Source: Stentor roeselii
Lineage: Eukaryota; Ciliophora; Heterotrichea; Heterotrichida; Stentoridae
Assembly: GCA_006503475.1 (NCBI GenBank)
Contig: RSEH01000103.1
Span: forward strand, 87,622 to 151,621
Direction of reading: 5' to 3'
Length of the DNA stretch: 64,000 nucleotides
Shown here: positions 1-64,000 of the stretch, piece after piece
Layout: each line of letters opens with the position of its first letter
Numbering within the stretch: the stretch's first letter is position 1
The notes under the pieces: generated by a model
What the model saw: only the letters and a program-made list of their open reading frames with translations
What the model was told of the DNA's origin: nothing
Database searches by the model: none
Program-made: the position numbers and the translations under genes

Positions 1-3000
1 TTTTAGTTTCCAAATATTGATGCATGCTTTTTTGAATCTCATCTAAAGTCTTGTTCGCATCTTTAAACAACAGCAGAGTCGTTCCATCAGGTGAGATACT
101 CTCCAACAACGACGGGTCCTTATTAGTAGCTTCCATCGTGTTTTTCCAGTTATTGTCCACCTGTTTAAACTGCCTGTTTTCCATAGGCATGCGCTTTTGA
201 ATATCGTCTGAAGCGAAGATAGGCTCCAGGTTCATCCAGACCACCTGGCACTTCATCCATTGTTCTAAAGTTTCTTGAATGTTTGAAATTCGTTGTTCCC
301 ACTCTTTGCACTGCTTTTCAATAGGCTTTGCATAAGGCGAGGTCTTCATGGCCTGGACATTATTGATCTGTTCATCAAGAATCACTTGAATTTCTTCAAC
401 AGTTTTAATAAGATACGAGTCTTTATGAGGAAGAATTTCAAGTTTCTGGGCTTCGGCTTCTTTTTTCATTTCTTCTAGTTTTTTCTTTAGTTTGAATTCC
501 CTTTGCGCCTTGTACGAGATTTCTTCGATATCTGTAATGAATTTTTTCATTCCTTTGTCAATCATCGTAGAAACTGTTTCCATTTTCGGCTGAAATCCTT
601 CAGCATACTCAGCAATAACCTCTAATCTTTTCCAGTGGTCTTCATTCCAAGCTTCATTCGCGATGGACTTGATAAGAGGAATATTTTCTTGAAAGCCTAG
701 AAGATGTTCTTTAAGATGACTGATGACATTAATAGCTTCAGGTGATTTTTCCATGAGTTTTTTATTCAGCATGGCGCATTCTCGTAGCCATTTATCGACA
801 TTAGAAGCGATTTCATTAGCATTAAGTTCATAAATCTTTTTTTCATTAAGCCAAACCTGCAGGCCGTACTTGAAATCATTAGCATTTGACCAGAGTTTAT
901 TGAAAGGGTCGAATTCGTCGATCATGTTCTGAAGTTCAGTCTTGTCCGACAGCTGAAGTTCAAATAAAGTCTCTCTTTGATTAAAAGAAACCATTTGGTC
1001 CATGGCTGTTTTCAGGTCAGCTTCTAGTCTTTTTATATTTTCGAAGTTTTTCGTGGTATCTTCGTAGTCAGCGTACTGCTGAACGCTTTCCAGGTCTCTA
1101 TGAAGCTGAGTGATTTCCTTGTACCACTTGTCTTTCTCTCTTTCCAGCTTTTCTCTGAATTTTTCTTCTTCGCCTTCAAGTCTTCCGATGCCTTCCTTGG
1201 CGCTGATGTCGATGGCTGTTGGAAGACTTTTACACATCCACATCTGGATACTGACTTCTTCGTCTAGTTGGTGAAGGTAGTCTTCAAGTATCAAAGAATG
1301 CATTATCACGTTGCCTTCTTGATCTTGAAGTTCAGCTTTTCGGTTTTTTATGTTTCGACCGAATTGTTTCAGTTCAAAAAGTTCTCCTTCATTTGTAGGA
1401 AGGGTCATGATTTTCTTCTCAATGAAACTGTAGGAGTTATGGATGTCAGTGATTTCATCAGCACAGAACTTTGCGATTGACTCTAAATAAATATTCATCG
1501 CTTTTTCTATCTTTTTATTTAAAGATGTTTTAAATTTCTCACATTGAACTTGGAATAACTCGAAATTAACTTCAAGTGTAGAGAACTGTACTGCTTTTTC
1601 CTTCGCTTTTTTCAGTTTAGACAGTTCTTCACGAAGTACTGACGTTGAAGGTTTCGTTGCCATGAGTTTCGTGATATGGTCTTTCGGGTTTAACTTTCCG
1701 ATCCACTCGAATTCTTTGTACTGAGTGAGAAGTGAAGTAGGTCCATGAGTGTATCTTTCAAAGAGTGAATTGATTTCTTCCTTCGCGGTTTGAACCCAAG
1801 GATTTTCATCGTCAAGGCGATAGACAGGGTCTTTCGGCATGTTCATGAAAGGGACCAGGTCTGACTCGAGGCTGATGATTTTATTGGTGGCTTCAACAAT
1901 CCAATCAATGCATTCAAGTAAAAATTTCTGAGTCTGAGGAAGACTTGGTCGGAAGTCGATGGACCCGACTTCGACCTCTTCAGCCTCCTGGTCTTTTTTA
2001 TGTCTTGAGGCTTCTTCAAGGTTCAGTTGAAGGATGATTAAAGGTTTATGCTTCCAAAGGTACCCGCCGTCTTCTCGGACAAACATTTGCAAGAACTCCA
2101 CCCAGTCCCTGATGCTTTGATAAGAAAAGTTACGCATGTGGGTGTTCATTATTAGATCCATTCTTCTTAGTACCTTATGTAAAGAACTGATTTTATACTC
2201 TTCAGTGTCTACAGCGAAAAAATTGAACTTTTCAGCCATTTTGTCCTGAGTTTCAGAAATCATGAACTCTCGCCAATGGATTAAAATATGCTGGCGAATC
2301 GCCTGATGATGATTTCTTTGAGTCTCGTAAAGTTGCTTCAGGTTCATCGGAAGTGTCAAGTTGCTGGTCTCTAAAAAGCGATGCTCTTGGAAACTAAAAC
2401 ATTTCGCTGCCATGATTTTGTTAACTTGAACGATTTCATTGATTTGGTACCAATGCTGGTCCTCCAAGGTCTTCTTCGTCTCTAGATAAGGATGCTTGGG
2501 GATCCTGACAGTTCCATATTCAGGAGCAACGATTTTTTCTCTTTTAATCCTGATTTTTTTTAATATAAACTCCGGGTCGTTTTTCGGGTCCTGCATTTTG
2601 ATAAGAATGACACATTTTTTCATGGCTCTCACATATTCTTCATCAACAATCACAAGTAAATGTTTTAAAGTTTCTTTAAACTTTTCAGGATTTTTCACAT
2701 TAACAGTCGCTTTCTGCATGATTTTCGCTTTAATCGATTTTTGCAACTGAGAGACAGTTTCCGCAGGAACATTATCAACAAGGTCAATAAACCTCGACTC
2801 AGTTTCAAAGTTCGCTTGAAGTTCGCGGGCTTGACTGACTCTTAATTCAAAGTTTTTCGGGTCTTCATCAACGAACATAATAGCAAGTCTCTGTACTTTC
2901 TTTTCAATTCCATTGCTAGAAATCCGTACAAGGAACTTTTTCTCAAACTTATCAAAAGCAATCAAATCAACAGTTTCCCAGGCATAGTTCCCCGAGTCAT

Positions 3001-3589
3001 AAACCGGTGACTTTGCATGAGGTCCTTCTTTTCCAGAGTAAAATTTAAGCCATTCTTCAGGTTGTTTTTCTTCAATCCAACAGTCAAACTTGGAGATGTC
3101 TCTTGTGCACTTCAAGTTGGGGAATTCAAAACTTGCGTATTCCTTGTGCAGGATGTCTCGGGTTCGCTCGATGTTGTACCCTGGAGGCTCTTCAGGCACT
3201 GGATCGTTTTTTTCTTTCTGGTCTAGACGGTAACTTGCTTCGTTTTCTCGCGTCGGGATGATTTTTTCGTGTTTTCGGACTGCCATTGAGTGCCGCGCTG
3301 GAAGACCTTTTGCGCTGTCTAGAGTCATCTTTGATTTTATCTCGGAGATCCATGGGTTTGACACGTTTACTGTCAGTTCTGGCTCGGTTTCTATTACTGG
3401 AAGAGCTTCTATTGACTCTGTGTGGTCTTTCAAGGTCGTGTCGCCTATTTTTGTCTTTGAGAGACTCTTGAAATTTGGAATGTTCAGCTGAACTAAAGGA
3501 CCGTATGGCCGTTTTTTGCTGCCGTCTCGGACTTTGTAGTCCCGGCTTTTCGCCCTAACCGATTTCATTATAAAGATGCAGCCATTCAT
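1..3589 (-). CDS. Axonemal dynein heavy chain, N-terminal part (cut by window edge)
   Basis: This is the first 1196 codons of a dynein heavy chain, read on the minus strand without introns or stops. The start is the ATG at 3589, directly preceded by an in-frame TAA; a second in-frame ATG lies at 3568. The segment covers the tail and enters the linker (DHC_N2). It holds a pattern typical of the linker: EQWMKCQVVWMNLEPIF, then MPMENRQFKQVDNNWK, then a KDPSLL block and a DEIQKSMHQYLETK block at the window edge. The tail is short and has no clear DHC_N1 part, which fits a single-headed inner-arm axonemal dynein (DNAH1/3/7/12 type) better than an outer-arm or cytoplasmic one. The AAA+ ring, stalk and remaining roughly 3000 residues lie outside the window. 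Role (family knowledge): microtubule motor in the cilia. The exact isotype cannot be told from this part. Confidence 0.92.
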   Translation of the reverse strand, partial: MNGCIFIMKSVRAKSRDYKVRDGSKKRPYGPLVQLNIPNFKSLSKTKIGDTTLKDHTESIEALPVIETEPELTVNVSNPWISEIKSKMTLDSAKGLPARHSMAVRKHEKIIPTRENEASYRLDQKEKNDPVPEEPPGYNIERTRDILHKEYASFEFPNLKCTRDISKFDCWIEEKQPEEWLKFYSGKEGPHAKSPVYDSGNYAWETVDLIAFDKFEKKFLVRISSNGIEKKVQRLAIMFVDEDPKNFELRVSQARELQANFETESRFIDLVDNVPAETVSQLQKSIKAKIMQKATVNVKNPEKFKETLKHLLVIVDEEYVRAMKKCVILIKMQDPKNDPEFILKKIRIKREKIVAPEYGTVRIPKHPYLETKKTLEDQHWYQINEIVQVNKIMAAKCFSFQEHRFLETSNLTLPMNLKQLYETQRNHHQAIRQHILIHWREFMISETQDKMAEKFNFFAVDTEEYKISSLHKVLRRMDLIMNTHMRNFSYQSIRDWVEFLQMFVREDGGYLWKHKPLIILQLNLEEASRHKKDQEAEEVEVGSIDFRPSLPQTQKFLLECIDWIVEATNKIISLESDLVPFMNMPKDPVYRLDDENPWVQTAKEEINSLFERYTHGPTSLLTQYKEFEWIGKLNPKDHITKLMATKPSTSVLREELSKLKKAKEKAVQFSTLEVNFELFQVQCEKFKTSLNKKIEKAMNIYLESIAKFCADEITDIHNSYSFIEKKIMTLPTNEGELFELKQFGRNIKNRKAELQDQEGNVIMHSLILEDYLHQLDEEVSIQMWMCKSLPTAIDISAKEGIGRLEGEEEKFREKLEREKDKWYKEITQLHRDLESVQQYADYEDTTKNFENIKRLEADLKTAMDQMVSFNQRETLFELQLSDKTELQNMIDEFDPFNKLWSNANDFKYGLQVWLNEKKIYELNANEIASNVDKWLRECAMLNKKLMEKSPEAINVISHLKEHLLGFQENIPLIKSIANEAWNEDHWKRLEVIAEYAEGFQPKMETVSTMIDKGMKKFITDIEEISYKAQREFKLKKKLEEMKKEAEAQKLEILPHKDSYLIKTVEEIQVILDEQINNVQAMKTSPYAKPIEKQCKEWEQRISNIQETLEQWMKCQVVWMNLEPIFASDDIQKRMPMENRQFKQVDNNWKNTMEATNKDPSLLESISPDGTTLLLFKDANKTLDEIQKSMHQYLETK

Positions 3590-3976
3590 ATTTTAGCTTT
3601 CTGGGGTGATGGAGGTGAAGGGATTTTCTTCGTGGTTTTAGCGATTTCTTGGAATTTATTTGGATTTTTAGTTGAGTTTGGATTGTTGATAAATTTTTTA
3701 GGGTTTTTGAAGTTTGGAGGAGTTTAGATTTAGATATGATTTTGAGATGGTGGAGGTTTTTGAGGGGTTTAGGGAGGGATTATATTTTGGTGGAGATTAT
3801 TTGTTTAGGAGAGGTTATTGGAGAACAATAGAATCCAACAGCCTAACCCCTAAACCAATATCAATCTCTCCAAAACTTCAAAACCAAACAATCTCAAATC
3901 CAAAATATTCCAGCTCACCTCCTAAATCCCAACAAAAATCCATTAAAATAACTACCTCAATTCAAATACTAAATAG
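3590..3976. promoter_or_regulatory. Divergent intergenic region between dynein and USP genes
   Basis: These 387 bp separate two divergent start codons and hold no convincing gene. Base composition flips: up to about 3825 the plus strand is rich in G and T with very little C, and from there to the USP start it is rich in C and A with very little G. Each promoter half is therefore C/A-rich on the strand of its own gene. A 92-codon ORF crosses this region but it follows the skew and reads into the USP start, so I do not accept it. Confidence 0.5.
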
Positions 3977-6900
3977 ATGGGATCGTGTGTAGGAATGAAC
4001 CGAAAGACTCAAGTTCGAATCGTAAACAACGGCAAAAGATTCGTCGACGAAGGCCAACTAATGGACCGTCTAACCGAGCAACAAGTGAAAACTCTTCGAG
4101 ACATATTCAACAAAATCCGTTCAACTTCCACAGGTCTAGACAAAAAAGGCATGCTCTTAATATTCCCAGCTCTAAAAACCTTTCCACAAGCAGTGATAAC
4201 AAAATGCTTCCAGCTCTTCACAAGAGACTCAAACCAAATCGAGTTCCGAACTTTCTGCATCATCATCTCAAAACTTCTCCTTTCAACAAAAGAAGACCAG
4301 TCCGAGTTCGTCTTCGAGTTGTTCGACTGCGACAATGACGGACAGTTGAAAGAATCAGAACTTGACATTTTTCTCAAAACTCAAGAATTGTTCCTAAGAA
4401 AATATTCAGAAAACTCTTCTGAAAACTTCAAACAACACAAGCAAAAATTCCAAAGTATTCCTGTTTTAAAGAAGGAATTTATAGACTGGTCTTTAAGAAA
4501 CATCGAACTCAGTGATTTGCTGAAACCTTTCGAAATCATTCCTTCAGCTCTAACAGAAAAACAAGTGATTTCAGCGAAAATGCTGAATTCAGAAAAAACT
4601 GCTGGGGAAGTAGTTTTTTTGATCAGTCAAGAATGGTGGGTGGCTTGGAAGATGTATGTTAGATTTCAACAGGATATTGATGAAGACTACGAGATCAGCA
4701 TTAATAACTTCGCTTCTATCGAGCCGAAGAATAGAACGAAACCTTTTGCATTAGGTGACCGTCCCATTGAAATTTTTAACAACAACCTTTTAGTTGATGA
4801 GAGGTTGAAGAAGAATTTAAAGGAAAACACGGATTTTATCGTGATTAAAAAAGATGTCTGGGAGCAACTTCTTGCTTGGTACGGCGGAGGACCTACCATC
4901 GCTCGAAAAGTGATTGAAGAGAAAGGCAGACTGGTGATCGACTACTACCCTTTGATTTTCACCGTCATTCCTGTGGATAAAAACGGTGTCACTCAGTTTG
5001 AACGGAAAAAAAACTTGATGGTCAACAAGAACTGCCTGATGAGGGAACTTTTAGAACTTTGCAGTAAACTTTTCGAGAAAACGAAAGAACTTTCACGTAT
5101 TCTCTATCAACGCAATGGGGCTTGGGACCATCTCATCAACCCTGAAGGAAAAGTATCTCCTCTTCTGGCAGATGGAAGTGAATTACTCCTTGAAACTGCT
5201 TTTATTGAAAAAAACGTGCAGATCTGGCCTACTGAAAAGAAAGAAAAAGTCAAAGCTGGTAGTGAAACTTCTGCAAATGACACAGGTCCTCAAGTCGCTC
5301 CTGAGCCGAAAAAAGCTGAAAAAACGATTCCAAAGCTTACAAATTCTGTGATTCCAGGAATTTCAGGTCTAGCGAACTTAGGGAACACTTGTTATTTAAA
5401 CTCGGTTCTTCAGTCATTGCTTCATACTCCAATGTTCGAGCAATTTTTCATCCGCGAGTCGATTTTTTCTTATTTAAACGCGTCTTTCAAAGGAGACACC
5501 CTGGCAGTCGACCTGAACCTTCTTGCGCGAGAAATGTTTTTAAGCAAAAACTCGAAAGTTATTCCAAAAAAGTTTCATAAAAAGTTCGTAAAACGCTTTC
5601 CGATGTATGAAGGGACTTCTCAGCATGATGCTCATGAATGTTTGAGTCTTATTCTTAACACCCTGCATGAAGAACTCAGCAGACAAGGCGAAGGCAAAGC
5701 GAATGAAACTTGCACTTTAGAAAATCCTGAAGATAAAAGTATTGAAATAATAAAAGCTGATGAACAGTGGAAGTCCTTGCAAGGTAGCATCGGCTCTCCT
5801 ATTTCAGATGTTTGTGGAGGGCAAACTCGAAGGACTCTTACTTGTGAAAACTGCGGGTATAAAAAGGTGTTGTTTGAAGTTTTTTATAATTTGAGTGTTC
5901 CTGTCCCTGCTTCTATGGAAATCGTCATCATGGCAACTGTCGTGTTCAAAAAACGAAAAGCTCTGCAGATTGGAATCTTTATCAATAAGTTCTTGAAAAT
6001 CACGGATTTAATGCAGGAAATCGCAAATCTTTCTGGACTCAGTAAGGAAAAACTTCTTCTCTGCTTTTTTTACTCAGGGTCACCAGTGATAGCTTTAAGA
6101 AACAACGAAAATGATCCTATTTTTCGTAGGATCAGGGAAAATTCAAATGTTTTTGTATTTGAGGTGATAACAACTCTAGAAGAATCAGAAAGTTTAGGAA
6201 AAAAATGGGCACCTTATGGAAATTCTTTATCTAGTTTTAAAGAAGGGGATCATGTAGACGTGCATTTAAACAAAGAGTGGAAAACAGGAAAAATCAAAGT
6301 GGTCCAAGAAAAGAGTTTCGTTGTAGACTTGGACTATGAAGACAAAGTAGATATTTTTACCTCTGTGGACCTGGCGCATTTCAGGGCTCACACTGTTTTC
6401 GAGAATCCTAAGATTTTACATATTCATATTTACCATCAGATGTCAAGGAATGGGAAGGTCGAATGCATGGGCTTTCCAAATATCATATCAATTGGAAACT
6501 GGTACACTTATAAGGACTTAACGGCTCATGTAAAGGAAATCATCGAACCTTTTCGACTTAAAAAGACAGAACCTTGCGAGTATAGTCTTCGACTCATTGA
6601 AAATATGACTTTTAAATGCGCGATTTGTAAAAAATGTGACGGCTGTTTAATGCCTGATGATAAAAACAACTTACTTACAATGGAAGCGAATTCAGTTGCT
6701 GTCCTTTGGGATGATGGAGGATTTTACCAGGAATTAAGTGTTCATCAATCTGTTGCGAATGTTGAAGAAAAGACGAAAAAACAACCGATTGATATAAGTG
6801 AATGTTTTAACTCATTTACAAATGTAGAAAAAGTTGATCTTGAATGCGAAAAATGCAAACACAAGGTGCACAAGACACTTGTAGATATTTGGAGAGTTCC

Positions 6901-7309
6901 TGATATTTTAATTCTTTGTCTTGTGCGATTCGCTTATCACAACGGGTCCCTTGATAAGATTGACCAAGCAGTAAACTTTCCTTTTTACGCTTTAGACATA
7001 TCACAATGGGTGAAAAGTGTAGAAACTAGTGGCGGGATGACTTTAAGCACGACATCATTACAAAACGCTTACGATTTATACTCAGTCATCCAGCATTCAG
7101 GAAGTATCGAAGCTGGTCACTACACAACTCTAATAAAAGTCGCGAATCAAGAGGATTCGATGTGGGTGTCTCTCGACGACGGTACTGCAACAGTGATTAA
7201 AGAAGACCCGGAATCCGCCTCAATGATGCAAAACGCTTATATGTTATTTTACAAGCGACGGAAACTTTCATCGAGTAGTGTGATTAATTTAATAGGGAAT
7301 TGTGCTTAA
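3977..7309 (+). CDS. Ubiquitin carboxyl-terminal hydrolase with EF-hand and DUSP domains (USP32/USP15 type)
   Basis: A 1110-residue deubiquitinase. The start MGSCVG offers Gly2 and Cys4, a plausible N-myristoylation/palmitoylation signal, so membrane attachment is likely (inference). An EF-hand loop DCDNDGQLKESE lies at residues 117-128. A DUSP-type domain spans about 212-330, with LISQEWWVAWKMYV and DVWEQLLAWYGGGP. The USP catalytic domain begins with the Cys box GLANLGNTCYLNSVLQS (Cys472) and ends with the His box HSGSIEAGHY (His about 1048) and WVSLDDG. CENCG and CEKC pairs form the zinc finger. A segment near 750-805 (EGDHVDVHLNKEWKTGKI) looks like a Tudor/Agenet-type insertion within the catalytic domain. 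EF-hand plus DUSP plus USP is the USP32 architecture. All catalytic boxes are intact, so it should be active in removing ubiquitin. Its stop codon directly abuts that of the convergent NACHT gene. Confidence 0.93.
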   Translation: MGSCVGMNRKTQVRIVNNGKRFVDEGQLMDRLTEQQVKTLRDIFNKIRSTSTGLDKKGMLLIFPALKTFPQAVITKCFQLFTRDSNQIEFRTFCIIISKLLLSTKEDQSEFVFELFDCDNDGQLKESELDIFLKTQELFLRKYSENSSENFKQHKQKFQSIPVLKKEFIDWSLRNIELSDLLKPFEIIPSALTEKQVISAKMLNSEKTAGEVVFLISQEWWVAWKMYVRFQQDIDEDYEISINNFASIEPKNRTKPFALGDRPIEIFNNNLLVDERLKKNLKENTDFIVIKKDVWEQLLAWYGGGPTIARKVIEEKGRLVIDYYPLIFTVIPVDKNGVTQFERKKNLMVNKNCLMRELLELCSKLFEKTKELSRILYQRNGAWDHLINPEGKVSPLLADGSELLLETAFIEKNVQIWPTEKKEKVKAGSETSANDTGPQVAPEPKKAEKTIPKLTNSVIPGISGLANLGNTCYLNSVLQSLLHTPMFEQFFIRESIFSYLNASFKGDTLAVDLNLLAREMFLSKNSKVIPKKFHKKFVKRFPMYEGTSQHDAHECLSLILNTLHEELSRQGEGKANETCTLENPEDKSIEIIKADEQWKSLQGSIGSPISDVCGGQTRRTLTCENCGYKKVLFEVFYNLSVPVPASMEIVIMATVVFKKRKALQIGIFINKFLKITDLMQEIANLSGLSKEKLLLCFFYSGSPVIALRNNENDPIFRRIRENSNVFVFEVITTLEESESLGKKWAPYGNSLSSFKEGDHVDVHLNKEWKTGKIKVVQEKSFVVDLDYEDKVDIFTSVDLAHFRAHTVFENPKILHIHIYHQMSRNGKVECMGFPNIISIGNWYTYKDLTAHVKEIIEPFRLKKTEPCEYSLRLIENMTFKCAICKKCDGCLMPDDKNNLLTMEANSVAVLWDDGGFYQELSVHQSVANVEEKTKKQPIDISECFNSFTNVEKVDLECEKCKHKVHKTLVDIWRVPDILILCLVRFAYHNGSLDKIDQAVNFPFYALDISQWVKSVETSGGMTLSTTSLQNAYDLYSVIQHSGSIEAGHYTTLIKVANQEDSMWVSLDDGTATVIKEDPESASMMQNAYMLFYKRRKLSSSSVINLIGNCA

Positions 7310-10300
7310 TTATTTTGGCAGTTTAAGAATAGGTCTCTTGACTATCTTTTGAACATTTTCTGATATACGTCTGTCTGACTTTCCTAAGACTGGAGAGTTT
7401 ATCAGAGCTGAAGACCCGGGGGTGAAGTCTTCAAAGTTTAATTTATTGGAATAAGGGACTTGAAGAGTTGAAACTTTTAAAGTATGTGAATGGTTCAGCA
7501 AAGGTCGCCCATTGAACCTCGCCATTGACAGGACTCGATCGCCGATAATCTTAAAAATCTCAGAATGGTTCGATTTGCTGATTTTTCGGTCAAGGACTCC
7601 TAACATGTGAAGAATATGTTGAAGAATTCCTTCACAGGCGTAATAAGTCAGTTCTTGTCTTTTAACACCCTCTGCAAGATTCGTGATTTTTTTTTCATTT
7701 TCCAAGATTTCATGATTTAAGTCGTCAGGATTTAGTTCTGAATTATAAGACTTGCTTTCTTTTTGTCTTAAAAAAGCGAGTTTGACCTCTAAAGCGTCTT
7801 TTTGACCTTTTAGGTCTTTTAACTTGTCATCAAGCTTTGAACGTGATGCGGATAAATCGTCTTTCCTTTCAAGTTGCCAGATGATTGAAGTCAGGTCTTG
7901 TGGACTTGAGATGCTTGCAACTGTCTGAAGTTTTTGAATGATTTTCTCGAAGTTTAAGATTTTTTCTTCAAGGACCTGCTTCAGCTTCTGAATTTTTTTT
8001 AAAGTTGCTTGACGTTCTTTCAGCCTTCCTAAAAAGAAACTTTCAGAACGAGGAGGGTGTTGAACGTTGATGAGATTCGCACGTTTTGACTCTCCTGAAA
8101 GAAGAGTTTCTTTTATACTCGCTTTGAATGAGAACTGCTCGACCACCCGGTCCAAGGTGTTTTCTTGGATTTTTATTTTATCTTGAAACCACTTCTCGAA
8201 CTCAGTGATTTGAGTGTCAAGAGTTTCTTTTTCTTCTTCAAAAATACGAATTTCTGCCTTTTCCGACTCGATCAGGGTGTTAATGTTTTGGATTCCTTTT
8301 TCCAGTCCTTTTTCCCATAATTCATTCCTGGCAGAGTTTTTGAAGCAACATGAGATAATAGTTTCAAGTCGTTTACTCTCTACTTCAGCTTTATTGATTT
8401 TTTCATAGATTTTTTCCATTCTTTTTTTCATGAACTCGATTTTTTCACTGATTTCTTTCGACTCCTTCATCTTGTCTTCACTTTTCGCAATTTGACTTTT
8501 GAGGCTTTCAAGTTGCAGAGTTCTTGTGCGAGTTTCATTGACAAGTTTATTAAAACAGGTCTGAAGTTCATTATTTTCTTTTTTCTTTTTCAAGATCTCG
8601 AAGTTGGAGTAATCTGAAACCTTTGCTCCAACTTTCAATAAAACATTAGCAGGTGTCAGTTCTTTAAACATCAAGTCAAAGTTAAAGTCAATCTTGCACT
8701 TTTTGTTGATATTTTCACTTGAAGCCCCTCGTGTCATTTGCTTTCCAAGAAAAGACTCATTGATAGGGTTAAGTTGAATTGTTGTGTTCAAAGGAGGTAA
8801 AGAGTCATGCCAGATCCCAGCGGCTTTAACAAATGCGGAGACTGAGCGATCTTGAAAGTCCTGTTGAAGATTTGCAGAGCTTCTTGATTTCTTCGAAGGA
8901 ACGAAACGTTTTCTTGCTTTTAACCTTGCGTCTCTGATGATTTTCAAGGTCGTTACAGCCATTTCATTGTCATGCTGGTGATTTAGCTCAACAGCATTGA
9001 ACACCCCGACGATTTGAGAGAAGTCCGAGTAGACATCAAGTGAGCACCAAGGAAATTGTATCCAAATCCATCTTTTATAACAAAAAAGTTCTTTTTTCAT
9101 CTTTTTTCTCATCATCGCTCGAGAAAAGCTCTGGTTTTGCTCTTCTTCATCATTGCGAATCACTGAATCTTTCAAGAAGTTCCAAGCTTTTTTGTTCTCG
9201 AAAGTGATCTGCTCGTCTTTTCGCAGAGGATTTATGATCGTCGTGTTGATCAGGCCTGGTAAAAGCATGATTTCTTCGTACAATGTCAGTTCTTTCACCT
9301 CGTTTACCTTCTTTAAAGGAGGATGGCGGAATTCACAGATAGAGGCAGGTTCGAAAATTGAAAATTCTTTGAAAAATCGGCAGAGTTGGACTAAAATAAT
9401 GAAAATTTCTTGATTACTTGGATTGTGCTGCTCTACAAAATGCTCGAGGGTCTTGTTGTACTCTTGCACTGGGTCAAAGTGATGCTCGAATAAAAGGTTC
9501 CAACATCTGATCAGCTCTAGACGGTTCTGAGGACTGTACATTATGAAAAAGACTTCTAGCGATGTGAGGCAGTCCTTTAGAGAAAGCCATTCTTTTAGTT
9601 CTTTGTAATGGTAAATTCGCTCTTGCACTGATTTTATTGATACTTTTCTTAGGCTAAAGTGCTCCAAGATGTCGAAACGAAGATGGGACAGTTGAAGGAT
9701 GAACCGGGAAATAATCACCTTGCTGAATATGTCAGACTTGAACAGAAATAAAGACTCGCAGGTAAAAAAACAGATGCTGAAAACTTCTAGAACTTGAATC
9801 ACTGACTCTGAATGAGAACATAAAGATTTTAGGTCGTCGATGCCGAGACCACATCGTGATATTGCCAAGTAACCAAGAACTTTCAATACAATACTTCTTT
9901 GAGGAGTTTGGTCTATGAAGAACTGCACGATTACTTCAAATAATCCTTCAATGTCCTCACATTTTTTAATCGATTCTAGAGGAAGACTGGGAAAGTTCTT
10001 GTTTTTAATCAATGAAAAATGAAGCACCAGGTTTAAAAAAAGAGGATTTTCACAAGATTTTGATTGAAAAACGAATTTTTTCAGTTGATTAATTTCGTTT
10101 TTATTTCTAGAAACCCGTCGCAGGTACTTTTCAATAACTTCTATTTTTTTCTCATTATCCAGTCCAGAAATAAAGACCTGTTGTTTCACTTTATTTGAAA
10201 GATAGTTAAAACATCGAGAATTCCTGTTACATGAGATGATTACCCGTATATTATCAGGAAGATCACTGGGAAGCCACTCAGGAAGTTCTTCTCTTCCAGT

Positions 10301-10840
10301 AGATTCCTTAAGTTTATCAACAGAGTCAATCACAATAATAATAAATTTTCTAAAGACTTGTGAAGACTGCTGCTTTAAATTCGCCATTTCCATCCATAAC
10401 TTGAAGTTGATTCTAAGATGATCTTCAATTGTGTTGACCTTCTGCGGCAGATGATAAAACTCCTGATTTTTTATTACTCTTAACTCATTGTAAATCGAGT
10501 AAAGTAGAAACTCGTAGGAAGTGTCGTTTGGAGTGATTCGCGAAAAACGGACTATGAAAAAATCGTTGTCTAACTTGTGAGAACTTTTGTGACTCTGGAT
10601 CCAGTGAGAGATCAAAGAAGACTTTCCACTTCCAGGGTCTCCTGTTATTAAGATTGGAAGGTTTTCAGCTTCTCCTGCCTCGGTTTTGTAGTCTTCGTGT
10701 GAGATGAGTGTGTCGATTTCTTGTAAATAGCCTTCAAAACCGATTATTTCATCACTTTGACAGGATTTTAAGTAACTTTTGTGGATCTTTCTGTGTAAGT
10801 TGTACCTGGATTGCTCTTTTATATTCAGACTTGCGTTCAT
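7310..10840 (-). CDS. NACHT-type (STAND) P-loop ATPase with long C-terminal coiled coil
   Basis: A 1176-residue protein. Near the N-terminus (67-74) is a Walker A motif GDPGSGKS. A Walker B-like strand IIIVIDSVD follows at about 167-175, and a sensor-like stretch LPDNIRVIISC comes after it. This order (short N-terminus, P-loop, hydrophobic-D-S/G-x-D, then LPxxxRVIxS) is what NPHP3, TEP1 and NACHT-TPR/WD proteins show. The middle 300-600 is helical and probably holds the winged-helix part of a STAND module. About 735-1090 is dense coiled coil. No TPR or WD40 repeats are visible, so the usual sensor domain seems to be replaced by coiled coil. Function is unknown; NTP-driven oligomeric switching is the family theme and a cilium/cortex scaffold is a guess. 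Its start lies 45 bp from the divergent coiled-coil gene. Confidence 0.8.
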   Translation of the reverse strand: MNASLNIKEQSRYNLHRKIHKSYLKSCQSDEIIGFEGYLQEIDTLISHEDYKTEAGEAENLPILITGDPGSGKSSLISHWIQSHKSSHKLDNDFFIVRFSRITPNDTSYEFLLYSIYNELRVIKNQEFYHLPQKVNTIEDHLRINFKLWMEMANLKQQSSQVFRKFIIIVIDSVDKLKESTGREELPEWLPSDLPDNIRVIISCNRNSRCFNYLSNKVKQQVFISGLDNEKKIEVIEKYLRRVSRNKNEINQLKKFVFQSKSCENPLFLNLVLHFSLIKNKNFPSLPLESIKKCEDIEGLFEVIVQFFIDQTPQRSIVLKVLGYLAISRCGLGIDDLKSLCSHSESVIQVLEVFSICFFTCESLFLFKSDIFSKVIISRFILQLSHLRFDILEHFSLRKVSIKSVQERIYHYKELKEWLSLKDCLTSLEVFFIMYSPQNRLELIRCWNLLFEHHFDPVQEYNKTLEHFVEQHNPSNQEIFIILVQLCRFFKEFSIFEPASICEFRHPPLKKVNEVKELTLYEEIMLLPGLINTTIINPLRKDEQITFENKKAWNFLKDSVIRNDEEEQNQSFSRAMMRKKMKKELFCYKRWIWIQFPWCSLDVYSDFSQIVGVFNAVELNHQHDNEMAVTTLKIIRDARLKARKRFVPSKKSRSSANLQQDFQDRSVSAFVKAAGIWHDSLPPLNTTIQLNPINESFLGKQMTRGASSENINKKCKIDFNFDLMFKELTPANVLLKVGAKVSDYSNFEILKKKKENNELQTCFNKLVNETRTRTLQLESLKSQIAKSEDKMKESKEISEKIEFMKKRMEKIYEKINKAEVESKRLETIISCCFKNSARNELWEKGLEKGIQNINTLIESEKAEIRIFEEEKETLDTQITEFEKWFQDKIKIQENTLDRVVEQFSFKASIKETLLSGESKRANLINVQHPPRSESFFLGRLKERQATLKKIQKLKQVLEEKILNFEKIIQKLQTVASISSPQDLTSIIWQLERKDDLSASRSKLDDKLKDLKGQKDALEVKLAFLRQKESKSYNSELNPDDLNHEILENEKKITNLAEGVKRQELTYYACEGILQHILHMLGVLDRKISKSNHSEIFKIIGDRVLSMARFNGRPLLNHSHTLKVSTLQVPYSNKLNFEDFTPGSSALINSPVLGKSDRRISENVQKIVKRPILKLPK

Positions 10841-10885
10841 TGCTTGATTATTAAGTAATTAGGAACTTCACATTTCTTATTTTAA
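10841..10885. promoter_or_regulatory. 45-bp bidirectional promoter
   Basis: Only 45 AT-rich bases separate the ATG of the NACHT gene (minus strand) from the ATG of the coiled-coil gene (plus strand). Any 5' UTRs and core promoters must fit here or extend into the coding sequences. No clear TATA element was seen. Confidence 0.55.
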
Positions 10886-12325
10886 ATGGATACTTTGAAC
10901 CTGCATGAAGAAGACCCGTCGGTTTTTGATAACTTTATTCATCGTAATACGAGAACTGAGATTAGTAACTTTGAAGGATCTTTTCGGCCTTGCTTGTTTA
11001 GTAGAATTGAGTCCAGTTCTTCTTTTGAAAGCTCTTTCGAAAATTCAGGAGATAATTTCAGTGAAATCATTAAAGAAGAGAGACCGCTAAGCAAGTCTTA
11101 CAAACCAGACTCAGTCCTCAAGACATCATTTCTAACAGAAAGACCAAACTCCCCAAGTTTTAAAGAATTCGATGCCCGCAACACAGAAAAAGATTTTTTA
11201 GGTACTTTCAAAGAAATCCTTCCAAAATTCGAAGGCAACCTTGACAAAAGCGATGCAAAACCAAAAGAAAAGTCAGAATCATTCGAAAAAGTTGTAAAAC
11301 ACGACGATTTTTCAAAAGACGTCGTAAAAATCGACGGGCATCACTTTATGTTCAAAAAAGGCAACAACGAGATCGAAAAAGAAGCTCAAGACGACAAGTT
11401 CCTAACATTAATCGACATCATTTCCCAAAAAGACGACGAAATCAAAGACCTAAGGACTCAAGTAATTGAAAAAGAAAAGGAAATCAGCGAAAACTCTCTA
11501 AAAATGCGAGCAATGCAAGGAAAAATCTTGAAACTCAGTGAAGAAAACAACACCCTTCTTCAAAACCTTGAAATTTCCAATGAAAAACTATGCAGGTCTG
11601 AAAATAATTCTCAAAAACTTCAAAGCCACTTAAACGAGTTACAAAAAGAACTACAAAGACTAGAAAAAGGAAAAAAAGAAGACCGTATCCGAAAAATCAC
11701 TGAAGACCAGCCAAGACCTGAAAAACTTGAAGCGAAAATCAAGGACTTACTATCAGAAACCGATTTTTTAAAGCAAGAGCTTCAAAAGCGTCCAACAGTT
11801 GCACAGTACCAGTCATCAATCTCACGAATCGAGGAGCTAGAAGGAATGCTTTCAAACCGTAAAAAGCCTTTAAAGTCAGAAAGACCAGAAAGAAGTGATT
11901 CTTTAATCCCATCTCTTTTAGAAGTGTTAAAAATAAACAACCCAAGCGAAATCATCCCTTCTGTGAAAAGCCTGAAAAGTCCTAACGCGAATTCAAAACT
12001 CTTCTGTCGAATTTCTTCGTTGATCACAGACTGTGTACCACCAGGGACGTTTAAAGATGGTCCAAAGCATCGAGATGTTTGGAAGTTTATAAGAAATGTG
12101 ATGGAAAGTTACATTCAACTTAAGAAAAACGATGATCATCTGGTCATAGCGAAAATACAAGGATGTCTGGGAATTGGTGAAAATTCAAATGTTTATCAAG
12201 AAGTTTTGAAAATTTATAACAGTCTTCATTTCATGGAACTTGTTTTTGATAAACTTAAGTCGAAACTAGGCCTTTCTCCTCATGTTACTACTGAAGAAGT
12301 GGAAAAAGCTGTTGATGATTTATAA
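10886..12325 (+). CDS. Coiled-coil protein of unknown function
   Basis: A 479-residue protein. Residues 1-160 are Ser/Phe/Lys/Glu-rich and probably disordered. About 165-330 is a strong coiled coil (runs such as KDLRTQVIEKEKEI). The C-terminal 150 residues are globular and mostly helical (VWKFIRNVMESYI). I do not recognise a named domain. The layout of disordered head, central coiled coil and helical tail resembles centrosome/basal-body proteins such as CEP70, but this is only an impression. The ATG at 10886 is the only sensible start given the 45-bp spacing to the divergent gene. The 3' end lies 16 bp from the convergent histone-fold gene. Confidence 0.7.
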   Translation: MDTLNLHEEDPSVFDNFIHRNTRTEISNFEGSFRPCLFSRIESSSSFESSFENSGDNFSEIIKEERPLSKSYKPDSVLKTSFLTERPNSPSFKEFDARNTEKDFLGTFKEILPKFEGNLDKSDAKPKEKSESFEKVVKHDDFSKDVVKIDGHHFMFKKGNNEIEKEAQDDKFLTLIDIISQKDDEIKDLRTQVIEKEKEISENSLKMRAMQGKILKLSEENNTLLQNLEISNEKLCRSENNSQKLQSHLNELQKELQRLEKGKKEDRIRKITEDQPRPEKLEAKIKDLLSETDFLKQELQKRPTVAQYQSSISRIEELEGMLSNRKKPLKSERPERSDSLIPSLLEVLKINNPSEIIPSVKSLKSPNANSKLFCRISSLITDCVPPGTFKDGPKHRDVWKFIRNVMESYIQLKKNDDHLVIAKIQGCLGIGENSNVYQEVLKIYNSLHFMELVFDKLKSKLGLSPHVTTEEVEKAVDDL

Positions 12326-12341
12326 ATTAATTGAGTGAAAA

Positions 12342-12776
12342 TTAATCTATTTCTATTATTTCTTGGAATTTTTTTGGGCTGTTGTCGAAAATGAAGGGAA
12401 CTAGGATTTTTGGACCTAATAATTGTTTGAAGACTGGATTTGATTGAAAGATTTTAAAAATGTGGGAAGTTTGGATCTTTGAATGATTATTTTCTTTGTT
12501 GCTGGAGTTTTGAGCTAGGGTAAAAATCTCAGCAGTTAGGGTCTCAAGTGCTACAGAAATAGGCAAGGCAGCTTTTTTACTTACCCTTATATCCTTATCA
12601 CAGGCTTTCATTTGTTTAAGTATTTTACTTATAGGAAAAATCATCTGAGCCTTCGACTTTTCACTTTTTTTCTGAAATTTTCCAATATTTTCCTCCTCTT
12701 CTTTTTCAATCTTATCTTCCTCTTCTATTTCAAAAGCTTCAAGTCCTTCATCTTCCAAATCTTTCTCTGTTCTCAT
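12342..12776 (-). CDS. Divergent H2A-family histone-fold protein
   Basis: With the start at 12776 the product is 144 residues, close to normal H2A length. An acidic/basic tail (residues 1-44, with EEEDKIEKEEEEN) precedes a histone fold at about 45-122: FPISKILKQM matches the FPVGRIHRLL block of H2A, ALETLTAEIFTLA matches VLEYLTAEILELA, and IQTSHIFKIFQSNP matches IPRHIQLAIRNDE. Two of the acidic-patch positions (the Glu of ALE and of TAE) are kept. The third is Thr, and the NDEEL cluster is replaced by NPVFK. It may be an unusual H2A variant or a non-nucleosomal H2A-type partner (NC2-alpha, CHRAC15 or NF-YC class). TATAAAG stands immediately before the ATG at 12776, which favours this start. 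The frame stays open upstream to another ATG at 12980, which would add 68 residues and overlap the divergent gene. Confidence 0.68.
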   Translation of the reverse strand: MRTEKDLEDEGLEAFEIEEEDKIEKEEEENIGKFQKKSEKSKAQMIFPISKILKQMKACDKDIRVSKKAALPISVALETLTAEIFTLAQNSSNKENNHSKIQTSHIFKIFQSNPVFKQLLGPKILVPFIFDNSPKKFQEIIEID

Positions 12777-12819
12777 CTTTATAAGTGAATCTAAAAATCC
12801 TCTAAGGGGGCTTCTAAAT
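12777..12819. promoter_or_regulatory. 43-bp bidirectional promoter between histone-fold and transposase-derived genes
   Basis: If the starts at 12776 (minus) and 12820 (plus) are right, 43 bases separate two divergent genes, much like the 45-bp gap at 10841-10885. On the minus strand a TATAAAG sits just before the ATG. Both frames stay open across the neighbour, so the true starts need transcript data. Confidence 0.45.
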
Positions 12820-14097
12820 ATGGAGGAAAAGCTATACAAGGAAGATTCAAATAATTCCCTCGAATCACTTATTTTTACTTGTCTAAGACCCTTGGAGGGC
12901 AGCCTTGGTCTCGTGTGCTGCAACCATTCAGAGTTCTTTGAAAACTGTTCCAGTTGTTTCGATTCTCTGACTTTCGGCATGATAAACCACAAAAAGAACC
13001 AAAAACTACTGAAAAAACTCAATCAAGAACTCAGGGCCAGTGAAAGGCTCAAGGCTGAAGTTAAACTTCTGAAAAGAGAACTTAAAGACATACTCAGTGC
13101 AAATAAAACTGGAAAAATCGACTGCAAGGCGGACGTGCATCAACTTTTACTTGATAAGAAATTGCCGAAGAACTTTTTAGATATTTTTGAAAGTGCGGAA
13201 AAATCTCTTAGCTATATGATTAAACTGGGAACTATACAGAAGGATATGGAATGTAAAAGATGTTGCGAAAAAATGCTTTTGCAGGGGAGGGGAGGGTTTG
13301 GGTTTAATTATTATTGTGAGAGATGTAGGGTTAAACTTGATTATAAAGTTGGAACTTTTTGGGAAAAGTGCATTTTGGAACCGAATCAGATATTGTGGCT
13401 TATGCTTTTGTGGGTGGTAAAAGCTCGAGACATCGAGATAAGCCACTTAATGGAAATATCCGTCGGCTACGTCTCATCACTAACATCCCGAATCCGTAAA
13501 ATAGTATCTCGCGAATATCTAAACTCCTTGCCAATGTTCACCGGAATAGTCGAAGTAAACATCCGTAACTTCGTAAAGCGAAAAATCGAGATAGGCAAAA
13601 GTAAAGCAAAGGAAAGATGGGTGATGATTTTAGTTGAACGTGAAAGAACCTTGGTTTACATGGAAGCACTTTCGGAGAAGTCTTTCTCATCAATTTTGAA
13701 GATAATCCAGAAAAGATGTGAAGTTGGGACAGTCATCTTGACTGAAAAGTTGGCAGTGTTCGGAAATCTGGAAAACTACGGGTATCCGCACTATACAATA
13801 GAAAAAAATAAGGGATTTGCTTATTTGCAAGGAACAAAGTTGAATATTTCTAAAGCTTATGGACAGTGGGCTTGGATAAAACATGCGATTAAAAGGTATA
13901 ATCGAACTTCGAGCTATCTTAATGACTATCTGCTGGAATTTATTTGGAGAAATAGCATGAAACATCGGTTGCAGCAAGGAGAGATTATTAGGGGATTGTT
14001 TAATACTTCTTTTGTTCTTGTTTCCAAGTGTAAAAGTGAGGAGATTCAGATTTCGAAGAATAATGAGGATGTGGATGAGGTTTACTTAAGTGATTAG
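12820..14097 (+). CDS. Transposase-derived protein of the Merlin/IS1595 (ISXO2-like) type, probably catalytically inactive
   Basis: A 425-residue intact ORF. A zinc ribbon (Cys145, Cys148, Cys166, Cys169; CKRC and CERC) is followed by YKVGTFWEKCILEPNQILW and a helix-turn-helix-like stretch, EISHLMEISVGYVSSL. This is the N-terminal order of ISXO2/IS1595 transposases. The DDE/DDN core is recognisable: EVNIRNFVKRK (usually E-V-D-E), ERWVMILVERE, VILTEK (usually Y-T-D), GYPHYTI, LNISKAYGQW (usually N-T-I-E-x-x-W) and YLNDYLLEFIWR. At the key positions the first Asp is Asn247, the second is Glu309, and the Glu of the third block is Lys. The enzyme is thus probably dead while the fold is kept, which suggests domestication. 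No terminal inverted repeats or target-site duplications were seen around it. A shorter start at 12979 would give 372 residues. Confidence 0.8.
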   Translation: MEEKLYKEDSNNSLESLIFTCLRPLEGSLGLVCCNHSEFFENCSSCFDSLTFGMINHKKNQKLLKKLNQELRASERLKAEVKLLKRELKDILSANKTGKIDCKADVHQLLLDKKLPKNFLDIFESAEKSLSYMIKLGTIQKDMECKRCCEKMLLQGRGGFGFNYYCERCRVKLDYKVGTFWEKCILEPNQILWLMLLWVVKARDIEISHLMEISVGYVSSLTSRIRKIVSREYLNSLPMFTGIVEVNIRNFVKRKIEIGKSKAKERWVMILVERERTLVYMEALSEKSFSSILKIIQKRCEVGTVILTEKLAVFGNLENYGYPHYTIEKNKGFAYLQGTKLNISKAYGQWAWIKHAIKRYNRTSSYLNDYLLEFIWRNSMKHRLQQGEIIRGLFNTSFVLVSKCKSEEIQISKNNEDVDEVYLSD

Positions 14098-14321
14098 GTT
14101 TTGTTGATTCTTCTTGGTTTTTTTAGTATTTCATGAGTTTTTGATTTTTACTTATCTTCAAGATATTTGAAATTAAACTCGAGTTGCCCTGAAAGATAAT
14201 CCAATCAAACCCATCTCCTAAAAACCATTAAAAAAAATCCTAACCCTAATTCCTTCACACCCTTAAAAACCTCTCCATTCTCACCAAAAAACCTGAAACC
14301 GCTCCATCCCAAAAACCCTTC

Positions 14322-14378
14322 AACCTCTTCAAACCCTTCAAACCTCTTCAAACCCTTCAAACCTCTTCAAACCCTCTA
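14322..14378. repeat. Tandem repeat, 3 copies of a 19-bp unit
   Basis: The unit AACCTCTTCAAACCCTTCA occurs at 14322-14340 and 14341-14359 exactly, and at 14360-14378 with changes at its end. It is C/A/T-rich on the plus strand and nearly free of G. Confidence 0.9.
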
Positions 14379-14392
14379 ACCATAAATCCACT

Positions 14393-14473
14393 AAATCCTC
14401 AAAATCCTCAAAATCCTCAAAATCCTCAAAATCCTCAAAATCCTCAAAATCATCCAAATCATCCAAATCATCC
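14393..14473. repeat. Tandem 9-bp repeat, two sub-arrays
   Basis: Six perfect copies of AAATCCTCA (14393-14446) are followed without a break by three perfect copies of AAATCATCC (14447-14473). The second type differs from the first at two of nine positions, so the array records a homogenised switch between unit variants. Confidence 0.93.
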
Positions 14474-14579
14474 AAATCTAATCCTCACCTCTTTAAACCC
14501 TCAATTCAACCCCATTTGAAACGGCCTACATAAATCCTAAAAAAACTTCTAACAACTGACCTAAGTAATAAGTTAACAC

Positions 14580-14951
14580 TCAAACAATCTTGTTGAACTT
14601 CGCAGCCTCTACAAGTGGATTGTCTTCAGAGATTTTTCTAATCCCAGCGCTTCGATGATCGAACGAGCAGCGGTGGTCCTCTGGGTACCTGTGCCTTGTG
14701 CAGAAGAAGTTCTCGCACTTACACTTGAAGTTCACAGGGCCTAATAGTTTAGAACACTGAAAACATTTGTCTGCATTCGGCGAAACCTTTTTTTCTTCCT
14801 CTGGGATTGTAGATGATTTTTGAGGGTCTTGTGGAAGGAATGACACGGATGGAGTTGAAGAAGGCTTTTTTGAGTCTCGGAAACACTTGGAGCAAAGACC
14901 GTCTTGACAACCGAAAAATACTTTGCAGATACGACAGATTGGGGCTTCCAT
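14580..14951 (-). CDS. A20/AN1 zinc-finger protein (ZFAND5/6, stress-associated protein type)
   Basis: A 123-residue protein with the two diagnostic fingers. The A20-type finger is at about 5-26, with CRICKVFFGCQDGLCSKC. The AN1 finger is at about 62-105, with CFQCSKLLG, CKCENFFCTRHRYPE and the HRCSFDHRSAG end. The last residues NPLVEAAKFNKIV match the conserved NPxVxAxKxxKI tail of the family. The linker is Ser/Pro-rich. Family members bind ubiquitin through A20 and act in stress responses and proteasome function; the role here is inferred. The size is typical for a compact ciliate member. The ATG at 14951 is the only fitting start. It is followed on the same strand, upstream, by the PARG gene with a 133-bp gap. 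Confidence 0.92.
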   Translation of the reverse strand: MEAPICRICKVFFGCQDGLCSKCFRDSKKPSSTPSVSFLPQDPQKSSTIPEEEKKVSPNADKCFQCSKLLGPVNFKCKCENFFCTRHRYPEDHRCSFDHRSAGIRKISEDNPLVEAAKFNKIV

Positions 14952-15084
14952 TTTGATTATAAGATCAGAATAGAGATGATTTTTGGTGATTTATTGGATA
15001 AAGATAAGAATTTCGAGATTTTTGAATGAAAAAAAGTGATTTTTTTATTTGCGGTGATGATTTTTTTAAGTTTTTTAAAGTTTG

Positions 15085-15975
15085 TTAAAAGGTTAGATCT
15101 TCTACATTGAATAACCCTTGCATTCTGAAAACTCTTTCAAAAGGAGCCACATTCCCTTCATGAGAGTTTTCTTTGAAAGAATTGTGATCGTTGAAAATAG
15201 CGAAAACAATTTTTTTAAAGCACCCTTTAAAATTTCCTTCAATTTCTTGTTTGAATAACTCAGCAACTCTCTCAGTTGGATTCCGATACGCTCCACAGCC
15301 TAAAGCACTGAGCACGATCGAGTCATGTCCTCTTACAAAAGCGACAGAAAGAATCATTTGAATTTTATAGATCATTGTTTGAAGGTCTTCAGGATTATAA
15401 TCGAGTTTTCCATCATTCATCACAAGTTGCGGTCTTCTGATAGCTGCGCAGGCGATCATTGAGAGAGGAACAGGCTGAGTTAAGAATTGATAAAGACTAG
15501 CTTCACTTTTTCTAAAGACATTGATTTGAGGAGTGTAAATAACTCCGTCAATAGGATACAAATGTTGAGGTAAATGCAGAAAGTAGTCAGATCTTCTGAA
15601 AATAGACTCTTCTTGGGCACCAGCACCGTAAGCCACTCCTCCCCCAGGGGTGAAGTTGTTAGCCATATTAAGAACAACAGGATTAAACCCCTGCTTCAAC
15701 TCTAACCCAGCATCAAGACAGTCTCCATTAAAAATCACGACCTGTGTCTGAAAACAAGAAGAATCAGGTAAAATAACACCCAAATGCTTAGAACTCAAAA
15801 AATCCGAAGGAATCATTTCAACTTTTTCTCCATTTTCCAGTATAAACGACCTGTTTTCAACACAAGAAACTGTTTCTTTATAAACTTTTATCCGAAGTGC
15901 ATATCTTTCTTCTTGTGTCAAACTCGACAGTTGCTTCGAGTACTGCTCATATCTGGACTCCATTATTACAACCAT
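15085..15975 (-). CDS. Microbial-type poly(ADP-ribose) glycohydrolase (TIGR02452 / DUF2263 family)
   Basis: A 296-residue protein with the PARG signature: TPGGGVAYGAGAQEESIFRRS, with GGG at 111-113 and the QEE catalytic loop at 121-123. VLNMANNFTPGGG before it and SALGCGAYRNP near residue 230 are further macrodomain landmarks of this family. It lacks the extra regulatory and accessory domains of animal PARG and matches the short form of bacteria, fungi and protists. It should hydrolyse poly(ADP-ribose) chains and work against PARP activity in DNA repair or signalling. Translation may start at the ATG at 15975 or four codons later at 15963 (MESRYEQY). All motif residues are present, so activity is expected. 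Confidence 0.9.
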   Translation of the reverse strand: MVVIMESRYEQYSKQLSSLTQEERYALRIKVYKETVSCVENRSFILENGEKVEMIPSDFLSSKHLGVILPDSSCFQTQVVIFNGDCLDAGLELKQGFNPVVLNMANNFTPGGGVAYGAGAQEESIFRRSDYFLHLPQHLYPIDGVIYTPQINVFRKSEASLYQFLTQPVPLSMIACAAIRRPQLVMNDGKLDYNPEDLQTMIYKIQMILSVAFVRGHDSIVLSALGCGAYRNPTERVAELFKQEIEGNFKGCFKKIVFAIFNDHNSFKENSHEGNVAPFERVFRMQGLFNVEDLTF

Positions 15976-16023
15976 GAAGAAGACTCGGAAACAAGTTAAT
16001 CAAGGTTATTTATTATTGTCGCA

Positions 16024-16263
16024 CTAAAATTGGGAGTACTTTTTAAATATTGATGGAAAGCGAGTTGGAGAAACGCTTCCTCCTTGCTTTGAAATCGGAC
16101 TTTCTGATACTGTTGACAGGTTCAAGAATTTTTTCGTGTTCTTGATTGACGGAAGCTTCGGGTTTGTGATTGGCTTTTGCTCGAAGTCACGGAATTTCGT
16201 CTTTAGGTACTTGCGAGTGCAGGTTGTTTCTACGCTTGCGTCGGTTTGGTCGAGAATTTCCAT
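16024..16263 (-). CDS. Small basic protein, unknown
   Basis: A 79-codon frame with an ATG at 16263 and stop at 16024. It sits 48 bp upstream of the PARG gene on the same strand, at normal spacing for this DNA. The product is Ser/Thr/Lys-rich, with MEILDQTDASVE at the start and RKYLKTKFRDFEQKP after it. There is no recognisable domain. It is supported by position and by the G/T-rich (plus strand) upstream region that other minus-strand genes show. It may be a short real gene or a chance ORF. Confidence 0.4.
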   Translation of the reverse strand: MEILDQTDASVETTCTRKYLKTKFRDFEQKPITNPKLPSIKNTKKFLNLSTVSESPISKQGGSVSPTRFPSIFKKYSQF

Positions 16264-17519
16264 TGTTTATTAGTTCTTAGCTAATTCTATTTGATTTTTA
16301 TCTTTCTTATGTTGAAGGATTTTGTAGTGGGGCGGATTTAGATTGGATTGGGTGAGATTTTGATCAGGGGTAGATGAATTTACCCGGAAAAGAAGAAATT
16401 TTAGGTTTTTTTTGAGGTGATTTTTTTGAAGGATTTTAGAGGTTATTTGATTTTTATTGAAATTTTAAGGGAATTTTTTGAGATGAATTAGGAAAGGTAG
16501 TTTTAATTAGTTGGATTGGAATAGCTGATGTTAATTATAGATTATTTGAGGTTATTAAACTTTTTTGCTTTGGTGAAGATAGGATTTTAGAGATATAGAC
16601 ATTTGATTATTATTGGATTAAGCAATAATTAATTTTTATATTCATGAAGTCTAACCATCTAAAGTATAGATCTTTAATTTTCTTTTTGTCTAACACTTCA
16701 ATTATATTCATTAATTTATCACAATAAATCTTTAAGTCAAAATAGTGCTTCAAAATTACTATTATAATATGAAGTTATTATTTGTATTTAATTTTAAAGA
16801 ACATAAGCCTTAGGATAAATAATATCATTTTCTTGAAACTAATTCGAACTAATTTGAATTTTAACTAAATCCCTGAGAATTAGTCTAACCTCAATGAGTA
16901 AATAGATACAGATTGCAACCCTCACAACTTTAATATTAATACACTTACCTAAAACCCACAAATATCACTAAAATAAAATTTAACCGACACAAAAATATTA
17001 AATAAGTTGCCACAAATTTTAGTTTACAATTTAATAAAAAATGAAAATCTTTCTGCAAAAATTTCATTAATCCTAATACAGATAATCATCAAACTAATTC
17101 CTAAAGATATTTCAATAAATTATCCTAAAGCCTTCTAAACAATCTGCAACCACATCTAAATCTTAAATATCTTAATTTCCATTAATACTTCCCAGTTCCT
17201 TAACTCACAATACAAGCATTCTCCAACAACACAACCCTAAAAAAACCCTCTCTAAGCCACATCCAAATCAAATCTCAATCCAAATCCCCTAAATCCCAAC
17301 TAAAACCTCTAAACTCCAAACCCTGCTACTCCATTCACCCCATCTAAACTCCATCCAACCGATTCAAAACTTCAAAAACCTCAACGAAAATCTTCAGATT
17401 CTAAAAAACCCGTCAAATTCCCATAAAAAATCTCTATCTAAACAGAAAACATCCCAATATAAATATGAAGACCCCTAAAGAATGAGCTCTGCTCTAAAAT
17501 ATGCCGCTGATTTAAATCC
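16264..17519. promoter_or_regulatory. Long divergent intergenic region with skew switch
   Basis: 1256 bp without a gene. The first 350 bp are G/T-rich on the plus strand, the middle is very AT-rich, and from about 17150 the plus strand is C/A-rich and almost free of G. This is the same pattern seen at 3590-3976: C/A richness on the sense strand upstream of each divergent gene. No RNA gene seen. Confidence 0.5.
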
Positions 17520-18410
17520 ATGTTTACCTTAATGAAGAAATATCCTTCATATGTGCAGTCTTTGATCGAAGAGTTGCAAAGCTGTGAGTTGGCGAACGAA
17601 ATTCTCGCTCGTTACGAGGGCTACTCAGAAGATCCAATGGTAAAGCCTCTTTACTCCTTATTCCTCGAGTCTCGCACGACATTTATTTACTCGTCTCAGG
17701 TGCTCGCGTTGCTTGAATCGTCAGCCAAATTCAGCCCTCCACCGTTCCGGTCCTTGTCAGTCAACCCGAACTTGGAGCCTTGTGCAGAGGATAACCCTTT
17801 GTCGCCGGTTTTCCAAGATTTGAGCCGGAGCACTTTGTGGAGTGAAGGCGGAACTGGCAGTAAAGACCAGAAAACATTGAAACAACTCAGTTTCGAGGTT
17901 AAAAGTATTGTTTATCTAATGAAAAATTGCACGTATAAAGAGGTTGCTGATAGTATTGTTGGAAAACAAATACTTGATAATGAAAAAAATGTGAGGAGAA
18001 GGGTTTATGATGCTATTAATGTGTTGACCTCTGTAGGGATATTTGAAAAAAGGGGTAAACAAATTTACTATATACAGAAAAACGAAGAGGTTCATAAAAA
18101 TGTTTTGAGTAAGAAAGAAGCGCTGAAAAAAGTAGTGAAAAAATATGATAGTTTAAACGCTATTATCTGCAGAAACAAGGAAAAAGCTAACTATCGACAA
18201 GCAGTACAAATGCCTTTTTTCTTGGTAGTTGGTAAAAAAGGGGTAATTTTCATTCAGGCTATCATGAAAACCCAGCAACAAGGAAACGAATTCAAAGTTC
18301 TTTCAAACAAAAAACTTAAAGTCGTAAAATCCGTATCAATCCTTCATTTATTCAAACTTCCCGTAAGTCAGTCCTTACCAAGCGAAGTTTATCAATTAAT
18401 AGTTAGTTAG
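17520..18410 (+). CDS. TFDP: DP (E2F dimerisation partner) transcription factor
   Basis: A 296-residue protein. A winged-helix DNA-binding domain lies at about 117-186: TLKQLSFEVKSIVYLM, then TYKEVADSIV, then the hallmark NVRRRVYDAINVL (RRRVYD at 159-164). The RRRVYDALNVL form together with the following heptad region and PFFLVV (matching the PFIIV block of DP) points to DP and not to E2F. DP pairs with E2F to bind promoters of S-phase genes. The N-terminal 110 residues are not conserved. No transactivation or RB-binding motif is expected in DP. A 15-base stretch starting GTAATTTT and ending CAG (from about 18243) looks like a heterotrich intron but encodes residues that align with DP, so I keep it as coding. 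The next gene starts only 11 nt after the stop. Confidence 0.9.
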   Translation: MFTLMKKYPSYVQSLIEELQSCELANEILARYEGYSEDPMVKPLYSLFLESRTTFIYSSQVLALLESSAKFSPPPFRSLSVNPNLEPCAEDNPLSPVFQDLSRSTLWSEGGTGSKDQKTLKQLSFEVKSIVYLMKNCTYKEVADSIVGKQILDNEKNVRRRVYDAINVLTSVGIFEKRGKQIYYIQKNEEVHKNVLSKKEALKKVVKKYDSLNAIICRNKEKANYRQAVQMPFFLVVGKKGVIFIQAIMKTQQQGNEFKVLSNKKLKVVKSVSILHLFKLPVSQSLPSEVYQLIVS

Positions 18411-18421
18411 TTGTAGTTATA

Positions 18422-18994
18422 ATGTCAGGCGGAGCATATAAAGTCCTGCCCCACTCATCACCCAGCTTCCGAGTATCATTAGAAATCGAGAAACTGAAAG
18501 AAATGCATCAAGAAAGTCTTCAAAAAAGGTTAAAAAAGCGAATGTTTCTTACAAATTCAATCAACATTTGGATGAATCATCATCTTTACAAGGCTTGGAG
18601 GTGATTTTTAAACAGACAATGGAAAAGCATTAAGGTCTTGCCTACTCCTTATGAGAACATCAAGGGAACCATTCAGCACCAAATCGCAAAGACCAAGTCA
18701 CAACTCGCTCAACTGGTAAAAAGAAGCAGAAATAACTATTTTGGACAACTTGCAAGTAACGCCAGGAGTGTCAAGTTCAGGAAGGTTTGTGACAGACAGT
18801 TCATTGGATCTCGCAGGTTGGAAGAATGCAGAAATAAAAGTGCCTTTGCGGCTTGTCTTAGGGAACAGATCTCCACTGCTAGTAAAGAATCAAGGGAAAA
18901 AATGATCAGTCAGAGAATCAACTCGGCAAATGAGGTCAGGGCTAGGTCTAGGGCTGGAATGTTGGAAGTTAATAAAGCCAGCTTTTTCCTTTAG
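18422..18994 (+). CDS. Small basic protein with one 15-nt intron, unknown
   Basis: Two exons, 18422-18600 and 18616-18994, joined across a 15-nt intron, give about 185 residues. Without splicing the frame stops at TGA within the intron (GTGATTT). With splicing the second exon continues in frame to the TAG at 18994. The product is Lys/Arg-rich and helical: LEIEKLKEMHQESLQKR in exon 1, and KRSRNNYFGQLASNARS plus several RxxR stretches in exon 2. I recognise no domain. A small structural or nucleic-acid-binding role is possible but unsupported. The ATG at 18422 lies 11 nt after the DP stop codon. Confidence 0.75.
18601..18615 (+). other. 15-nt spliceosomal intron
   Basis: The sequence GTGATTTTTAAACAG begins GT, ends AG and is exactly 15 nt. 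Removing it joins the codon AG|A (Arg) and restores a long frame. Introns of 15-16 nt are known from the heterotrichs Stentor and Blepharisma. This is the only intron in the window that is forced by an in-frame stop. Confidence 0.88.
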
Positions 18995-19643
18995 ATGAAA
19001 GGTAAAGAATGTAATATTTTCATCATTTTAGATGTTTTGATAGGTTTTGAAAGGTTTAGGGTGAAGGATTTGGATTGATGAGGAGGGTTTAAGATTTTCA
19101 AGTGATTGGAAAAGAGAATGGTGAAACTAGAAGATTTAAATTTGGAGACGAAAGAAAAAACAAAAAGAAGAAACAAAGAAGAACAAAAAGAAGAAACGAA
19201 AAGAATGTAGCCCAAATCATACTGGGAGACTTAAATGAAATAAGAATAACTGCTCATTCAACTGAAAAGATCTCAAAGCCAAAATTTCAAAACTTCTGAC
19301 ATATAAAAATGCTCGTTTGTAAAAAACGGATATATCCAAAAGAGATCCAATTAAGACAACCCTTTCCAATACTCAACCAATCCAATAAATCCAAATAACA
19401 AAACCAAATCATTCCAATAAAACCAGCACAACTTAACATCCAAAATATTATCTTAACTACTAAAGAAATTACTGCTTGAATTATTCACACTGATTATACG
19501 CATCAGTTCTGTAAAAGAAAAAAGGATTAGCACAAGAAAAAAGATAGTCAATCATTTTCAACCCAGATACACCAAAACAGTTCCAGCCCATTTATTAACC
19601 GGTCTAATAATAAACTCAATAAAAATCAACTCTAATCTTGTAA
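18995..19643. other. Intergenic region with purine-rich direct repeat
   Basis: 649 bp. The first part is G/T-rich and the last 330 bp, upstream of the DUF229 gene, are C/A-rich on the plus strand. In the middle a purine-rich tract contains ACAAAAAGAAGAAAC at 19160-19174 and again at 19183-19197. A 65-codon ORF across this tract is low-complexity and is not accepted. Confidence 0.55.
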
Positions 19644-21992
19644 ATGTCTTCAGTCCCATCAAAACTTTTACTTATTTCCCTTCTCTTCTTTTCAACTCTC
19701 CTTCTTCTGAATCTCTCCTCACCAAGCACAACAATAAAAACCCAAGATTCAATAGAATTCCAGAAATCATTAAAAATCAACTTAAAACTTCAAGATTTTT
19801 ATTCAAATTTCATTAAAAGCTGGGAACTATCTTCAGAAGCGAAACTTGAAAGTAAAAATTTTTCTCATGTCTCTTTTGGCTTCAATTATTTTGAATCATC
19901 GAAAATGTTTAACTTGAGAGTTTATCTCCCTTGTCCAAAACCTGATTTTTTCCAAGGAAGTCCACTTATCGGGAGATGTGAAGGAAAATATTCTGAAATT
20001 TTTGAACCTGGGCCTGATGTTCAAGAGTTCTACGCCGGTGAAAACTTAACTTTTCCACTTGAAAGACTGGAAAGTGGATTTTTTGAAGTTAACAATCAGA
20101 GCGAATATGGAATGATTCAATGTCCGAATAAAGAAAAAAGAGCTTTTCTTAGAAATGTTTTTAGTCCAGTCGTTGCTCGTCGGGCAAGTGAATCTGCAGA
20201 AGAAATGGGAAAAAAGTACTCGAAAAATAATAAAACGTTGACTGTTATTTTTCTTGTCCTTGATAGTGTCTCAAGACAGAGCTTTTACAGAAATTTGAAA
20301 AAAACGGTGAAAATCTTGAATCAAACTGCTTCGAATTCAACGTCTGGGTACTTTGTTTATGATTTCTTAGGAAATCAGATTCATGGATGGAGAACGAAGG
20401 CTAATATGATTCCTTTTCTTTATGGTCAGTCTGAAGATTTTGCACTTGAACGATTGAATGAAGCGAAATTTGAAGATTTAAATGAATTTTTAATGGAGAA
20501 TCAACAAAATAAATCGATTTGGACCTTTTTCAGAGATAGGGGATTTGTTACTATGTTTTTAAATGATGTGGTAAGCAATTCACTAAACCAATTCTCAGGA
20601 ACAACAATCCAAGCCGACCATCACATCGGAAACTTCTGGTCAATGTCAAAAGCTCACTTCAGCTACCACCAGCTTTCCGAAGAAATCCAATGTATCGGTT
20701 CATACTTCCCACATCATTACTCCTTGAAGTACCTAAAAGAATTTACAGAAAACTATAAAAATTTCAACAAATTTGCATATGTTCATATAAATGTAGCCCA
20801 TGAGGCGACAGCGACTCGTTTGAAGCTTTTAGACGAAGATTTGAAAGATTTTTGCAGAGATTTGATGGAAAATTCTAATAAAAGTGACCTGGTCCTGGTC
20901 TTAGCAGCAGATCACGGCAGGTTTAAAGCGGAGCAGGTGACTTTAGAAGGAATGGCTGAAAGAGCGATTCCTGCGCATTTTCTTCTTATCACTAAAGAAA
21001 TGACTGAAAGACTTGGCTTTCAGAAGAACTTGAAGGTCAATAGTAAAAGGCTTGTATCAAGATTTGACTGGCATAAGTCTTTAAAAGCTCTTGCTTTTGC
21101 ACCTTATTCTAACTTAACTGAAAATTCAACAGAGTTGAAAGGAATTCTTACTGAAAAACCTGCTGTTTCGCTTTTTCATTCTCAGGTCTCTGAAGAAAGG
21201 AAATGCTCTGATTTTGGAATTAGTGAATCTTTGTGTTTTGATTTTAGGTTTCAGAAAGTTTTGACGAAAATGTGGAAAAAAAATAAACGGTATAAGTTTT
21301 TCGTGAATGAAAGTTTGAAAAATGTTAATTTTTACTTGAAAGAATCTGAAAATGTTGAATGTTTTCCGGTTAAATTGGAAAAATTAAACAGTATTGAGGC
21401 TCTTTATGTTAAACCTGTTACTAAAACTAGTGTTGCTCATTATTTGCTTCATTTGGAACTGAGTTTTAATTTAAATTTATTGGTTCATGGAAGCTACTCT
21501 TCTGCTGAAGACTTTGGAAACAAGCATCGAGTTCTCTTTAAGTTCACTTCAATTGAGCCAAACTATATAAAAGTGAGAGAAGATCTTGAAAATTCACATG
21601 TTTTGGTTGTGTCAAAGATCTGGAGTTATACAAGACTTGATCTTATCCATCCGAATGATCAACCTCACAAAAAATCCTGTCTTGAAAACAGATTTTTTCA
21701 TTATAATTATCTTCTTGCTGATCAGCAGGAAGACTGCAAAATAACTTGTGAAAAACAGGATCTTCTTTGTATTCCTTCTAAGTTCTTGGAAAAATTTGTT
21801 GAGACACAAAAGGAAATGTTTAAAAATATTACTCGTATTGGAAATCTTGGATCGCTTGAAATAATTGGTGACTCTTTGATTATTGGTAGAATTGAAATGT
21901 GTGGAAAAGCTGATTCTAAAGCTGTTAGAGTCTGTCATTGTGTCAACCCTTCGCTGCTTGATGATGGAGAAAGATCTGTTAAATATTGGTGA
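19644..21992 (+). CDS. DUF229 family type II membrane protein (alkaline phosphatase/sulfatase-like fold)
   Basis: A 782-residue protein. Residues 7-26 form a hydrophobic signal-anchor (LLLISLLFFSTLLLLNL), so the bulk should be luminal or extracellular; many N-x-S/T sites fit this. DUF229 landmarks are present: TVIFLVLDSVSRQSFYRNL (about 198-216), the HGWRTKANMIPFLYGQ block, YVHINVAHEATATR and VLVLAADHGRFK (about 415-435). The last two are metal-site strands of the alkaline-phosphatase superfamily. A Cys-rich C-terminus ends with RVCHCVNPSLLDDG, also typical of the family. Biochemical function of DUF229 is unknown; hydrolysis or transfer of phosphate or sulfate groups on glycans is inferred from the fold. 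The gene ends in TGA, which supports use of the standard code. Confidence 0.87.
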   Translation: MSSVPSKLLLISLLFFSTLLLLNLSSPSTTIKTQDSIEFQKSLKINLKLQDFYSNFIKSWELSSEAKLESKNFSHVSFGFNYFESSKMFNLRVYLPCPKPDFFQGSPLIGRCEGKYSEIFEPGPDVQEFYAGENLTFPLERLESGFFEVNNQSEYGMIQCPNKEKRAFLRNVFSPVVARRASESAEEMGKKYSKNNKTLTVIFLVLDSVSRQSFYRNLKKTVKILNQTASNSTSGYFVYDFLGNQIHGWRTKANMIPFLYGQSEDFALERLNEAKFEDLNEFLMENQQNKSIWTFFRDRGFVTMFLNDVVSNSLNQFSGTTIQADHHIGNFWSMSKAHFSYHQLSEEIQCIGSYFPHHYSLKYLKEFTENYKNFNKFAYVHINVAHEATATRLKLLDEDLKDFCRDLMENSNKSDLVLVLAADHGRFKAEQVTLEGMAERAIPAHFLLITKEMTERLGFQKNLKVNSKRLVSRFDWHKSLKALAFAPYSNLTENSTELKGILTEKPAVSLFHSQVSEERKCSDFGISESLCFDFRFQKVLTKMWKKNKRYKFFVNESLKNVNFYLKESENVECFPVKLEKLNSIEALYVKPVTKTSVAHYLLHLELSFNLNLLVHGSYSSAEDFGNKHRVLFKFTSIEPNYIKVREDLENSHVLVVSKIWSYTRLDLIHPNDQPHKKSCLENRFFHYNYLLADQQEDCKITCEKQDLLCIPSKFLEKFVETQKEMFKNITRIGNLGSLEIIGDSLIIGRIEMCGKADSKAVRVCHCVNPSLLDDGERSVKYW

Positions 21993-22110
21993 TTTATATC
22001 TTGTGTATATCCTGCTAAATTCGCATAAAAGATCGATTAATCATTAAACAAATCCACACTCAAACTATTTCTCCAATCACCAATCAATATCTCCTCCAAT
22101 TTACCGAAAT

Positions 22111-22482
22111 CTATCCTAAGTTAAGCCTAAAAATCGTGTTATGCACGTAGTACCCACTACTTGTATTAGGCAGCAAGTGAAAGACCTGAGTGAATTTCAA
22201 AGGAGCATCTTCATCCATTTTCAGCAATCCAGTGACAAACACAATGATTCCTCCAGGCGAAGATGAAGGTTGAATATCTTGAGTTAAAATCTGATGAGCA
22301 ATAGTATTCATTCCTAGTGACTGGAACTTCTGCACAATATTGACCACGCCTTTGAAATGTTCTCCTTCGAAGCTGAGCATAGAGTGTTCATTAAAAAGTT
22401 CTGAAAGTCCTGCGCGGTTAGTCTGAAAAACATTGTAATAGAAATTGACGAACTGGGCACCCACAGCGTTGAAGTCTGCCAT
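22111..22482 (-). CDS. NTF2: Nuclear transport factor 2
   Basis: A 123-residue protein matching NTF2 over its whole length: FVNFYYNVFQTNRAGLSELF, MLSFEGEHFKGVVNI and a C-terminal KFTQVFHLLPN with YYVHNTIFRLN. NTF2 carries RanGDP back into the nucleus through FxFG nucleoporins and so maintains the Ran gradient. Length and domain boundaries are normal. The start is at 22482, 23 nt after the stop of the upstream CEP350-like gene on the same strand. Confidence 0.96.
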   Translation of the reverse strand: MADFNAVGAQFVNFYYNVFQTNRAGLSELFNEHSMLSFEGEHFKGVVNIVQKFQSLGMNTIAHQILTQDIQPSSSPGGIIVFVTGLLKMDEDAPLKFTQVFHLLPNTSSGYYVHNTIFRLNLG

Positions 22483-22505
22483 TTATTACTAAATAGGAAA
22501 ATAGG

Positions 22506-25500
22506 CTAAGCCCTAAGAACTCGAATCACTTCATCAATCAACTCAGAAAAAACGACTTCGGCTGCGTTGATCTCCGCTTGGACCTCTTCGAACTGATAGT
22601 CAAGCCAGGTCCTTTCTTCATCTTTTATATCTGTTACTATCAAAGTTCTCAACTTTCCTTCTAAATAACCATTATTTCCATCACAGTGTCTCTGAAAAGT
22701 GCTCAAATAATTAAAATCATTCACTTGACTTGAAACCTTCGGCATCACTTGCAACATTTTCAGTTTTTTCCAGACACTTGGGACCTGCTTCACCCAAGGC
22801 AAGGGCCTGCCTTGGGCTCCGAAAGGTCTGAAGCTGTTGAGGACTTCGTTGCAAGTGTCGAAAATAAGCTTGTCGAAAGTCTTTTGGAAAAATTTTATCT
22901 CTTCGTTTTCGATTGACTTGATACGTGACGAGCTGATTTTAGAAAATAAAGAAGATGAGAGGACTGGGTCTCCAATTGTCTTGTAAAAATTTTCAGGGTA
23001 CCCGATTTCGTCGATGTGCATCAAGGAAAGGACTTCTAATGGCGAATGCTCTAAAGGGAGCTTTAAACGAGATTCGAAATCGGCAGAGTTTGAATGAAAG
23101 ACTATCAAGTCGATGTAGTTGCAAGGGGATAAGTCGACTGACTCTTCTAATGAAAAGTGAAATGATGGCAAAACGTTGACTAATAAGGTTTGAAGTACTT
23201 CTTCTGATAGTTTCGCGATTTCGTCTGGGGAGATTATTGATTGAAGGGACTCGGAGGATAATTCAACGGGACTTGAACGAGATATCAGCGGCTGAAACAC
23301 TTTCAAAGGACGGGAAAAGTCAGAGCTTGAGTCAGAATAGTCATCAACTACAATCTCTTCTGAGTCATTTTTATCATTTTCGTCTATTTCTGATACGTTC
23401 GGGGAAACTTCAGCAGAGTCTTGCTTGGGAAGACTGCAATCATCGAAACTTTTTAATTTTTCATCGATTTTGAAATTTTCAGTGATTTGGATATCAGGTG
23501 AGCGAACAAGTTGGTAATTTTTTTCTTTTTTCTCATATTTTTCAGATTCAAATCTAGGAAAGTCTTCAGATTTATCAGAACGATAAGACGGAAACGAGAA
23601 GTCAAGGTTTCTGGTCTCTTTCACACCGTCCAGTTCTTGTTTATAGCTGTTCAAACTATTCGAATTATCAAGAGGAATGATTAAATTTTCATTACTTGTT
23701 GAATTTTGCAATAAATCAGCAATATGTTGATATCTTCCATCAATCATCTTATTGAGAGAATCAAGCATATCAGGAGTTTTAGGAAGTTTTTTCGCAATTT
23801 CTTTGATTTCTTTCAGTTCTTTTGTTTTCATTTCTTCTAAAAAAAGAAGCTTTTCAGGAACTGCTCGGGTGAGGAAGGGACTCGGATTTTGCTGTTGGTT
23901 TGAACTCCAAGCGGAAAGAATCTCTTGCACCTCGTTGTCTTCGGTCATGTGGTCAGAGTCTATTGAAAAAAGGGACTTTTTTTTTAGGAATTCACGAAAA
24001 AATCTTTGGATTTTTGAAGCTGCCTTTGATTTTTTCTCTGGAGATGGAGATGATTTGTTGGAAATTTTTGTTTCGGTTGGATTTAGAAGATTTGATTGGG
24101 GATTTTCAGGAGAATCTTTCGAATTTGCATACGGGTTGCCTTGGGTTGATAGGGACTCTGATGGAAGGGGTTTTAGGGGTGAAAAGTTTTCGGATGGCTT
24201 GAAAATTTCGGAAGTTGGAGTTTTTTCTTGGCTTGGATTGTTATTTGATGAGATTTCAGAGGAGTCAGATTGCTTATCACAAGCCACCTGATCATCTTTC
24301 TCATTCTGTTTAGCAGACTCCTCACCAAGCCTCGATACAAACTGTTGCTTCTGACTATCCTCCTCTTGATAAACATCTGAAGATTCATCATCATAAATTT
24401 TCTTAACTTTTTCACCATCACTCAAACTAGCCTCAACAAATTTCTGCCTAAAAAGTCTTCCATTTTTCAAAGTTTTACTTTTAAAGCTAGGCTTTGTTGT
24501 ACTTCCCAAGTCCAAAACTTTTAAAGTTTGAAGTCTTTTCGTTTCCTTTCTAACACTTTCAATCAACTCATTTCTCTTAAGTTCCCGAGTCTTTTTCTTC
24601 TGAATCTTCATAAAATTTTTAACTTTCGGGTCAGGTGATCGTTTTTCATTGCGATTGACGGGAGAAACTTCAGTTTTCGCAACAGTTGACAAACATCTTT
24701 TCAGTCCTATCTCTTCACCGACTTCCACAAATTTGCTAAGGCCAAGGTCGTGTTTTTTTCGGCATTCTGGAGATTTTTTAAAAGCCCTTCGGGCTTTTCT
24801 TTGATTTTCAATGTTTGATAACTTTTCATGTGTCTCGAACTTTCGACTGTCAAGGCCCCAGGGCTTCTTTGGTTTGAATTTTTCTGTTTTGAATTTTGAA
24901 GAGTTTTCAAGACGAATTTTTGAGTTGATCTCGTCGATGAGGACCTTTCTGACAAGTTTTTGTTTTAATTGGTTGAGATGAAGAGTTTCATCTTTTTTCT
25001 TCTTTTTTACTAGAAAGTGAATTGAGGACTGGATGATTTTTTTTAGTCTTTTAGGAGATTTTTCAGGTTTTTTTAAAGATTTTTCTGTGGTTTTGGTTTT
25101 TTTTATTAGTTTTTTTTGAGGTTTTGGAATTTCTTTAAGGTCTATTTTTTCAGGTTTTCCTTGTTTTTCAGATTTTTCAGGTTTTTCTGATTTTTCCTTT
25201 TCTTTAGGTTTTTTAGTTTTGGAAAGAGAAGTGATGATGATTGAACCTGTTTTAGAAGGTGGAACTGGTTGTTCCATGCATTTAATTTTCAGATTTCTCA
25301 TGTTTTTCTGCTTGATGAGGATTTTTGCTTGAGTATTGTGTCTTTTCAGTCTGCTCATTACTTTGATAGGAATCGGGTACCGAGGGTTTTCTTCTATCAC
25401 TTCAGGCGACAGGCATGAATGCGAAAAAATCTTTTTGCCGATGACTGTCACTGAACCTTGTCGAGGTGATGAGAAAGAGTGGACTGGAGTTGATTCCATG

Positions 25501-25571
25501 TTTGACGTGTTAAATAAAGGCAGGTTGAATTGAGTTGTTGCTTCTGATGATCTATTGATACTTATACTCAT
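22506..25571 (-). CDS. CEP350/TRM-like centrosomal (basal-body) scaffold protein
   Basis: A 1021-residue protein. The first 480 residues are Lys/Pro-rich and disordered (repeats such as SEKPEKSEKQGKPEK). An IQ-like helix SKAASKIQRFFREFLKKK lies near 520. The last 250 residues are globular and resemble the C-terminal domain of CEP350/CAP350 and of plant TRM proteins (DUF4378): FDKLIFDTCNEVLNSF, then LRTLIVTDIKDEERTWLDYQ, then a final helix ending FSELIDEVIRVL. In animals CEP350 recruits FOP to centrioles; TRM proteins recruit the FOP-like TON1. A basal-body or cortical microtubule role is therefore inferred. The family match rests on the C-terminus only. It is transcribed toward NTF2 with a 23-nt gap. 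Confidence 0.7.
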   Translation of the reverse strand: MSISINRSSEATTQFNLPLFNTSNMESTPVHSFSSPRQGSVTVIGKKIFSHSCLSPEVIEENPRYPIPIKVMSRLKRHNTQAKILIKQKNMRNLKIKCMEQPVPPSKTGSIIITSLSKTKKPKEKEKSEKPEKSEKQGKPEKIDLKEIPKPQKKLIKKTKTTEKSLKKPEKSPKRLKKIIQSSIHFLVKKKKKDETLHLNQLKQKLVRKVLIDEINSKIRLENSSKFKTEKFKPKKPWGLDSRKFETHEKLSNIENQRKARRAFKKSPECRKKHDLGLSKFVEVGEEIGLKRCLSTVAKTEVSPVNRNEKRSPDPKVKNFMKIQKKKTRELKRNELIESVRKETKRLQTLKVLDLGSTTKPSFKSKTLKNGRLFRQKFVEASLSDGEKVKKIYDDESSDVYQEEDSQKQQFVSRLGEESAKQNEKDDQVACDKQSDSSEISSNNNPSQEKTPTSEIFKPSENFSPLKPLPSESLSTQGNPYANSKDSPENPQSNLLNPTETKISNKSSPSPEKKSKAASKIQRFFREFLKKKSLFSIDSDHMTEDNEVQEILSAWSSNQQQNPSPFLTRAVPEKLLFLEEMKTKELKEIKEIAKKLPKTPDMLDSLNKMIDGRYQHIADLLQNSTSNENLIIPLDNSNSLNSYKQELDGVKETRNLDFSFPSYRSDKSEDFPRFESEKYEKKEKNYQLVRSPDIQITENFKIDEKLKSFDDCSLPKQDSAEVSPNVSEIDENDKNDSEEIVVDDYSDSSSDFSRPLKVFQPLISRSSPVELSSESLQSIISPDEIAKLSEEVLQTLLVNVLPSFHFSLEESVDLSPCNYIDLIVFHSNSADFESRLKLPLEHSPLEVLSLMHIDEIGYPENFYKTIGDPVLSSSLFSKISSSRIKSIENEEIKFFQKTFDKLIFDTCNEVLNSFRPFGAQGRPLPWVKQVPSVWKKLKMLQVMPKVSSQVNDFNYLSTFQRHCDGNNGYLEGKLRTLIVTDIKDEERTWLDYQFEEVQAEINAAEVVFSELIDEVIRVLRA

Positions 25572-26048
25572 CTAATTATAATATGGGGTTTACGGTTAAA
25601 TCACTTTGATTTGTGAAAATGGAAAGAATGAGAGTTTCTCAAAATTGAAAAATTGAAAGAATTTTATGGTTTTCATGAGAAAGTTTCAGGGTTTTTGGAT
25701 GTTTTAAGGTTTTTTTTGGGGTTGAAGATATTTAGGTCCAAGGATTGAAGTTACTGGACTGTTTCTTGTAAATGAAAGGAATTGATAATTAACTTTTATC
25801 TGATGATTAAATGAAATTTAACTTAAAAGCTTGTTTCTCATCATGAGTATTCAAAAATCAAAATAAAATCAATAAATCAATAATTTCAAGAAAATGAATT
25901 GTATAGAACCAGAAAGAAATTTTAAATAATAATTTATTTCTAACTCAATTCTATTCTTTCACCCTTTTCAGTTACTTTTCACCCTCTGTGATTCAAAATT
26001 ATATAAACCCCTAACAAAAAATCTTATCCACTTAAATTATTATTTAAG
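25572..26048. other. Intergenic region between VPS8 and CEP350-like genes
   Basis: 477 bp. The part next to the CEP350-like start is G/T-rich on the plus strand, as before other minus-strand genes. The rest is AT-rich. No gene or repeat seen. Confidence 0.6.
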
Positions 26049-29000
26049 CTAAAATACTTTATTACTTCCCGCAGAGCAAAAGCCACATCTCCCACCTTTA
26101 ACACATTTGCGATGATAAGCATGTCCACAAATAAAAACAACGACTCGATCCTTTTTATCACATTGCAAGACATTAGAGCAAGTTTTACAATGTCCATTTG
26201 AATTAATCCCTTTGCTCTTACTAGAAAAAAGGTTTCGAGTCATAGCTTTAACATCACTTGTAAGCAAATTTATCGCTCTTTTCACAATACTTTTTTGATA
26301 AGAATGTTGAGAAAGTACCTGATAAATATTTTCTTTTATATGTTTAAATGGCATTTTTTCTACTTTTTTGACGATAAATGTGATGATTTTGTTGAAGTCA
26401 ATAATATTAATCATCATTTCCAGAATGTCTCTAATACAAACATGCACCGAGTTCTCAATGGTCGGGTTGACTTTAAACATATGTCCAAATTCCGAAAAAA
26501 GCTGAAGTATGACTTCAAGAACAGCAAAGAAATACTCTTCAATCTCATTCATATCAAGTCGATCAACATTTCTATTACAAAGTAAAATGCACTGTTTGAT
26601 ATCTTTTTCTATTTCAGGAATGACTTCAAAGCTTTTCCCTCCATTTAAAAATTCGCTCTTGTTACTCTGAGCTCTTCCAAGTAATAAGTCAAGAGCGTCT
26701 TTGACACTTCCAAGTTTTTCATGTAAATAAGCTGCTGCTTCAATGACTTGGTACTTGATGCATTCATTGAGACATTCGTCCAGATTGTAGTCATTTCGAG
26801 ACTCAAGAAAATTGATGACTTTAGAAGGTTCATGTTGACAAAGCAAGATAAGATACTTGAAAATCAAATCTTCTTCAATCTGGTCCTGTAAATTAACAAG
26901 TTCTCCTAAATACTTCATTTGCAACTTCGGGGCATTGTTGAGTTTTCTCACAATATCAAGATGTTGGTTCTGAAACCAGTCAGTTACAAGTTTCGCAGTT
27001 AAATCACTGTCGATTTCAACAAGTTTATTCAAATTCGTCATAAGACAGTCTTTTAGTTTGTTTTTTTCATATTCATTTGAAGAAATAACAGCAAAAATTT
27101 CGTTTAGCCAGGGAAAAACCTTCTTTCGGGTCTCTTCCACCTCGCATTGAACGAAGTTCCTCACACATCCTGAGTAGTCTTTAGCGAGTTCTAACAAATA
27201 AATGATAAGTTCAATGAAACTGGTCTTACTTGCCAGGAAACTTATTTCTTCAATTTCCTTTTGGCTCATTTGATGTTTTTTCAGCATTGAAAGCAACAAC
27301 TGGCTTTTTTCTTCTGTTGTGAATTCGGTGAAAACTTGATTTTTGTCTTGCAAGTTGCAGTAAAAGTTGATGTAGTCGTCGATGTTCGTCGCGAATATTG
27401 AAATGATTTGACTTGGCCGTGACTGGCTTAAGAAGTACCTCGCGACTTCTACGCAAATAGACTTTTCTAAAGATACATAGTCAAGAGTTGCTGTTTTTAA
27501 CGTGAATAAAAAGAACTGGTGGTAAAGAAAAGTGCCTGGGGCACAGATTTCTTTTAGTTTCATTATAAGGTCCATGTAAGTTGGAGAAGTGCAGGAAGGG
27601 TCAGTCAGGACTTCCTTTGGTAGAGTTTCTTTAAAAATTTCCCAGACGACCATAAGAGTGATGAATGAGTCATTTTGCATTAAAGTGAAAAAATGTTTCC
27701 TTTTCAGTAACCACTTCACAATTCCAATTATCATGATTTTCCTCATTTCCGGCAAAACCTTTCCGTTAGGAAAAGTTTCTCCCTTGAGACAGAGCCTGTA
27801 ATACCAGAGGAGTTTATAAGTGAAGTAAAGTTTTGCCCTTAAATCATTTTGTTTTGTCATAGTTTTATATATTTTTTTCAAAGGGTTGACAAAGCTCTGC
27901 AGGGTGGAGTTGGTGTTGACATAAATATAAGCAAGTAGTAAATTATGCTCGTCACAAGCAGGAATGACGCACTTCGGGTCAATGCAGATAGGATCAAGAT
28001 GCACAATAATTCTTTCAATAGTCGTATGATGCTTGTCACCCAAATAATACCCAATAACTTTTCCAAGCACAACAGGCGGCATAACTTTAATTTTTCCAGT
28101 CAAAACATAAAGTTCCAAAGTGCTCATCAAAACTTTCATATCTCCCTGGTTATTGATACTTTCAAAAATCTTATCAAACAAAACATCAAAAAAATGCTCA
28201 ACAGCTTCAATTCCTGCACAAAACTCTAAAATAGCAGGAATTCTTACATTCCAAGGAATCAACTGCATTCTAATAATTGGATTAAGAAATTCAACAAGAT
28301 GAGTTCTGAGTTCGTCTTTATTCCGAGGGACTCCATACAACTTTTTCCCTCGCCCTTGGTAAAGATTAAGACCCAAGGCAAGGACTTCGAGCCAGTCATT
28401 TTTTTTCATTAGTTCATCGAGACACTCCTTCCAGTTCAACAGTTGTCCCTTGTGGAACTCTTTATTTCCCAGTAAAAAAACGACACGGTCAATGGCTTTC
28501 AGGGTGTTGTGATAAGTGAAGTTTTCCTTTTGGTCGATTTTTACGTAGATTTGAAGAGCAAGGTCTTTGTTTGCGTAGGTCTCTTCGAGGACTGCTCGTC
28601 TTCCACTTTCACCTGGTTTTGTTGAGAACTCTCTGGAAGTTATCACTTGGATTTCTCGACTTCGGTTCAGGCAGAGGATTATTTCGTAGCTTAACCAAAA
28701 AATGCTTTTTATTTCGGTGTCGGTCTCTAGGTAACCACTTATTAAGACACCTTCTGCACTTGCAAATTTTAAGGTGTAAAGGATTATTCGTTGGCCCCAG
28801 GCTACTGCTAGGATGTGGTGAAGTGGACTTTGGTCTTCTGGAGACATTGCAAGCTTCCAGGAAATGCATGGACACATGTGAGGCGATATACCGATTGGTC
28901 TGTCAATAGTAAAAATCGTCCGAATCTCAGGTTCCAATGCCAAGACAACAACTTTCCCCATACCCGCAACAGCAACAATTCGATCAGTATCAGTAGGATG

Positions 29001-29870
29001 AGGCCATCTAGGTTCAGGTTTCAAAGGTTCAACCGCAAGTATAGCTCCAATAGGTTCCCTAAGCACATCCTGAAAATGCAAGTTCGTACTCATCAAAGCC
29101 TTAGAAAATCCTAAAAGACAAAGCCTTCCATCTTTATCCGCGCTGATAGCTTCATCCTTTCCTTCCTTCCAGAACCTAACAGCTAAAACAGCAGTTTTAT
29201 GAACAGCGTTACTTGTTTTAATCGCTTTTCCATTCGTCAAATTCCACAAAACAAGATGTCCAAAGTGATACCCAACAATGGCGAAGTTATCATCAAATGA
29301 AATATCAATACAAGTGACTTGTCCACATGATTTTTTCGGCTTTAACAGAAGAATTTCATGTCCTTGATGAGAAAAAACAGTGATATGGCCGTTTGTATTC
29401 CCTACAAGGATCAAATTCGCACTACAGGCCAAAGCTGAAGGTGCTACTGAGTTATAAGCTGAGGAAGGAGCGATTTTTATCGATATTAGTTTAAGTTCTT
29501 CGAATTGAATCACAGGCAGTCGTGACTCGAGGTACTTTTTATCGTCCAGGTGCGTTGACACGCTTTTTTCTTTCGAAGAAATCGCTTCTAACTCGTTTGA
29601 TTGAAGAAGTGACAACGGGTCCACCATGTCACTCGACTTCAATGAACGAGAACGAGTCATCGCACGGTCTAGACGCGCTTGCATCGTTTGTTGAGCTGCT
29701 TGGGCAAGACGCGATTGAGACGCCCTGTCAAGTTTCAAAGACTTTCGAGGGTCGATTGAAGAGTCTGAGATCGACAGGTCCATGTCGTCTAGATCTGAAA
29801 TCTGGAAGTCGGAAAGAAGATGCTCTGGAAGATTTCCTGCGAAACTTGAATAGTTCTTTCGAGTTGTCAT
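26049..29870 (-). CDS. VPS8: VPS8, CORVET tethering complex subunit
   Basis: A 1273-residue protein. After a 130-residue disordered N-terminus comes a WD40/beta-propeller region (about 135-420; e.g. ILVGNTNGHITVFSHQGHE, and DEAISADKDGRLCLLGFSK). A long helical solenoid follows, with the VPS8 block around 560-660 (FFDVLFDKIFESINNQGDM, LELYVLTGKIKVMPPVVL). The last 48 residues form a RING-like zinc finger: CKTC, VFICGHAYHRKC and CGFC. This order is that of VPS8, the CORVET-specific subunit that binds Rab5-type GTPases and tethers early endosomes. Ciliates have expanded VPS8 families, some needed for secretory-granule formation in Tetrahymena, so a lineage-specific role is possible. The start at 29870 lies 120 bp from the divergent gene. 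Confidence 0.92.
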   Translation of the reverse strand: MTTRKNYSSFAGNLPEHLLSDFQISDLDDMDLSISDSSIDPRKSLKLDRASQSRLAQAAQQTMQARLDRAMTRSRSLKSSDMVDPLSLLQSNELEAISSKEKSVSTHLDDKKYLESRLPVIQFEELKLISIKIAPSSAYNSVAPSALACSANLILVGNTNGHITVFSHQGHEILLLKPKKSCGQVTCIDISFDDNFAIVGYHFGHLVLWNLTNGKAIKTSNAVHKTAVLAVRFWKEGKDEAISADKDGRLCLLGFSKALMSTNLHFQDVLREPIGAILAVEPLKPEPRWPHPTDTDRIVAVAGMGKVVVLALEPEIRTIFTIDRPIGISPHMCPCISWKLAMSPEDQSPLHHILAVAWGQRIILYTLKFASAEGVLISGYLETDTEIKSIFWLSYEIILCLNRSREIQVITSREFSTKPGESGRRAVLEETYANKDLALQIYVKIDQKENFTYHNTLKAIDRVVFLLGNKEFHKGQLLNWKECLDELMKKNDWLEVLALGLNLYQGRGKKLYGVPRNKDELRTHLVEFLNPIIRMQLIPWNVRIPAILEFCAGIEAVEHFFDVLFDKIFESINNQGDMKVLMSTLELYVLTGKIKVMPPVVLGKVIGYYLGDKHHTTIERIIVHLDPICIDPKCVIPACDEHNLLLAYIYVNTNSTLQSFVNPLKKIYKTMTKQNDLRAKLYFTYKLLWYYRLCLKGETFPNGKVLPEMRKIMIIGIVKWLLKRKHFFTLMQNDSFITLMVVWEIFKETLPKEVLTDPSCTSPTYMDLIMKLKEICAPGTFLYHQFFLFTLKTATLDYVSLEKSICVEVARYFLSQSRPSQIISIFATNIDDYINFYCNLQDKNQVFTEFTTEEKSQLLLSMLKKHQMSQKEIEEISFLASKTSFIELIIYLLELAKDYSGCVRNFVQCEVEETRKKVFPWLNEIFAVISSNEYEKNKLKDCLMTNLNKLVEIDSDLTAKLVTDWFQNQHLDIVRKLNNAPKLQMKYLGELVNLQDQIEEDLIFKYLILLCQHEPSKVINFLESRNDYNLDECLNECIKYQVIEAAAYLHEKLGSVKDALDLLLGRAQSNKSEFLNGGKSFEVIPEIEKDIKQCILLCNRNVDRLDMNEIEEYFFAVLEVILQLFSEFGHMFKVNPTIENSVHVCIRDILEMMINIIDFNKIITFIVKKVEKMPFKHIKENIYQVLSQHSYQKSIVKRAINLLTSDVKAMTRNLFSSKSKGINSNGHCKTCSNVLQCDKKDRVVVFICGHAYHRKCVKGGRCGFCSAGSNKVF

Positions 29871-29990
29871 ATTTTAGATGGTGAATTATTTTAAAGATTT
29901 TAAAGAAGGAAAAAGTTCCAGGGTGTTAAAAATTTAGAAATTTTTTAGGAAAGTTTTGGGCGAATAGGGATTTTTTTGGATGTTTTATAA

Positions 29991-30863
29991 ATGATTACGA
30001 AAAATAGGATTTGTTGGGGTTTGATTTTTTTGGTTTTGATTGGAATCTTAGCGAGTGGAATTTATTTCTTGAATAAAGCCTCGAATGACCCTCAAGGTTC
30101 TGAAATTTCTAGAATAAGCAGTATTATCACGAAGTGGAACCAGACTTTTATTGAGTTAAAAGAGCTGAATGTTGATTTTCAAAACAAGACTTTGACTAAA
30201 AATCAGACTCAGACCTGGGCTTTGAACGTTGAAGACTTGCCTTATTACAAACCTCTGTTTTTTTCAGGGTCAGTCAAGATTTCAGACAAGGTCAATAAAG
30301 TGAAGGTTTATAATTCAACTAAAAACAAGGAGTATAATATAACCACTGATGTTACCTTGACTATTATGCATGGGAATATTACTCTGAATACCCAATTGAT
30401 TAAAGACGTTATTTTACAATCTCGGATCAAGTCTACTATGAATGCGAAAGTTTGTGGTAATGAGCAGATGGGGTTTTGGGATGGGGTTACTTGTTATCAT
30501 GACTACCAAACCACTCACTTTTGCTTTGTTATTGATTCAAATTACTCTTTGACCAGTCAGTTCGAATTAGGCTGTGACGCTGTCAACTATTACCAACAAC
30601 AAAAAATCAAATACCGAAATGCAAAAGTCTATGAAAATTTAACAATATCCCCTTTTATCGAGGTTAGAAGTTCAAGTGATCCATATGTTTACGCTTCTTA
30701 TAATGGAATCTCAGAGTTTTCACCAAGTTCATCAGAGTATAAAATAATAGGAATTACTTTAGTTGTGATTTCATCTGTTTTAATTGTGGCTTCAGGGTTC
30801 ATGACGATTTGCACAGGTCGTAAGAGAAAGTACTTGAACATGCACGATCATAATAAGATTTAA
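29991..30863 (+). CDS. Membrane protein with two transmembrane segments, unknown
   Basis: A 290-residue protein. A hydrophobic segment at about 9-28 (LIFLVLIGILASGIYFL) and another at about 252-275 (IGITLVVISSVLIVASGFM) flank a roughly 220-residue domain. That domain has many N-x-S/T sites (NQT, NKT, NIT, NLT) and several Cys, so it is probably extracellular or luminal. The C-terminal tail is short and basic. There is no recognised family. TATAA stands immediately before the ATG at 29991. The next gene begins about 40 nt downstream. Confidence 0.72.
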   Translation: MITKNRICWGLIFLVLIGILASGIYFLNKASNDPQGSEISRISSIITKWNQTFIELKELNVDFQNKTLTKNQTQTWALNVEDLPYYKPLFFSGSVKISDKVNKVKVYNSTKNKEYNITTDVTLTIMHGNITLNTQLIKDVILQSRIKSTMNAKVCGNEQMGFWDGVTCYHDYQTTHFCFVIDSNYSLTSQFELGCDAVNYYQQQKIKYRNAKVYENLTISPFIEVRSSSDPYVYASYNGISEFSPSSSEYKIIGITLVVISSVLIVASGFMTICTGRKRKYLNMHDHNKI

Positions 30864-30905
30864 AATCATTTGAAACCTTCTTTCATTTCATAAATGATAA
30901 TAAAA

Positions 30906-31709
30906 ATGGGCTGTTGTCAACACTCAAATGGAATCATAAAGCCAGGTCCAATAAAAAGACCTAGTTTATTATCAGGTCTCAAAGAAAAACTCTCAGAAAT
31001 CACTGAAAACCTTCTAAAAGAATACGAAGACCATCTTTTACAACGAGTTACTCCTGATCAACCACGAACTTTAGCAGAATTCAGTCAAATCTCAAGTAAA
31101 ACTATGGAAAAAGTCACTAAAGAATACGATGAAGAAACCAAAGATCTTGCAAAAAACTTGCTTTACATAAGTCAGATCAAATTTTACAAACATTATCTCT
31201 CTAGTAAATGCAAAGCGAAGGAAGGGCTGTTGAGTAACGAAAACAGTTTAAATTCATTTAGGTATATTTTCAAGTTAATCGAAACCTTGCTTAATAAAAT
31301 AGAACAAGGAATAATTGATGATAAACAGTCTGTTGAAGCATTCACAAAACTTGCGAAAGGCGCGTATATGATTAAAGGACTTCAAATTTATCACAACCTT
31401 CTGGGTGTTAATTCAAATGAGAGGAAAAAGTTGTTGAAAGCTCTTCAGGAGAATGAAAATTCGAGATTAATTGATGATCGAAATCAACTAGTCGGACTTT
31501 ATAAAGATTCTCTTATCCCAGGGACCAAAATGATGAAGGAATTCGAGGAAAATGAAGACTTGAAAAGAGAAAATTCGTTAAAAGCTGATTCTTTTTATAA
31601 TGAAACTGAACACGAGTTTTTAAACTTAAACGAGCAGAGGATTAGAAGATTGTCAGCAAGTTACTCGAAAAGAAGGATTAAATATGAGAGTCAAGAAGAG
31701 TGTGCTTAA
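30906..31709 (+). CDS. Predicted N-myristoylated helical protein, unknown
   Basis: An ORF opens at 30894, but the fifth codon (ATG at 30906) gives MGCCQHS, a classic myristoylation (Gly2) plus palmitoylation (Cys3, Cys4) start, so I choose it; the product is 267 residues. The body is helical and rich in Lys, Glu and Leu, with LLKEYEDHLLQRV and FTKLAKGAYMIKGLQIYHNLL. No named domain is recognised. Membrane anchoring is inferred. The stop lies 16 bp from the stop of the convergent coiled-coil gene. Confidence 0.7.
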   Translation: MGCCQHSNGIIKPGPIKRPSLLSGLKEKLSEITENLLKEYEDHLLQRVTPDQPRTLAEFSQISSKTMEKVTKEYDEETKDLAKNLLYISQIKFYKHYLSSKCKAKEGLLSNENSLNSFRYIFKLIETLLNKIEQGIIDDKQSVEAFTKLAKGAYMIKGLQIYHNLLGVNSNERKKLLKALQENENSRLIDDRNQLVGLYKDSLIPGTKMMKEFEENEDLKRENSLKADSFYNETEHEFLNLNEQRIRRLSASYSKRRIKYESQEECA

Positions 31710-31725
31710 GATTTATTTATATTAT

Positions 31726-32754
31726 TCAAAATTTCGCATTTGTTAGCGACTCAATCATTTTTTTACTTTCGAATTCTTTACGAAGTAGATTTTCACGACT
31801 TAAGACTTCTTTGATGGTCAGTTCATTGACAATGTTTTTATTTTTAAGCTGCCGATTTTCTTTTTCTAGTTCTTTCACCCTTAATGTAAGGCTGTTTTTT
31901 TCTTTCACCAGTTTGCTGATGTGTAAAGAGTCTTGCATTATTTTATTGGTGAGGGTAACAAAAGAATCATTTTGCAGAGGTTTTTTGCAGTTTAACAGTG
32001 AATCTCTTTGTTTTTCAAGGTCTTTGATTACAGAAAATAAAGCCTGAATGCATTCATTTTGTGTAGTCTCATTCCAGTTCTCAATAATTTTCACATCACT
32101 TGTATTAACCTCAGATTTTCCAGTCCTCCCTCCATTCTCACTAAAATTCCAACTTTCATTCTCCATCCTTTTCTCACTCCTCAATTTTCCTTCACTCCCC
32201 TCAAAATTTTCCCTTTCTTTTTTCGTACTTTTTTGATTCAATTCTCTGAAATCTTTGATTTCCTTTCCTAAAAATTCTTTATTTTCTCCAAAAGGATCAA
32301 TTTTTGATTCAGCTTTTCTGGTATATTCAAGTTCAGGTCGATTAGCATAGAAACTTTTATCTAAAGAGTCATCTTTGAGTTTAAAGCTTTCAAGTGACTC
32401 TTCAAAGCAGATTGTTTCACATTTAGAACTTAGCATTGAAGTCTCTAAACTTGAGGCAGTTTGAATAAGAAGAACTCTCGGGGGGTCGATGTCGCTTGGG
32501 ATGTGATCAATGAAGACAGCAGGGGTGTAGATCGGAACATAAGAATAAGCCACTTGCGCCAACAACTCACTTGAAAAAAAGACTCCGCCAAGGTCAGTCC
32601 TTCCTTTGAAGAACTCAAGATGAACTATTCCATGCTTTGAGATACTAAACTGATAGTTTTTTACCTGAACTTCTTCATTATCAATGAAAACTTTGCAGAT
32701 AGTCCCAGGGTCCAGTCCTTCTATTTTGAGTATTTGAAGTTCGATTGAGATCAT
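31726..32754 (-). CDS. C2-like/coiled-coil protein, unknown
   Basis: A 342-residue protein. The first 100 residues form a beta-rich domain (ISIELQILKIEGLDPG, VKNYQFSISKHGIVHLEFF) that could be a C2-like sandwich. Residues 100-220 look disordered and acidic. About 225-335 is a clear coiled coil (LVKEKNSLTLRVKELEKENR). No family is recognised. It is convergent with the myristoylated-protein gene (16-bp gap) and lies 74 bp downstream of CHMP1 on the same strand. Confidence 0.7.
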   Translation of the reverse strand: MISIELQILKIEGLDPGTICKVFIDNEEVQVKNYQFSISKHGIVHLEFFKGRTDLGGVFFSSELLAQVAYSYVPIYTPAVFIDHIPSDIDPPRVLLIQTASSLETSMLSSKCETICFEESLESFKLKDDSLDKSFYANRPELEYTRKAESKIDPFGENKEFLGKEIKDFRELNQKSTKKERENFEGSEGKLRSEKRMENESWNFSENGGRTGKSEVNTSDVKIIENWNETTQNECIQALFSVIKDLEKQRDSLLNCKKPLQNDSFVTLTNKIMQDSLHISKLVKEKNSLTLRVKELEKENRQLKNKNIVNELTIKEVLSRENLLRKEFESKKMIESLTNAKF

Positions 32755-32828
32755 TTTTAAATTTGATAAATATGAATGATTAACTCGAAAGATGAAGAAT
32801 TTTATTCAAACTTTTTATTATATCTAGC

Positions 32829-33422
32829 TTAATGAGGTCTCTCGTAATTCACCTTCGATTCCTCAACACGGTTCTGAACAGGTAATCCCGAAGCAGGACT
32901 TAAAAGTCCTTCAGACACTTGAATACTATGCTCAGAAGCGATTTGTCCTAACAAATTATCCACTTGTTCTCTTGGAGCCGAGTTAGAAGTAGTCTGGTTC
33001 AAAGACTCATTCACAAAACCAGTCGCGACGTCCAAGTCTTCGAAGCATCTTTCAAAGTCAGTCATTGTTTGGGCGATGTTTTCAATTTTCATGTTCTTCA
33101 GGGCTCGGTTCATCTGTGGAATGACCCTTGAGAAGTTTTTCGTCATTGACTCAGTCCTTTGCGCTGATTGGATGCGTGAAGCCACTGCGTCCATCTTTGA
33201 TGAAAGTTTCAAGTAATTCAAAGACTCGTTTTTTTTTCTGATTGCGTTTTCAGCGTGGATTCGCGCAGCGTCAATCATTCCTTTTGCCAGGTAATTTTTC
33301 GCTTTTTCCTTTTCGAGACGCTCTTCTTTTTCACATCGGGTTGACTCTTTAGCGAGTTGTTTCGATGAAAGTCGCATTTCGAATATTGTGTCTTGAAGCT
33401 GTTGACTGTTCTTTGCACCCAT
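32829..33422 (-). CDS. CHMP1: CHMP1 (Did2/Vps46) ESCRT-III subunit
   Basis: The real start is the ATG at 33422 (MGAKNSQQL), giving 197 residues; the frame continues four codons further to a non-ATG codon. CHMP1 features: FEMRLSSKQLAKEST, ARIHAENAIRKKNESLNYL (the most conserved CHMP1 block), SSKMDAVASRIQSAQ, MTDFERCFEDLDV and DNLLGQIASEH. The charged N-terminal half and acidic C-terminal half are those of ESCRT-III proteins. The extreme C-terminus lacks an obvious MIM1-type LxxRLxxL helix, which in other organisms binds the MIT domain of VPS4. CHMP1 recruits VPS4 and regulators for membrane scission in multivesicular bodies and cytokinesis. Its start is only 17 bp from the start of the divergent kinesin-like gene. 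Confidence 0.95.
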   Translation of the reverse strand: MGAKNSQQLQDTIFEMRLSSKQLAKESTRCEKEERLEKEKAKNYLAKGMIDAARIHAENAIRKKNESLNYLKLSSKMDAVASRIQSAQRTESMTKNFSRVIPQMNRALKNMKIENIAQTMTDFERCFEDLDVATGFVNESLNQTTSNSAPREQVDNLLGQIASEHSIQVSEGLLSPASGLPVQNRVEESKVNYERPH

Positions 33423-33439
33423 TATTATATTCAACAGAT
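33423..33439. promoter_or_regulatory. 17-bp gap between divergent start codons
   Basis: The ATG of CHMP1 (minus strand, 33420-33422) and that of the kinesin-like gene (plus strand, 33440-33442) are separated by TATTATATTCAACAGAT. On the minus strand TATAATA precedes the CHMP1 start. At least one of the two transcripts must start within, or be controlled from, the coding sequence of the other gene. Confidence 0.6.
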
Positions 33440-34909
33440 ATGAAAAGTCGCCTGACTGGAAATCATCGAATTGGGTTGAAAAGTCTTTTGGGTGTTGTTG
33501 AGAAGAGGGTGGAAGAGTTGATTGACACTCAAGAAAAGGTCTTGGAATCGATTCATGTGAAAAATAAAAAAGTCTTGATGGATATTGACTGTCTTAAGGG
33601 AATTATTTTGAGAAATGATGATGAGGCTTTGAAGAGGAATAGGAAAAGAGAAAAGGAAAATCAGGATTTAATTGAATTTCAGAAAATTGTTGATGATTTT
33701 GAAGGTTTTTCACAGGTTAGGAAAGTTTTTGATCAGTTGGCGTTAGCTGGAATTTTTGATGCTTTTGGAGTCGTTAAAGAAATCTGGAAATTTTTGATGT
33801 TGAGTTGTGAGTTGGAGAGAGAGCTTCAAATGAGTAGGTTAAAATACTTGAGGGTTAGAAGGGAAATGAATGAAATGATGATAATTCTTGAAGGGCTTAA
33901 GTTTGACTTGGAGGGTTTAAGGGAAAATGGAGAGATTTTAGAGGATGTTTTAGTTGCTTATGAGGAGTATTTAGGGAAGTGTTCCAGCGAAAAAACTGAA
34001 ATTTTCAAGAAGATGATGAAGAAAGAAATAGAATCTAGAATGACGAAGGAGAGACTTCAAGTGCTTTGCTGTTTAAAAAACTTAGATGAGTCATCTGACC
34101 AATTAAATTTAGAAATGAATGAAAAGCAAATCATTTTAAAAAAACATGAAAAAGAATCAGTTTTTTCATTCTCAAGAGTTTTTACCAGCCAGTCACAGCT
34201 GATTGATCAAATAATCCCTTTAATTCCTTCAGTGTTCTCAGGCAACAAGGTAACATTACTGAACTTCTATCATAAAACCCCATCAAAAAACTCAAAAATC
34301 ATTTCTTCTGATTTTTTTTCCCAAATAATTTCTTCACTCTTCAACATTTTCTCAAAATCTTCAATTCTAGAAAACAATTCATTGAAAACAACGATAAAAT
34401 CAACTTTCCTTCAAATAAAACAAAACATTTTTATCGACCTTCAAAATGACTCAATAATTGAATCTTCATCATCTTTGAGTCAACTCGAGTTATCCAAAGA
34501 CGATTTTCATGAAACCCTTTCAAAGGTGTTTGAAAAAGCAGAAAAAGATTTTAATGACTCTCATTTGATTTTTTCAGCTTTTTTGAATGTAAAAGATGAA
34601 AAATTTGAAAAATCTGGAGTCATTAGTTTTGTTAAGCTTGTTGAATTCGACATGGTTCATCCTTATTCAGATAATCAGGACTGGCTTGGAAGAGATCTTA
34701 ATTGTCTCACTTCTGTGATACAAGAAGTTTCAAGAAAATGTGGAAGTTTCAGTTTTAAATCGTCGAAGTTGACAGAAGCCTTTGAAGGGAAGATTGAACT
34801 ACTCTCTGATGTTTTGTTTGTAGTTAATCTGGACTTGAGTGATGATCCTCAGCAGGCTATGAAGACTTTAAATTTCGCTCAAAAGCTAAAAATGAGTATT
34901 CTTGAGTAA
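33440..34909 (+). CDS. Kinesin-14-like protein with a degenerate motor domain (no P-loop)
   Basis: Start chosen at 33440 (MKSRLTGNHR); the frame is open further upstream but only antisense to CHMP1. 489 residues: an N-terminal coiled coil (about 15-205), then a motor-like domain (about 205-489), the order of minus-end kinesin-14. Landmarks: KERLQVLCCLKN (kinesin strand 1), VFSFSRVF (FxFDxVF), LNFYHKTPSKNSK where FAYGQTGSGKT is expected, NDSHLIFSAFL (switch I SSRSHxxF), ISFVKLVEFDM where LVDLAGSER is expected, LNCLTSVIQEV (LNKSLxxLxxVI), FKSSKLTEAFEG (RNSKLTxLLQ) and ALNFAQ-like TLNFAQKLK. The P-loop Gly and Lys and the switch II DxxGxE are lost, so ATP hydrolysis is not expected. Yeast Vik1/Cik1 are known pseudomotors that pair with Kar3; a similar role is inferred. 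Confidence 0.82.
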   Translation: MKSRLTGNHRIGLKSLLGVVEKRVEELIDTQEKVLESIHVKNKKVLMDIDCLKGIILRNDDEALKRNRKREKENQDLIEFQKIVDDFEGFSQVRKVFDQLALAGIFDAFGVVKEIWKFLMLSCELERELQMSRLKYLRVRREMNEMMIILEGLKFDLEGLRENGEILEDVLVAYEEYLGKCSSEKTEIFKKMMKKEIESRMTKERLQVLCCLKNLDESSDQLNLEMNEKQIILKKHEKESVFSFSRVFTSQSQLIDQIIPLIPSVFSGNKVTLLNFYHKTPSKNSKIISSDFFSQIISSLFNIFSKSSILENNSLKTTIKSTFLQIKQNIFIDLQNDSIIESSSSLSQLELSKDDFHETLSKVFEKAEKDFNDSHLIFSAFLNVKDEKFEKSGVISFVKLVEFDMVHPYSDNQDWLGRDLNCLTSVIQEVSRKCGSFSFKSSKLTEAFEGKIELLSDVLFVVNLDLSDDPQQAMKTLNFAQKLKMSILE

Positions 34910-35933
34910 TTTGAATGAAAAAATTAGATTTACTTAGTTATTAACCTTGAAAGTCTATTGAGTAGAGATTTTTATATCACCTTTAATCACTTCATAATGA
35001 AAGACTCTTAGTTTATAGATGCTTTAAACTGGAATGATTACTGTAAGTTGAAGTAGATGTGAAAGAGTTGAATCTTTTATCAATGATTTTTCGATTCTGT
35101 AGCTTAAGGAGAAAACAAATACTACCTTAAACTGGCTTCTATGGAAGTAAACTACTTAAAAGTTGATATGAATGAAAAAACTTTGAGGTTAAGATAAACT
35201 TGCATTCAAAGAGACTAGATTAATTAATTTAGTTCAACTTGGAGATGTGAAATTTCGGATAATCTTAAATTCTTTACGTTCTCTCTTAGGTTTTGTATTG
35301 ACAAGAGTTATTGAGTTATTTAGAATGTTTCGGACTTTTGATCTGGTTCTTTTCAGATTAAGTGGAATGATTTCCTCTGAGTTTCCGCTTTGATTGAAAG
35401 ATACTGGAAGCGTTTTAGGATCGCATTGACTGTTTCTTCGATCTTCTTCTGGAGCTCTGAATGGCTTTTACATAGATGCTTCATTCTTGCATAGTCTTCT
35501 GAAAAATCTCAAGCAATTCATAATATTAATGGATCTTTAAAAGTTAAAAAATTATTAACTTAATTTGTTTCAAGAGTCAATTTTAATCCTTAGGCATCTC
35601 TACCAGAAAACTTAAACTAAAATTACATTCAGTAAGTCATGGAGCTATCTTTTAATCACTTACAGGCTTCTCTTTCTTTTTCTATAATATTTTAATATTT
35701 CAAACATTCCAGTTTCAACTATTTTTTTCAAAGTGTCAGGATTTTAATTAAATAATAAGCGATGGCTGATACTTTTCAATTAGAAAGTCAATATAAATGA
35801 AAACTTAAAATAAAACCATCCCCAGAATCAAAAATCTTAAAAAAATCTATTTCCTCTGAAATTTCATTCAAATTAAAACAAATCCAATTAAATCTTCCAA
35901 TCATTCCTTCATGCATCACAAAAAGCTATAAAA
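34910..35933. other. Intergenic region, nothing recognised
   Basis: 1024 bp, AT-rich, between the kinesin-like and BRCA2 genes on the same strand. Only the last 130 bp become C/A-rich on the plus strand, as before other plus-strand genes, and end with TATAAAA at 35927-35933 directly before the BRCA2 ATG. No ORF, RNA gene or repeat seen. Confidence 0.6.
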
Positions 35934-38021
35934 ATGTCCTCTCCTCAGCCGCGTCATCTGAATCCAAGACTTGAGCCAACAACTTCAAAGCCAAATTTCG
36001 AGTTGACAACAGGAAATTTCACAGTTTTAACTCTTTCAAAAGAAGCCCTTGAAAGAGCTAGGAAAATGTTTGATTCTCCTTCAGTCTCGCAACAGATCAA
36101 AAGTTCTGACGTTTCTCCAGAAAATTGTATGGAATCTAGTCCAGAGTCGATATCAAAGAACTCGATTCAGTCTGGAGCTTCAAATCATTCGAAGTCTGGA
36201 AATCATTCAAACCCGTCAACGATTTCGAAAAATTCACAGATATCTGAGAATCAGAAACTTTTTGAGAGTCCCAGTCAAACCACAGTCCAAACAAAAGAAG
36301 ACAAAGAAAAGCCCACAGAAGAGTTAGACCGAAGAGGCAACAAGATGATCGGAGTAAAAGCAGGGCTGATCCGTCAAACCAGAGGCGAGCTTTCCTACGG
36401 AAGCAGCATCCAACCCAAGTTCGTAAGCACCGTAAACAGTGCAAAACTCGCAATGAACAGCCTGATAAAGCGCCGTCCAGAGTCGCCTTCTAAATCTTCA
36501 GCTTCAATAAAACCTGAGCCAAAACTTCTTCCAAAATCTCAAAAAGGTTTCCCAAATCTTCTCGAAATAAACCAAAATAAAAACCCAAAAGGCTTCTGTT
36601 CATCTTTAGGACTACTCGTAAAAGCTGAAAATGCTGAAAATTTCATCTTCAAGTGCAAATGTCTCAGCAACACCTGCAGTTGCTCAGAGAAAGGACTGAG
36701 TTGGGAAGATTTTTACGATTTTCTCGTAGAAGGTGGAAAAAAGGTCTCGAAAGAATGGGTTAGAAGTCATTATCGCATGATTGTTTGGAAATATGCGAGT
36801 TATGAAAGAAAACTAGAAGCTTGTGAAGGGATTTTTACTGTAAGGAAAGTTTTAGAAGGACTTGAAAAGCGTTTTGAAGTAGAAGTGATTCAAGGGAAAA
36901 GAAGTGTTTTAAGAAGAATTGTTGAAAAAGATGAGGTGCCTTATAAGAGAATGGTACTTTGCATTGCGGTGATTAAGAACCTCGGGAATTTCTTTAATGT
37001 TGAATTGACTGACGGTTGGTTCAGCGTTTTTACTGAGGTTCTGCCGGATTCTTTGTTTTTTCCTTTAGTCCAGCGGAAGGTTTTCTTCCAGGGTTTAAAA
37101 ATCGAGGTGTTCGGGTGCAGTCTTCATGAAAATAAACTCGTCTTGCCTTACAACTCAGTCAGAAGAGCTGCTTGGTACCGTCCCCTGGGCGAGGTAGGTT
37201 CAGGGATTCCATTTCCAGTGAGCATCTCTTCTACAAAAGAAACAGGAGGGATAGTCTGTCGTCTCACAGCTTACATTTCTCGTATCTATCCATTGCTTTT
37301 CCTTGAAAACAACTCAATAAAAAGTAAATTTTCATCAAATGAAGGAAAACTCTGCTTTTTTGACTGTATCGTCAAAGATGGCCTTGTGGACTACTCATCG
37401 AAAAAAGTCTCTTCCGCGATGGTCACTTTTAAACACAACTCAGTTGAAATCTATGAAAGTCTTAAACTTGGTTCTTTGGTAAATCTTTACTTTTTAACAC
37501 CTCAACCTAACCCGAATCACAAGACAAGCAACAGAAGATGCTTTGTTTTTAACCAGAAATCAAAAATTTCTTTTGTGAAGAAAGAACGAAAAGATATGAT
37601 TAAGATCAGAAAACTTGTTGATAATAAAACAAAGGTTGTGAAGGAAGTCGATGCTATTGGAATTGTTACTAGTGTGCAAAGGACTTCTAGTAATGAAGTT
37701 TTTGCTTTGAGTCTTGCTGGGGTGAATGGAAATTTGAAGGTTTTAGTTCATAATCCTAGTTTCTTTGGAAGGGTTTTGAATATGATTGAGTGCTCTACAC
37801 TTAATTATACAAAGTATCTTGCCTTTCTTAATGTTTTTGTGGAAAGTAAGAAAGGACCTGTTATTGAAATCAAGACTTCGAATTATACTGAAATTGTGCA
37901 TAATAATTTTCCTAGTCATATGATGCATCAGTACACTCAACTGAGAGATCTTAATATGAACACGCTTTTGTCACATCGGGAAGAATGTGATCATTTTGGA
38001 TGTGTTTGTGGCTTGGAGTAG
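35934..38021 (+). CDS. BRCA2: BRCA2 homologue (compact, one BRC-like repeat)
   Basis: A 695-residue protein. Near the N-terminus (about 25-47) NFTVLTLSKEALERARKMF fits a BRC repeat (consensus FxTAxGxxVxxSxxALxxAxxLF), with the FxxA core changed to FTVL. Residues 60-230 are Ser/Lys-rich and disordered. The DNA-binding part starts with the helical domain WVRSHYRMIVWKYASYERKL (about 275-294) and RSVLRRIVEKDEVPYKRM. OB1 follows with VLCIAVIKN, VELTDGWFSVF and RRAAWYRPLG. Later beta-rich segments can make further OB folds. A CKC...CSCS cluster precedes the helical domain, and a short Cys/His tail (CDHFGCVCG) ends the protein. BRCA2 loads RAD51 onto single-stranded DNA in homologous recombination and meiosis. 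It is far shorter than animal BRCA2, like other protist forms. Confidence 0.9.
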   Translation: MSSPQPRHLNPRLEPTTSKPNFELTTGNFTVLTLSKEALERARKMFDSPSVSQQIKSSDVSPENCMESSPESISKNSIQSGASNHSKSGNHSNPSTISKNSQISENQKLFESPSQTTVQTKEDKEKPTEELDRRGNKMIGVKAGLIRQTRGELSYGSSIQPKFVSTVNSAKLAMNSLIKRRPESPSKSSASIKPEPKLLPKSQKGFPNLLEINQNKNPKGFCSSLGLLVKAENAENFIFKCKCLSNTCSCSEKGLSWEDFYDFLVEGGKKVSKEWVRSHYRMIVWKYASYERKLEACEGIFTVRKVLEGLEKRFEVEVIQGKRSVLRRIVEKDEVPYKRMVLCIAVIKNLGNFFNVELTDGWFSVFTEVLPDSLFFPLVQRKVFFQGLKIEVFGCSLHENKLVLPYNSVRRAAWYRPLGEVGSGIPFPVSISSTKETGGIVCRLTAYISRIYPLLFLENNSIKSKFSSNEGKLCFFDCIVKDGLVDYSSKKVSSAMVTFKHNSVEIYESLKLGSLVNLYFLTPQPNPNHKTSNRRCFVFNQKSKISFVKKERKDMIKIRKLVDNKTKVVKEVDAIGIVTSVQRTSSNEVFALSLAGVNGNLKVLVHNPSFFGRVLNMIECSTLNYTKYLAFLNVFVESKKGPVIEIKTSNYTEIVHNNFPSHMMHQYTQLRDLNMNTLLSHREECDHFGCVCGLE

Positions 38022-38205
38022 GACTTGGTTACGGATAATGATTAAAAATAGATTGTTTATAAAAATAGCATTTTTCTTATTTACTTCAATTCTTTCTAGG
38101 TGCTTTTAAAATAAATAAACCTAGAAATCATCAACCCCTTTAACATTCAAAATTATCTTCCACTTAAAAAAACTCTAAAAGCCTGAAATCAGTCTTTTTT
38201 AAGCC

Positions 38206-38838
38206 TTATCTGGGTAAACTTAATCTAATATCCTCCCTGTTCATCCTAAGAACAGCCAAACCTTCACAGCCTCTTCTCTGCTCACTTAAGACCTTTCCCG
38301 AAAACATTCCATTATGCTCTTCAAACAACATGAACATCACTCCATCACAACTCAAATTCTCCAAAGCAAAAACCAGGAGTTTATCAATAAACTCTCTTCC
38401 ATTCTCTCCTCCAGCAAAGCTGCTACTAATATCTTTCCTTTGTTGACATTCCAGGTACTCTTCAGGACTAGTGATCACATACGGCGGGTTACAAATAATG
38501 ACATCAACTTTTCCTTTAAGCGAGAGACTTTTAAAGACATCTAAAGTGACCAAGTCAAATCTTGAGCATTGATTAGCAAGAAGAGTGTTTCTTGCAAGTT
38601 CAGTCGAGGCAGGGTTGATATCCACTCCAAGAAAAAGACTAGAAAGTGTTTTATTCATGCAGAGCGAAGTGAGAACAGCACCTGAGCCGACTCCGATTTC
38701 AAGAACTAGGCCAGGGTTGAGGGTTTGAATGAATTCCAAGTCACTGGCGATGGAATCAATGAGAAGAAAGGTGTCTTGTGACGGGGGGTAGACTTTTTGT
38801 CTGTCGGTCTTGGTGATATGTTTCAAGTTGACTGACAT
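38206..38838 (-). CDS. HEMK2: HEMK2/N6AMT1-type glutamine methyltransferase
   Basis: A 210-residue class I SAM-dependent methyltransferase. YPPSQDTFLLIDSI at the N-terminus and VLEIGVGSGAVLTSL (SAM-binding motif I, about 45-60) are followed by GVDINP, then the catalytic NPPY within DVIICNPPYVITSPEEY, and FAGGENGREFIDKLL. This is the full signature of HEMK2/Mtq2, which with TRM112 methylates the GGQ glutamine of translation release factor eRF1. All motifs are intact. TATAAA lies 2 nt upstream of the ATG (38841-38846 on the opposite strand). It begins 9 nt after the SAP18 stop codon on the same strand. Confidence 0.94.
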   Translation of the reverse strand: MSVNLKHITKTDRQKVYPPSQDTFLLIDSIASDLEFIQTLNPGLVLEIGVGSGAVLTSLCMNKTLSSLFLGVDINPASTELARNTLLANQCSRFDLVTLDVFKSLSLKGKVDVIICNPPYVITSPEEYLECQQRKDISSSFAGGENGREFIDKLLVFALENLSCDGVMFMLFEEHNGMFSGKVLSEQRRGCEGLAVLRMNREDIRLSLPR

Positions 38839-38847
38839 TCTTTATAG

Positions 38848-39234
38848 CTATCCTAAACCGTAAGTCAACTTCACAGCGAGACAGTCTCCAGTGACGAACT
38901 TCAAGTCAGCTAAGGTGGTATTTTCTAGTTCTGACTTCCGTGTTGAATGAACTATTCCCACAGGTTTAATCTCGTATTTTCCATCTAAATTCATACGAAT
39001 AAAGGAAAAAGTCATCTCAGCGTCTCTTCTTCTTGCACCCACTAGATGTTCTTTAATCATTTCAACCAGTTCTCGAAAAGTGACGTCTTTCCAGGTGTAA
39101 AGTCGAATTTCATCAGATTCTTGAAGATCACTGCGATTCTTCCAACTGTCAACAGTGTGTTCAACTCCTTCTTTCCAAACAACTCTTAAAAGAAAAGGAC
39201 AGGTGTTATTTCGATCAATAGGTCTCCTTGCCAT
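38848..39234 (-). CDS. SAP18: SAP18 (Sin3-associated polypeptide 18)
   Basis: A 128-residue protein matching SAP18 over its length: IDRNNTCPFLLRVVWKEG, EIRLYTWKDVTFRELVEMIKEH, ARRRDAEMTFSFIRMNLDGK and DLKFVTGDCLAVKLTY. SAP18 has a ubiquitin-like fold and works in the ASAP/PSAP splicing complexes and with Sin3-HDAC. Length is typical for a core-only form. The ATG at 39234 lies only 5 nt after the stop of the channel gene, and HEMK2 starts 9 nt after the SAP18 stop, so the three genes form a very tight same-strand cluster. Confidence 0.95.
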   Translation of the reverse strand: MARRPIDRNNTCPFLLRVVWKEGVEHTVDSWKNRSDLQESDEIRLYTWKDVTFRELVEMIKEHLVGARRRDAEMTFSFIRMNLDGKYEIKPVGIVHSTRKSELENTTLADLKFVTGDCLAVKLTYGLG

Positions 39235-39239
39235 ACTTA

Positions 39240-41939
39240 TTACTTATTAAGCAAGTTCTTTCCTTTTCTTTTTCCCTGTTCAGGATTTTTCTTATCTTTC
39301 AGCTGATTATTGACGACTTGCAAAGAATTTTTTACTTCATATAAACTTTTCTTTAACTCTGCAACTCTTTGACTCTCGTTAAGCACTTCTTGGGCGAAGA
39401 TATTATAAGCGCTAAGACAAAAACTCTTCGGATTTGAAAGATTTTCTAGATTTGCCTTAAAAGTTTCAATTATCGGGTGAGAAGCAGGAAGAGCATCATT
39501 GTAAAGTTTAGAAAAATTCCTCAATTTTCCCTCTTCGCTGATGTTTTCAGGTAAAATTTTTCCTTCCATGACTTTTTCTGCTAGTTCGAACTCTCCTGCA
39601 TTGGAACAAGCGAGAACAGCTTTGACTTTATTGCAAAGGCCGATAATGTTTTTCCACTTTTTTAACCTTTCTGACCTGTTTGCGAAGATGACTCTTAAAA
39701 CATGTTCTTTGAAGAAGAGTTTGAAGGAGTCTTGCTTTGGAGAAACTTGTAAAACATCGAGATTTAAAGGAATTGTTTTAGATTTCAAAGGGTTGCATTT
39801 TTTTTTTTCTTTTATCAGGGCTTTTTTAAAGCTGAAGTAAGTTTTGCTTAGCATGTCGATTGAAGATGATGAAAGTGAGTAGATCAGTGATGGTTCTATT
39901 GCCTTGCACTGAATTTCTAGTTCTTTTTGGAAAAGGACTAGTCTTGAGTTGACTAGAGCTCCTGGCCGGATGACGCAAAGAACGATTTCTTGGGGAAAAT
40001 TTCCGATTTTCTGACAGTTAACTGGAATGTTTTCTTCACTTTTCGAGTACTTCAGCTGCCCGTCAGGTGTTAAATAAGGAAAAACCTCGACAGTCCTTTT
40101 CAAGCCGTTTACTGAAAACAAGTCGAAATGACGGTCGGAATAATCAAGTCCTTCTCTTTGAGTCGTCTTGCCTAAAGTCCCAAGATCAGCAATGTCTTCT
40201 TGAATCTTCAAAAACTGGAGGTATCGGTCGTTGATTGTCACTGAAATTTCTAAAGTTCCGCTGATTAGAACGAAAACTTCGTCGCAGATGTCACCAGGAC
40301 GAAATAAATATCTGCCTTTTTCAAGTTTTTTGGAAATCATCATGAATGGCAACTCGTTGAATACTCGTGAAGGAAGATTTTCGAAGGAATTTGAAAATTT
40401 TAAACTTTTACAGATGAAATTCTTGGTCCAGTCTGAATAGTGCTCGCAAAATTCACGTAGTTTCGGGATTATGTTTGGGTTTTGGTTGGATAGTAGGAAA
40501 AAATCGCTTTTTGATAACTCTGCTAGTGTTGAGTAACCTTCTGAGATGCAGGTCGCTCTTCGGTTGCCTCCGTATATTAGAGATAGTTCTCCGAAGTGAG
40601 AACCTGGCTGTAAGTAGCAGACTTTCTCGATTTTTTTCTTCTCGTGATTGAAACTTGATACTTTTATCTCTCCAGCAATAACAAAATAAAGACCTCCAGT
40701 TTCCTGACCTTCACAAACAACCTCTTCCTCATCTTTAGCAAAACGAATTTTGATCTTATCCAATAAAAAAGTAAGTAAATTATTTTCAGATGAAAAAACA
40801 GGATTAGTAGATAATATCGGGTCATAAAGAGCCTGAGCAATTTTCAGCTGAATAGAAGGTGATACAAATTTTCTAAACGTTTCATGTTCTTCATGACTTC
40901 TAAGAAAATTTTGATTTTTGATGATTCTATTTAAAATCTTGTAAAGCAAATCTTTAGGAATTCTAAGATTTTCCAAATTAACCCTTGCTTCATCTACAAT
41001 TTGTTGATGAACAGCTTGATCTTCATTCATCTCCAAGATAATCACAGCCATTTCTCCAAGAAGGACTGCCATTCCAATAGCTCCAAAGACAATAAGTGCA
41101 CTTGCAGTTATATACTCTGCCCTAGTCGTTGGACTCACTTCATTTCCAAGACTAAGCCAAACTCCATAATAAAAGCAAATAAAATACTGAGATTTCAAAT
41201 CCATGTGAAAAACTTCATCAGTTTCTTTATACCAGGAAATTAAAGGTTTCCACTTTTCTTCTGAACTGATGACAACGAACCAGATGCATGCACTGCAATG
41301 AACCCAGAAAATGATGTAAGCAAGAAGTTCAAATATCTTGACTACTGACTTCTGAGTTGCACTTGCCTGCCAACTTCGAATCACTTTAGAGGACCTTGAC
41401 AAGTTCTTTAGTTTTAGAAGGTTTATCAGCCAGGCTGCTGTGAAGAAAGGTGATGATTGCCCGAGCAGGTAAAAAACGAGCAGGTCAAAGGGACAGAGAC
41501 AGAAAAGGTCAAAAAAGAACCAATGCTTCAGATAATGCTTGGAAATTAGTCTTAAGGACTTCGTTTCTCCTTTTTTATCGATGAAAGATGTGAAAAAGTG
41601 GAAAATCAGATCTAATGTGAAAATACCGTCGATTGCCACGTTTAACCAGATATATTCGACTGGGAAAGAAGGGTCGAAAGCGATTAAAAAAGGGATGAAA
41701 CCTAGAAGGTAGGTGCAGAGAATCAGGATCAGCACGTTCCAAAGATTTTTAAATCTTTTGTGTGATCGGATCAGGCAAAATTGAGAATTTTCTTTTGGAA
41801 GTGAGATGAATTCGGCTGCTGAGGAAAGATATCCACCCATGCCTTCGTCCGATGTTTGGTTTTTACTGTGGGTTGGAACTTTTGTCGTGTTTTTGAATTG
41901 AAGAGCGTTTGAAGTAAAAGAGTCTTTTCCAAGATTCAT
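39240..41939 (-). CDS. CNG-like cation channel with tandem cyclic-nucleotide-binding domains
   Basis: An 899-residue channel subunit. Transmembrane segments S1 (about 66-87), S2 (97-119), S3 (138-158), S4 (170-188; LLKLKNLSRSSKVIR, few charges), S5 (200-223) and S6 (277-303) enclose a pore at about 255-272. The pore reads WLSLGNEVSPTT, with no K-channel GYG; it resembles the GETPPP region of CNG channels. After a C-linker comes CNBD1 (about 365-480) with a complete phosphate-binding cassette, FGELSLIYGGNRRAT. A second, degenerate CNBD follows at about 525-640 (YLFRPGDICDEVFVLISGTLEI) without a good cassette. The C-terminus is helical. It is expected to conduct cations under control of cAMP or cGMP, in the surface or ciliary membrane (inference). 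TATAA directly precedes the start at 41939. Confidence 0.9.
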   Translation of the reverse strand: MNLGKDSFTSNALQFKNTTKVPTHSKNQTSDEGMGGYLSSAAEFISLPKENSQFCLIRSHKRFKNLWNVLILILCTYLLGFIPFLIAFDPSFPVEYIWLNVAIDGIFTLDLIFHFFTSFIDKKGETKSLRLISKHYLKHWFFFDLFCLCPFDLLVFYLLGQSSPFFTAAWLINLLKLKNLSRSSKVIRSWQASATQKSVVKIFELLAYIIFWVHCSACIWFVVISSEEKWKPLISWYKETDEVFHMDLKSQYFICFYYGVWLSLGNEVSPTTRAEYITASALIVFGAIGMAVLLGEMAVIILEMNEDQAVHQQIVDEARVNLENLRIPKDLLYKILNRIIKNQNFLRSHEEHETFRKFVSPSIQLKIAQALYDPILSTNPVFSSENNLLTFLLDKIKIRFAKDEEEVVCEGQETGGLYFVIAGEIKVSSFNHEKKKIEKVCYLQPGSHFGELSLIYGGNRRATCISEGYSTLAELSKSDFFLLSNQNPNIIPKLREFCEHYSDWTKNFICKSLKFSNSFENLPSRVFNELPFMMISKKLEKGRYLFRPGDICDEVFVLISGTLEISVTINDRYLQFLKIQEDIADLGTLGKTTQREGLDYSDRHFDLFSVNGLKRTVEVFPYLTPDGQLKYSKSEENIPVNCQKIGNFPQEIVLCVIRPGALVNSRLVLFQKELEIQCKAIEPSLIYSLSSSSIDMLSKTYFSFKKALIKEKKKCNPLKSKTIPLNLDVLQVSPKQDSFKLFFKEHVLRVIFANRSERLKKWKNIIGLCNKVKAVLACSNAGEFELAEKVMEGKILPENISEEGKLRNFSKLYNDALPASHPIIETFKANLENLSNPKSFCLSAYNIFAQEVLNESQRVAELKKSLYEVKNSLQVVNNQLKDKKNPEQGKRKGKNLLNK

Positions 41940-42313
41940 TTATAAATTAACTTGATTGAATAGTTTAAAATTAGAGTTTTGAAATTTTTACAAATGATTA
42001 ATGTTTTTATAGGTTTTTTATGGGGAGAGTGCAGATTAAGATTTGATTTTGCTTTGAGGTTAGGGATTGGAATAAATTATCGATAATAGTTTGGAATGAT
42101 GTCGGAAAATAAATAATATTTCAAAAGTATCAGAAAAAGTCGAATTTGACTTAAAAAAATAAATGAACAAATATTATAGTTAAAATAATCGAATATTAGA
42201 AAATATTCAAGATAGGATTATTTATTATATCAAATTCTTATAATTTATACTCTGCAATTTTACAAATTAATAATAAAGTTTCCATTTTTTCAACTTACTG
42301 ATATAAAATCAGT
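41940..42313. promoter_or_regulatory. Divergent intergenic region
   Basis: 374 bp between the channel gene (minus) and the gene at 42314 (plus). The first 130 bp are G/T-rich on the plus strand and the rest very AT-rich. TATAA elements flank both ends: one (41940-41944, minus strand) abuts the channel ATG and TATAAAA (42302-42308) lies 5 nt before the plus-strand ATG. Confidence 0.5.
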
Positions 42314-43186
42314 ATGAATATTTTCATTTTAGCTCTCAAACTCGCCAAGTGTGCGAGATACCACTGCGATCAGCACGTAATTAAGATGATTCTAGAATCT
42401 GCTCAAATGCTCTGCACAGCTGTTCTGCTTTCGGGTGGTAAAGCAGGCTACAGAATGGTTCATGCAAAACATCCATGCACTTTATGGGCTTTGAACAGTT
42501 TATCCAACTGGCGATGGCTACGTGAGTTGGCATACGAACTAAACAACGAATACAAATTCAGATACAATCGCGAAGAAGACCACAAAAGCGTCCAAGTAAT
42601 AAAAGACTTAAAAGAGCCTAAAATACCTGATCTTGGGCTAACGACCTTCGCCCAGGCGATGCCCGAAGAGTTCAAAGACCCTGACGCGGTTCAAGCATAT
42701 CGAAAGTACTACGCTGGAGCTAAATACAAGTTCGCAACATGGCGCAATCGAGAAATACCTGACTGGTACATCGAATTAAGAAAGAAAATGGGCGGAAATG
42801 CTGAAAAAGAAGTCGCCTTGTTACTTGACCCGGACTTTATGAAAAAGAAGAGAAAAGCTGCAAAGGATGAAAAGGAAAAAATCAAGGCGGAAAAGGAAAA
42901 AAAGGGAAAAAATACTGGAAAGGCTAAAGTTAAGAAGGAAAGATCGAAAAGTGTCAAAAGTCGAATTGAGGAAGAGGCTGAGATGGAGTTGGATGAGAGT
43001 GAAACTGAAAGTGAAGGGGAAATCAGTGTTTATAGTGATGAGGATCAGGGTAAAAAAAATGTTGGACAGAGCAGAGGAAGGATTACAACCAGAAAAGTCA
43101 CTCGCTTGTTGGAAGCTGAGAAAAATACTCAGCAGAAACGAAAGGTTCAGGCGAAAACTACAGCGAAAAAAATTAAAAATAATTAA
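42314..43186 (+). CDS. Phage/giant-virus-type conserved protein with Lys/Glu-rich tail
   Basis: A 290-residue protein in two parts. Residues 1-158 match a family of unknown function that I recall as common in phages and large DNA viruses: MNIFILALKLAKCARYHCDQ, HVIKMILESAQMLCTA, HAKHPCTLWALNSLSNWRWL, EEYKFRYN-like NNEYKFRYN, TTFAQAMPEEFKDPDAVQAY, KYYAGAK and REIPDWY. The conserved Cys/His and Trp residues are in place. Residues 165-290 are a Lys/Glu-rich tail with likely nuclear-localisation stretches (KKKRKAAKDEK), not part of the viral family. The biochemical role is unknown. An acquired gene adapted by a nuclear tail is a reasonable inference. The body and tail show no intron signals. Confidence 0.75.
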   Translation: MNIFILALKLAKCARYHCDQHVIKMILESAQMLCTAVLLSGGKAGYRMVHAKHPCTLWALNSLSNWRWLRELAYELNNEYKFRYNREEDHKSVQVIKDLKEPKIPDLGLTTFAQAMPEEFKDPDAVQAYRKYYAGAKYKFATWRNREIPDWYIELRKKMGGNAEKEVALLLDPDFMKKKRKAAKDEKEKIKAEKEKKGKNTGKAKVKKERSKSVKSRIEEEAEMELDESETESEGEISVYSDEDQGKKNVGQSRGRITTRKVTRLLEAEKNTQQKRKVQAKTTAKKIKNN

Positions 43187-43242
43187 AATTATTTGAAATT
43201 AGGGTTTAAAAGAAAATTGAGATAAGGCTTGTTGATGTTTCT

Positions 43243-44301
43243 ATGAACCTCGATATTGACCTACATAAACATAACTCTACCCAACCTCAAACTTTCAATA
43301 ACCTTAATTCCTTTCATAAATCACATAAAAATCCTTCAAATAAAATCGACATGAACATCTGCAAGCAACCATCACATAAATCTCATCGAGTTCTAAAACT
43401 TCGGCGAAAACTTCACAAAAACGAGTTGACTTCCGAGCCAAATCAAGACTACCTCCTAGAAACATCAGGCGACGTGCGAAGCTTTCTCAGCCCTCCACAC
43501 ATTCCAGTCGCTCCAAACAACCCAATGGTTTCTAAAGTGAGAAGTCTTAACATGGTCGGAACTTTATCCAATGCGAAAAGTCCGAAAACTGACGACACTA
43601 TTCATCGACAAATGAGTCGAAAACCCACTTTTTCATTCACACTGAGAAATCAAAACCGCTCAAGTATTTTGATTTCTAAAGAAGACTCACAGGCTCGGTT
43701 CATTAATGTCATGAGCAGGATTAATCAGGCTCTGGAAAAGGCAAAAGTTGAAGATAGGGAAAAATTTTCACTTTTGACGAATAAGGAACGGAAAATTTAT
43801 AGCAAGCAGTCTCAAAGTATTGATGCGATTTTTAGACCTAATTTTGAGAAAAATGAATTGAAAAATGAGAAAGGTATGTCTTTGAATGAAATTCCAGTTA
43901 AAAGTAGGAATCGTGATGTGAAGTCAACGAATTTCAATGGAGTTGATCAGTACTTTTGGTACATGTCATTAAGAGAAAACCGTGACAGCGAGCACATTGA
44001 ATCTTACATGAGAATCGGCAGTGAGCTCAATGGTCTCTACACAAAAGTCAAGAAGCCAAACCCAAAATTCAATTCAAGCAAGAGCGTTAAGTTAAAAAAT
44101 AAAGACGAATTAGTAGTGATCGGTAACAACAAGCTTAAAATGGAAGAAGAAGCCGTGAAAAAAGTAGGTTTTGATTACTTGAAACCAGAGCTCCTAGTCC
44201 TAGACTCCTTCTACAAAGAAGAAACCCTTGCTGAGAACTACGAAACCGTTCACATGGAGATCTCCCACGATTGCTTATCAATAAGTCGCATAGACAATTA
44301 A
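43243..44301 (+). CDS. Unknown protein, basic and disordered
   Basis: A 352-residue frame starting at 43243, 56 nt after the upstream stop. The first 40 residues are Asn/His-rich (NSTQPQTFNNLNSFHKSHK) and may not be translated; a second ATG at about 43351 (MNICKQPSHKSHRV) is an alternative start. The middle is Ser/Arg/Lys-rich. A more conserved-looking stretch lies near 240-270 (DQYFWYMSLRENRDSEHIES). No family is recognised. It is convergent with the macroglobulin-like gene (18-bp gap). Confidence 0.65.
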   Translation: MNLDIDLHKHNSTQPQTFNNLNSFHKSHKNPSNKIDMNICKQPSHKSHRVLKLRRKLHKNELTSEPNQDYLLETSGDVRSFLSPPHIPVAPNNPMVSKVRSLNMVGTLSNAKSPKTDDTIHRQMSRKPTFSFTLRNQNRSSILISKEDSQARFINVMSRINQALEKAKVEDREKFSLLTNKERKIYSKQSQSIDAIFRPNFEKNELKNEKGMSLNEIPVKSRNRDVKSTNFNGVDQYFWYMSLRENRDSEHIESYMRIGSELNGLYTKVKKPNPKFNSSKSVKLKNKDELVVIGNNKLKMEEEAVKKVGFDYLKPELLVLDSFYKEETLAENYETVHMEISHDCLSISRIDN

Positions 44302-44319
44302 TGCATAATAATTAACTAG

Positions 44320-47300
44320 TTACTGTGGAGGCTTGGAAGCTTCTAAAACAGTAGACCCGAGTTGGTCATCAACAACAAGCAACGCAAACTTATCAACAGT
44401 TCCCAAGCTATCAGTATTAAGCGAGACATAATCGAATTTTCCCCTGATATCAGTATACCCGTCCTTATAGAACTCAACTTGTCCTCCAGTCCTCCTGACA
44501 AAAGCTTTCACGTAACACCCAGGCCGGGGTTTGTGTTCCTTCGACATGACTTTGACGACGCCAAACCTTTCCACCAGGTTCACAACAAGCAAATGTGAAA
44601 AGTAAGACTTTGTCACTGTACTTGTCTTGTAGTCCACTTCAATCAACACGTTTTTCCCTTTAAACTCTTCCAAAGAAAAAACACGATGACTGTCAGTGAG
44701 TTCTAAACTTATTTGAGTATTCGGCTTGACATAGCTGAAGCCTTGCACGTCTTTAATCAAAAAAGGAGTTTTTGAAAATAGCACTTCAAGATCGATTTCA
44801 TAAATGCGAACTACACAACTGCTCACATTTTCATAAGTTAATGACAAGGAATCGTTTTCCACTGTGAAGTTCAAACTGGGCTCTACTTGCTTTGAAGTGA
44901 AAACAACTTGCTCTTCACTGTCGATCTCTTGAATGAGTTGTCGCACTTCAGCGAATAGCTTGTGCCATGTCGGAACCGGGTGATTTTCATAAAGTTTTGA
45001 AATGTCCTTCGCCTTGCCCAGGTCCAGGTAACAGGTGAGGTAGTCGAATTGAATCTGAAGGTCATTGAAAGCAACATGTTCATTTGATGGAGTCAAAGTC
45101 ACTCTTGAGTAAAGTTCTTTTGCTTCTTGGTACCTTTCTTGGTAAATGAAGTACTGAGTGAGACATAACAGGTCTGAATTGTTGAGACCTGGCTTTTCTG
45201 ATAAGAACTTCAGGTACTGGGTGTAAACTTCTTTGAAACGCGTGTTTGTTATGCGCTGGTTGCCTCCTAGACGATAGGCTCTCGCGTTCACCAACGGGTC
45301 GAACTCGGTATGTCTGAAGTCTTCTCCTTCAGTCGATACAAGAGAAGAAGAGAAGAAGTACCCGAGGATTGAACGAATATAAGAGTCATTCATGAGATAC
45401 TCAGAAACACCCACAGAGTCCTTATGAAAGAAAGCGAATCCCCAGAGGTCATAGTTAAAAACTAGTTTTTTTCTGTAGATCTCGACAACACTTTGCCAGA
45501 AGGTCTGATTTTTCATCATCCAGAGAATATCGTAAAGAGAAAAACCGTTTGAACTGTCTTCTAAACTGTTTTTCTGTAAAAAGTCAAGAATTAACTCTTT
45601 TTGTCCTCCGATGATCAGGTCTTTAAATGACTCGAAATTCGTTGCTTTGTATAAGTCTTGGACGTGGATTGTTTTTTCGTTTACTACTGCGCAGATTTCT
45701 TGGTTAAAAGCAACGTTGCCGGGAACATGGGTAAAGTCACCGCTGAACGGAAAGTAAAAGAAAATGTAAATGCTTCTTGTGGTGTAGGGCTTTAATGATA
45801 CAAAGTGGGTCTTGCTTGGAATTTCAGGCTTCAATGAAATGCTGCCTTCAGGTGCTTGGGTTAGGACTGTCAGTTGTAACTGGTTTGCTGTGGTGTTTGT
45901 TATTGTGTATGAACAACGGTAGATCTTTTCTTTTACGAATTGTTTTACTTCTTCTTCTGATAGTTCGAAATAGTTGCAACCCATGAATATCAGAGGGTTT
46001 AGGTTTAATTTGGAATTTCCGAGTTCTCGGTAAAAGACTAGTACTGGGCTTTCACAGGTTAGTGACCACTCGTTATCAACAATTTTAATATTAGGGCGTG
46101 ATGCACGGCTCTCGATTGATGCGAAGGTAAAAGCCAGAAGAATCTCAGACTCACTTGAGAAACTGTGAATTATTGACTCACTTAACCAAGGAGTATTGTT
46201 CAATAGACTTTCTGAGATTTCTGAGTAGAGCTGCACTGAATCTAAAATTGGGACTGATTTACTGTTGTAATAATAAGTTTCTTTGAATTCTTTTGTCTCG
46301 TCAAGCTTTTTGTAGTACTTTGGAAGGGCTTGACGATCGCGCATTGCTGAAACTCTGCTTTTCTTTTGACGAAGGGAGTCATCTGATTCATCATTCTTAT
46401 AACAGTACATTATTTTTGGTCTGGGGATGTCTTCATCTTCATCTTCACACATCATTTCAGCCTCACACATCATTTCAGACTCACCACCACCACCACCTCT
46501 CCCTCCATAACTTGCACCCTCCTCAGACGAAGACGAAGACTTCAAATCCCTCCGATTATCCCTTCCAGTAGAATTAGCAGAAAGTACAGCTTGAATTCTT
46601 ATAATCCTAACTTTTTCATCTAATTTCTGAGCCTTAGCCTTATCCTTCAACATATTAACCACCCTCTTCGCCAAATCCTGATTATTTTCCTTGATTCTTT
46701 CAACAAGCAAGACCATTTCCAATAAGTTCATCTTAACAATTCTATCAAACCTTTCCTCTTCCTTCAAATCAAAGCCACAAAGGAACCGATCAACAAAGTC
46801 CTTCTGCATTTTACACAAAACAAAAGGTTTAACAACCTGTTCAAAGAACTTCGGATCTCTTTTATAAATGAACAAATTAAGTTCATGTGAAACAAACTTA
46901 TCAAAACTTTCCTTTTTCTTCTCAAAGCTAAGTCGATGCCAATCAGCGACCAAGTCACAAAGTTCGAAATTATTTCCATATCCACATGTCTTTGCTAAAG
47001 TCTTCACAATTTTCATTAAATCAGAGAAGTTATCAACGACTTCTAAAGAAGTACTGTTAAAATCTTGAAGTTTCATCGTTTCTCCTGGAAATACTGCCCG
47101 TGAGTTAAAAACTTCAGTTGAGTCCTTCGCTGAGGTTTTGAGTCTTAAGTCTCTTACAGAGATTTCAGGGCAAAGGCTGATATGTTTAAATGCGCTGCTT
47201 GCTGAGTTATAAGCAAAGGCAATGAAATTGTAAAAATTTCCTGGAACTGAAAATGACGCTCGTCCTTTGGTGACTTTACTTGAGAGAAGAACTGCCGGGT

Positions 47301-50300
47301 TTGTCAAGAAGTCGAATGGGATTGAAATTCCTTTTTGCATGATAACGTCACGTCTTGGGCATACTGATCGATTAGCGGACTGCATCATGCAAGCCCTTTC
47401 TAAGCTTTTGTCTTGAAACATGTCCCCGGGGCGAGCTTGCTGGGTCTCTGTCTTGGTGTCTGTCATGAAGAATCTTTTGAGAAGTAGCTGAGGCTTGTCA
47501 AGGGTGCTTCCAATGAACCTAGAATGGCTTTTTCTATCAATCACGTATTGATACTCCTCGTCAAGCTGGGCACTTGGCAGGTACATGTTTTTTGAAGATG
47601 AAAACTGGAAAGTCTGGGAAACTGAAGGCTTGTTGAGGCTTAAAAGACTCGAAAAAACTTGAAGTAAATCAGGTGAGAAGAAATTGAAAAAATAGCCAAA
47701 AACTACTGAGTTTTCATCGAATTTTCCACTTAGGTCTACTAGAACTTCACTTGGTTCTCTTGTGATTGAAGAAATTCCGATGGTCTGGTAGTCTTCATTG
47801 GTGACTTCAGCTTGTTTGTCTTGAAGGATAAAGTGACGGCCGAGGTGAAGACCTTCGAGAACTTCAACTTGAATTAACTCACCTGACCTGAACTGAAGTT
47901 GATAAGAACCTGCTGGAAGGTCGTTTAAAACAATGCAGGAAGTTTCTGCTTTGAATGGAAGTTTACTTGTTAGGTCTTCGATTAAGTAGTTTTCAGAAAA
48001 TGAACAAAACCAGAGGTTATTTGAGTGGAAGGAAGAGGGAGCCACGGGAAGTGAAAATTCGTCTCCTTCGCAGAGACGGATCAGGCTGGGGTAGTTTATT
48101 TTTTCGGTGAAGGATGAAAGATTCCAATCGTAGGACTCGCTTGATGGGTCTTTTTTTACTATAAGGGTTAAAATTTCGATGTTTTCTAGACTACCGAGAT
48201 GTATTTGACCTTTTTCATCTGTTTGGAGCTTTTCAGTTGATAGGGTGGATGTTAGGGAACTTTTGCATTTCACTTCAACTATTTGTTTGCAGATCGGCTC
48301 TCCGTTTATTCCTCGCATTTGGATTAGGAACTGGTTATCTATCCTTGTCAGAAATGCACTGCTGACCACGTTGCTATTCCCTAAAGAAGGATTAACATCC
48401 AAGGTAAAATCACTCCTCAAATTAATCTTCTCATCCTCCACACTAACAACAACCGCATTAAACTCAACCATAACCCTTTTCAAATTCAAAGGAACTTCAA
48501 ACATCACAGGGATAGCATTAGCTGCATCAGGTACTTCCAAATCACTGTAAACTTTTTTAGACTGCACATTTTCAGAATCAACAGTCGTTAAAGTGACTTT
48601 AGACTGAGTGATTAACTCACTGGGAGCCCTGATGCCATTGACATAAAGTACAGGCTTGACAAAGAACTTGCAAGTCGTCCTAGCGACAAGCTGCTCGGAG
48701 CTGATTAAAAACGCAGTCTTCAACTCATAGTTTTCCGAGCAATGACTGAAATTTTTGACAAGTTCGTAAATTTCCCCATCAGTCAAGACAAGAGGCTTGG
48801 AAGAAGGGACTCTACAGAAGGGAAGACTTATGTGTCCATCTTCTGGGTCGACTTCAAAGAAACGCCCGTCAAGGTAGACCCCTCCAGTTTTACTTACCTT
48901 GTTATTTTCATTTAAAACAAAGACCAGATGACCTGAGATAGTTTCTTTTGCCACATATCTCAAACATCCTTTTTTAATAATCACTCGACTTTTTCGTCCA
49001 TTTCCAAAAAACTCAATAACAAAAATTCCTACTTTTTCAGAAAGTTCTGGAAAATCAAAAGTTTTTACTGTTCGAATGGAAGGTCCTTCCAAGAACTCAA
49101 AAATCTTTTCAAAGCTGGGGACAAGGCCGTTTAATTCAATGTTAGAGTCGATTTCTTTAAGGTTTTTCAAGTAGTAACTTTTAGGATTAAGTTCTAAAAC
49201 ACGAAGAGTAAGTCTTGGAATGTTTTTCACATTCATTCGGAATGAGACTTGGTCTGTCCTGGTGAATTCTTTTGGGTTGTCTGGGAGTGGCTCAAGTTCA
49301 ATTGAGGTAAAAATCGGGTCTTTTGAGTATTTTTCCAGATTTTCAATAGGCAGGCCTTTGAGGATCTGAGTTTTGACCATGATAGGTTCGAAGTAGTTGA
49401 ATTTGAACAAGTTTTTAAACTTTTCGATGAGGTCGAAGGATTTGAAGAGAAAAGCTGGAATGAAGTGTCGCAAAAGAGAATCTTCGTCTAAGGACCTGTC
49501 GTCTAGGAACTGCTCGTATTGGGTTAAAGACTTGTCAGTTGGCTTTTCGTCGATGTACCAATTAGACGGACGCCGGTATTTCAAGTACTTGAAAAACCAG
49601 GTCTCGTCAACGATTCCTAGTTTTTTTTCAAGGGATAAAACGTTTAAAAAGGCAACTGTTCTTATTGAATCTGGAAGATTATCGTCACCTTCAAAGGTAG
49701 CGGCTAATGCTTTGAAATACTCGTATTTTTGATCGTCTTTCATTGAGGTTGGTTTGCAGAAATACTCTTTTTTTAACCAGGCTCGGATAAAACTACCGTT
49801 TTTCCAGATTTCTTTGTCTTTTGATGAGATTTCTGATAGTTGATTCAGGGACATGTTTTTAAAGCACTCGGTCTCTGAGAAACCTCGGTTTGATGAGAAG
49901 AATTTCAGGAATCTTGAGGAAATGTTGGAGTATTTCCATAATTGGCCTTGGGAAAGAATTTTTCTGAAGATTTGGTCTGTGGTCTGATCTAGGTTTATCA
50001 GAAGTTTACCAGAGTCAGTCAAAGTATTAAAAACCTTTTCAGTTTTGCAAGCCTCTTCTAAGTTAACAGGACTTTCAGTTAATCGACTAGGAAAGGTCTC
50101 AATTTCCGAAGACTCAATGTTTCTCGGAGCCTGATAATCAAAAGTTTTTCCAAGTGTGGACTGGTTTAGCTTCGTTAGAAGCTCAGGGTCTGGAGATCTA
50201 TCATAAGTCTTCAGCAAATGGCGCAATCGAAGTCGTGCTGAAAGATTTTCGCCATCTGAGATCGACGATATTGCCTCCTCGATTGATGGATCTAAAGGGT

Positions 50301-50430
50301 CTGACTCGATCAGACGACTCAGTTCCAAATATCGACGGTACTCGGAAGTGGATGGGAACTGCTTTAACGATTCTTCTGAGTGACTAGAAAGGATGTACTG
50401 CTCTAATGCTAAAAGCTCTTCCTCTGACAT
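44320..50430 (-). CDS. Giant alpha-2-macroglobulin-like protein without signal peptide
   Basis: 2036 residues from the ATG at 50430 (MSEEELLALEQ); the frame extends 12 codons further to a non-ATG codon. The N-terminal third is helical and Ser/Glu-rich. The region around 370-900 is built from beta-sandwich segments that resemble macroglobulin MG domains (ILVVKNIPRLTLRVLEL-like NIPRLTLRVLELNPKSYY, VYLDGRFFEVDPEDGHISL, GQIHLGSLENIEILTLIV). An acidic, Gly-rich, Met/Cys-containing low-complexity insert occurs around 1320-1360, coded in part by an 18-bp tandem duplication (46447-46482). A helical part follows, with possible TPR-like repeats (about 1780-1850). The end is another beta domain, QVEFYKDGYTDIRGKFDYVSL. 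There is no signal peptide or transmembrane segment, so it is probably cytosolic. Large proteins of this kind occur in many protists; function is unknown. Confidence 0.65.
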   Translation of the reverse strand: MSEEELLALEQYILSSHSEESLKQFPSTSEYRRYLELSRLIESDPLDPSIEEAISSISDGENLSARLRLRHLLKTYDRSPDPELLTKLNQSTLGKTFDYQAPRNIESSEIETFPSRLTESPVNLEEACKTEKVFNTLTDSGKLLINLDQTTDQIFRKILSQGQLWKYSNISSRFLKFFSSNRGFSETECFKNMSLNQLSEISSKDKEIWKNGSFIRAWLKKEYFCKPTSMKDDQKYEYFKALAATFEGDDNLPDSIRTVAFLNVLSLEKKLGIVDETWFFKYLKYRRPSNWYIDEKPTDKSLTQYEQFLDDRSLDEDSLLRHFIPAFLFKSFDLIEKFKNLFKFNYFEPIMVKTQILKGLPIENLEKYSKDPIFTSIELEPLPDNPKEFTRTDQVSFRMNVKNIPRLTLRVLELNPKSYYLKNLKEIDSNIELNGLVPSFEKIFEFLEGPSIRTVKTFDFPELSEKVGIFVIEFFGNGRKSRVIIKKGCLRYVAKETISGHLVFVLNENNKVSKTGGVYLDGRFFEVDPEDGHISLPFCRVPSSKPLVLTDGEIYELVKNFSHCSENYELKTAFLISSEQLVARTTCKFFVKPVLYVNGIRAPSELITQSKVTLTTVDSENVQSKKVYSDLEVPDAANAIPVMFEVPLNLKRVMVEFNAVVVSVEDEKINLRSDFTLDVNPSLGNSNVVSSAFLTRIDNQFLIQMRGINGEPICKQIVEVKCKSSLTSTLSTEKLQTDEKGQIHLGSLENIEILTLIVKKDPSSESYDWNLSSFTEKINYPSLIRLCEGDEFSLPVAPSSFHSNNLWFCSFSENYLIEDLTSKLPFKAETSCIVLNDLPAGSYQLQFRSGELIQVEVLEGLHLGRHFILQDKQAEVTNEDYQTIGISSITREPSEVLVDLSGKFDENSVVFGYFFNFFSPDLLQVFSSLLSLNKPSVSQTFQFSSSKNMYLPSAQLDEEYQYVIDRKSHSRFIGSTLDKPQLLLKRFFMTDTKTETQQARPGDMFQDKSLERACMMQSANRSVCPRRDVIMQKGISIPFDFLTNPAVLLSSKVTKGRASFSVPGNFYNFIAFAYNSASSAFKHISLCPEISVRDLRLKTSAKDSTEVFNSRAVFPGETMKLQDFNSTSLEVVDNFSDLMKIVKTLAKTCGYGNNFELCDLVADWHRLSFEKKKESFDKFVSHELNLFIYKRDPKFFEQVVKPFVLCKMQKDFVDRFLCGFDLKEEERFDRIVKMNLLEMVLLVERIKENNQDLAKRVVNMLKDKAKAQKLDEKVRIIRIQAVLSANSTGRDNRRDLKSSSSSEEGASYGGRGGGGGESEMMCEAEMMCEDEDEDIPRPKIMYCYKNDESDDSLRQKKSRVSAMRDRQALPKYYKKLDETKEFKETYYYNSKSVPILDSVQLYSEISESLLNNTPWLSESIIHSFSSESEILLAFTFASIESRASRPNIKIVDNEWSLTCESPVLVFYRELGNSKLNLNPLIFMGCNYFELSEEEVKQFVKEKIYRCSYTITNTTANQLQLTVLTQAPEGSISLKPEIPSKTHFVSLKPYTTRSIYIFFYFPFSGDFTHVPGNVAFNQEICAVVNEKTIHVQDLYKATNFESFKDLIIGGQKELILDFLQKNSLEDSSNGFSLYDILWMMKNQTFWQSVVEIYRKKLVFNYDLWGFAFFHKDSVGVSEYLMNDSYIRSILGYFFSSSLVSTEGEDFRHTEFDPLVNARAYRLGGNQRITNTRFKEVYTQYLKFLSEKPGLNNSDLLCLTQYFIYQERYQEAKELYSRVTLTPSNEHVAFNDLQIQFDYLTCYLDLGKAKDISKLYENHPVPTWHKLFAEVRQLIQEIDSEEQVVFTSKQVEPSLNFTVENDSLSLTYENVSSCVVRIYEIDLEVLFSKTPFLIKDVQGFSYVKPNTQISLELTDSHRVFSLEEFKGKNVLIEVDYKTSTVTKSYFSHLLVVNLVERFGVVKVMSKEHKPRPGCYVKAFVRRTGGQVEFYKDGYTDIRGKFDYVSLNTDSLGTVDKFALLVVDDQLGSTVLEASKPPQ

Positions 50431-51408
50431 TTTTATTTGTGGTTTGGGAATAGGGTGGAATTTCAAAGATATTGAGAAGATTGAGGTAGTTTCTGTTGTT
50501 GAGGATAAAGAATGAAGGTTTTATGGGAATTAGATTGAGGTAGACTTCTGAAATAATCATGTATTTCAAGTTTTAATCTAAGATAGTTGAAGGTTTAGTT
50601 AATTAGAGTTTTTATCGCAATAGTGATAATTGTAAGTTAAGAAAGATTAGTTATCGGGTTTTAGTTGAAGGCCATATCTTTATTATAAGAAAATTCGGAG
50701 GTTTAAAAATGACTCATTTGTGAGTAAATCACATCCCAAAATAGGGTAAAATTTATTTAATGTTCTGAATTTTTCATATGAGATCCTTAACAATGAATCA
50801 AACACTCTCCGAACAAAAAACTGTGCAATTTACCTGAAGCAACTTAAGCATGTCTTAGCTCTATCTTTATTATTTCTCATTATAACAACTAATTCTTCGC
50901 TAATAAACGTAAAAACCATGCACGATAATCTTATATTAAAAATCTGAGACTTCCCTGTGAAAATTTCGTACAAATCAGGTTTACTGGAACGCCATAAACT
51001 CTAGCAGCTTCATGAAGTGATAAATATATTATTATATGATCCAAATTTTCTTGTGTTGATTAGAAAAATTTCAAATGCAAAATATGTGTTTATTTTTAGT
51101 GAATGGTTCTACCAAAGAAATCGTAATCTTAAAAATTTATTAGCCTCAACTCATCAGGATACTGGATATAAGGGCTATTAAAAGCTCAAAAGTGTCATCA
51201 ATTATCTATTTTTAAGCCAAAATGCTTGGGAAGTACTGAAATGGAGCCTCTTTGAAGGGACAGAAAGTGGTAATGATAAATAAATTACTTATGACTAGTT
51301 TTTTATTTTAGTGAACTTTATAGTTCTTTGATGGTTTAGAGGTATGTCAGCGATGAAATGAGTTTTGATAAATAAAATATATTTAATATATTTATTACCT
51401 AATTATCC
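50431..51408. other. Intergenic region, nothing recognised
   Basis: 978 bp between two minus-strand giants. The first 100 bp upstream of the macroglobulin-like gene are G/T-rich on the plus strand. The rest is plain AT-rich DNA with no ORF, RNA gene or repeat that I can support. Confidence 0.6.
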
Positions 51409-54400
51409 CTAATTTAGGTCCCCAGGTAGTTTGCCATACTTTCTCTTGTTTAGAATTATTTTGTAAATTTTGTAAATTATATATATCAATAGTAGACAAC
51501 TTATTTGAATAGCTAATCCAATTCCGAATTGCGCAAGAATAGCTTTGTTATCAAATCCAAATTCATTTAAAATTATCGATATCAAAATCAACACAACTGC
51601 AACAATAAAGAATACTACAAAATAGTAGATAATCCTGATAATTTTTGATTTGCTATAAATTATAGGAATCCAAGCAATACAATAAATAAGCCAAGATGAA
51701 ATAACTGAAAAAATAGTATATTTAATTGATTCTCTTAAATTTTCTTCATATTGATTTTTTAATGTAATGAAACAAAGCTGCGATAAAAACTGACAAAATA
51801 AAATACATGAAAATATAATAAGAGTATCACCAATTGAAACTGAATTTTCATTTTTTTTGCAATATGAAAGATCTATATTTTCATTCTTTTTTGTTTCCTT
51901 TCTATTTAAATTTATTTCAAATTTATAGTTTTCAAAGTGAAATTCATTTCTATCTTTCGAGGATTTCTGAAAATTAGTATTGTTACTTTCTTTTTGCTCT
52001 TCTTGACTTTCATTTTGCTCTTCTTTACTTTCTTTTTGCTCTTCTTCGGATCTACTTGGGGGATTATTCTTATTATCATCAATTCTACTGATTTCTTCTT
52101 TTTCATGATTCTGATTATAATTTTTTATTTTTCTAGGACAAATATTTGTTTCAATAATTACATCATTTTCAACTTTATTTGAAGATTTTTGCTTATTGCA
52201 TAAATTTAAAAAAAGTCCTATAATTAGCATGATACTGATCAAAACTGTTATCATTATCACAGAAATTGACATCTTAGAAGCTTTACTATAAATTTCGTCA
52301 GTCACAGAAAGTCGGAAAAGAGACGTATGAGAAATTCTTATCCTGATAAGATTTTCATGTTCTTGCTCGAATTCACATTTTCCCTGTTTCCAAGAACTGT
52401 CTTTAAAGACTTCACAAGACCACATTTTTTTGGAGTCTTTTAATTTTGGAACTTCGAATAAGACACTAGATGAATTTAACTTCACAATTTGTTCTTCTTC
52501 CCAAGAAAGAATTTGATTGATATATGTTCCTGATGTTTTAAATGTAATTTCAACTAAATCTGAGAAGCCTTTATAAACAGGGAATGTTTTCAAGTTTAGA
52601 TCTATGATTGAATAGTGATTAAAAGGAAGATCTTCGATAAAAACTGAGATGTTTTGAGGTAAAGTGATTGTTTTACTGTTTAAGTTTGAGCAGATTTCTC
52701 GTCTTTTGTAAAAAGTCATGTTTGAGTCTTCAAGTGTAAATATTTCATTTCCTGGTAACTTGAACTGGGAATAGACCTTAGCCACTTGATCTGCCATTTC
52801 ACTTGCAAGTTTGATATAACTTTCATCAAAGTCCCCTACTTTAACAAAGTTTACGCAAAGCTTCCAAATGCTGTTAACTGTCTCGATATAAAGATCTTCA
52901 GTGCAATTCTGGATTAGTTTTATGATGATTTGTGAGTATTCTTCTGCTTTTTCGAAATTAATAGTCTCAGGTTGAGTTTGAAGTATAGTTGATATAAGTT
53001 CAATAACCACATTAATTTTTTCTAATTCAACAGATCCTTCTGCATAAAACTTGATATTATCCTGATACAAAAAATCGACCTGAGTCGAGTTAAGTTCGAA
53101 ACTTTCAAGTATTCCAACAGCATAAAAAGATCTTGAATCTTCAAATTGTTGAACCAAGCTCTGATAAAAGCTGACAGGGTCTTCAATCTCAAGTCTTCTG
53201 GAATAATCACCAACATAAAACTCTTTATCAAGGTTTTTATTGATAAAACCTCCAAGACTATCACTTACCTTAACATACGCCTTATAAGAGCCAGCAGGTG
53301 ATTTAAAAGCAGCATTATTTACAATACTCTTTGTTTGAACCTCTTTATAATTTTGCGATTTTCTATTTCCAATCATAAAGTTAAAAGAAAGAGGCAAATC
53401 ATCATCAGGGTCACTGCAAGAATCAATGTACAACTTATATTTTGTATCAAATGCTTTCCCTGAGCGTTGATCTATATCAAGGTTTTTTTTGCATTCTGGA
53501 GCCTGATTCGCATTAAACTTAATAACTGAAAAAGCTGAAAGTTTTGTATCTTCCTCTAAAGCAGTTAATTTAAATTCATAGTTTTTTCCATATTCAAATG
53601 CATTCTGATCAAACCTTAATTCAGGTAAATCCGTTGTTTTCAATGAAAGTTTCGGACCTTGAATTTTTTCCCAAAGAAGTTTGTACTTCGTGTCTGAAGT
53701 AATCACAGAAGAAATTCTAAAAACTTTACTCGGCTCAACTTTTTTATCTGGTAAAACAATTTGAATGTTTGTTGAAAGACCTTTTTCAATCTTCAGATTT
53801 AAAGACTTGCTTGTCCTTCGTTGGTCAGTCGAAGTCGCAACGTTTACAGTTATAAGGAAAGTCTTCCCTGGAGGTAGTTTTTCTGATTTGATGGTCAAGA
53901 CTGAGCCAGTTTTGTCTGATAAGTCCAGCTTTTTGTTATTCGAGTCAACGCAAGACTTTGCTGATTCAGGATTTGAACAAGTCCAGGAGTAAAGAAGTTT
54001 ATTATTCGCGTTGTTTGGGTCAAAAGAAGAGCTCGCGTTAATCACCAAGTCGAACTTCGATGAAATTGACCCGTTTTTTCTATCTAAAATCACTTCTAAC
54101 TCATCAGCTAGTCCTTCCACATCGATTGATTCAGTTCCATTAATCCCTGAAGACGAGAGAGTAACAGAGAACTGGTAATTAAAGTAAGGTTTTAGTGCAT
54201 TTGCAGGAATAGTTAGTTTTCTTGAAAAAGTATTCAAGTTTAACTTCTGGAAGTTGAATCTCAAGTCATCAGTTTTACTCAAATTCCAGAAATAACTGAA
54301 GTTGAACAAAGAGTCGCAACTATCAAGGACTTTTGCCGTCATTTCTAAAACTTGACTCGTCCTTGTTTTAACATTAGTCCCAAGATCAATAATAACTGAA

Positions 54401-57400
54401 AAAGTCTTTTTCTTAACAAAAATTGTTTTAAAAGTCGCTTTGAAAGATTGCTTGAAAGAGTTGATAATCTCAGCAGCAACAATCAATTCAGAGTCACTTT
54501 GAGGAAATAGAATCGAATGGATGGTTATTCTATTTCCAGTTAATTTTGAAATATAAGTCGTAAGGTTCTGGTTTTCTGGGAAAATCGTTGAAGACCATCG
54601 AATTACTGGCAAATATTGGTTTGTTCCTTGGAGATTGTCGATGTAATAGTCGAGTGGTGAACGGTTGCATGAAAGAGAACTTGAAGCTGGACCATTCAAG
54701 TTCCCTGAAGGAACTGGAGGCGGGGATAAGAATTGAGCACTGAAGTAATAAACTTCTTTCTTACAAGGACTTTTAAAGAGTTTTTCTGTTGAAATTGATA
54801 GGTTTGAGTATTGGTCTATCAGGAATCCTTCACCAAAAGTGACTTTTAAGGTAAGGTCTTGTGATGAGCACTTCCAATTCAAACCGAAAGAATCACTTGT
54901 GAAGACGGTTTGGTTACATATCAACTTCTCCTGATCGATCACTGATGCGAAAGTTAGAAGAAGAGATTTGAAGTCTGAGAATATCTCAGCTTTTGTGAGG
55001 TTTGTGAATGAGCAGGTTTTGCATATTGAATCTTCGAGTGTGAAGCCGATGATGCAGGTAAAACATTTACCGAAATCGTCACATGAGGCACATCCTGCTG
55101 GGCACTTCTCGCAAGATAAAGTTGACTGTAGGAAAAAAGATGTACTGCATACTTCACAGATTTGGATAGATTTGCATTTTATACAAGGGTAAATACAGGA
55201 TTCACAAGTTGCTTGATTTGTTGAGTAAAAACCTTCGAAACAACGGTCGCAAACTTTATTGTCCTGACAGATTTCACATCCTTCGGGGCACTTTGAGCAT
55301 TTCTTATCAAAAGATAAGAAGAAACCAGTTTTACACTTTAAGCAGACATCAAAAGTGCATGCTTCGCAATTCAAAGGGCAATTATTGCATCTTGAAGGAG
55401 AAGTTTCATTATCCAGGAAATATCCAGCAAAGCAGCTTGAGCATGAATTTTTACCTTCTGGACAAGTTAAACAATTAACTCGACATGATTCACATTTTCC
55501 ATTACTAAGGAAAAAACCTACTTTACATTTATTGCATGAGTCCAAAGTTTCACATAATTCACAGTCTTTCAAGCACTTTGAACAAGTACCCTGGGAATTT
55601 AATAAAAATCCATCTATACATTTTTGACAGATATTTCCAGGACACGAGAAACAGTTGGAAGTAGAACAAATTTCGCAGTTTCCATCACTTAGGTAGAGTT
55701 TCGAATCGCATTCGAAACAATTGGTGTTTTTGGAGCATTGAAGGCATCCTTTCCTACATGCAACACATTGTTTAGTTTGATCAAGAAAAGTACCTTTTTT
55801 ACATTTATTACAAGTATCAGGTGTTTCACATGAAAGACAATCTCTCATACAAGTAGTGCAACTTCCATCGATATTTTTAATAAAATTATCAGCACACTTC
55901 CTACAATTATTAAAAGATTTGCAATCTTCACAAAAAACAGGACACTTGAAACATTTTCCAGTTTTATCATCAGGAAAATAACCCTTGAGGCATTTTAAGC
56001 AATTTTTTGAAGGATCGCATTCAAGACAGAATTCAGGACAATCAGCACAGATTCCGTCGCTATTTCTGATCAGACCGAACTTGCAAATATCACAAGAGTC
56101 TTCTGATGAACAGACCATGCAGCCAGGATCTGAACATCCTTGGCACTGCCCGGATAACGCATTTATGAAGTAACCTTGATAGCATTGGTCACAAAATGAG
56201 TCGGCATTGCAATGACCACAGTTCAAAGGACATTTTGAACACTCTTTACCTATTTTATAGTATCCTGATGTGCACATAAGGCATTTATCAGTTGAACAAG
56301 AAATACAATTCGGAAGACACGCAGCGCATTTGAATGATGAATCAAGATAGAATCCATTTTTACACATTAAGCATTTGGATGAGGATTCACAATAACTACA
56401 TTGTTTTGGGCAGGATACGCATTTTTTTGAAGAATCAAGAAAATAATCTTCTAGACAGAATGTACATCCAGAACTTTTACAAATGCCACAGTTAGTTGAG
56501 CACTTAACACATTGACCTCCTTGGTTTTGAAACCCACTATAACAGCTAAAGCATTCAGTAAGCGAGGAACATTCATGACAATTTGAAGAACATGGTAAGC
56601 ATTTAGAAGATTTTTCCTCGAAATAGAATTCAGGTTCACAACCTATGCAATAATCAAGTGAAAGGCAGTTTATACAATTCGGAGTACAAAAATCGCAGGA
56701 ACTGGAGAACGTATTAACGAATCTGCCACTTTCACAAGTGATGCAGACTCCTTTCTCACAAACAATGCATCCAAGAGGACACTTTTGGCATTTTTTATTT
56801 TCTGCATTCCATTCATACCCAGAGCTGCACTTATCACACAAGGTTTTATCTTTACAACTCAAACAATTTGGAATGCACGAAGAACACTGGAAGTAAGGGT
56901 TTACAAAATAAGTCTCTTCACAAGAATAGCAAGTTTCAGTGTCTCCACATGTTAAACAATTTTCTGGACACTTGCGACATCGATCATTAGAGAGTACATA
57001 TGAAGAATTGCAAGCTTTACAAATTTCAATCATCGTATTATTCACGCTTTTAAGTTCGCATGCAATGCATCCATCTTTACATTTTTGACAGTAAAAGTCT
57101 AAGTCGAGTGCAAATCCATCTAAACATTTACTGCAACTATTTTGATTGACACATGAGCCACAGCCAGGAATTTTAACAGTGCAAGATATACAAAGTCGAC
57201 TTTTTGTTTCGAGAAAATAGGATTCTTTGCAACTTTGACAATTGTTATTTTTACATATCGAACACCCTGTATTACATGGAACACAAAGAGCTGAACTTCC
57301 TATGAGCTCTAAATAGTAACCGTCTTGACATTTTATGCAAATTTCTTTACTCTTGCAGTCGATGCATCCATTCTTGCAAGGGTCACAATCTCCAAATTTA

Positions 57401-60400
57401 TCAACATAATACCCAACATCGCAAGTAATACAATTATCTTTGTTACAACTAATGCAGTTTCTGCCACAGTTCTGGCACAATCCGGCATGGTTTATATAAT
57501 AATATTTACTACAAAGTAGACACCTTTTTTCTAATCCACATTGAAGGCACATATTAGAACATTCAGAACAAAGCTGAAGTGCCCAGTTAAATTGCAAGCC
57601 TTCATCACATTTCAAACAAAAAGAAATATCAAAACATTTTAAGCAACCGTTAGAGCACTTAGTGCACGTCCCTTGAGGATTCAAAAAATAACCATCTTCG
57701 CATACTAAGCAGCCAAATCGATCACAATCAAGACAGTTATCTACACATTTAATGCACTCAAAATTTGTTAGTGTATACCCAGGATCACACCACCCGCAAT
57801 AAAAGCTGGTTAAATTTTCATCCAAATCGTAAAAACTATAACACCATACACAATTTTGAGGGCATTTTATGCATACATGATCATCCATCATAAAACCGTC
57901 TAAACACTTATAGCATGTATTTCCTTCACAATCAGAGCAGCCATCATCACATTTCAAGCAAAATTGTTCTTGATCACCAGATGAAGAATTGAGCATTGAA
58001 ACTGAATAACCTAATCGACAACTTTGGCAAGAATAGGAATTCAAGCATAAATTACAGTCTTGGATACAACTATCACATTTAGAAACGTTAAGAAAATAGC
58101 CGAAATTGCAACTTGTACAAATTTGTAAAGAATCACAGCTTTTACAGGTCGCCATACACGAAATACAAGCTCCGCTCTCCAAGAAAAACCCTAAATCGCA
58201 TACTAAGCAAGTATTTTTATCTTGGCAGTCTCTACAATGAACTGAGCATTGTTGGCAAGTTTTATTCGCAACAAAGAATCCAGTCTCGCACTTTTCGCAA
58301 GTCATAGAATCTAAACAACTTTCACAATTTGCTACACAATTTTGACAAGTGCTATTTACATCAAGATAATACCCATTATCACATTGAAGGCATATTTCAA
58401 GAGAATTGCAAGAAGTACACCCAGAGGAGCAGAAAAGGCATGATCCACTTGAACTCAGAAAGAATCCTTGATAGCATGTAAAGCATTGAAACTCATCACA
58501 ATCAAAGCACATATAAGAGCACTTATAACACGCCAAAGCTTCTTCATTCCAGAAAAACCCTGCCTTGCACACTTGACAGTCTTCAGGACTCATACACGTC
58601 AAGCAATTCAAACCGCATTCTGAGCACACCTGCCTTGCCATATCAAGAAAATATCCATCAGAACAAGCCACACAAGCATTATTTTCACATGAAGAGCAGC
58701 CTTTTCCACAAGCCTCGCATAGACCTTCTTCTGTTAAGGAATAACCAGCACTGCAGATTTTGCATGAAAGTTCATCGTAACAAAAATCACAATTGTTTAT
58801 GCATGGCTGGCAAAAGATCAGGTCTGGATCCTCTGTTCCTGATTTGACTAAGTGCTTTTCGTCGCACTTTGTACAGATTTTTGGTTGCTCACAGAAACCA
58901 CAATTTTCCATGCAAGGATAACACAGATTATCAGCTCCCAGGTACAATCGATCAAAACATGTCTTACATCCTTGAATTCCACAAATAGCACACCCTTCGT
59001 TACAAGGGAAACATTCTGGTTGCCCTTCAACGAAATAATACCCGATGTCACACTCAAAGCATTCTACATCATCACAATTTTTACAATGATCCTTACATAT
59101 AAGGCATCTTCCATTATCAGAAACCTTTCCGATCAGGCATTGTTTACATTCTCCATTAGTTTCGCAAATATTACAGCCAGCAGGACAAGAAACACATTTC
59201 TTACTAACATAGTTATAAACAGCTCCCTTTTTACATTTTAAACATCCACGTGAATCACAAACATCACAGAGAGAGTCAGAACATTGTATACAAACGAAGT
59301 AATTATTGAGGTAGTATCCTGAAAAGCACTTAGAGCATTTCAGATTTGTGCTACAAACTAAGCAATTAAGTCCACAATTTTCACAGCTGCCAGAAATTAG
59401 TACAAATCCATTTTCACATTGTTGGCATATTGAAGAATCGATGCACTTCAAGCACTTAAAGCCGCACTCTTCACAGATCGTAGAGTTAGATGCTGGATAA
59501 TACTTTTTTTCACACTCTAAGCATTCGGTTTGACTAGTACACTTGACACAGAGAGGAAGACAGCTTTCGCACGTTTTTGAAGGGCTGAGGAAGTATCCAA
59601 CCTGGCACTTTTTACAATATGATGAATCGCAGGTTTCGCATCCTGTAACAGGGCATTCATAGCAGACTTGGCTGCTGCCCAAATAATATCCATTGCTGCA
59701 AGTTTCACAAATCGTTAAATCCTTACAAATCGCACACCCTAACTTTCTGCAATACTCGCAAGTCATATCTGAATTTAAAATGTACCCATATTCATCAATA
59801 GTCCCAGGAAAACAATAATCACAAGAAGTAGAATTAGAGCACATCAAGCATCCGTTAATGCAAGGCTTACACTGACCGTTCCCATTATCAAAGAAGTAAG
59901 AATCACAAGTTACTGAAGCTAAGCTTCTGGATGTCTCTGTTAAAAAGATCATCGAAGCATATAATGGTTTTTCATCGTTTTTCAGTATCAAGGACTTTGC
60001 CATGAGGTAGCTTTCGGAGAAAGAATTGAGTGAAAATGGAATGTGAAAAGCCCTGAAGTCTTCATTTGAGCAGAAAGTTGACATTTTTAATGGGTCTCCT
60101 CCAATTGAAAAAATGATGTAAAAGCTTGACTTGGGAAGTGTTGAGTAGAAGCCACCCGAGAAACATTCGAAAGGCATTTCTGAAAACAAATCTTTTGGAA
60201 GGGTAGCCTCGCTCATACTTGCATTCAAGTCAAGTCTATATGTTTCTCTATTTTCAAATGATTCATAGACCTCAATTGAGGTATAAGACTCTCCGGAATT
60301 CAAGGAGAATCTTCTTGTTAGGGTGAAAAGGCTTTTGATTGAATCAGATGAGGTGCACGATGAGAGAAGCAGTAAAAGAAGCAAAGAAATGAGATTGATT

Positions 60401-60417
60401 CTTAAAAAGACCGGCAT
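51409..60417 (-). CDS. Giant furin-repeat surface protein with REJ/GAIN-like region and C-terminal membrane segments
   Basis: About 3002 residues from the ATG at 60417, which gives a clean signal peptide (MPVFLRINLISLLLLLLLSS); TATAAA abuts this ATG. Residues about 185-1800 are some 33-36 Cys-rich furin/growth-factor-receptor repeats of about 45-50 residues, typically CxxC-x-C-x(5-7)-CxxCxxGYYL. Then comes a beta-rich part with REJ features (LLYSWTCSNPESAKSC, LPPGKTFLITVNVATS), and a GAIN/GPS-like end (WSCEVFKDSSWKQGKC, then RIRISHTSLFRLSV). About five membrane segments follow, the first MSISVIMITVLISIMLI. Between the first and second lies an acidic cytoplasmic loop with a 7-residue repeat (EEQKESK type). 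The layout recalls polycystin-1 and adhesion receptors: a large ectodomain, cleavage-type site and membrane bundle. A surface adhesion or mechanosensing role is inferred. Confidence 0.87.
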   Translation of the reverse strand: MPVFLRINLISLLLLLLLSSCTSSDSIKSLFTLTRRFSLNSGESYTSIEVYESFENRETYRLDLNASMSEATLPKDLFSEMPFECFSGGFYSTLPKSSFYIIFSIGGDPLKMSTFCSNEDFRAFHIPFSLNSFSESYLMAKSLILKNDEKPLYASMIFLTETSRSLASVTCDSYFFDNGNGQCKPCINGCLMCSNSTSCDYCFPGTIDEYGYILNSDMTCEYCRKLGCAICKDLTICETCSNGYYLGSSQVCYECPVTGCETCDSSYCKKCQVGYFLSPSKTCESCLPLCVKCTSQTECLECEKKYYPASNSTICEECGFKCLKCIDSSICQQCENGFVLISGSCENCGLNCLVCSTNLKCSKCFSGYYLNNYFVCIQCSDSLCDVCDSRGCLKCKKGAVYNYVSKKCVSCPAGCNICETNGECKQCLIGKVSDNGRCLICKDHCKNCDDVECFECDIGYYFVEGQPECFPCNEGCAICGIQGCKTCFDRLYLGADNLCYPCMENCGFCEQPKICTKCDEKHLVKSGTEDPDLIFCQPCINNCDFCYDELSCKICSAGYSLTEEGLCEACGKGCSSCENNACVACSDGYFLDMARQVCSECGLNCLTCMSPEDCQVCKAGFFWNEEALACYKCSYMCFDCDEFQCFTCYQGFFLSSSGSCLFCSSGCTSCNSLEICLQCDNGYYLDVNSTCQNCVANCESCLDSMTCEKCETGFFVANKTCQQCSVHCRDCQDKNTCLVCDLGFFLESGACISCMATCKSCDSLQICTSCNFGYFLNVSKCDSCIQDCNLCLNSYSCQSCRLGYSVSMLNSSSGDQEQFCLKCDDGCSDCEGNTCYKCLDGFMMDDHVCIKCPQNCVWCYSFYDLDENLTSFYCGWCDPGYTLTNFECIKCVDNCLDCDRFGCLVCEDGYFLNPQGTCTKCSNGCLKCFDISFCLKCDEGLQFNWALQLCSECSNMCLQCGLEKRCLLCSKYYYINHAGLCQNCGRNCISCNKDNCITCDVGYYVDKFGDCDPCKNGCIDCKSKEICIKCQDGYYLELIGSSALCVPCNTGCSICKNNNCQSCKESYFLETKSRLCISCTVKIPGCGSCVNQNSCSKCLDGFALDLDFYCQKCKDGCIACELKSVNNTMIEICKACNSSYVLSNDRCRKCPENCLTCGDTETCYSCEETYFVNPYFQCSSCIPNCLSCKDKTLCDKCSSGYEWNAENKKCQKCPLGCIVCEKGVCITCESGRFVNTFSSSCDFCTPNCINCLSLDYCIGCEPEFYFEEKSSKCLPCSSNCHECSSLTECFSCYSGFQNQGGQCVKCSTNCGICKSSGCTFCLEDYFLDSSKKCVSCPKQCSYCESSSKCLMCKNGFYLDSSFKCAACLPNCISCSTDKCLMCTSGYYKIGKECSKCPLNCGHCNADSFCDQCYQGYFINALSGQCQGCSDPGCMVCSSEDSCDICKFGLIRNSDGICADCPEFCLECDPSKNCLKCLKGYFPDDKTGKCFKCPVFCEDCKSFNNCRKCADNFIKNIDGSCTTCMRDCLSCETPDTCNKCKKGTFLDQTKQCVACRKGCLQCSKNTNCFECDSKLYLSDGNCEICSTSNCFSCPGNICQKCIDGFLLNSQGTCSKCLKDCELCETLDSCNKCKVGFFLSNGKCESCRVNCLTCPEGKNSCSSCFAGYFLDNETSPSRCNNCPLNCEACTFDVCLKCKTGFFLSFDKKCSKCPEGCEICQDNKVCDRCFEGFYSTNQATCESCIYPCIKCKSIQICEVCSTSFFLQSTLSCEKCPAGCASCDDFGKCFTCIIGFTLEDSICKTCSFTNLTKAEIFSDFKSLLLTFASVIDQEKLICNQTVFTSDSFGLNWKCSSQDLTLKVTFGEGFLIDQYSNLSISTEKLFKSPCKKEVYYFSAQFLSPPPVPSGNLNGPASSSLSCNRSPLDYYIDNLQGTNQYLPVIRWSSTIFPENQNLTTYISKLTGNRITIHSILFPQSDSELIVAAEIINSFKQSFKATFKTIFVKKKTFSVIIDLGTNVKTRTSQVLEMTAKVLDSCDSLFNFSYFWNLSKTDDLRFNFQKLNLNTFSRKLTIPANALKPYFNYQFSVTLSSSGINGTESIDVEGLADELEVILDRKNGSISSKFDLVINASSSFDPNNANNKLLYSWTCSNPESAKSCVDSNNKKLDLSDKTGSVLTIKSEKLPPGKTFLITVNVATSTDQRRTSKSLNLKIEKGLSTNIQIVLPDKKVEPSKVFRISSVITSDTKYKLLWEKIQGPKLSLKTTDLPELRFDQNAFEYGKNYEFKLTALEEDTKLSAFSVIKFNANQAPECKKNLDIDQRSGKAFDTKYKLYIDSCSDPDDDLPLSFNFMIGNRKSQNYKEVQTKSIVNNAAFKSPAGSYKAYVKVSDSLGGFINKNLDKEFYVGDYSRRLEIEDPVSFYQSLVQQFEDSRSFYAVGILESFELNSTQVDFLYQDNIKFYAEGSVELEKINVVIELISTILQTQPETINFEKAEEYSQIIIKLIQNCTEDLYIETVNSIWKLCVNFVKVGDFDESYIKLASEMADQVAKVYSQFKLPGNEIFTLEDSNMTFYKRREICSNLNSKTITLPQNISVFIEDLPFNHYSIIDLNLKTFPVYKGFSDLVEITFKTSGTYINQILSWEEEQIVKLNSSSVLFEVPKLKDSKKMWSCEVFKDSSWKQGKCEFEQEHENLIRIRISHTSLFRLSVTDEIYSKASKMSISVIMITVLISIMLIIGLFLNLCNKQKSSNKVENDVIIETNICPRKIKNYNQNHEKEEISRIDDNKNNPPSRSEEEQKESKEEQNESQEEQKESNNTNFQKSSKDRNEFHFENYKFEINLNRKETKKNENIDLSYCKKNENSVSIGDTLIIFSCILFCQFLSQLCFITLKNQYEENLRESIKYTIFSVISSWLIYCIAWIPIIYSKSKIIRIIYYFVVFFIVAVVLILISIILNEFGFDNKAILAQFGIGLAIQISCLLLIYIIYKIYKIILNKRKYGKLPGDLN
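51985..52047. repeat. Coding tandem repeat, 3 copies of 21 bp
   Basis: Three copies of ACTTTCTTTTTGCTCTTCTTG (with 2-3 changes) at 51985-52005, 52006-52026 and 52027-52047. They encode a 7-residue EEQxESx repeat in the cytoplasmic loop of the furin-repeat protein. Confidence 0.88.
55010..59920. repeat. Coding array of furin-like Cys-rich repeats
   Basis: About 4.9 kb of the minus-strand gene is a series of diverged units of roughly 135-150 bp, each coding a Cys-rich furin-type repeat. The similarity is clear in protein, and weak in DNA, so the array is old. Boundaries are approximate. Confidence 0.8.
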
Positions 60418-62766
60418 TTTATATTTAATTTTTTTTTTCAAAAAATGTAGAACATTGGAATGATATTTCCAATTGGTTAAATATTTGAAAACTGGCAATT
60501 TAGTCTCGTGTCAGACTGAAGATTATTATTTTAATATTTTTAGATAGTTTAAGTTAAAATTTTACTTGATGAAGGAAGTTTGAACTCAGTTTTATCTGGT
60601 TTTATAGAAGGATTATTTTTTTGTTCATTCTTTTATAAAGTTTATAGTAGAGATTTTCTAAATAAGTGATTAAAACATAGAAAGAAATTATATATTAAAA
60701 TAAAGTTTTATTTGATAAATGAAGCTAATTAACTTCAAGTCTTAAACAGTGTCCTAAAATCAACTAAGGTTTGATAATAAAATTCACTTTGATATATAGA
60801 GGATTCTAAATTTTAAGCTGGAATGTTTTTAGCATTAAACTAGTAGAATTTTGAGTTTGAAGAAAAACTTCAAAGGATTAATCTTTATGATTATAATAAA
60901 GATTATTTAATACTTGTTTGAAATTTACTTAAAAATCTTTTGAGTAGGCCTTGAAGGCTGAATTTCAATGAGCAAAAGTTAAATTACTTTAAGTTAATCA
61001 AGCTTCTTCAAGCAAAGACTTTTGTTTGCCAATTTTATTTCAAATATAGATATCTTTGATTAGGACTGTTCAATCATCTTATAGAACTTGAAAACGAATG
61101 CATTACCAGAAAGGTTGTCGAAAAGAGTAATACACTCCAAATGTTGAATCTAACAGCCTTATTAGTACTGAAAATTTGTAAGTATCCATTTTACCTAACA
61201 TTTGTAAAAGATTTTTGGGTTTGTTGTAAGAGTGATTTAGCTTCGAAAATTAATTGACTGGTTTAATCACCCTGACATCTCAATAATTTAGAAAGGTTTC
61301 TTCTTTGTTTAAGCGTTCCACGCAAATTTTCAAGTAATACTGATAAATTGAAAATCTTTGTTTCCTTCTTTATTCCAGTTTTCTTTAATGATATTAGAAT
61401 CAATAAAATATCTAGTCTATGCTTGAGAGATAAAAAGTATCACCAAAAATTTTTCAAATACTTAACTTATCACCTAACTAATAGATCCATTCTTGATTGA
61501 TGTACTAGCTATCTTTCAATTTTCTTGCTTCATCCTTAGCCTGGTGACTTTAGTACTCTTGTTTCTATTTTTTCAGAAATGTTCTTTTGAAATGACCCGA
61601 CAATTCTTCACTTTGGCTGCAGTTCATTAGGTTTTAATTGTTTTGCCTGAAATTAATGAAGGATTTGTGATTTTCTTTCTTATCAATCATTTTAACATTT
61701 TTTCTAGCGGTTTTAGAACTTATCAAGTTGAAATGCTTGTTTTGGTCTATCCGCTTTCTATTTTTATCAGAAAACTCCTATAAAAACTTAATTCCAGATA
61801 TGTAGCCTTTTTAAACTTGATCGGCTTTATCATTAAAACTACATATGTAGGTGAGTCAGATTTTTCTTCAGAATTTTATTCACAACTTTGAAGTTTTTCG
61901 TGTGAGAAAGCTTCTATTATGTGATGGATGATTTAAGAATTAAAGGATTATTTATTTATAATTTAAATATTTTGTTTGAAATTAGACCAGACTTTTGTAT
62001 ATTCTAAGGTTTTAAAACTAATGTTTTATGATTAATAATCTTCGAAGCATCCTTTAATCAATTGAAAGATTAATTCATTAAAATCAATATCTTCTATCAA
62101 GAATCCCTCCTTCCAAATAAAAATCTTTCCAACCTTATGAATAGAAATAACAAAAAATTAGACAAAAGTAATTTAAGTTCCTCCGCAATTCTCTTCAATT
62201 TCTTATAAACACAAACCATAGAGAAAAAAACAACAATTTTCACCTCTACCCAATAGTTACAGTGATTTTCTTTGGGTTTTTGATTCTCTTGATTAGCAGA
62301 AGTGATGCTAGTCGCCAGCAGCCTTCTTAAGAATTTCCTGATTCAACAGAATTTTCTTGTTAGTGTTTCTAGATAAGTCCTGTCCTGGTCTACTTTTCAA
62401 ACTATTCATGTAAAATTTCAGATTTCCGAGGTTTAAGTAGCATTTTTCGTCGAATAAGATTTTGTCTAAGACCTTGATTCAAGACTTCATTATGCATAAT
62501 TATTAGATGCACAGAATCTGCATTTTTTGAACCCTTGGGAAATATGAGCTTAATGCACTCTCAGCAGAATAAGTGCCGTTTGCGATAAATGTAAGAACCT
62601 GAGGCTTAGCAAGACAGATGCTGCAACAAGAGGACTGCTCGAATCATTCGATATTGATTCGCTGAACTTTAGGAATCTACATATCCTTTGAAGCATGCGT
62701 TTTCTGACTTTGACGAAAATACCGTGAAATGTATTGTTTTGAGTGTCTTGACATGATTATTCTTTA

Positions 62767-62886
62767 GATACTCAGTGATAGAAGAATTTGGTAAATAAAT
62801 GTTAAACAAGCATGAAAAAAGCCTTTGATACTCAATTATACAAAGATTTGGATACATTAATGTTAAAGAAGCATGAAAACAGCTTT
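62767..62886. repeat. Tandem duplication, 2 copies of 60 bp
   Basis: Units at 62767-62826 and 62827-62886 both start GATACTCA and end in a CTTT run, and share the segment ATGTTAAA-AAGCATGAAAA. They have the same length but have diverged at roughly a quarter of positions. An 81-codon minus-strand ORF spans them and therefore shows a repeated peptide, but I do not accept it as a gene. Confidence 0.8.
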
Positions 62887-63058
62887 GAGACGGAAAATAT
62901 CGATAAAAATCCAATTATTAGGTAAATTTCTTATTCAGTCTTCGGATCTAAACAATTAAAACAACATCAAAGGAAAATTCTCAAAAATTTGACCAGAAAG
63001 ACTCGAACTTGAAGGCAGACACTTACAAATTTCCAGGGACCTGAAATAAAACGAGACT

Positions 63059-63079
63059 ATTCTTAGGCTTGCTAAGAAT
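63059..63079. promoter_or_regulatory. Perfect 8-bp inverted repeat upstream of B-box gene
   Basis: ATTCTTAG (63059-63066), loop GCTTG, then CTAAGAAT (63072-63079). The arms are perfectly complementary. It ends 55 bp before the B-box ATG. It could be a protein-binding site or an RNA hairpin, if transcription starts upstream; its role is unknown. Confidence 0.5.
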
Positions 63080-63134
63080 CTCAAATTTGGGTTTTGGATA
63101 TGATTGATTTAAATTTTTTAAATGGCTATAAATA

Positions 63135-63701
63135 ATGAGTTGTGCTAAAGAAAATTGCTCTCAATTGGAACTTAAAGCAAAGTGCATCGATTGCCACCAA
63201 GTAAGTTACTATTGCCAAGTTCATGCTGGAGAACACTTTAGCTCTTTAGGGCATGAAATTAGAAAGATCAGTCCTGATGAAACCTTGAAATTACGATCTA
63301 AACTCATTAAAGAAATGCTTAAGGCTCAAAAACTTTTGATATCGACTGAAGCCAGTAGACTAACTAGAGAAATAAAGTCTGCCTCACAAAATGCACTTCA
63401 AATACTGACGAATTTAAGTAAGCAGATGACTTTGATCAATCAATTCAAATCTTTTGAAAAAAACGAGAATAGAGTTTGTAAAATTATTGATTCAGTAAAA
63501 TCATTATTCAATATACCTGGTAATCTAAAAGAAGAGCCTAACGAACTTGTTGATCCTGTAGGGATTGCTTTAGATTTTAAAACAGCTGAAATTATATTCA
63601 GTCAATATGCATCATTTAACCTTGGTGAACCAACTCTGATTACATTATCAACTGATAAAAAACTGGCGTTTTTATGTAAGGCTAATAAGACTGTTAAATA
63701 A
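63135..63701 (+). CDS. B-box zinc-finger protein, possibly truncated
   Basis: A 188-residue frame. The N-terminus is a B-box-type zinc finger (MSCAKENCSQLELKAKC, CIDCHQVSYYCQVHAGEH, GHEIRKI), with the Cys/His spacing of the family. A helical coiled coil follows (about 50-125). The last 45 residues (ALDFKTAEIIFSQYASF, GEPTLITLSTDKKLAFLC) look like the beginning of a beta-propeller or similar domain and then stop. TAA ends the frame shortly before the 33-bp repeat array. It may thus be a full short protein, a gene broken by a frameshift, or a gene with a missed small intron near the end. The start is well placed: TATAAATA abuts the ATG. Confidence 0.65.
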   Translation: MSCAKENCSQLELKAKCIDCHQVSYYCQVHAGEHFSSLGHEIRKISPDETLKLRSKLIKEMLKAQKLLISTEASRLTREIKSASQNALQILTNLSKQMTLINQFKSFEKNENRVCKIIDSVKSLFNIPGNLKEEPNELVDPVGIALDFKTAEIIFSQYASFNLGEPTLITLSTDKKLAFLCKANKTVK

Positions 63702-63721
63702 ATTCAGGTGAAAAAGAATAA

Positions 63722-64000
63722 GATGGTGAAAAAAAACAAGAAAGTAATAAAAAGAAGATGGTTGAATTAAAGAGATTGTAAGTGTTCATTAGGTATTAAT
63801 GAAAAGGTAATCAAAATAAAGCGAGTATAATAAACAAGAGTAAGAGAAGCAAAGTTTGTTAAAAAAATAAAGGTATTAAAAATGAAGCAAGTAAAAGAAA
63901 CGAAGGTATAAAAAATGAAGAAAGTAAAAGAAACGAAGGTATTAAAAATGAAGCGAGTAAAAGAAACGAAGGTATTAAAAATGAAGAGCGTAAAAGAAAC
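63722..64000 (+). repeat. 33-bp tandem repeat array (11-codon unit), running off the window
   Basis: Four well-kept units fill 63869-64000 (63869-63901, 63902-63934, 63935-63967, 63968-64000). Read in one frame they give EGIKNEASKRN and close variants, with no stop. Upstream units (63722-63754 gives DGEKKQESNKK; another near 63810 gives KGNQNKASIIN) keep the same frame and pattern but are interrupted by TAA and TGA codons. The frame differs from that of the B-box ORF by one base shift. It looks like coding repeat that is decayed on the left and intact on the right, where it may belong to a gene beyond the window. Confidence 0.85.

Follow-up and report, generated by a model that had tools for sequence, protein, structure and literature searches.

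A Merlin-derived host gene without the catalytic DDE triad in the genome of Stentor roeselii

The gene described here is a host gene of a heterotrich genome, most likely macronuclear, and derives from a transposase of the Merlin/IS1595 superfamily. It lies in a stretch of Stentor roeselii DNA 64,000 nucleotides long (hereafter the window), and its product lacks the catalytic DDE triad, the three positions being occupied by N247, E309 and Y347. Instead of cutting DNA itself, the protein probably serves as a helper subunit. Arguing from a known system in Paramecium, we give an even chance to the reading that it acts as a catalytically dead, DNA-binding architectural partner of four DDE-competent Merlin paralogues encoded in the same genome.

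Reading frame, modelled domains and catalytic positions

The features of the gene and of its nearest neighbour are listed below; the window gene is on contig C8, and C61 bears its sister gene.

12342..12776, minus strand: diverged H2A-like histone-fold gene (PF00125, 29.3 bits, cut-off 26.4)
12820..14097, plus strand: transposase-derived ORF of Merlin/IS1595 type, 425 amino acids (ORF call; PF12762, 42.7 bits)
12916..12957, plus strand: N-terminal CxxH..CxxC motif (C33, H36, C43, C46; paralogue alignment)
12949..13101, plus strand: long predicted helix, residues 44-94, coiled-coil-like (AlphaFold2 model)
13252..13326, plus strand: zinc-ribbon-like cysteines C145, C148, C166 and C169 (CxxC..CxxC pattern, model)
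13381..13527, plus strand: three-helix HTH-like region, residues 188-236 (model)
13540..13962, plus strand: RNase H-like (DDE integrase) fold, residues 241-381
13558..13560, plus strand: first catalytic position, Asn247 (Asp in the remaining 12 of 13 aligned sequences)
13576..13605, plus strand: KRKIEIGKSK block, residues 253-262, between the first two core strands
13744..13746, plus strand: second catalytic position, Glu309 (Asp in 11 of 13, Lys in C61)
13858..13860, plus strand: third catalytic position, Tyr347 (Glu in 11 of 13, Lys in C61)

The gene is one open frame ending in a TAG stop codon, which confirms the single 425-codon ORF of the preliminary description. The Pfam profile PF12762 (DDE_Tnp_IS1595) matches residues 253-377 (E=7.6e-11, against a cut-off of 27 bits) and is the sole Pfam match at E<=10; other Pfam domains, including DDE_Tnp_1_7 (PF13843) of the PiggyMac/PiggyBac family, gave none. 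The match covers profile positions 25-151 of 153, and the first catalytic strand falls outside it. The NCBIfam model transpos_IS1595 also recognises the protein (E=5e-10), but at 39.6 bits, below the model cut-off of 75.

The AlphaFold2 model of the window protein has a mean pLDDT of 69.4. Over residues 241-380, nine of 14 ten-residue blocks reach a pLDDT of 75 or more, whereas blocks 251-260 (53), 331-340 (45) and 341-350 (60, containing Tyr347) are low. The intact fold put forward in the preliminary description is thus modelled with uneven confidence. Matches listed in a fold search (VIA) were mostly retroviral integrase cores and support the fold only. We know of no solved structure of an IS1595 member; a search of solved structures by sequence returned a single match at E=0.85, which was treated as chance. 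The HTH-like stretch noted earlier appears in the model as the helical region 188-236. The long N-terminal helix is modelled with moderate confidence only (pLDDT of 59-76 by block, below 50 from residue 91). As for the zinc ribbon, none of the six intact proteins of the family matches the Pfam profile Zn_Tnp_IS1595 at E<=1, so the evidence for it is the CxxC..CxxC pattern of cysteines together with the modelled strands.

The catalytic columns were read from an alignment of 13 sequences, comprising the window protein, five paralogues from the same genome and seven bacterial IS1595 transposases taken from 55 plasmid records having a match. Asn247 and Glu309 occupy the first and second catalytic columns, as the preliminary description had it. 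The Lys that it gave as the third residue reflects a misalignment: Tyr347 is what faces the catalytic Glu of the seven IS1595 proteins. A Lys does stand in this column in the sister protein C61, and K354 is a separate, invariant residue. No DDE or DDN triad restored at other residues was seen in the alignment. One could imagine an alternative active site retaining some nuclease activity, built for example on E309, which is acidic, or on E245, which is Glu in 13 of 13 sequences. We consider this very unlikely. The invariance of E245 extends to every ordinary IS1595 protein aligned, so that it is no substitute catalytic residue; furthermore, Asn and Tyr fill the outer two of the three positions, and the sister protein reads D/K/K.

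Transposon features and genomic setting

The window gene is an intact host gene outside any recognisable transposon. Terminal inverted repeats (TIRs) were sought in 1.5 kb on each side of six genes, with 40 dinucleotide shuffles for each. The best flanking inverted match at the window gene was 12 bp long, equal to the null median of 12 (95% of nulls, 14), and the flank search proposed in the preliminary description thus yielded no TIR above the null at this gene. Four of the other five genes stayed within 95% of their nulls. C339 alone rose above, with an inverted match of exactly paired 15 bp where 95% of nulls gave 12. This match was rejected as a TIR because the neighbouring ORF 2166-4136 contains its left arm (L027 position 2863) and the C339 gene is 12 bases from its other neighbour.

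The many near-identical, TIR-bearing copies that the preliminary description had weighed against domestication were not found, the best other copy detected in the genome sharing 32% identity with the window protein; nor were there element ends to which 8-9 bp target duplications could be anchored. Genes are densely packed in the window. Its ORFs of 150 amino acids or longer, chosen so that none overlaps a longer ORF by 30% or more, number 24 and together amount to 82% of the sequence. Lack of TIRs, lack of near-identical copies and the dense gene neighbourhood argue against a live transposon.

The diverged H2A-like gene stands head to head with the window gene, 43 bases separating the likely start codons. 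Its best solved-structure match is macroH2A (E=2.5e-7), and at least eight other matches occur in the genome (24-35% identical). The antisense frame of this gene stays open further upstream, to 12980. On the other side, the gap after the window gene holds short direct repeats at 14300-14480, with units like CCTCAAAAT (by eye), and the next gene but one (15085-15975, minus strand) encodes a microbial-type PARG catalytic domain (70.6 bits). Self-similar stretches occur near the window end, at 62764-62891 and 63803-64000.

At the ends of contigs C11 and C511 stands (TGTTAGGG)n, which is complementary to the Blepharisma telomere repeat CCCTAACA given in PMC9942806. TGA terminates two of the 24 window ORFs, as well as the paralogue frames on C3 and C339. 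Telomere repeats and TGA stop usage together fit a heterotrich macronucleus with the standard code; in Blepharisma, UGA is reported to be read as Trp (PMC9942806). GTA..TAG and three similar patterns, tallied by length in the window and 11 loci as candidate tiny introns, gave no clear peak at 15-16 bases. One telomere (L030 5128-5279) starts directly on a decayed Merlin piece, C11:149416-149652, and another Merlin piece, C511:260097-260279, lies about 1.7 kb from the telomeric contig end. Telomere addition may favour transposon remains, or may merely fall there.

Profiles of other transposase families were also run against the genome. DDE_1 gave one intact and one broken frame among the matches listed; the sole intact frame found (C8:8771-9283, open frame of 465 amino acids) is on the same contig as the window. 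The MULE, DDE_3 and DDE_Tnp_4 profiles had no match in the genome. Neither had the PiggyBac profile, but it was silent in all 14 control genomes too, so that PiggyBac genes may have gone undetected. Piwi-domain matches number at least 12, including a pair on C50 separated by about 2 kb, and are consistent with a small-RNA system.

The paralogue family and its conservation

The window protein, PF12762 and the C20 and C61 proteins served as queries against the genome (44.4 Mb in 522 contigs). The search scores best candidates, and family counts are lower bounds. PF12762 gave at least 15 matches, 12 of the 15 over the cut-off. Six of them are long, intact frames and the other nine are short pieces. 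The intact proteins measure 381, 383, 385, 387, 400 and 425 amino acids; the window gene accordingly has at least five intact paralogues in its own genome, the best with E=6.5e-62, far beyond chance. Among the copies found, none is closer than 58-60% identity. Two further candidates, C213 (E 0.007) and C55 (E 0.3), are not among the 15 PF12762 matches and were dropped as chance. Ten stretches in viral contigs matched a pattern for relatives, and none of the ten was confirmed.

The DDE triad is kept in four of the six intact genes (C3, C135, C339 and C20) and missing in two, the window gene and its likewise disarmed sister C61 (D/K/K). Six cysteines are invariant across the intact paralogues. 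In the N-terminal motif, C43 and C46 (the CxxC) are present in all six and the preceding His in five; the full CxxH is found in four, C3 being without the Cys and C339 without both Cys and His. The stretch preceding the zinc-ribbon cysteines is common to all six proteins and is modelled in the window protein as the long helix. The ribbon cysteines themselves are spaced CxxC..CxxC in C8 and C61 and CxC..CxC in the four DDE paralogues. The seven bacterial IS1595 proteins share with the window protein the HTH region and the RNase H core, and two of them the zinc-ribbon region as well; they differ in having kept DDE, are 18-21% identical to it, and are without the N-terminal Cys/His and long-helix module, five also without the zinc-ribbon region.

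The KRKIEIGKSK block is identical in C8 and C61 and absent from the four DDE paralogues. Since it aligns with a basic RKGKRGRG-type loop of five bacterial proteins, it may be an ancestral loop that was kept, rather than a novel motif.

The short pieces and other remains raise the question of a repressor. A dead transposase might occupy the ends of remaining Merlin elements or poison their active multimers, and nine short PF12762 pieces do exist beyond the six intact genes. Yet seven of the nine have stops inside the match, the pieces are broken or short, and no live Merlin was found in the macronuclear assembly; we regard a repressor or competitor as quite unlikely.

A pseudogene on C132 (about 76359-77374, L029) is closest to the DDE-competent C135 and has many stops and shifted frames. 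A second alike stretch lies near it (L026 1483-2052 resembling L029 2621-3190), and the region has the look of a segmental duplicate that has decayed. Two pieces of Merlin remains, one on C165 and one on C195 (L033 4587-4945 and L021 1196-1564), are 75.6% alike in DNA, which fits the expectation for old copies of one element. On C40, units of about 1.4 kb that are 90-95% alike form a tandem array (L031 204-4424), which adjoins a decayed Merlin piece (L031 4568-4990).

A tree of the core domain united C8 and C61 in a clade (support 98/95) and separated the six proteins from the bacterial ones at 100/99. The pair persisted (97/93) when the catalytic columns and the shared block were removed. The grouping of the four DDE genes, at 89/93 in the first tree, lost its resolution when these columns were taken out. 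A full-length tree of the six split the pair from the four at 100/100, C8 and C61 being flagged as long branches.

The two groups differ in how their cores are conserved. For the three DDE pairs that were compared (C3-C20, C3-C135 and C339-C20), identity is 69-80% over the RNase H core and 13-56% over other regions. Core identities involving the disarmed genes are 40% (C8-C61), 33% (C8-C3) and 40% (C61-C3). The contrast between 69-80% and 33-40% suggests that selection holds the catalytic core tightly in the four DDE genes, and less so in the disarmed two.

Neutral simulation was used to gauge how long an unselected frame survives. The C8 frame remained open in 7 of 1000 runs at 90% identity and the C61 frame in 34 of 1000; neither did in any of 1000 runs at 80% identity or below. 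The whole-protein identity of C8 and C61 is only 30-32%. Even halved per lineage, this divergence exceeds the survival of an unselected frame, and both have therefore been kept as protein-coding genes. The simulation speaks for long-term retention and not for selection at each stage, as some of the divergence may predate loss of the triad. The tree suggests that the common ancestor of the pair had already lost the second and third residues, in which case retention would have followed the loss.

These results bear on the reading of the window gene as a dying transposon copy, or a pseudogene open by chance. Its end branch is the longest of the six in the core tree (0.91), and a decayed relative, C132, is present in the genome. 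That reading is nevertheless extremely unlikely. No neutral run stayed open at 80% identity and the nearest relative is far more distant than that; the six cysteines are invariant, and the C132 pseudogene is by contrast full of stops. With triad lost, frame kept, sister disarmed, and neither TIR nor near-identical copies found, the domesticated, non-catalytic gene of the preliminary description is well supported.

Proposed role and relation to known systems

A partner role would run as follows. The window protein would be unable to cut DNA by DDE chemistry and would retain DNA binding through its putative zinc ribbon, HTH and basic RNase H domain. The N-terminal Cys/His and long-helix module may assemble it with the DDE-competent paralogues and, by analogy with PgmL and PiggyMac in Paramecium, the protein could serve as an architectural or targeting subunit in macronuclear development. 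The Paramecium PgmLs are described in PMC6143343 as having no conserved catalytic site, binding PiggyMac and being essential for its localisation and for excision. They are catalytically dead paralogues beside a competent one, and the present genome likewise combines dead (two of six) with competent (four of six) paralogues. The PgmLs differ in belonging to the PiggyBac rather than the Merlin superfamily, and in that interaction and excision phenotype are demonstrated there (PMC6143343).

The main rival to such a partner role is that the protein arose from a dead transposase and works alone, independently of the DDE paralogues, as a DNA-binding regulator or a chromatin protein, with transcription or Merlin-derived sites as its possible targets. 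Loss of the triad, a diverged core and retained binding modules are in keeping with it, as is the head-to-head arrangement with the H2A-like gene. On the other hand, the whole architecture, N-terminal module included, is common to the DDE-competent paralogues, and related ciliate genes are developmental (PMC3558436, PMC9942806). We rate the stand-alone role as a serious but rather doubtful possibility.

The kind of gene described here is already known. Preserved DDE_Tnp_IS1595 ORFs of 381 to 425 amino acids were reported in 2021 from S. coeruleus and S. roeselii (PMC8101967), with no conserved TIRs or target-site duplications, very short intergenic regions and, in several, no DDE; domestication was proposed, so that the reading as a domesticated Merlin ORF is not new. 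These ORFs resemble the present genes in PF12762, in lacking TIRs and in the loss of DDE from several. Their size range equals that of our six, and the window gene may be among the copies already reported. One published copy is on RSEH01000003.1, and C3 has a copy here; another is on RSEH1000098.1, while C98 gave no match, which speaks against a simple correspondence of contig numbers. The same source finds copies identical in the DDE region in the S. coeruleus assembly, and states that Merlin elements described so far are without an N-terminal zinc domain, though one is predicted in a few proteins (PMC8101967). Its text, as available in part, contains no mention that we found of the sister pair, the KRKIEIGKSK block or the core contrast. 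More generally, the partial texts of the sources cited yielded no account, for the ciliate DDE_Tnp_IS1595 family, of a disarmed sister pair, a contrast in core conservation or a partner model.

Relatives in other ciliates point to development. Oxytricha has 11 DDE_Tnp_IS1595 proteins, seven with catalytic residues, and the class is expressed almost only in conjugation (PMC3558436). Like the Stentor genes, these macronuclear genes are called domesticated, have no TIRs and mix complete with incomplete triads; they differ in coming from another ciliate class and in that conjugation expression is demonstrated (PMC3558436). In Blepharisma stoltei, also a heterotrich, somatic DDE_Tnp_IS1595 genes have no flanking terminal repeats and some complete triads, and the top 100 genes up-regulated in development include such genes (PMC9942806); the triad is not intact in all DDE/D copies (PMC9942856). 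There the developmental up-regulation is demonstrated, and dead partner subunits are not described in the available text of either source. Two PF12762 proteins are known from Loxodes, and their relatives are the Blepharisma and Stentor ones (PMC11441545). Because the Oxytricha and Blepharisma relatives are expressed or induced in development (PMC3558436, PMC9942806), a role of the window gene in genome rearrangement is plausible by analogy.

In Stentor, mating is difficult to study and genome editing consequently so as well, and S. coeruleus offers only a weaker pair of PiggyBac matches (PMC9942806). A wider proposal, which we hold to be unlikely, is that the genome-editing excision machine is here Merlin-derived rather than PiggyBac-derived, with the four DDE paralogues cutting and the C8/C61 clade positioning or assembling them. 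If this is true, the Pgm/PgmL arrangement would have been re-invented independently from another transposase superfamily. The candidates offered here for the Stentor genome-editing enzyme are the six intact Merlin-derived genes, beside at least 12 Piwi-domain matches, and because they fall into a disarmed clade and four genes under apparent catalytic constraint, the list is short and testable.
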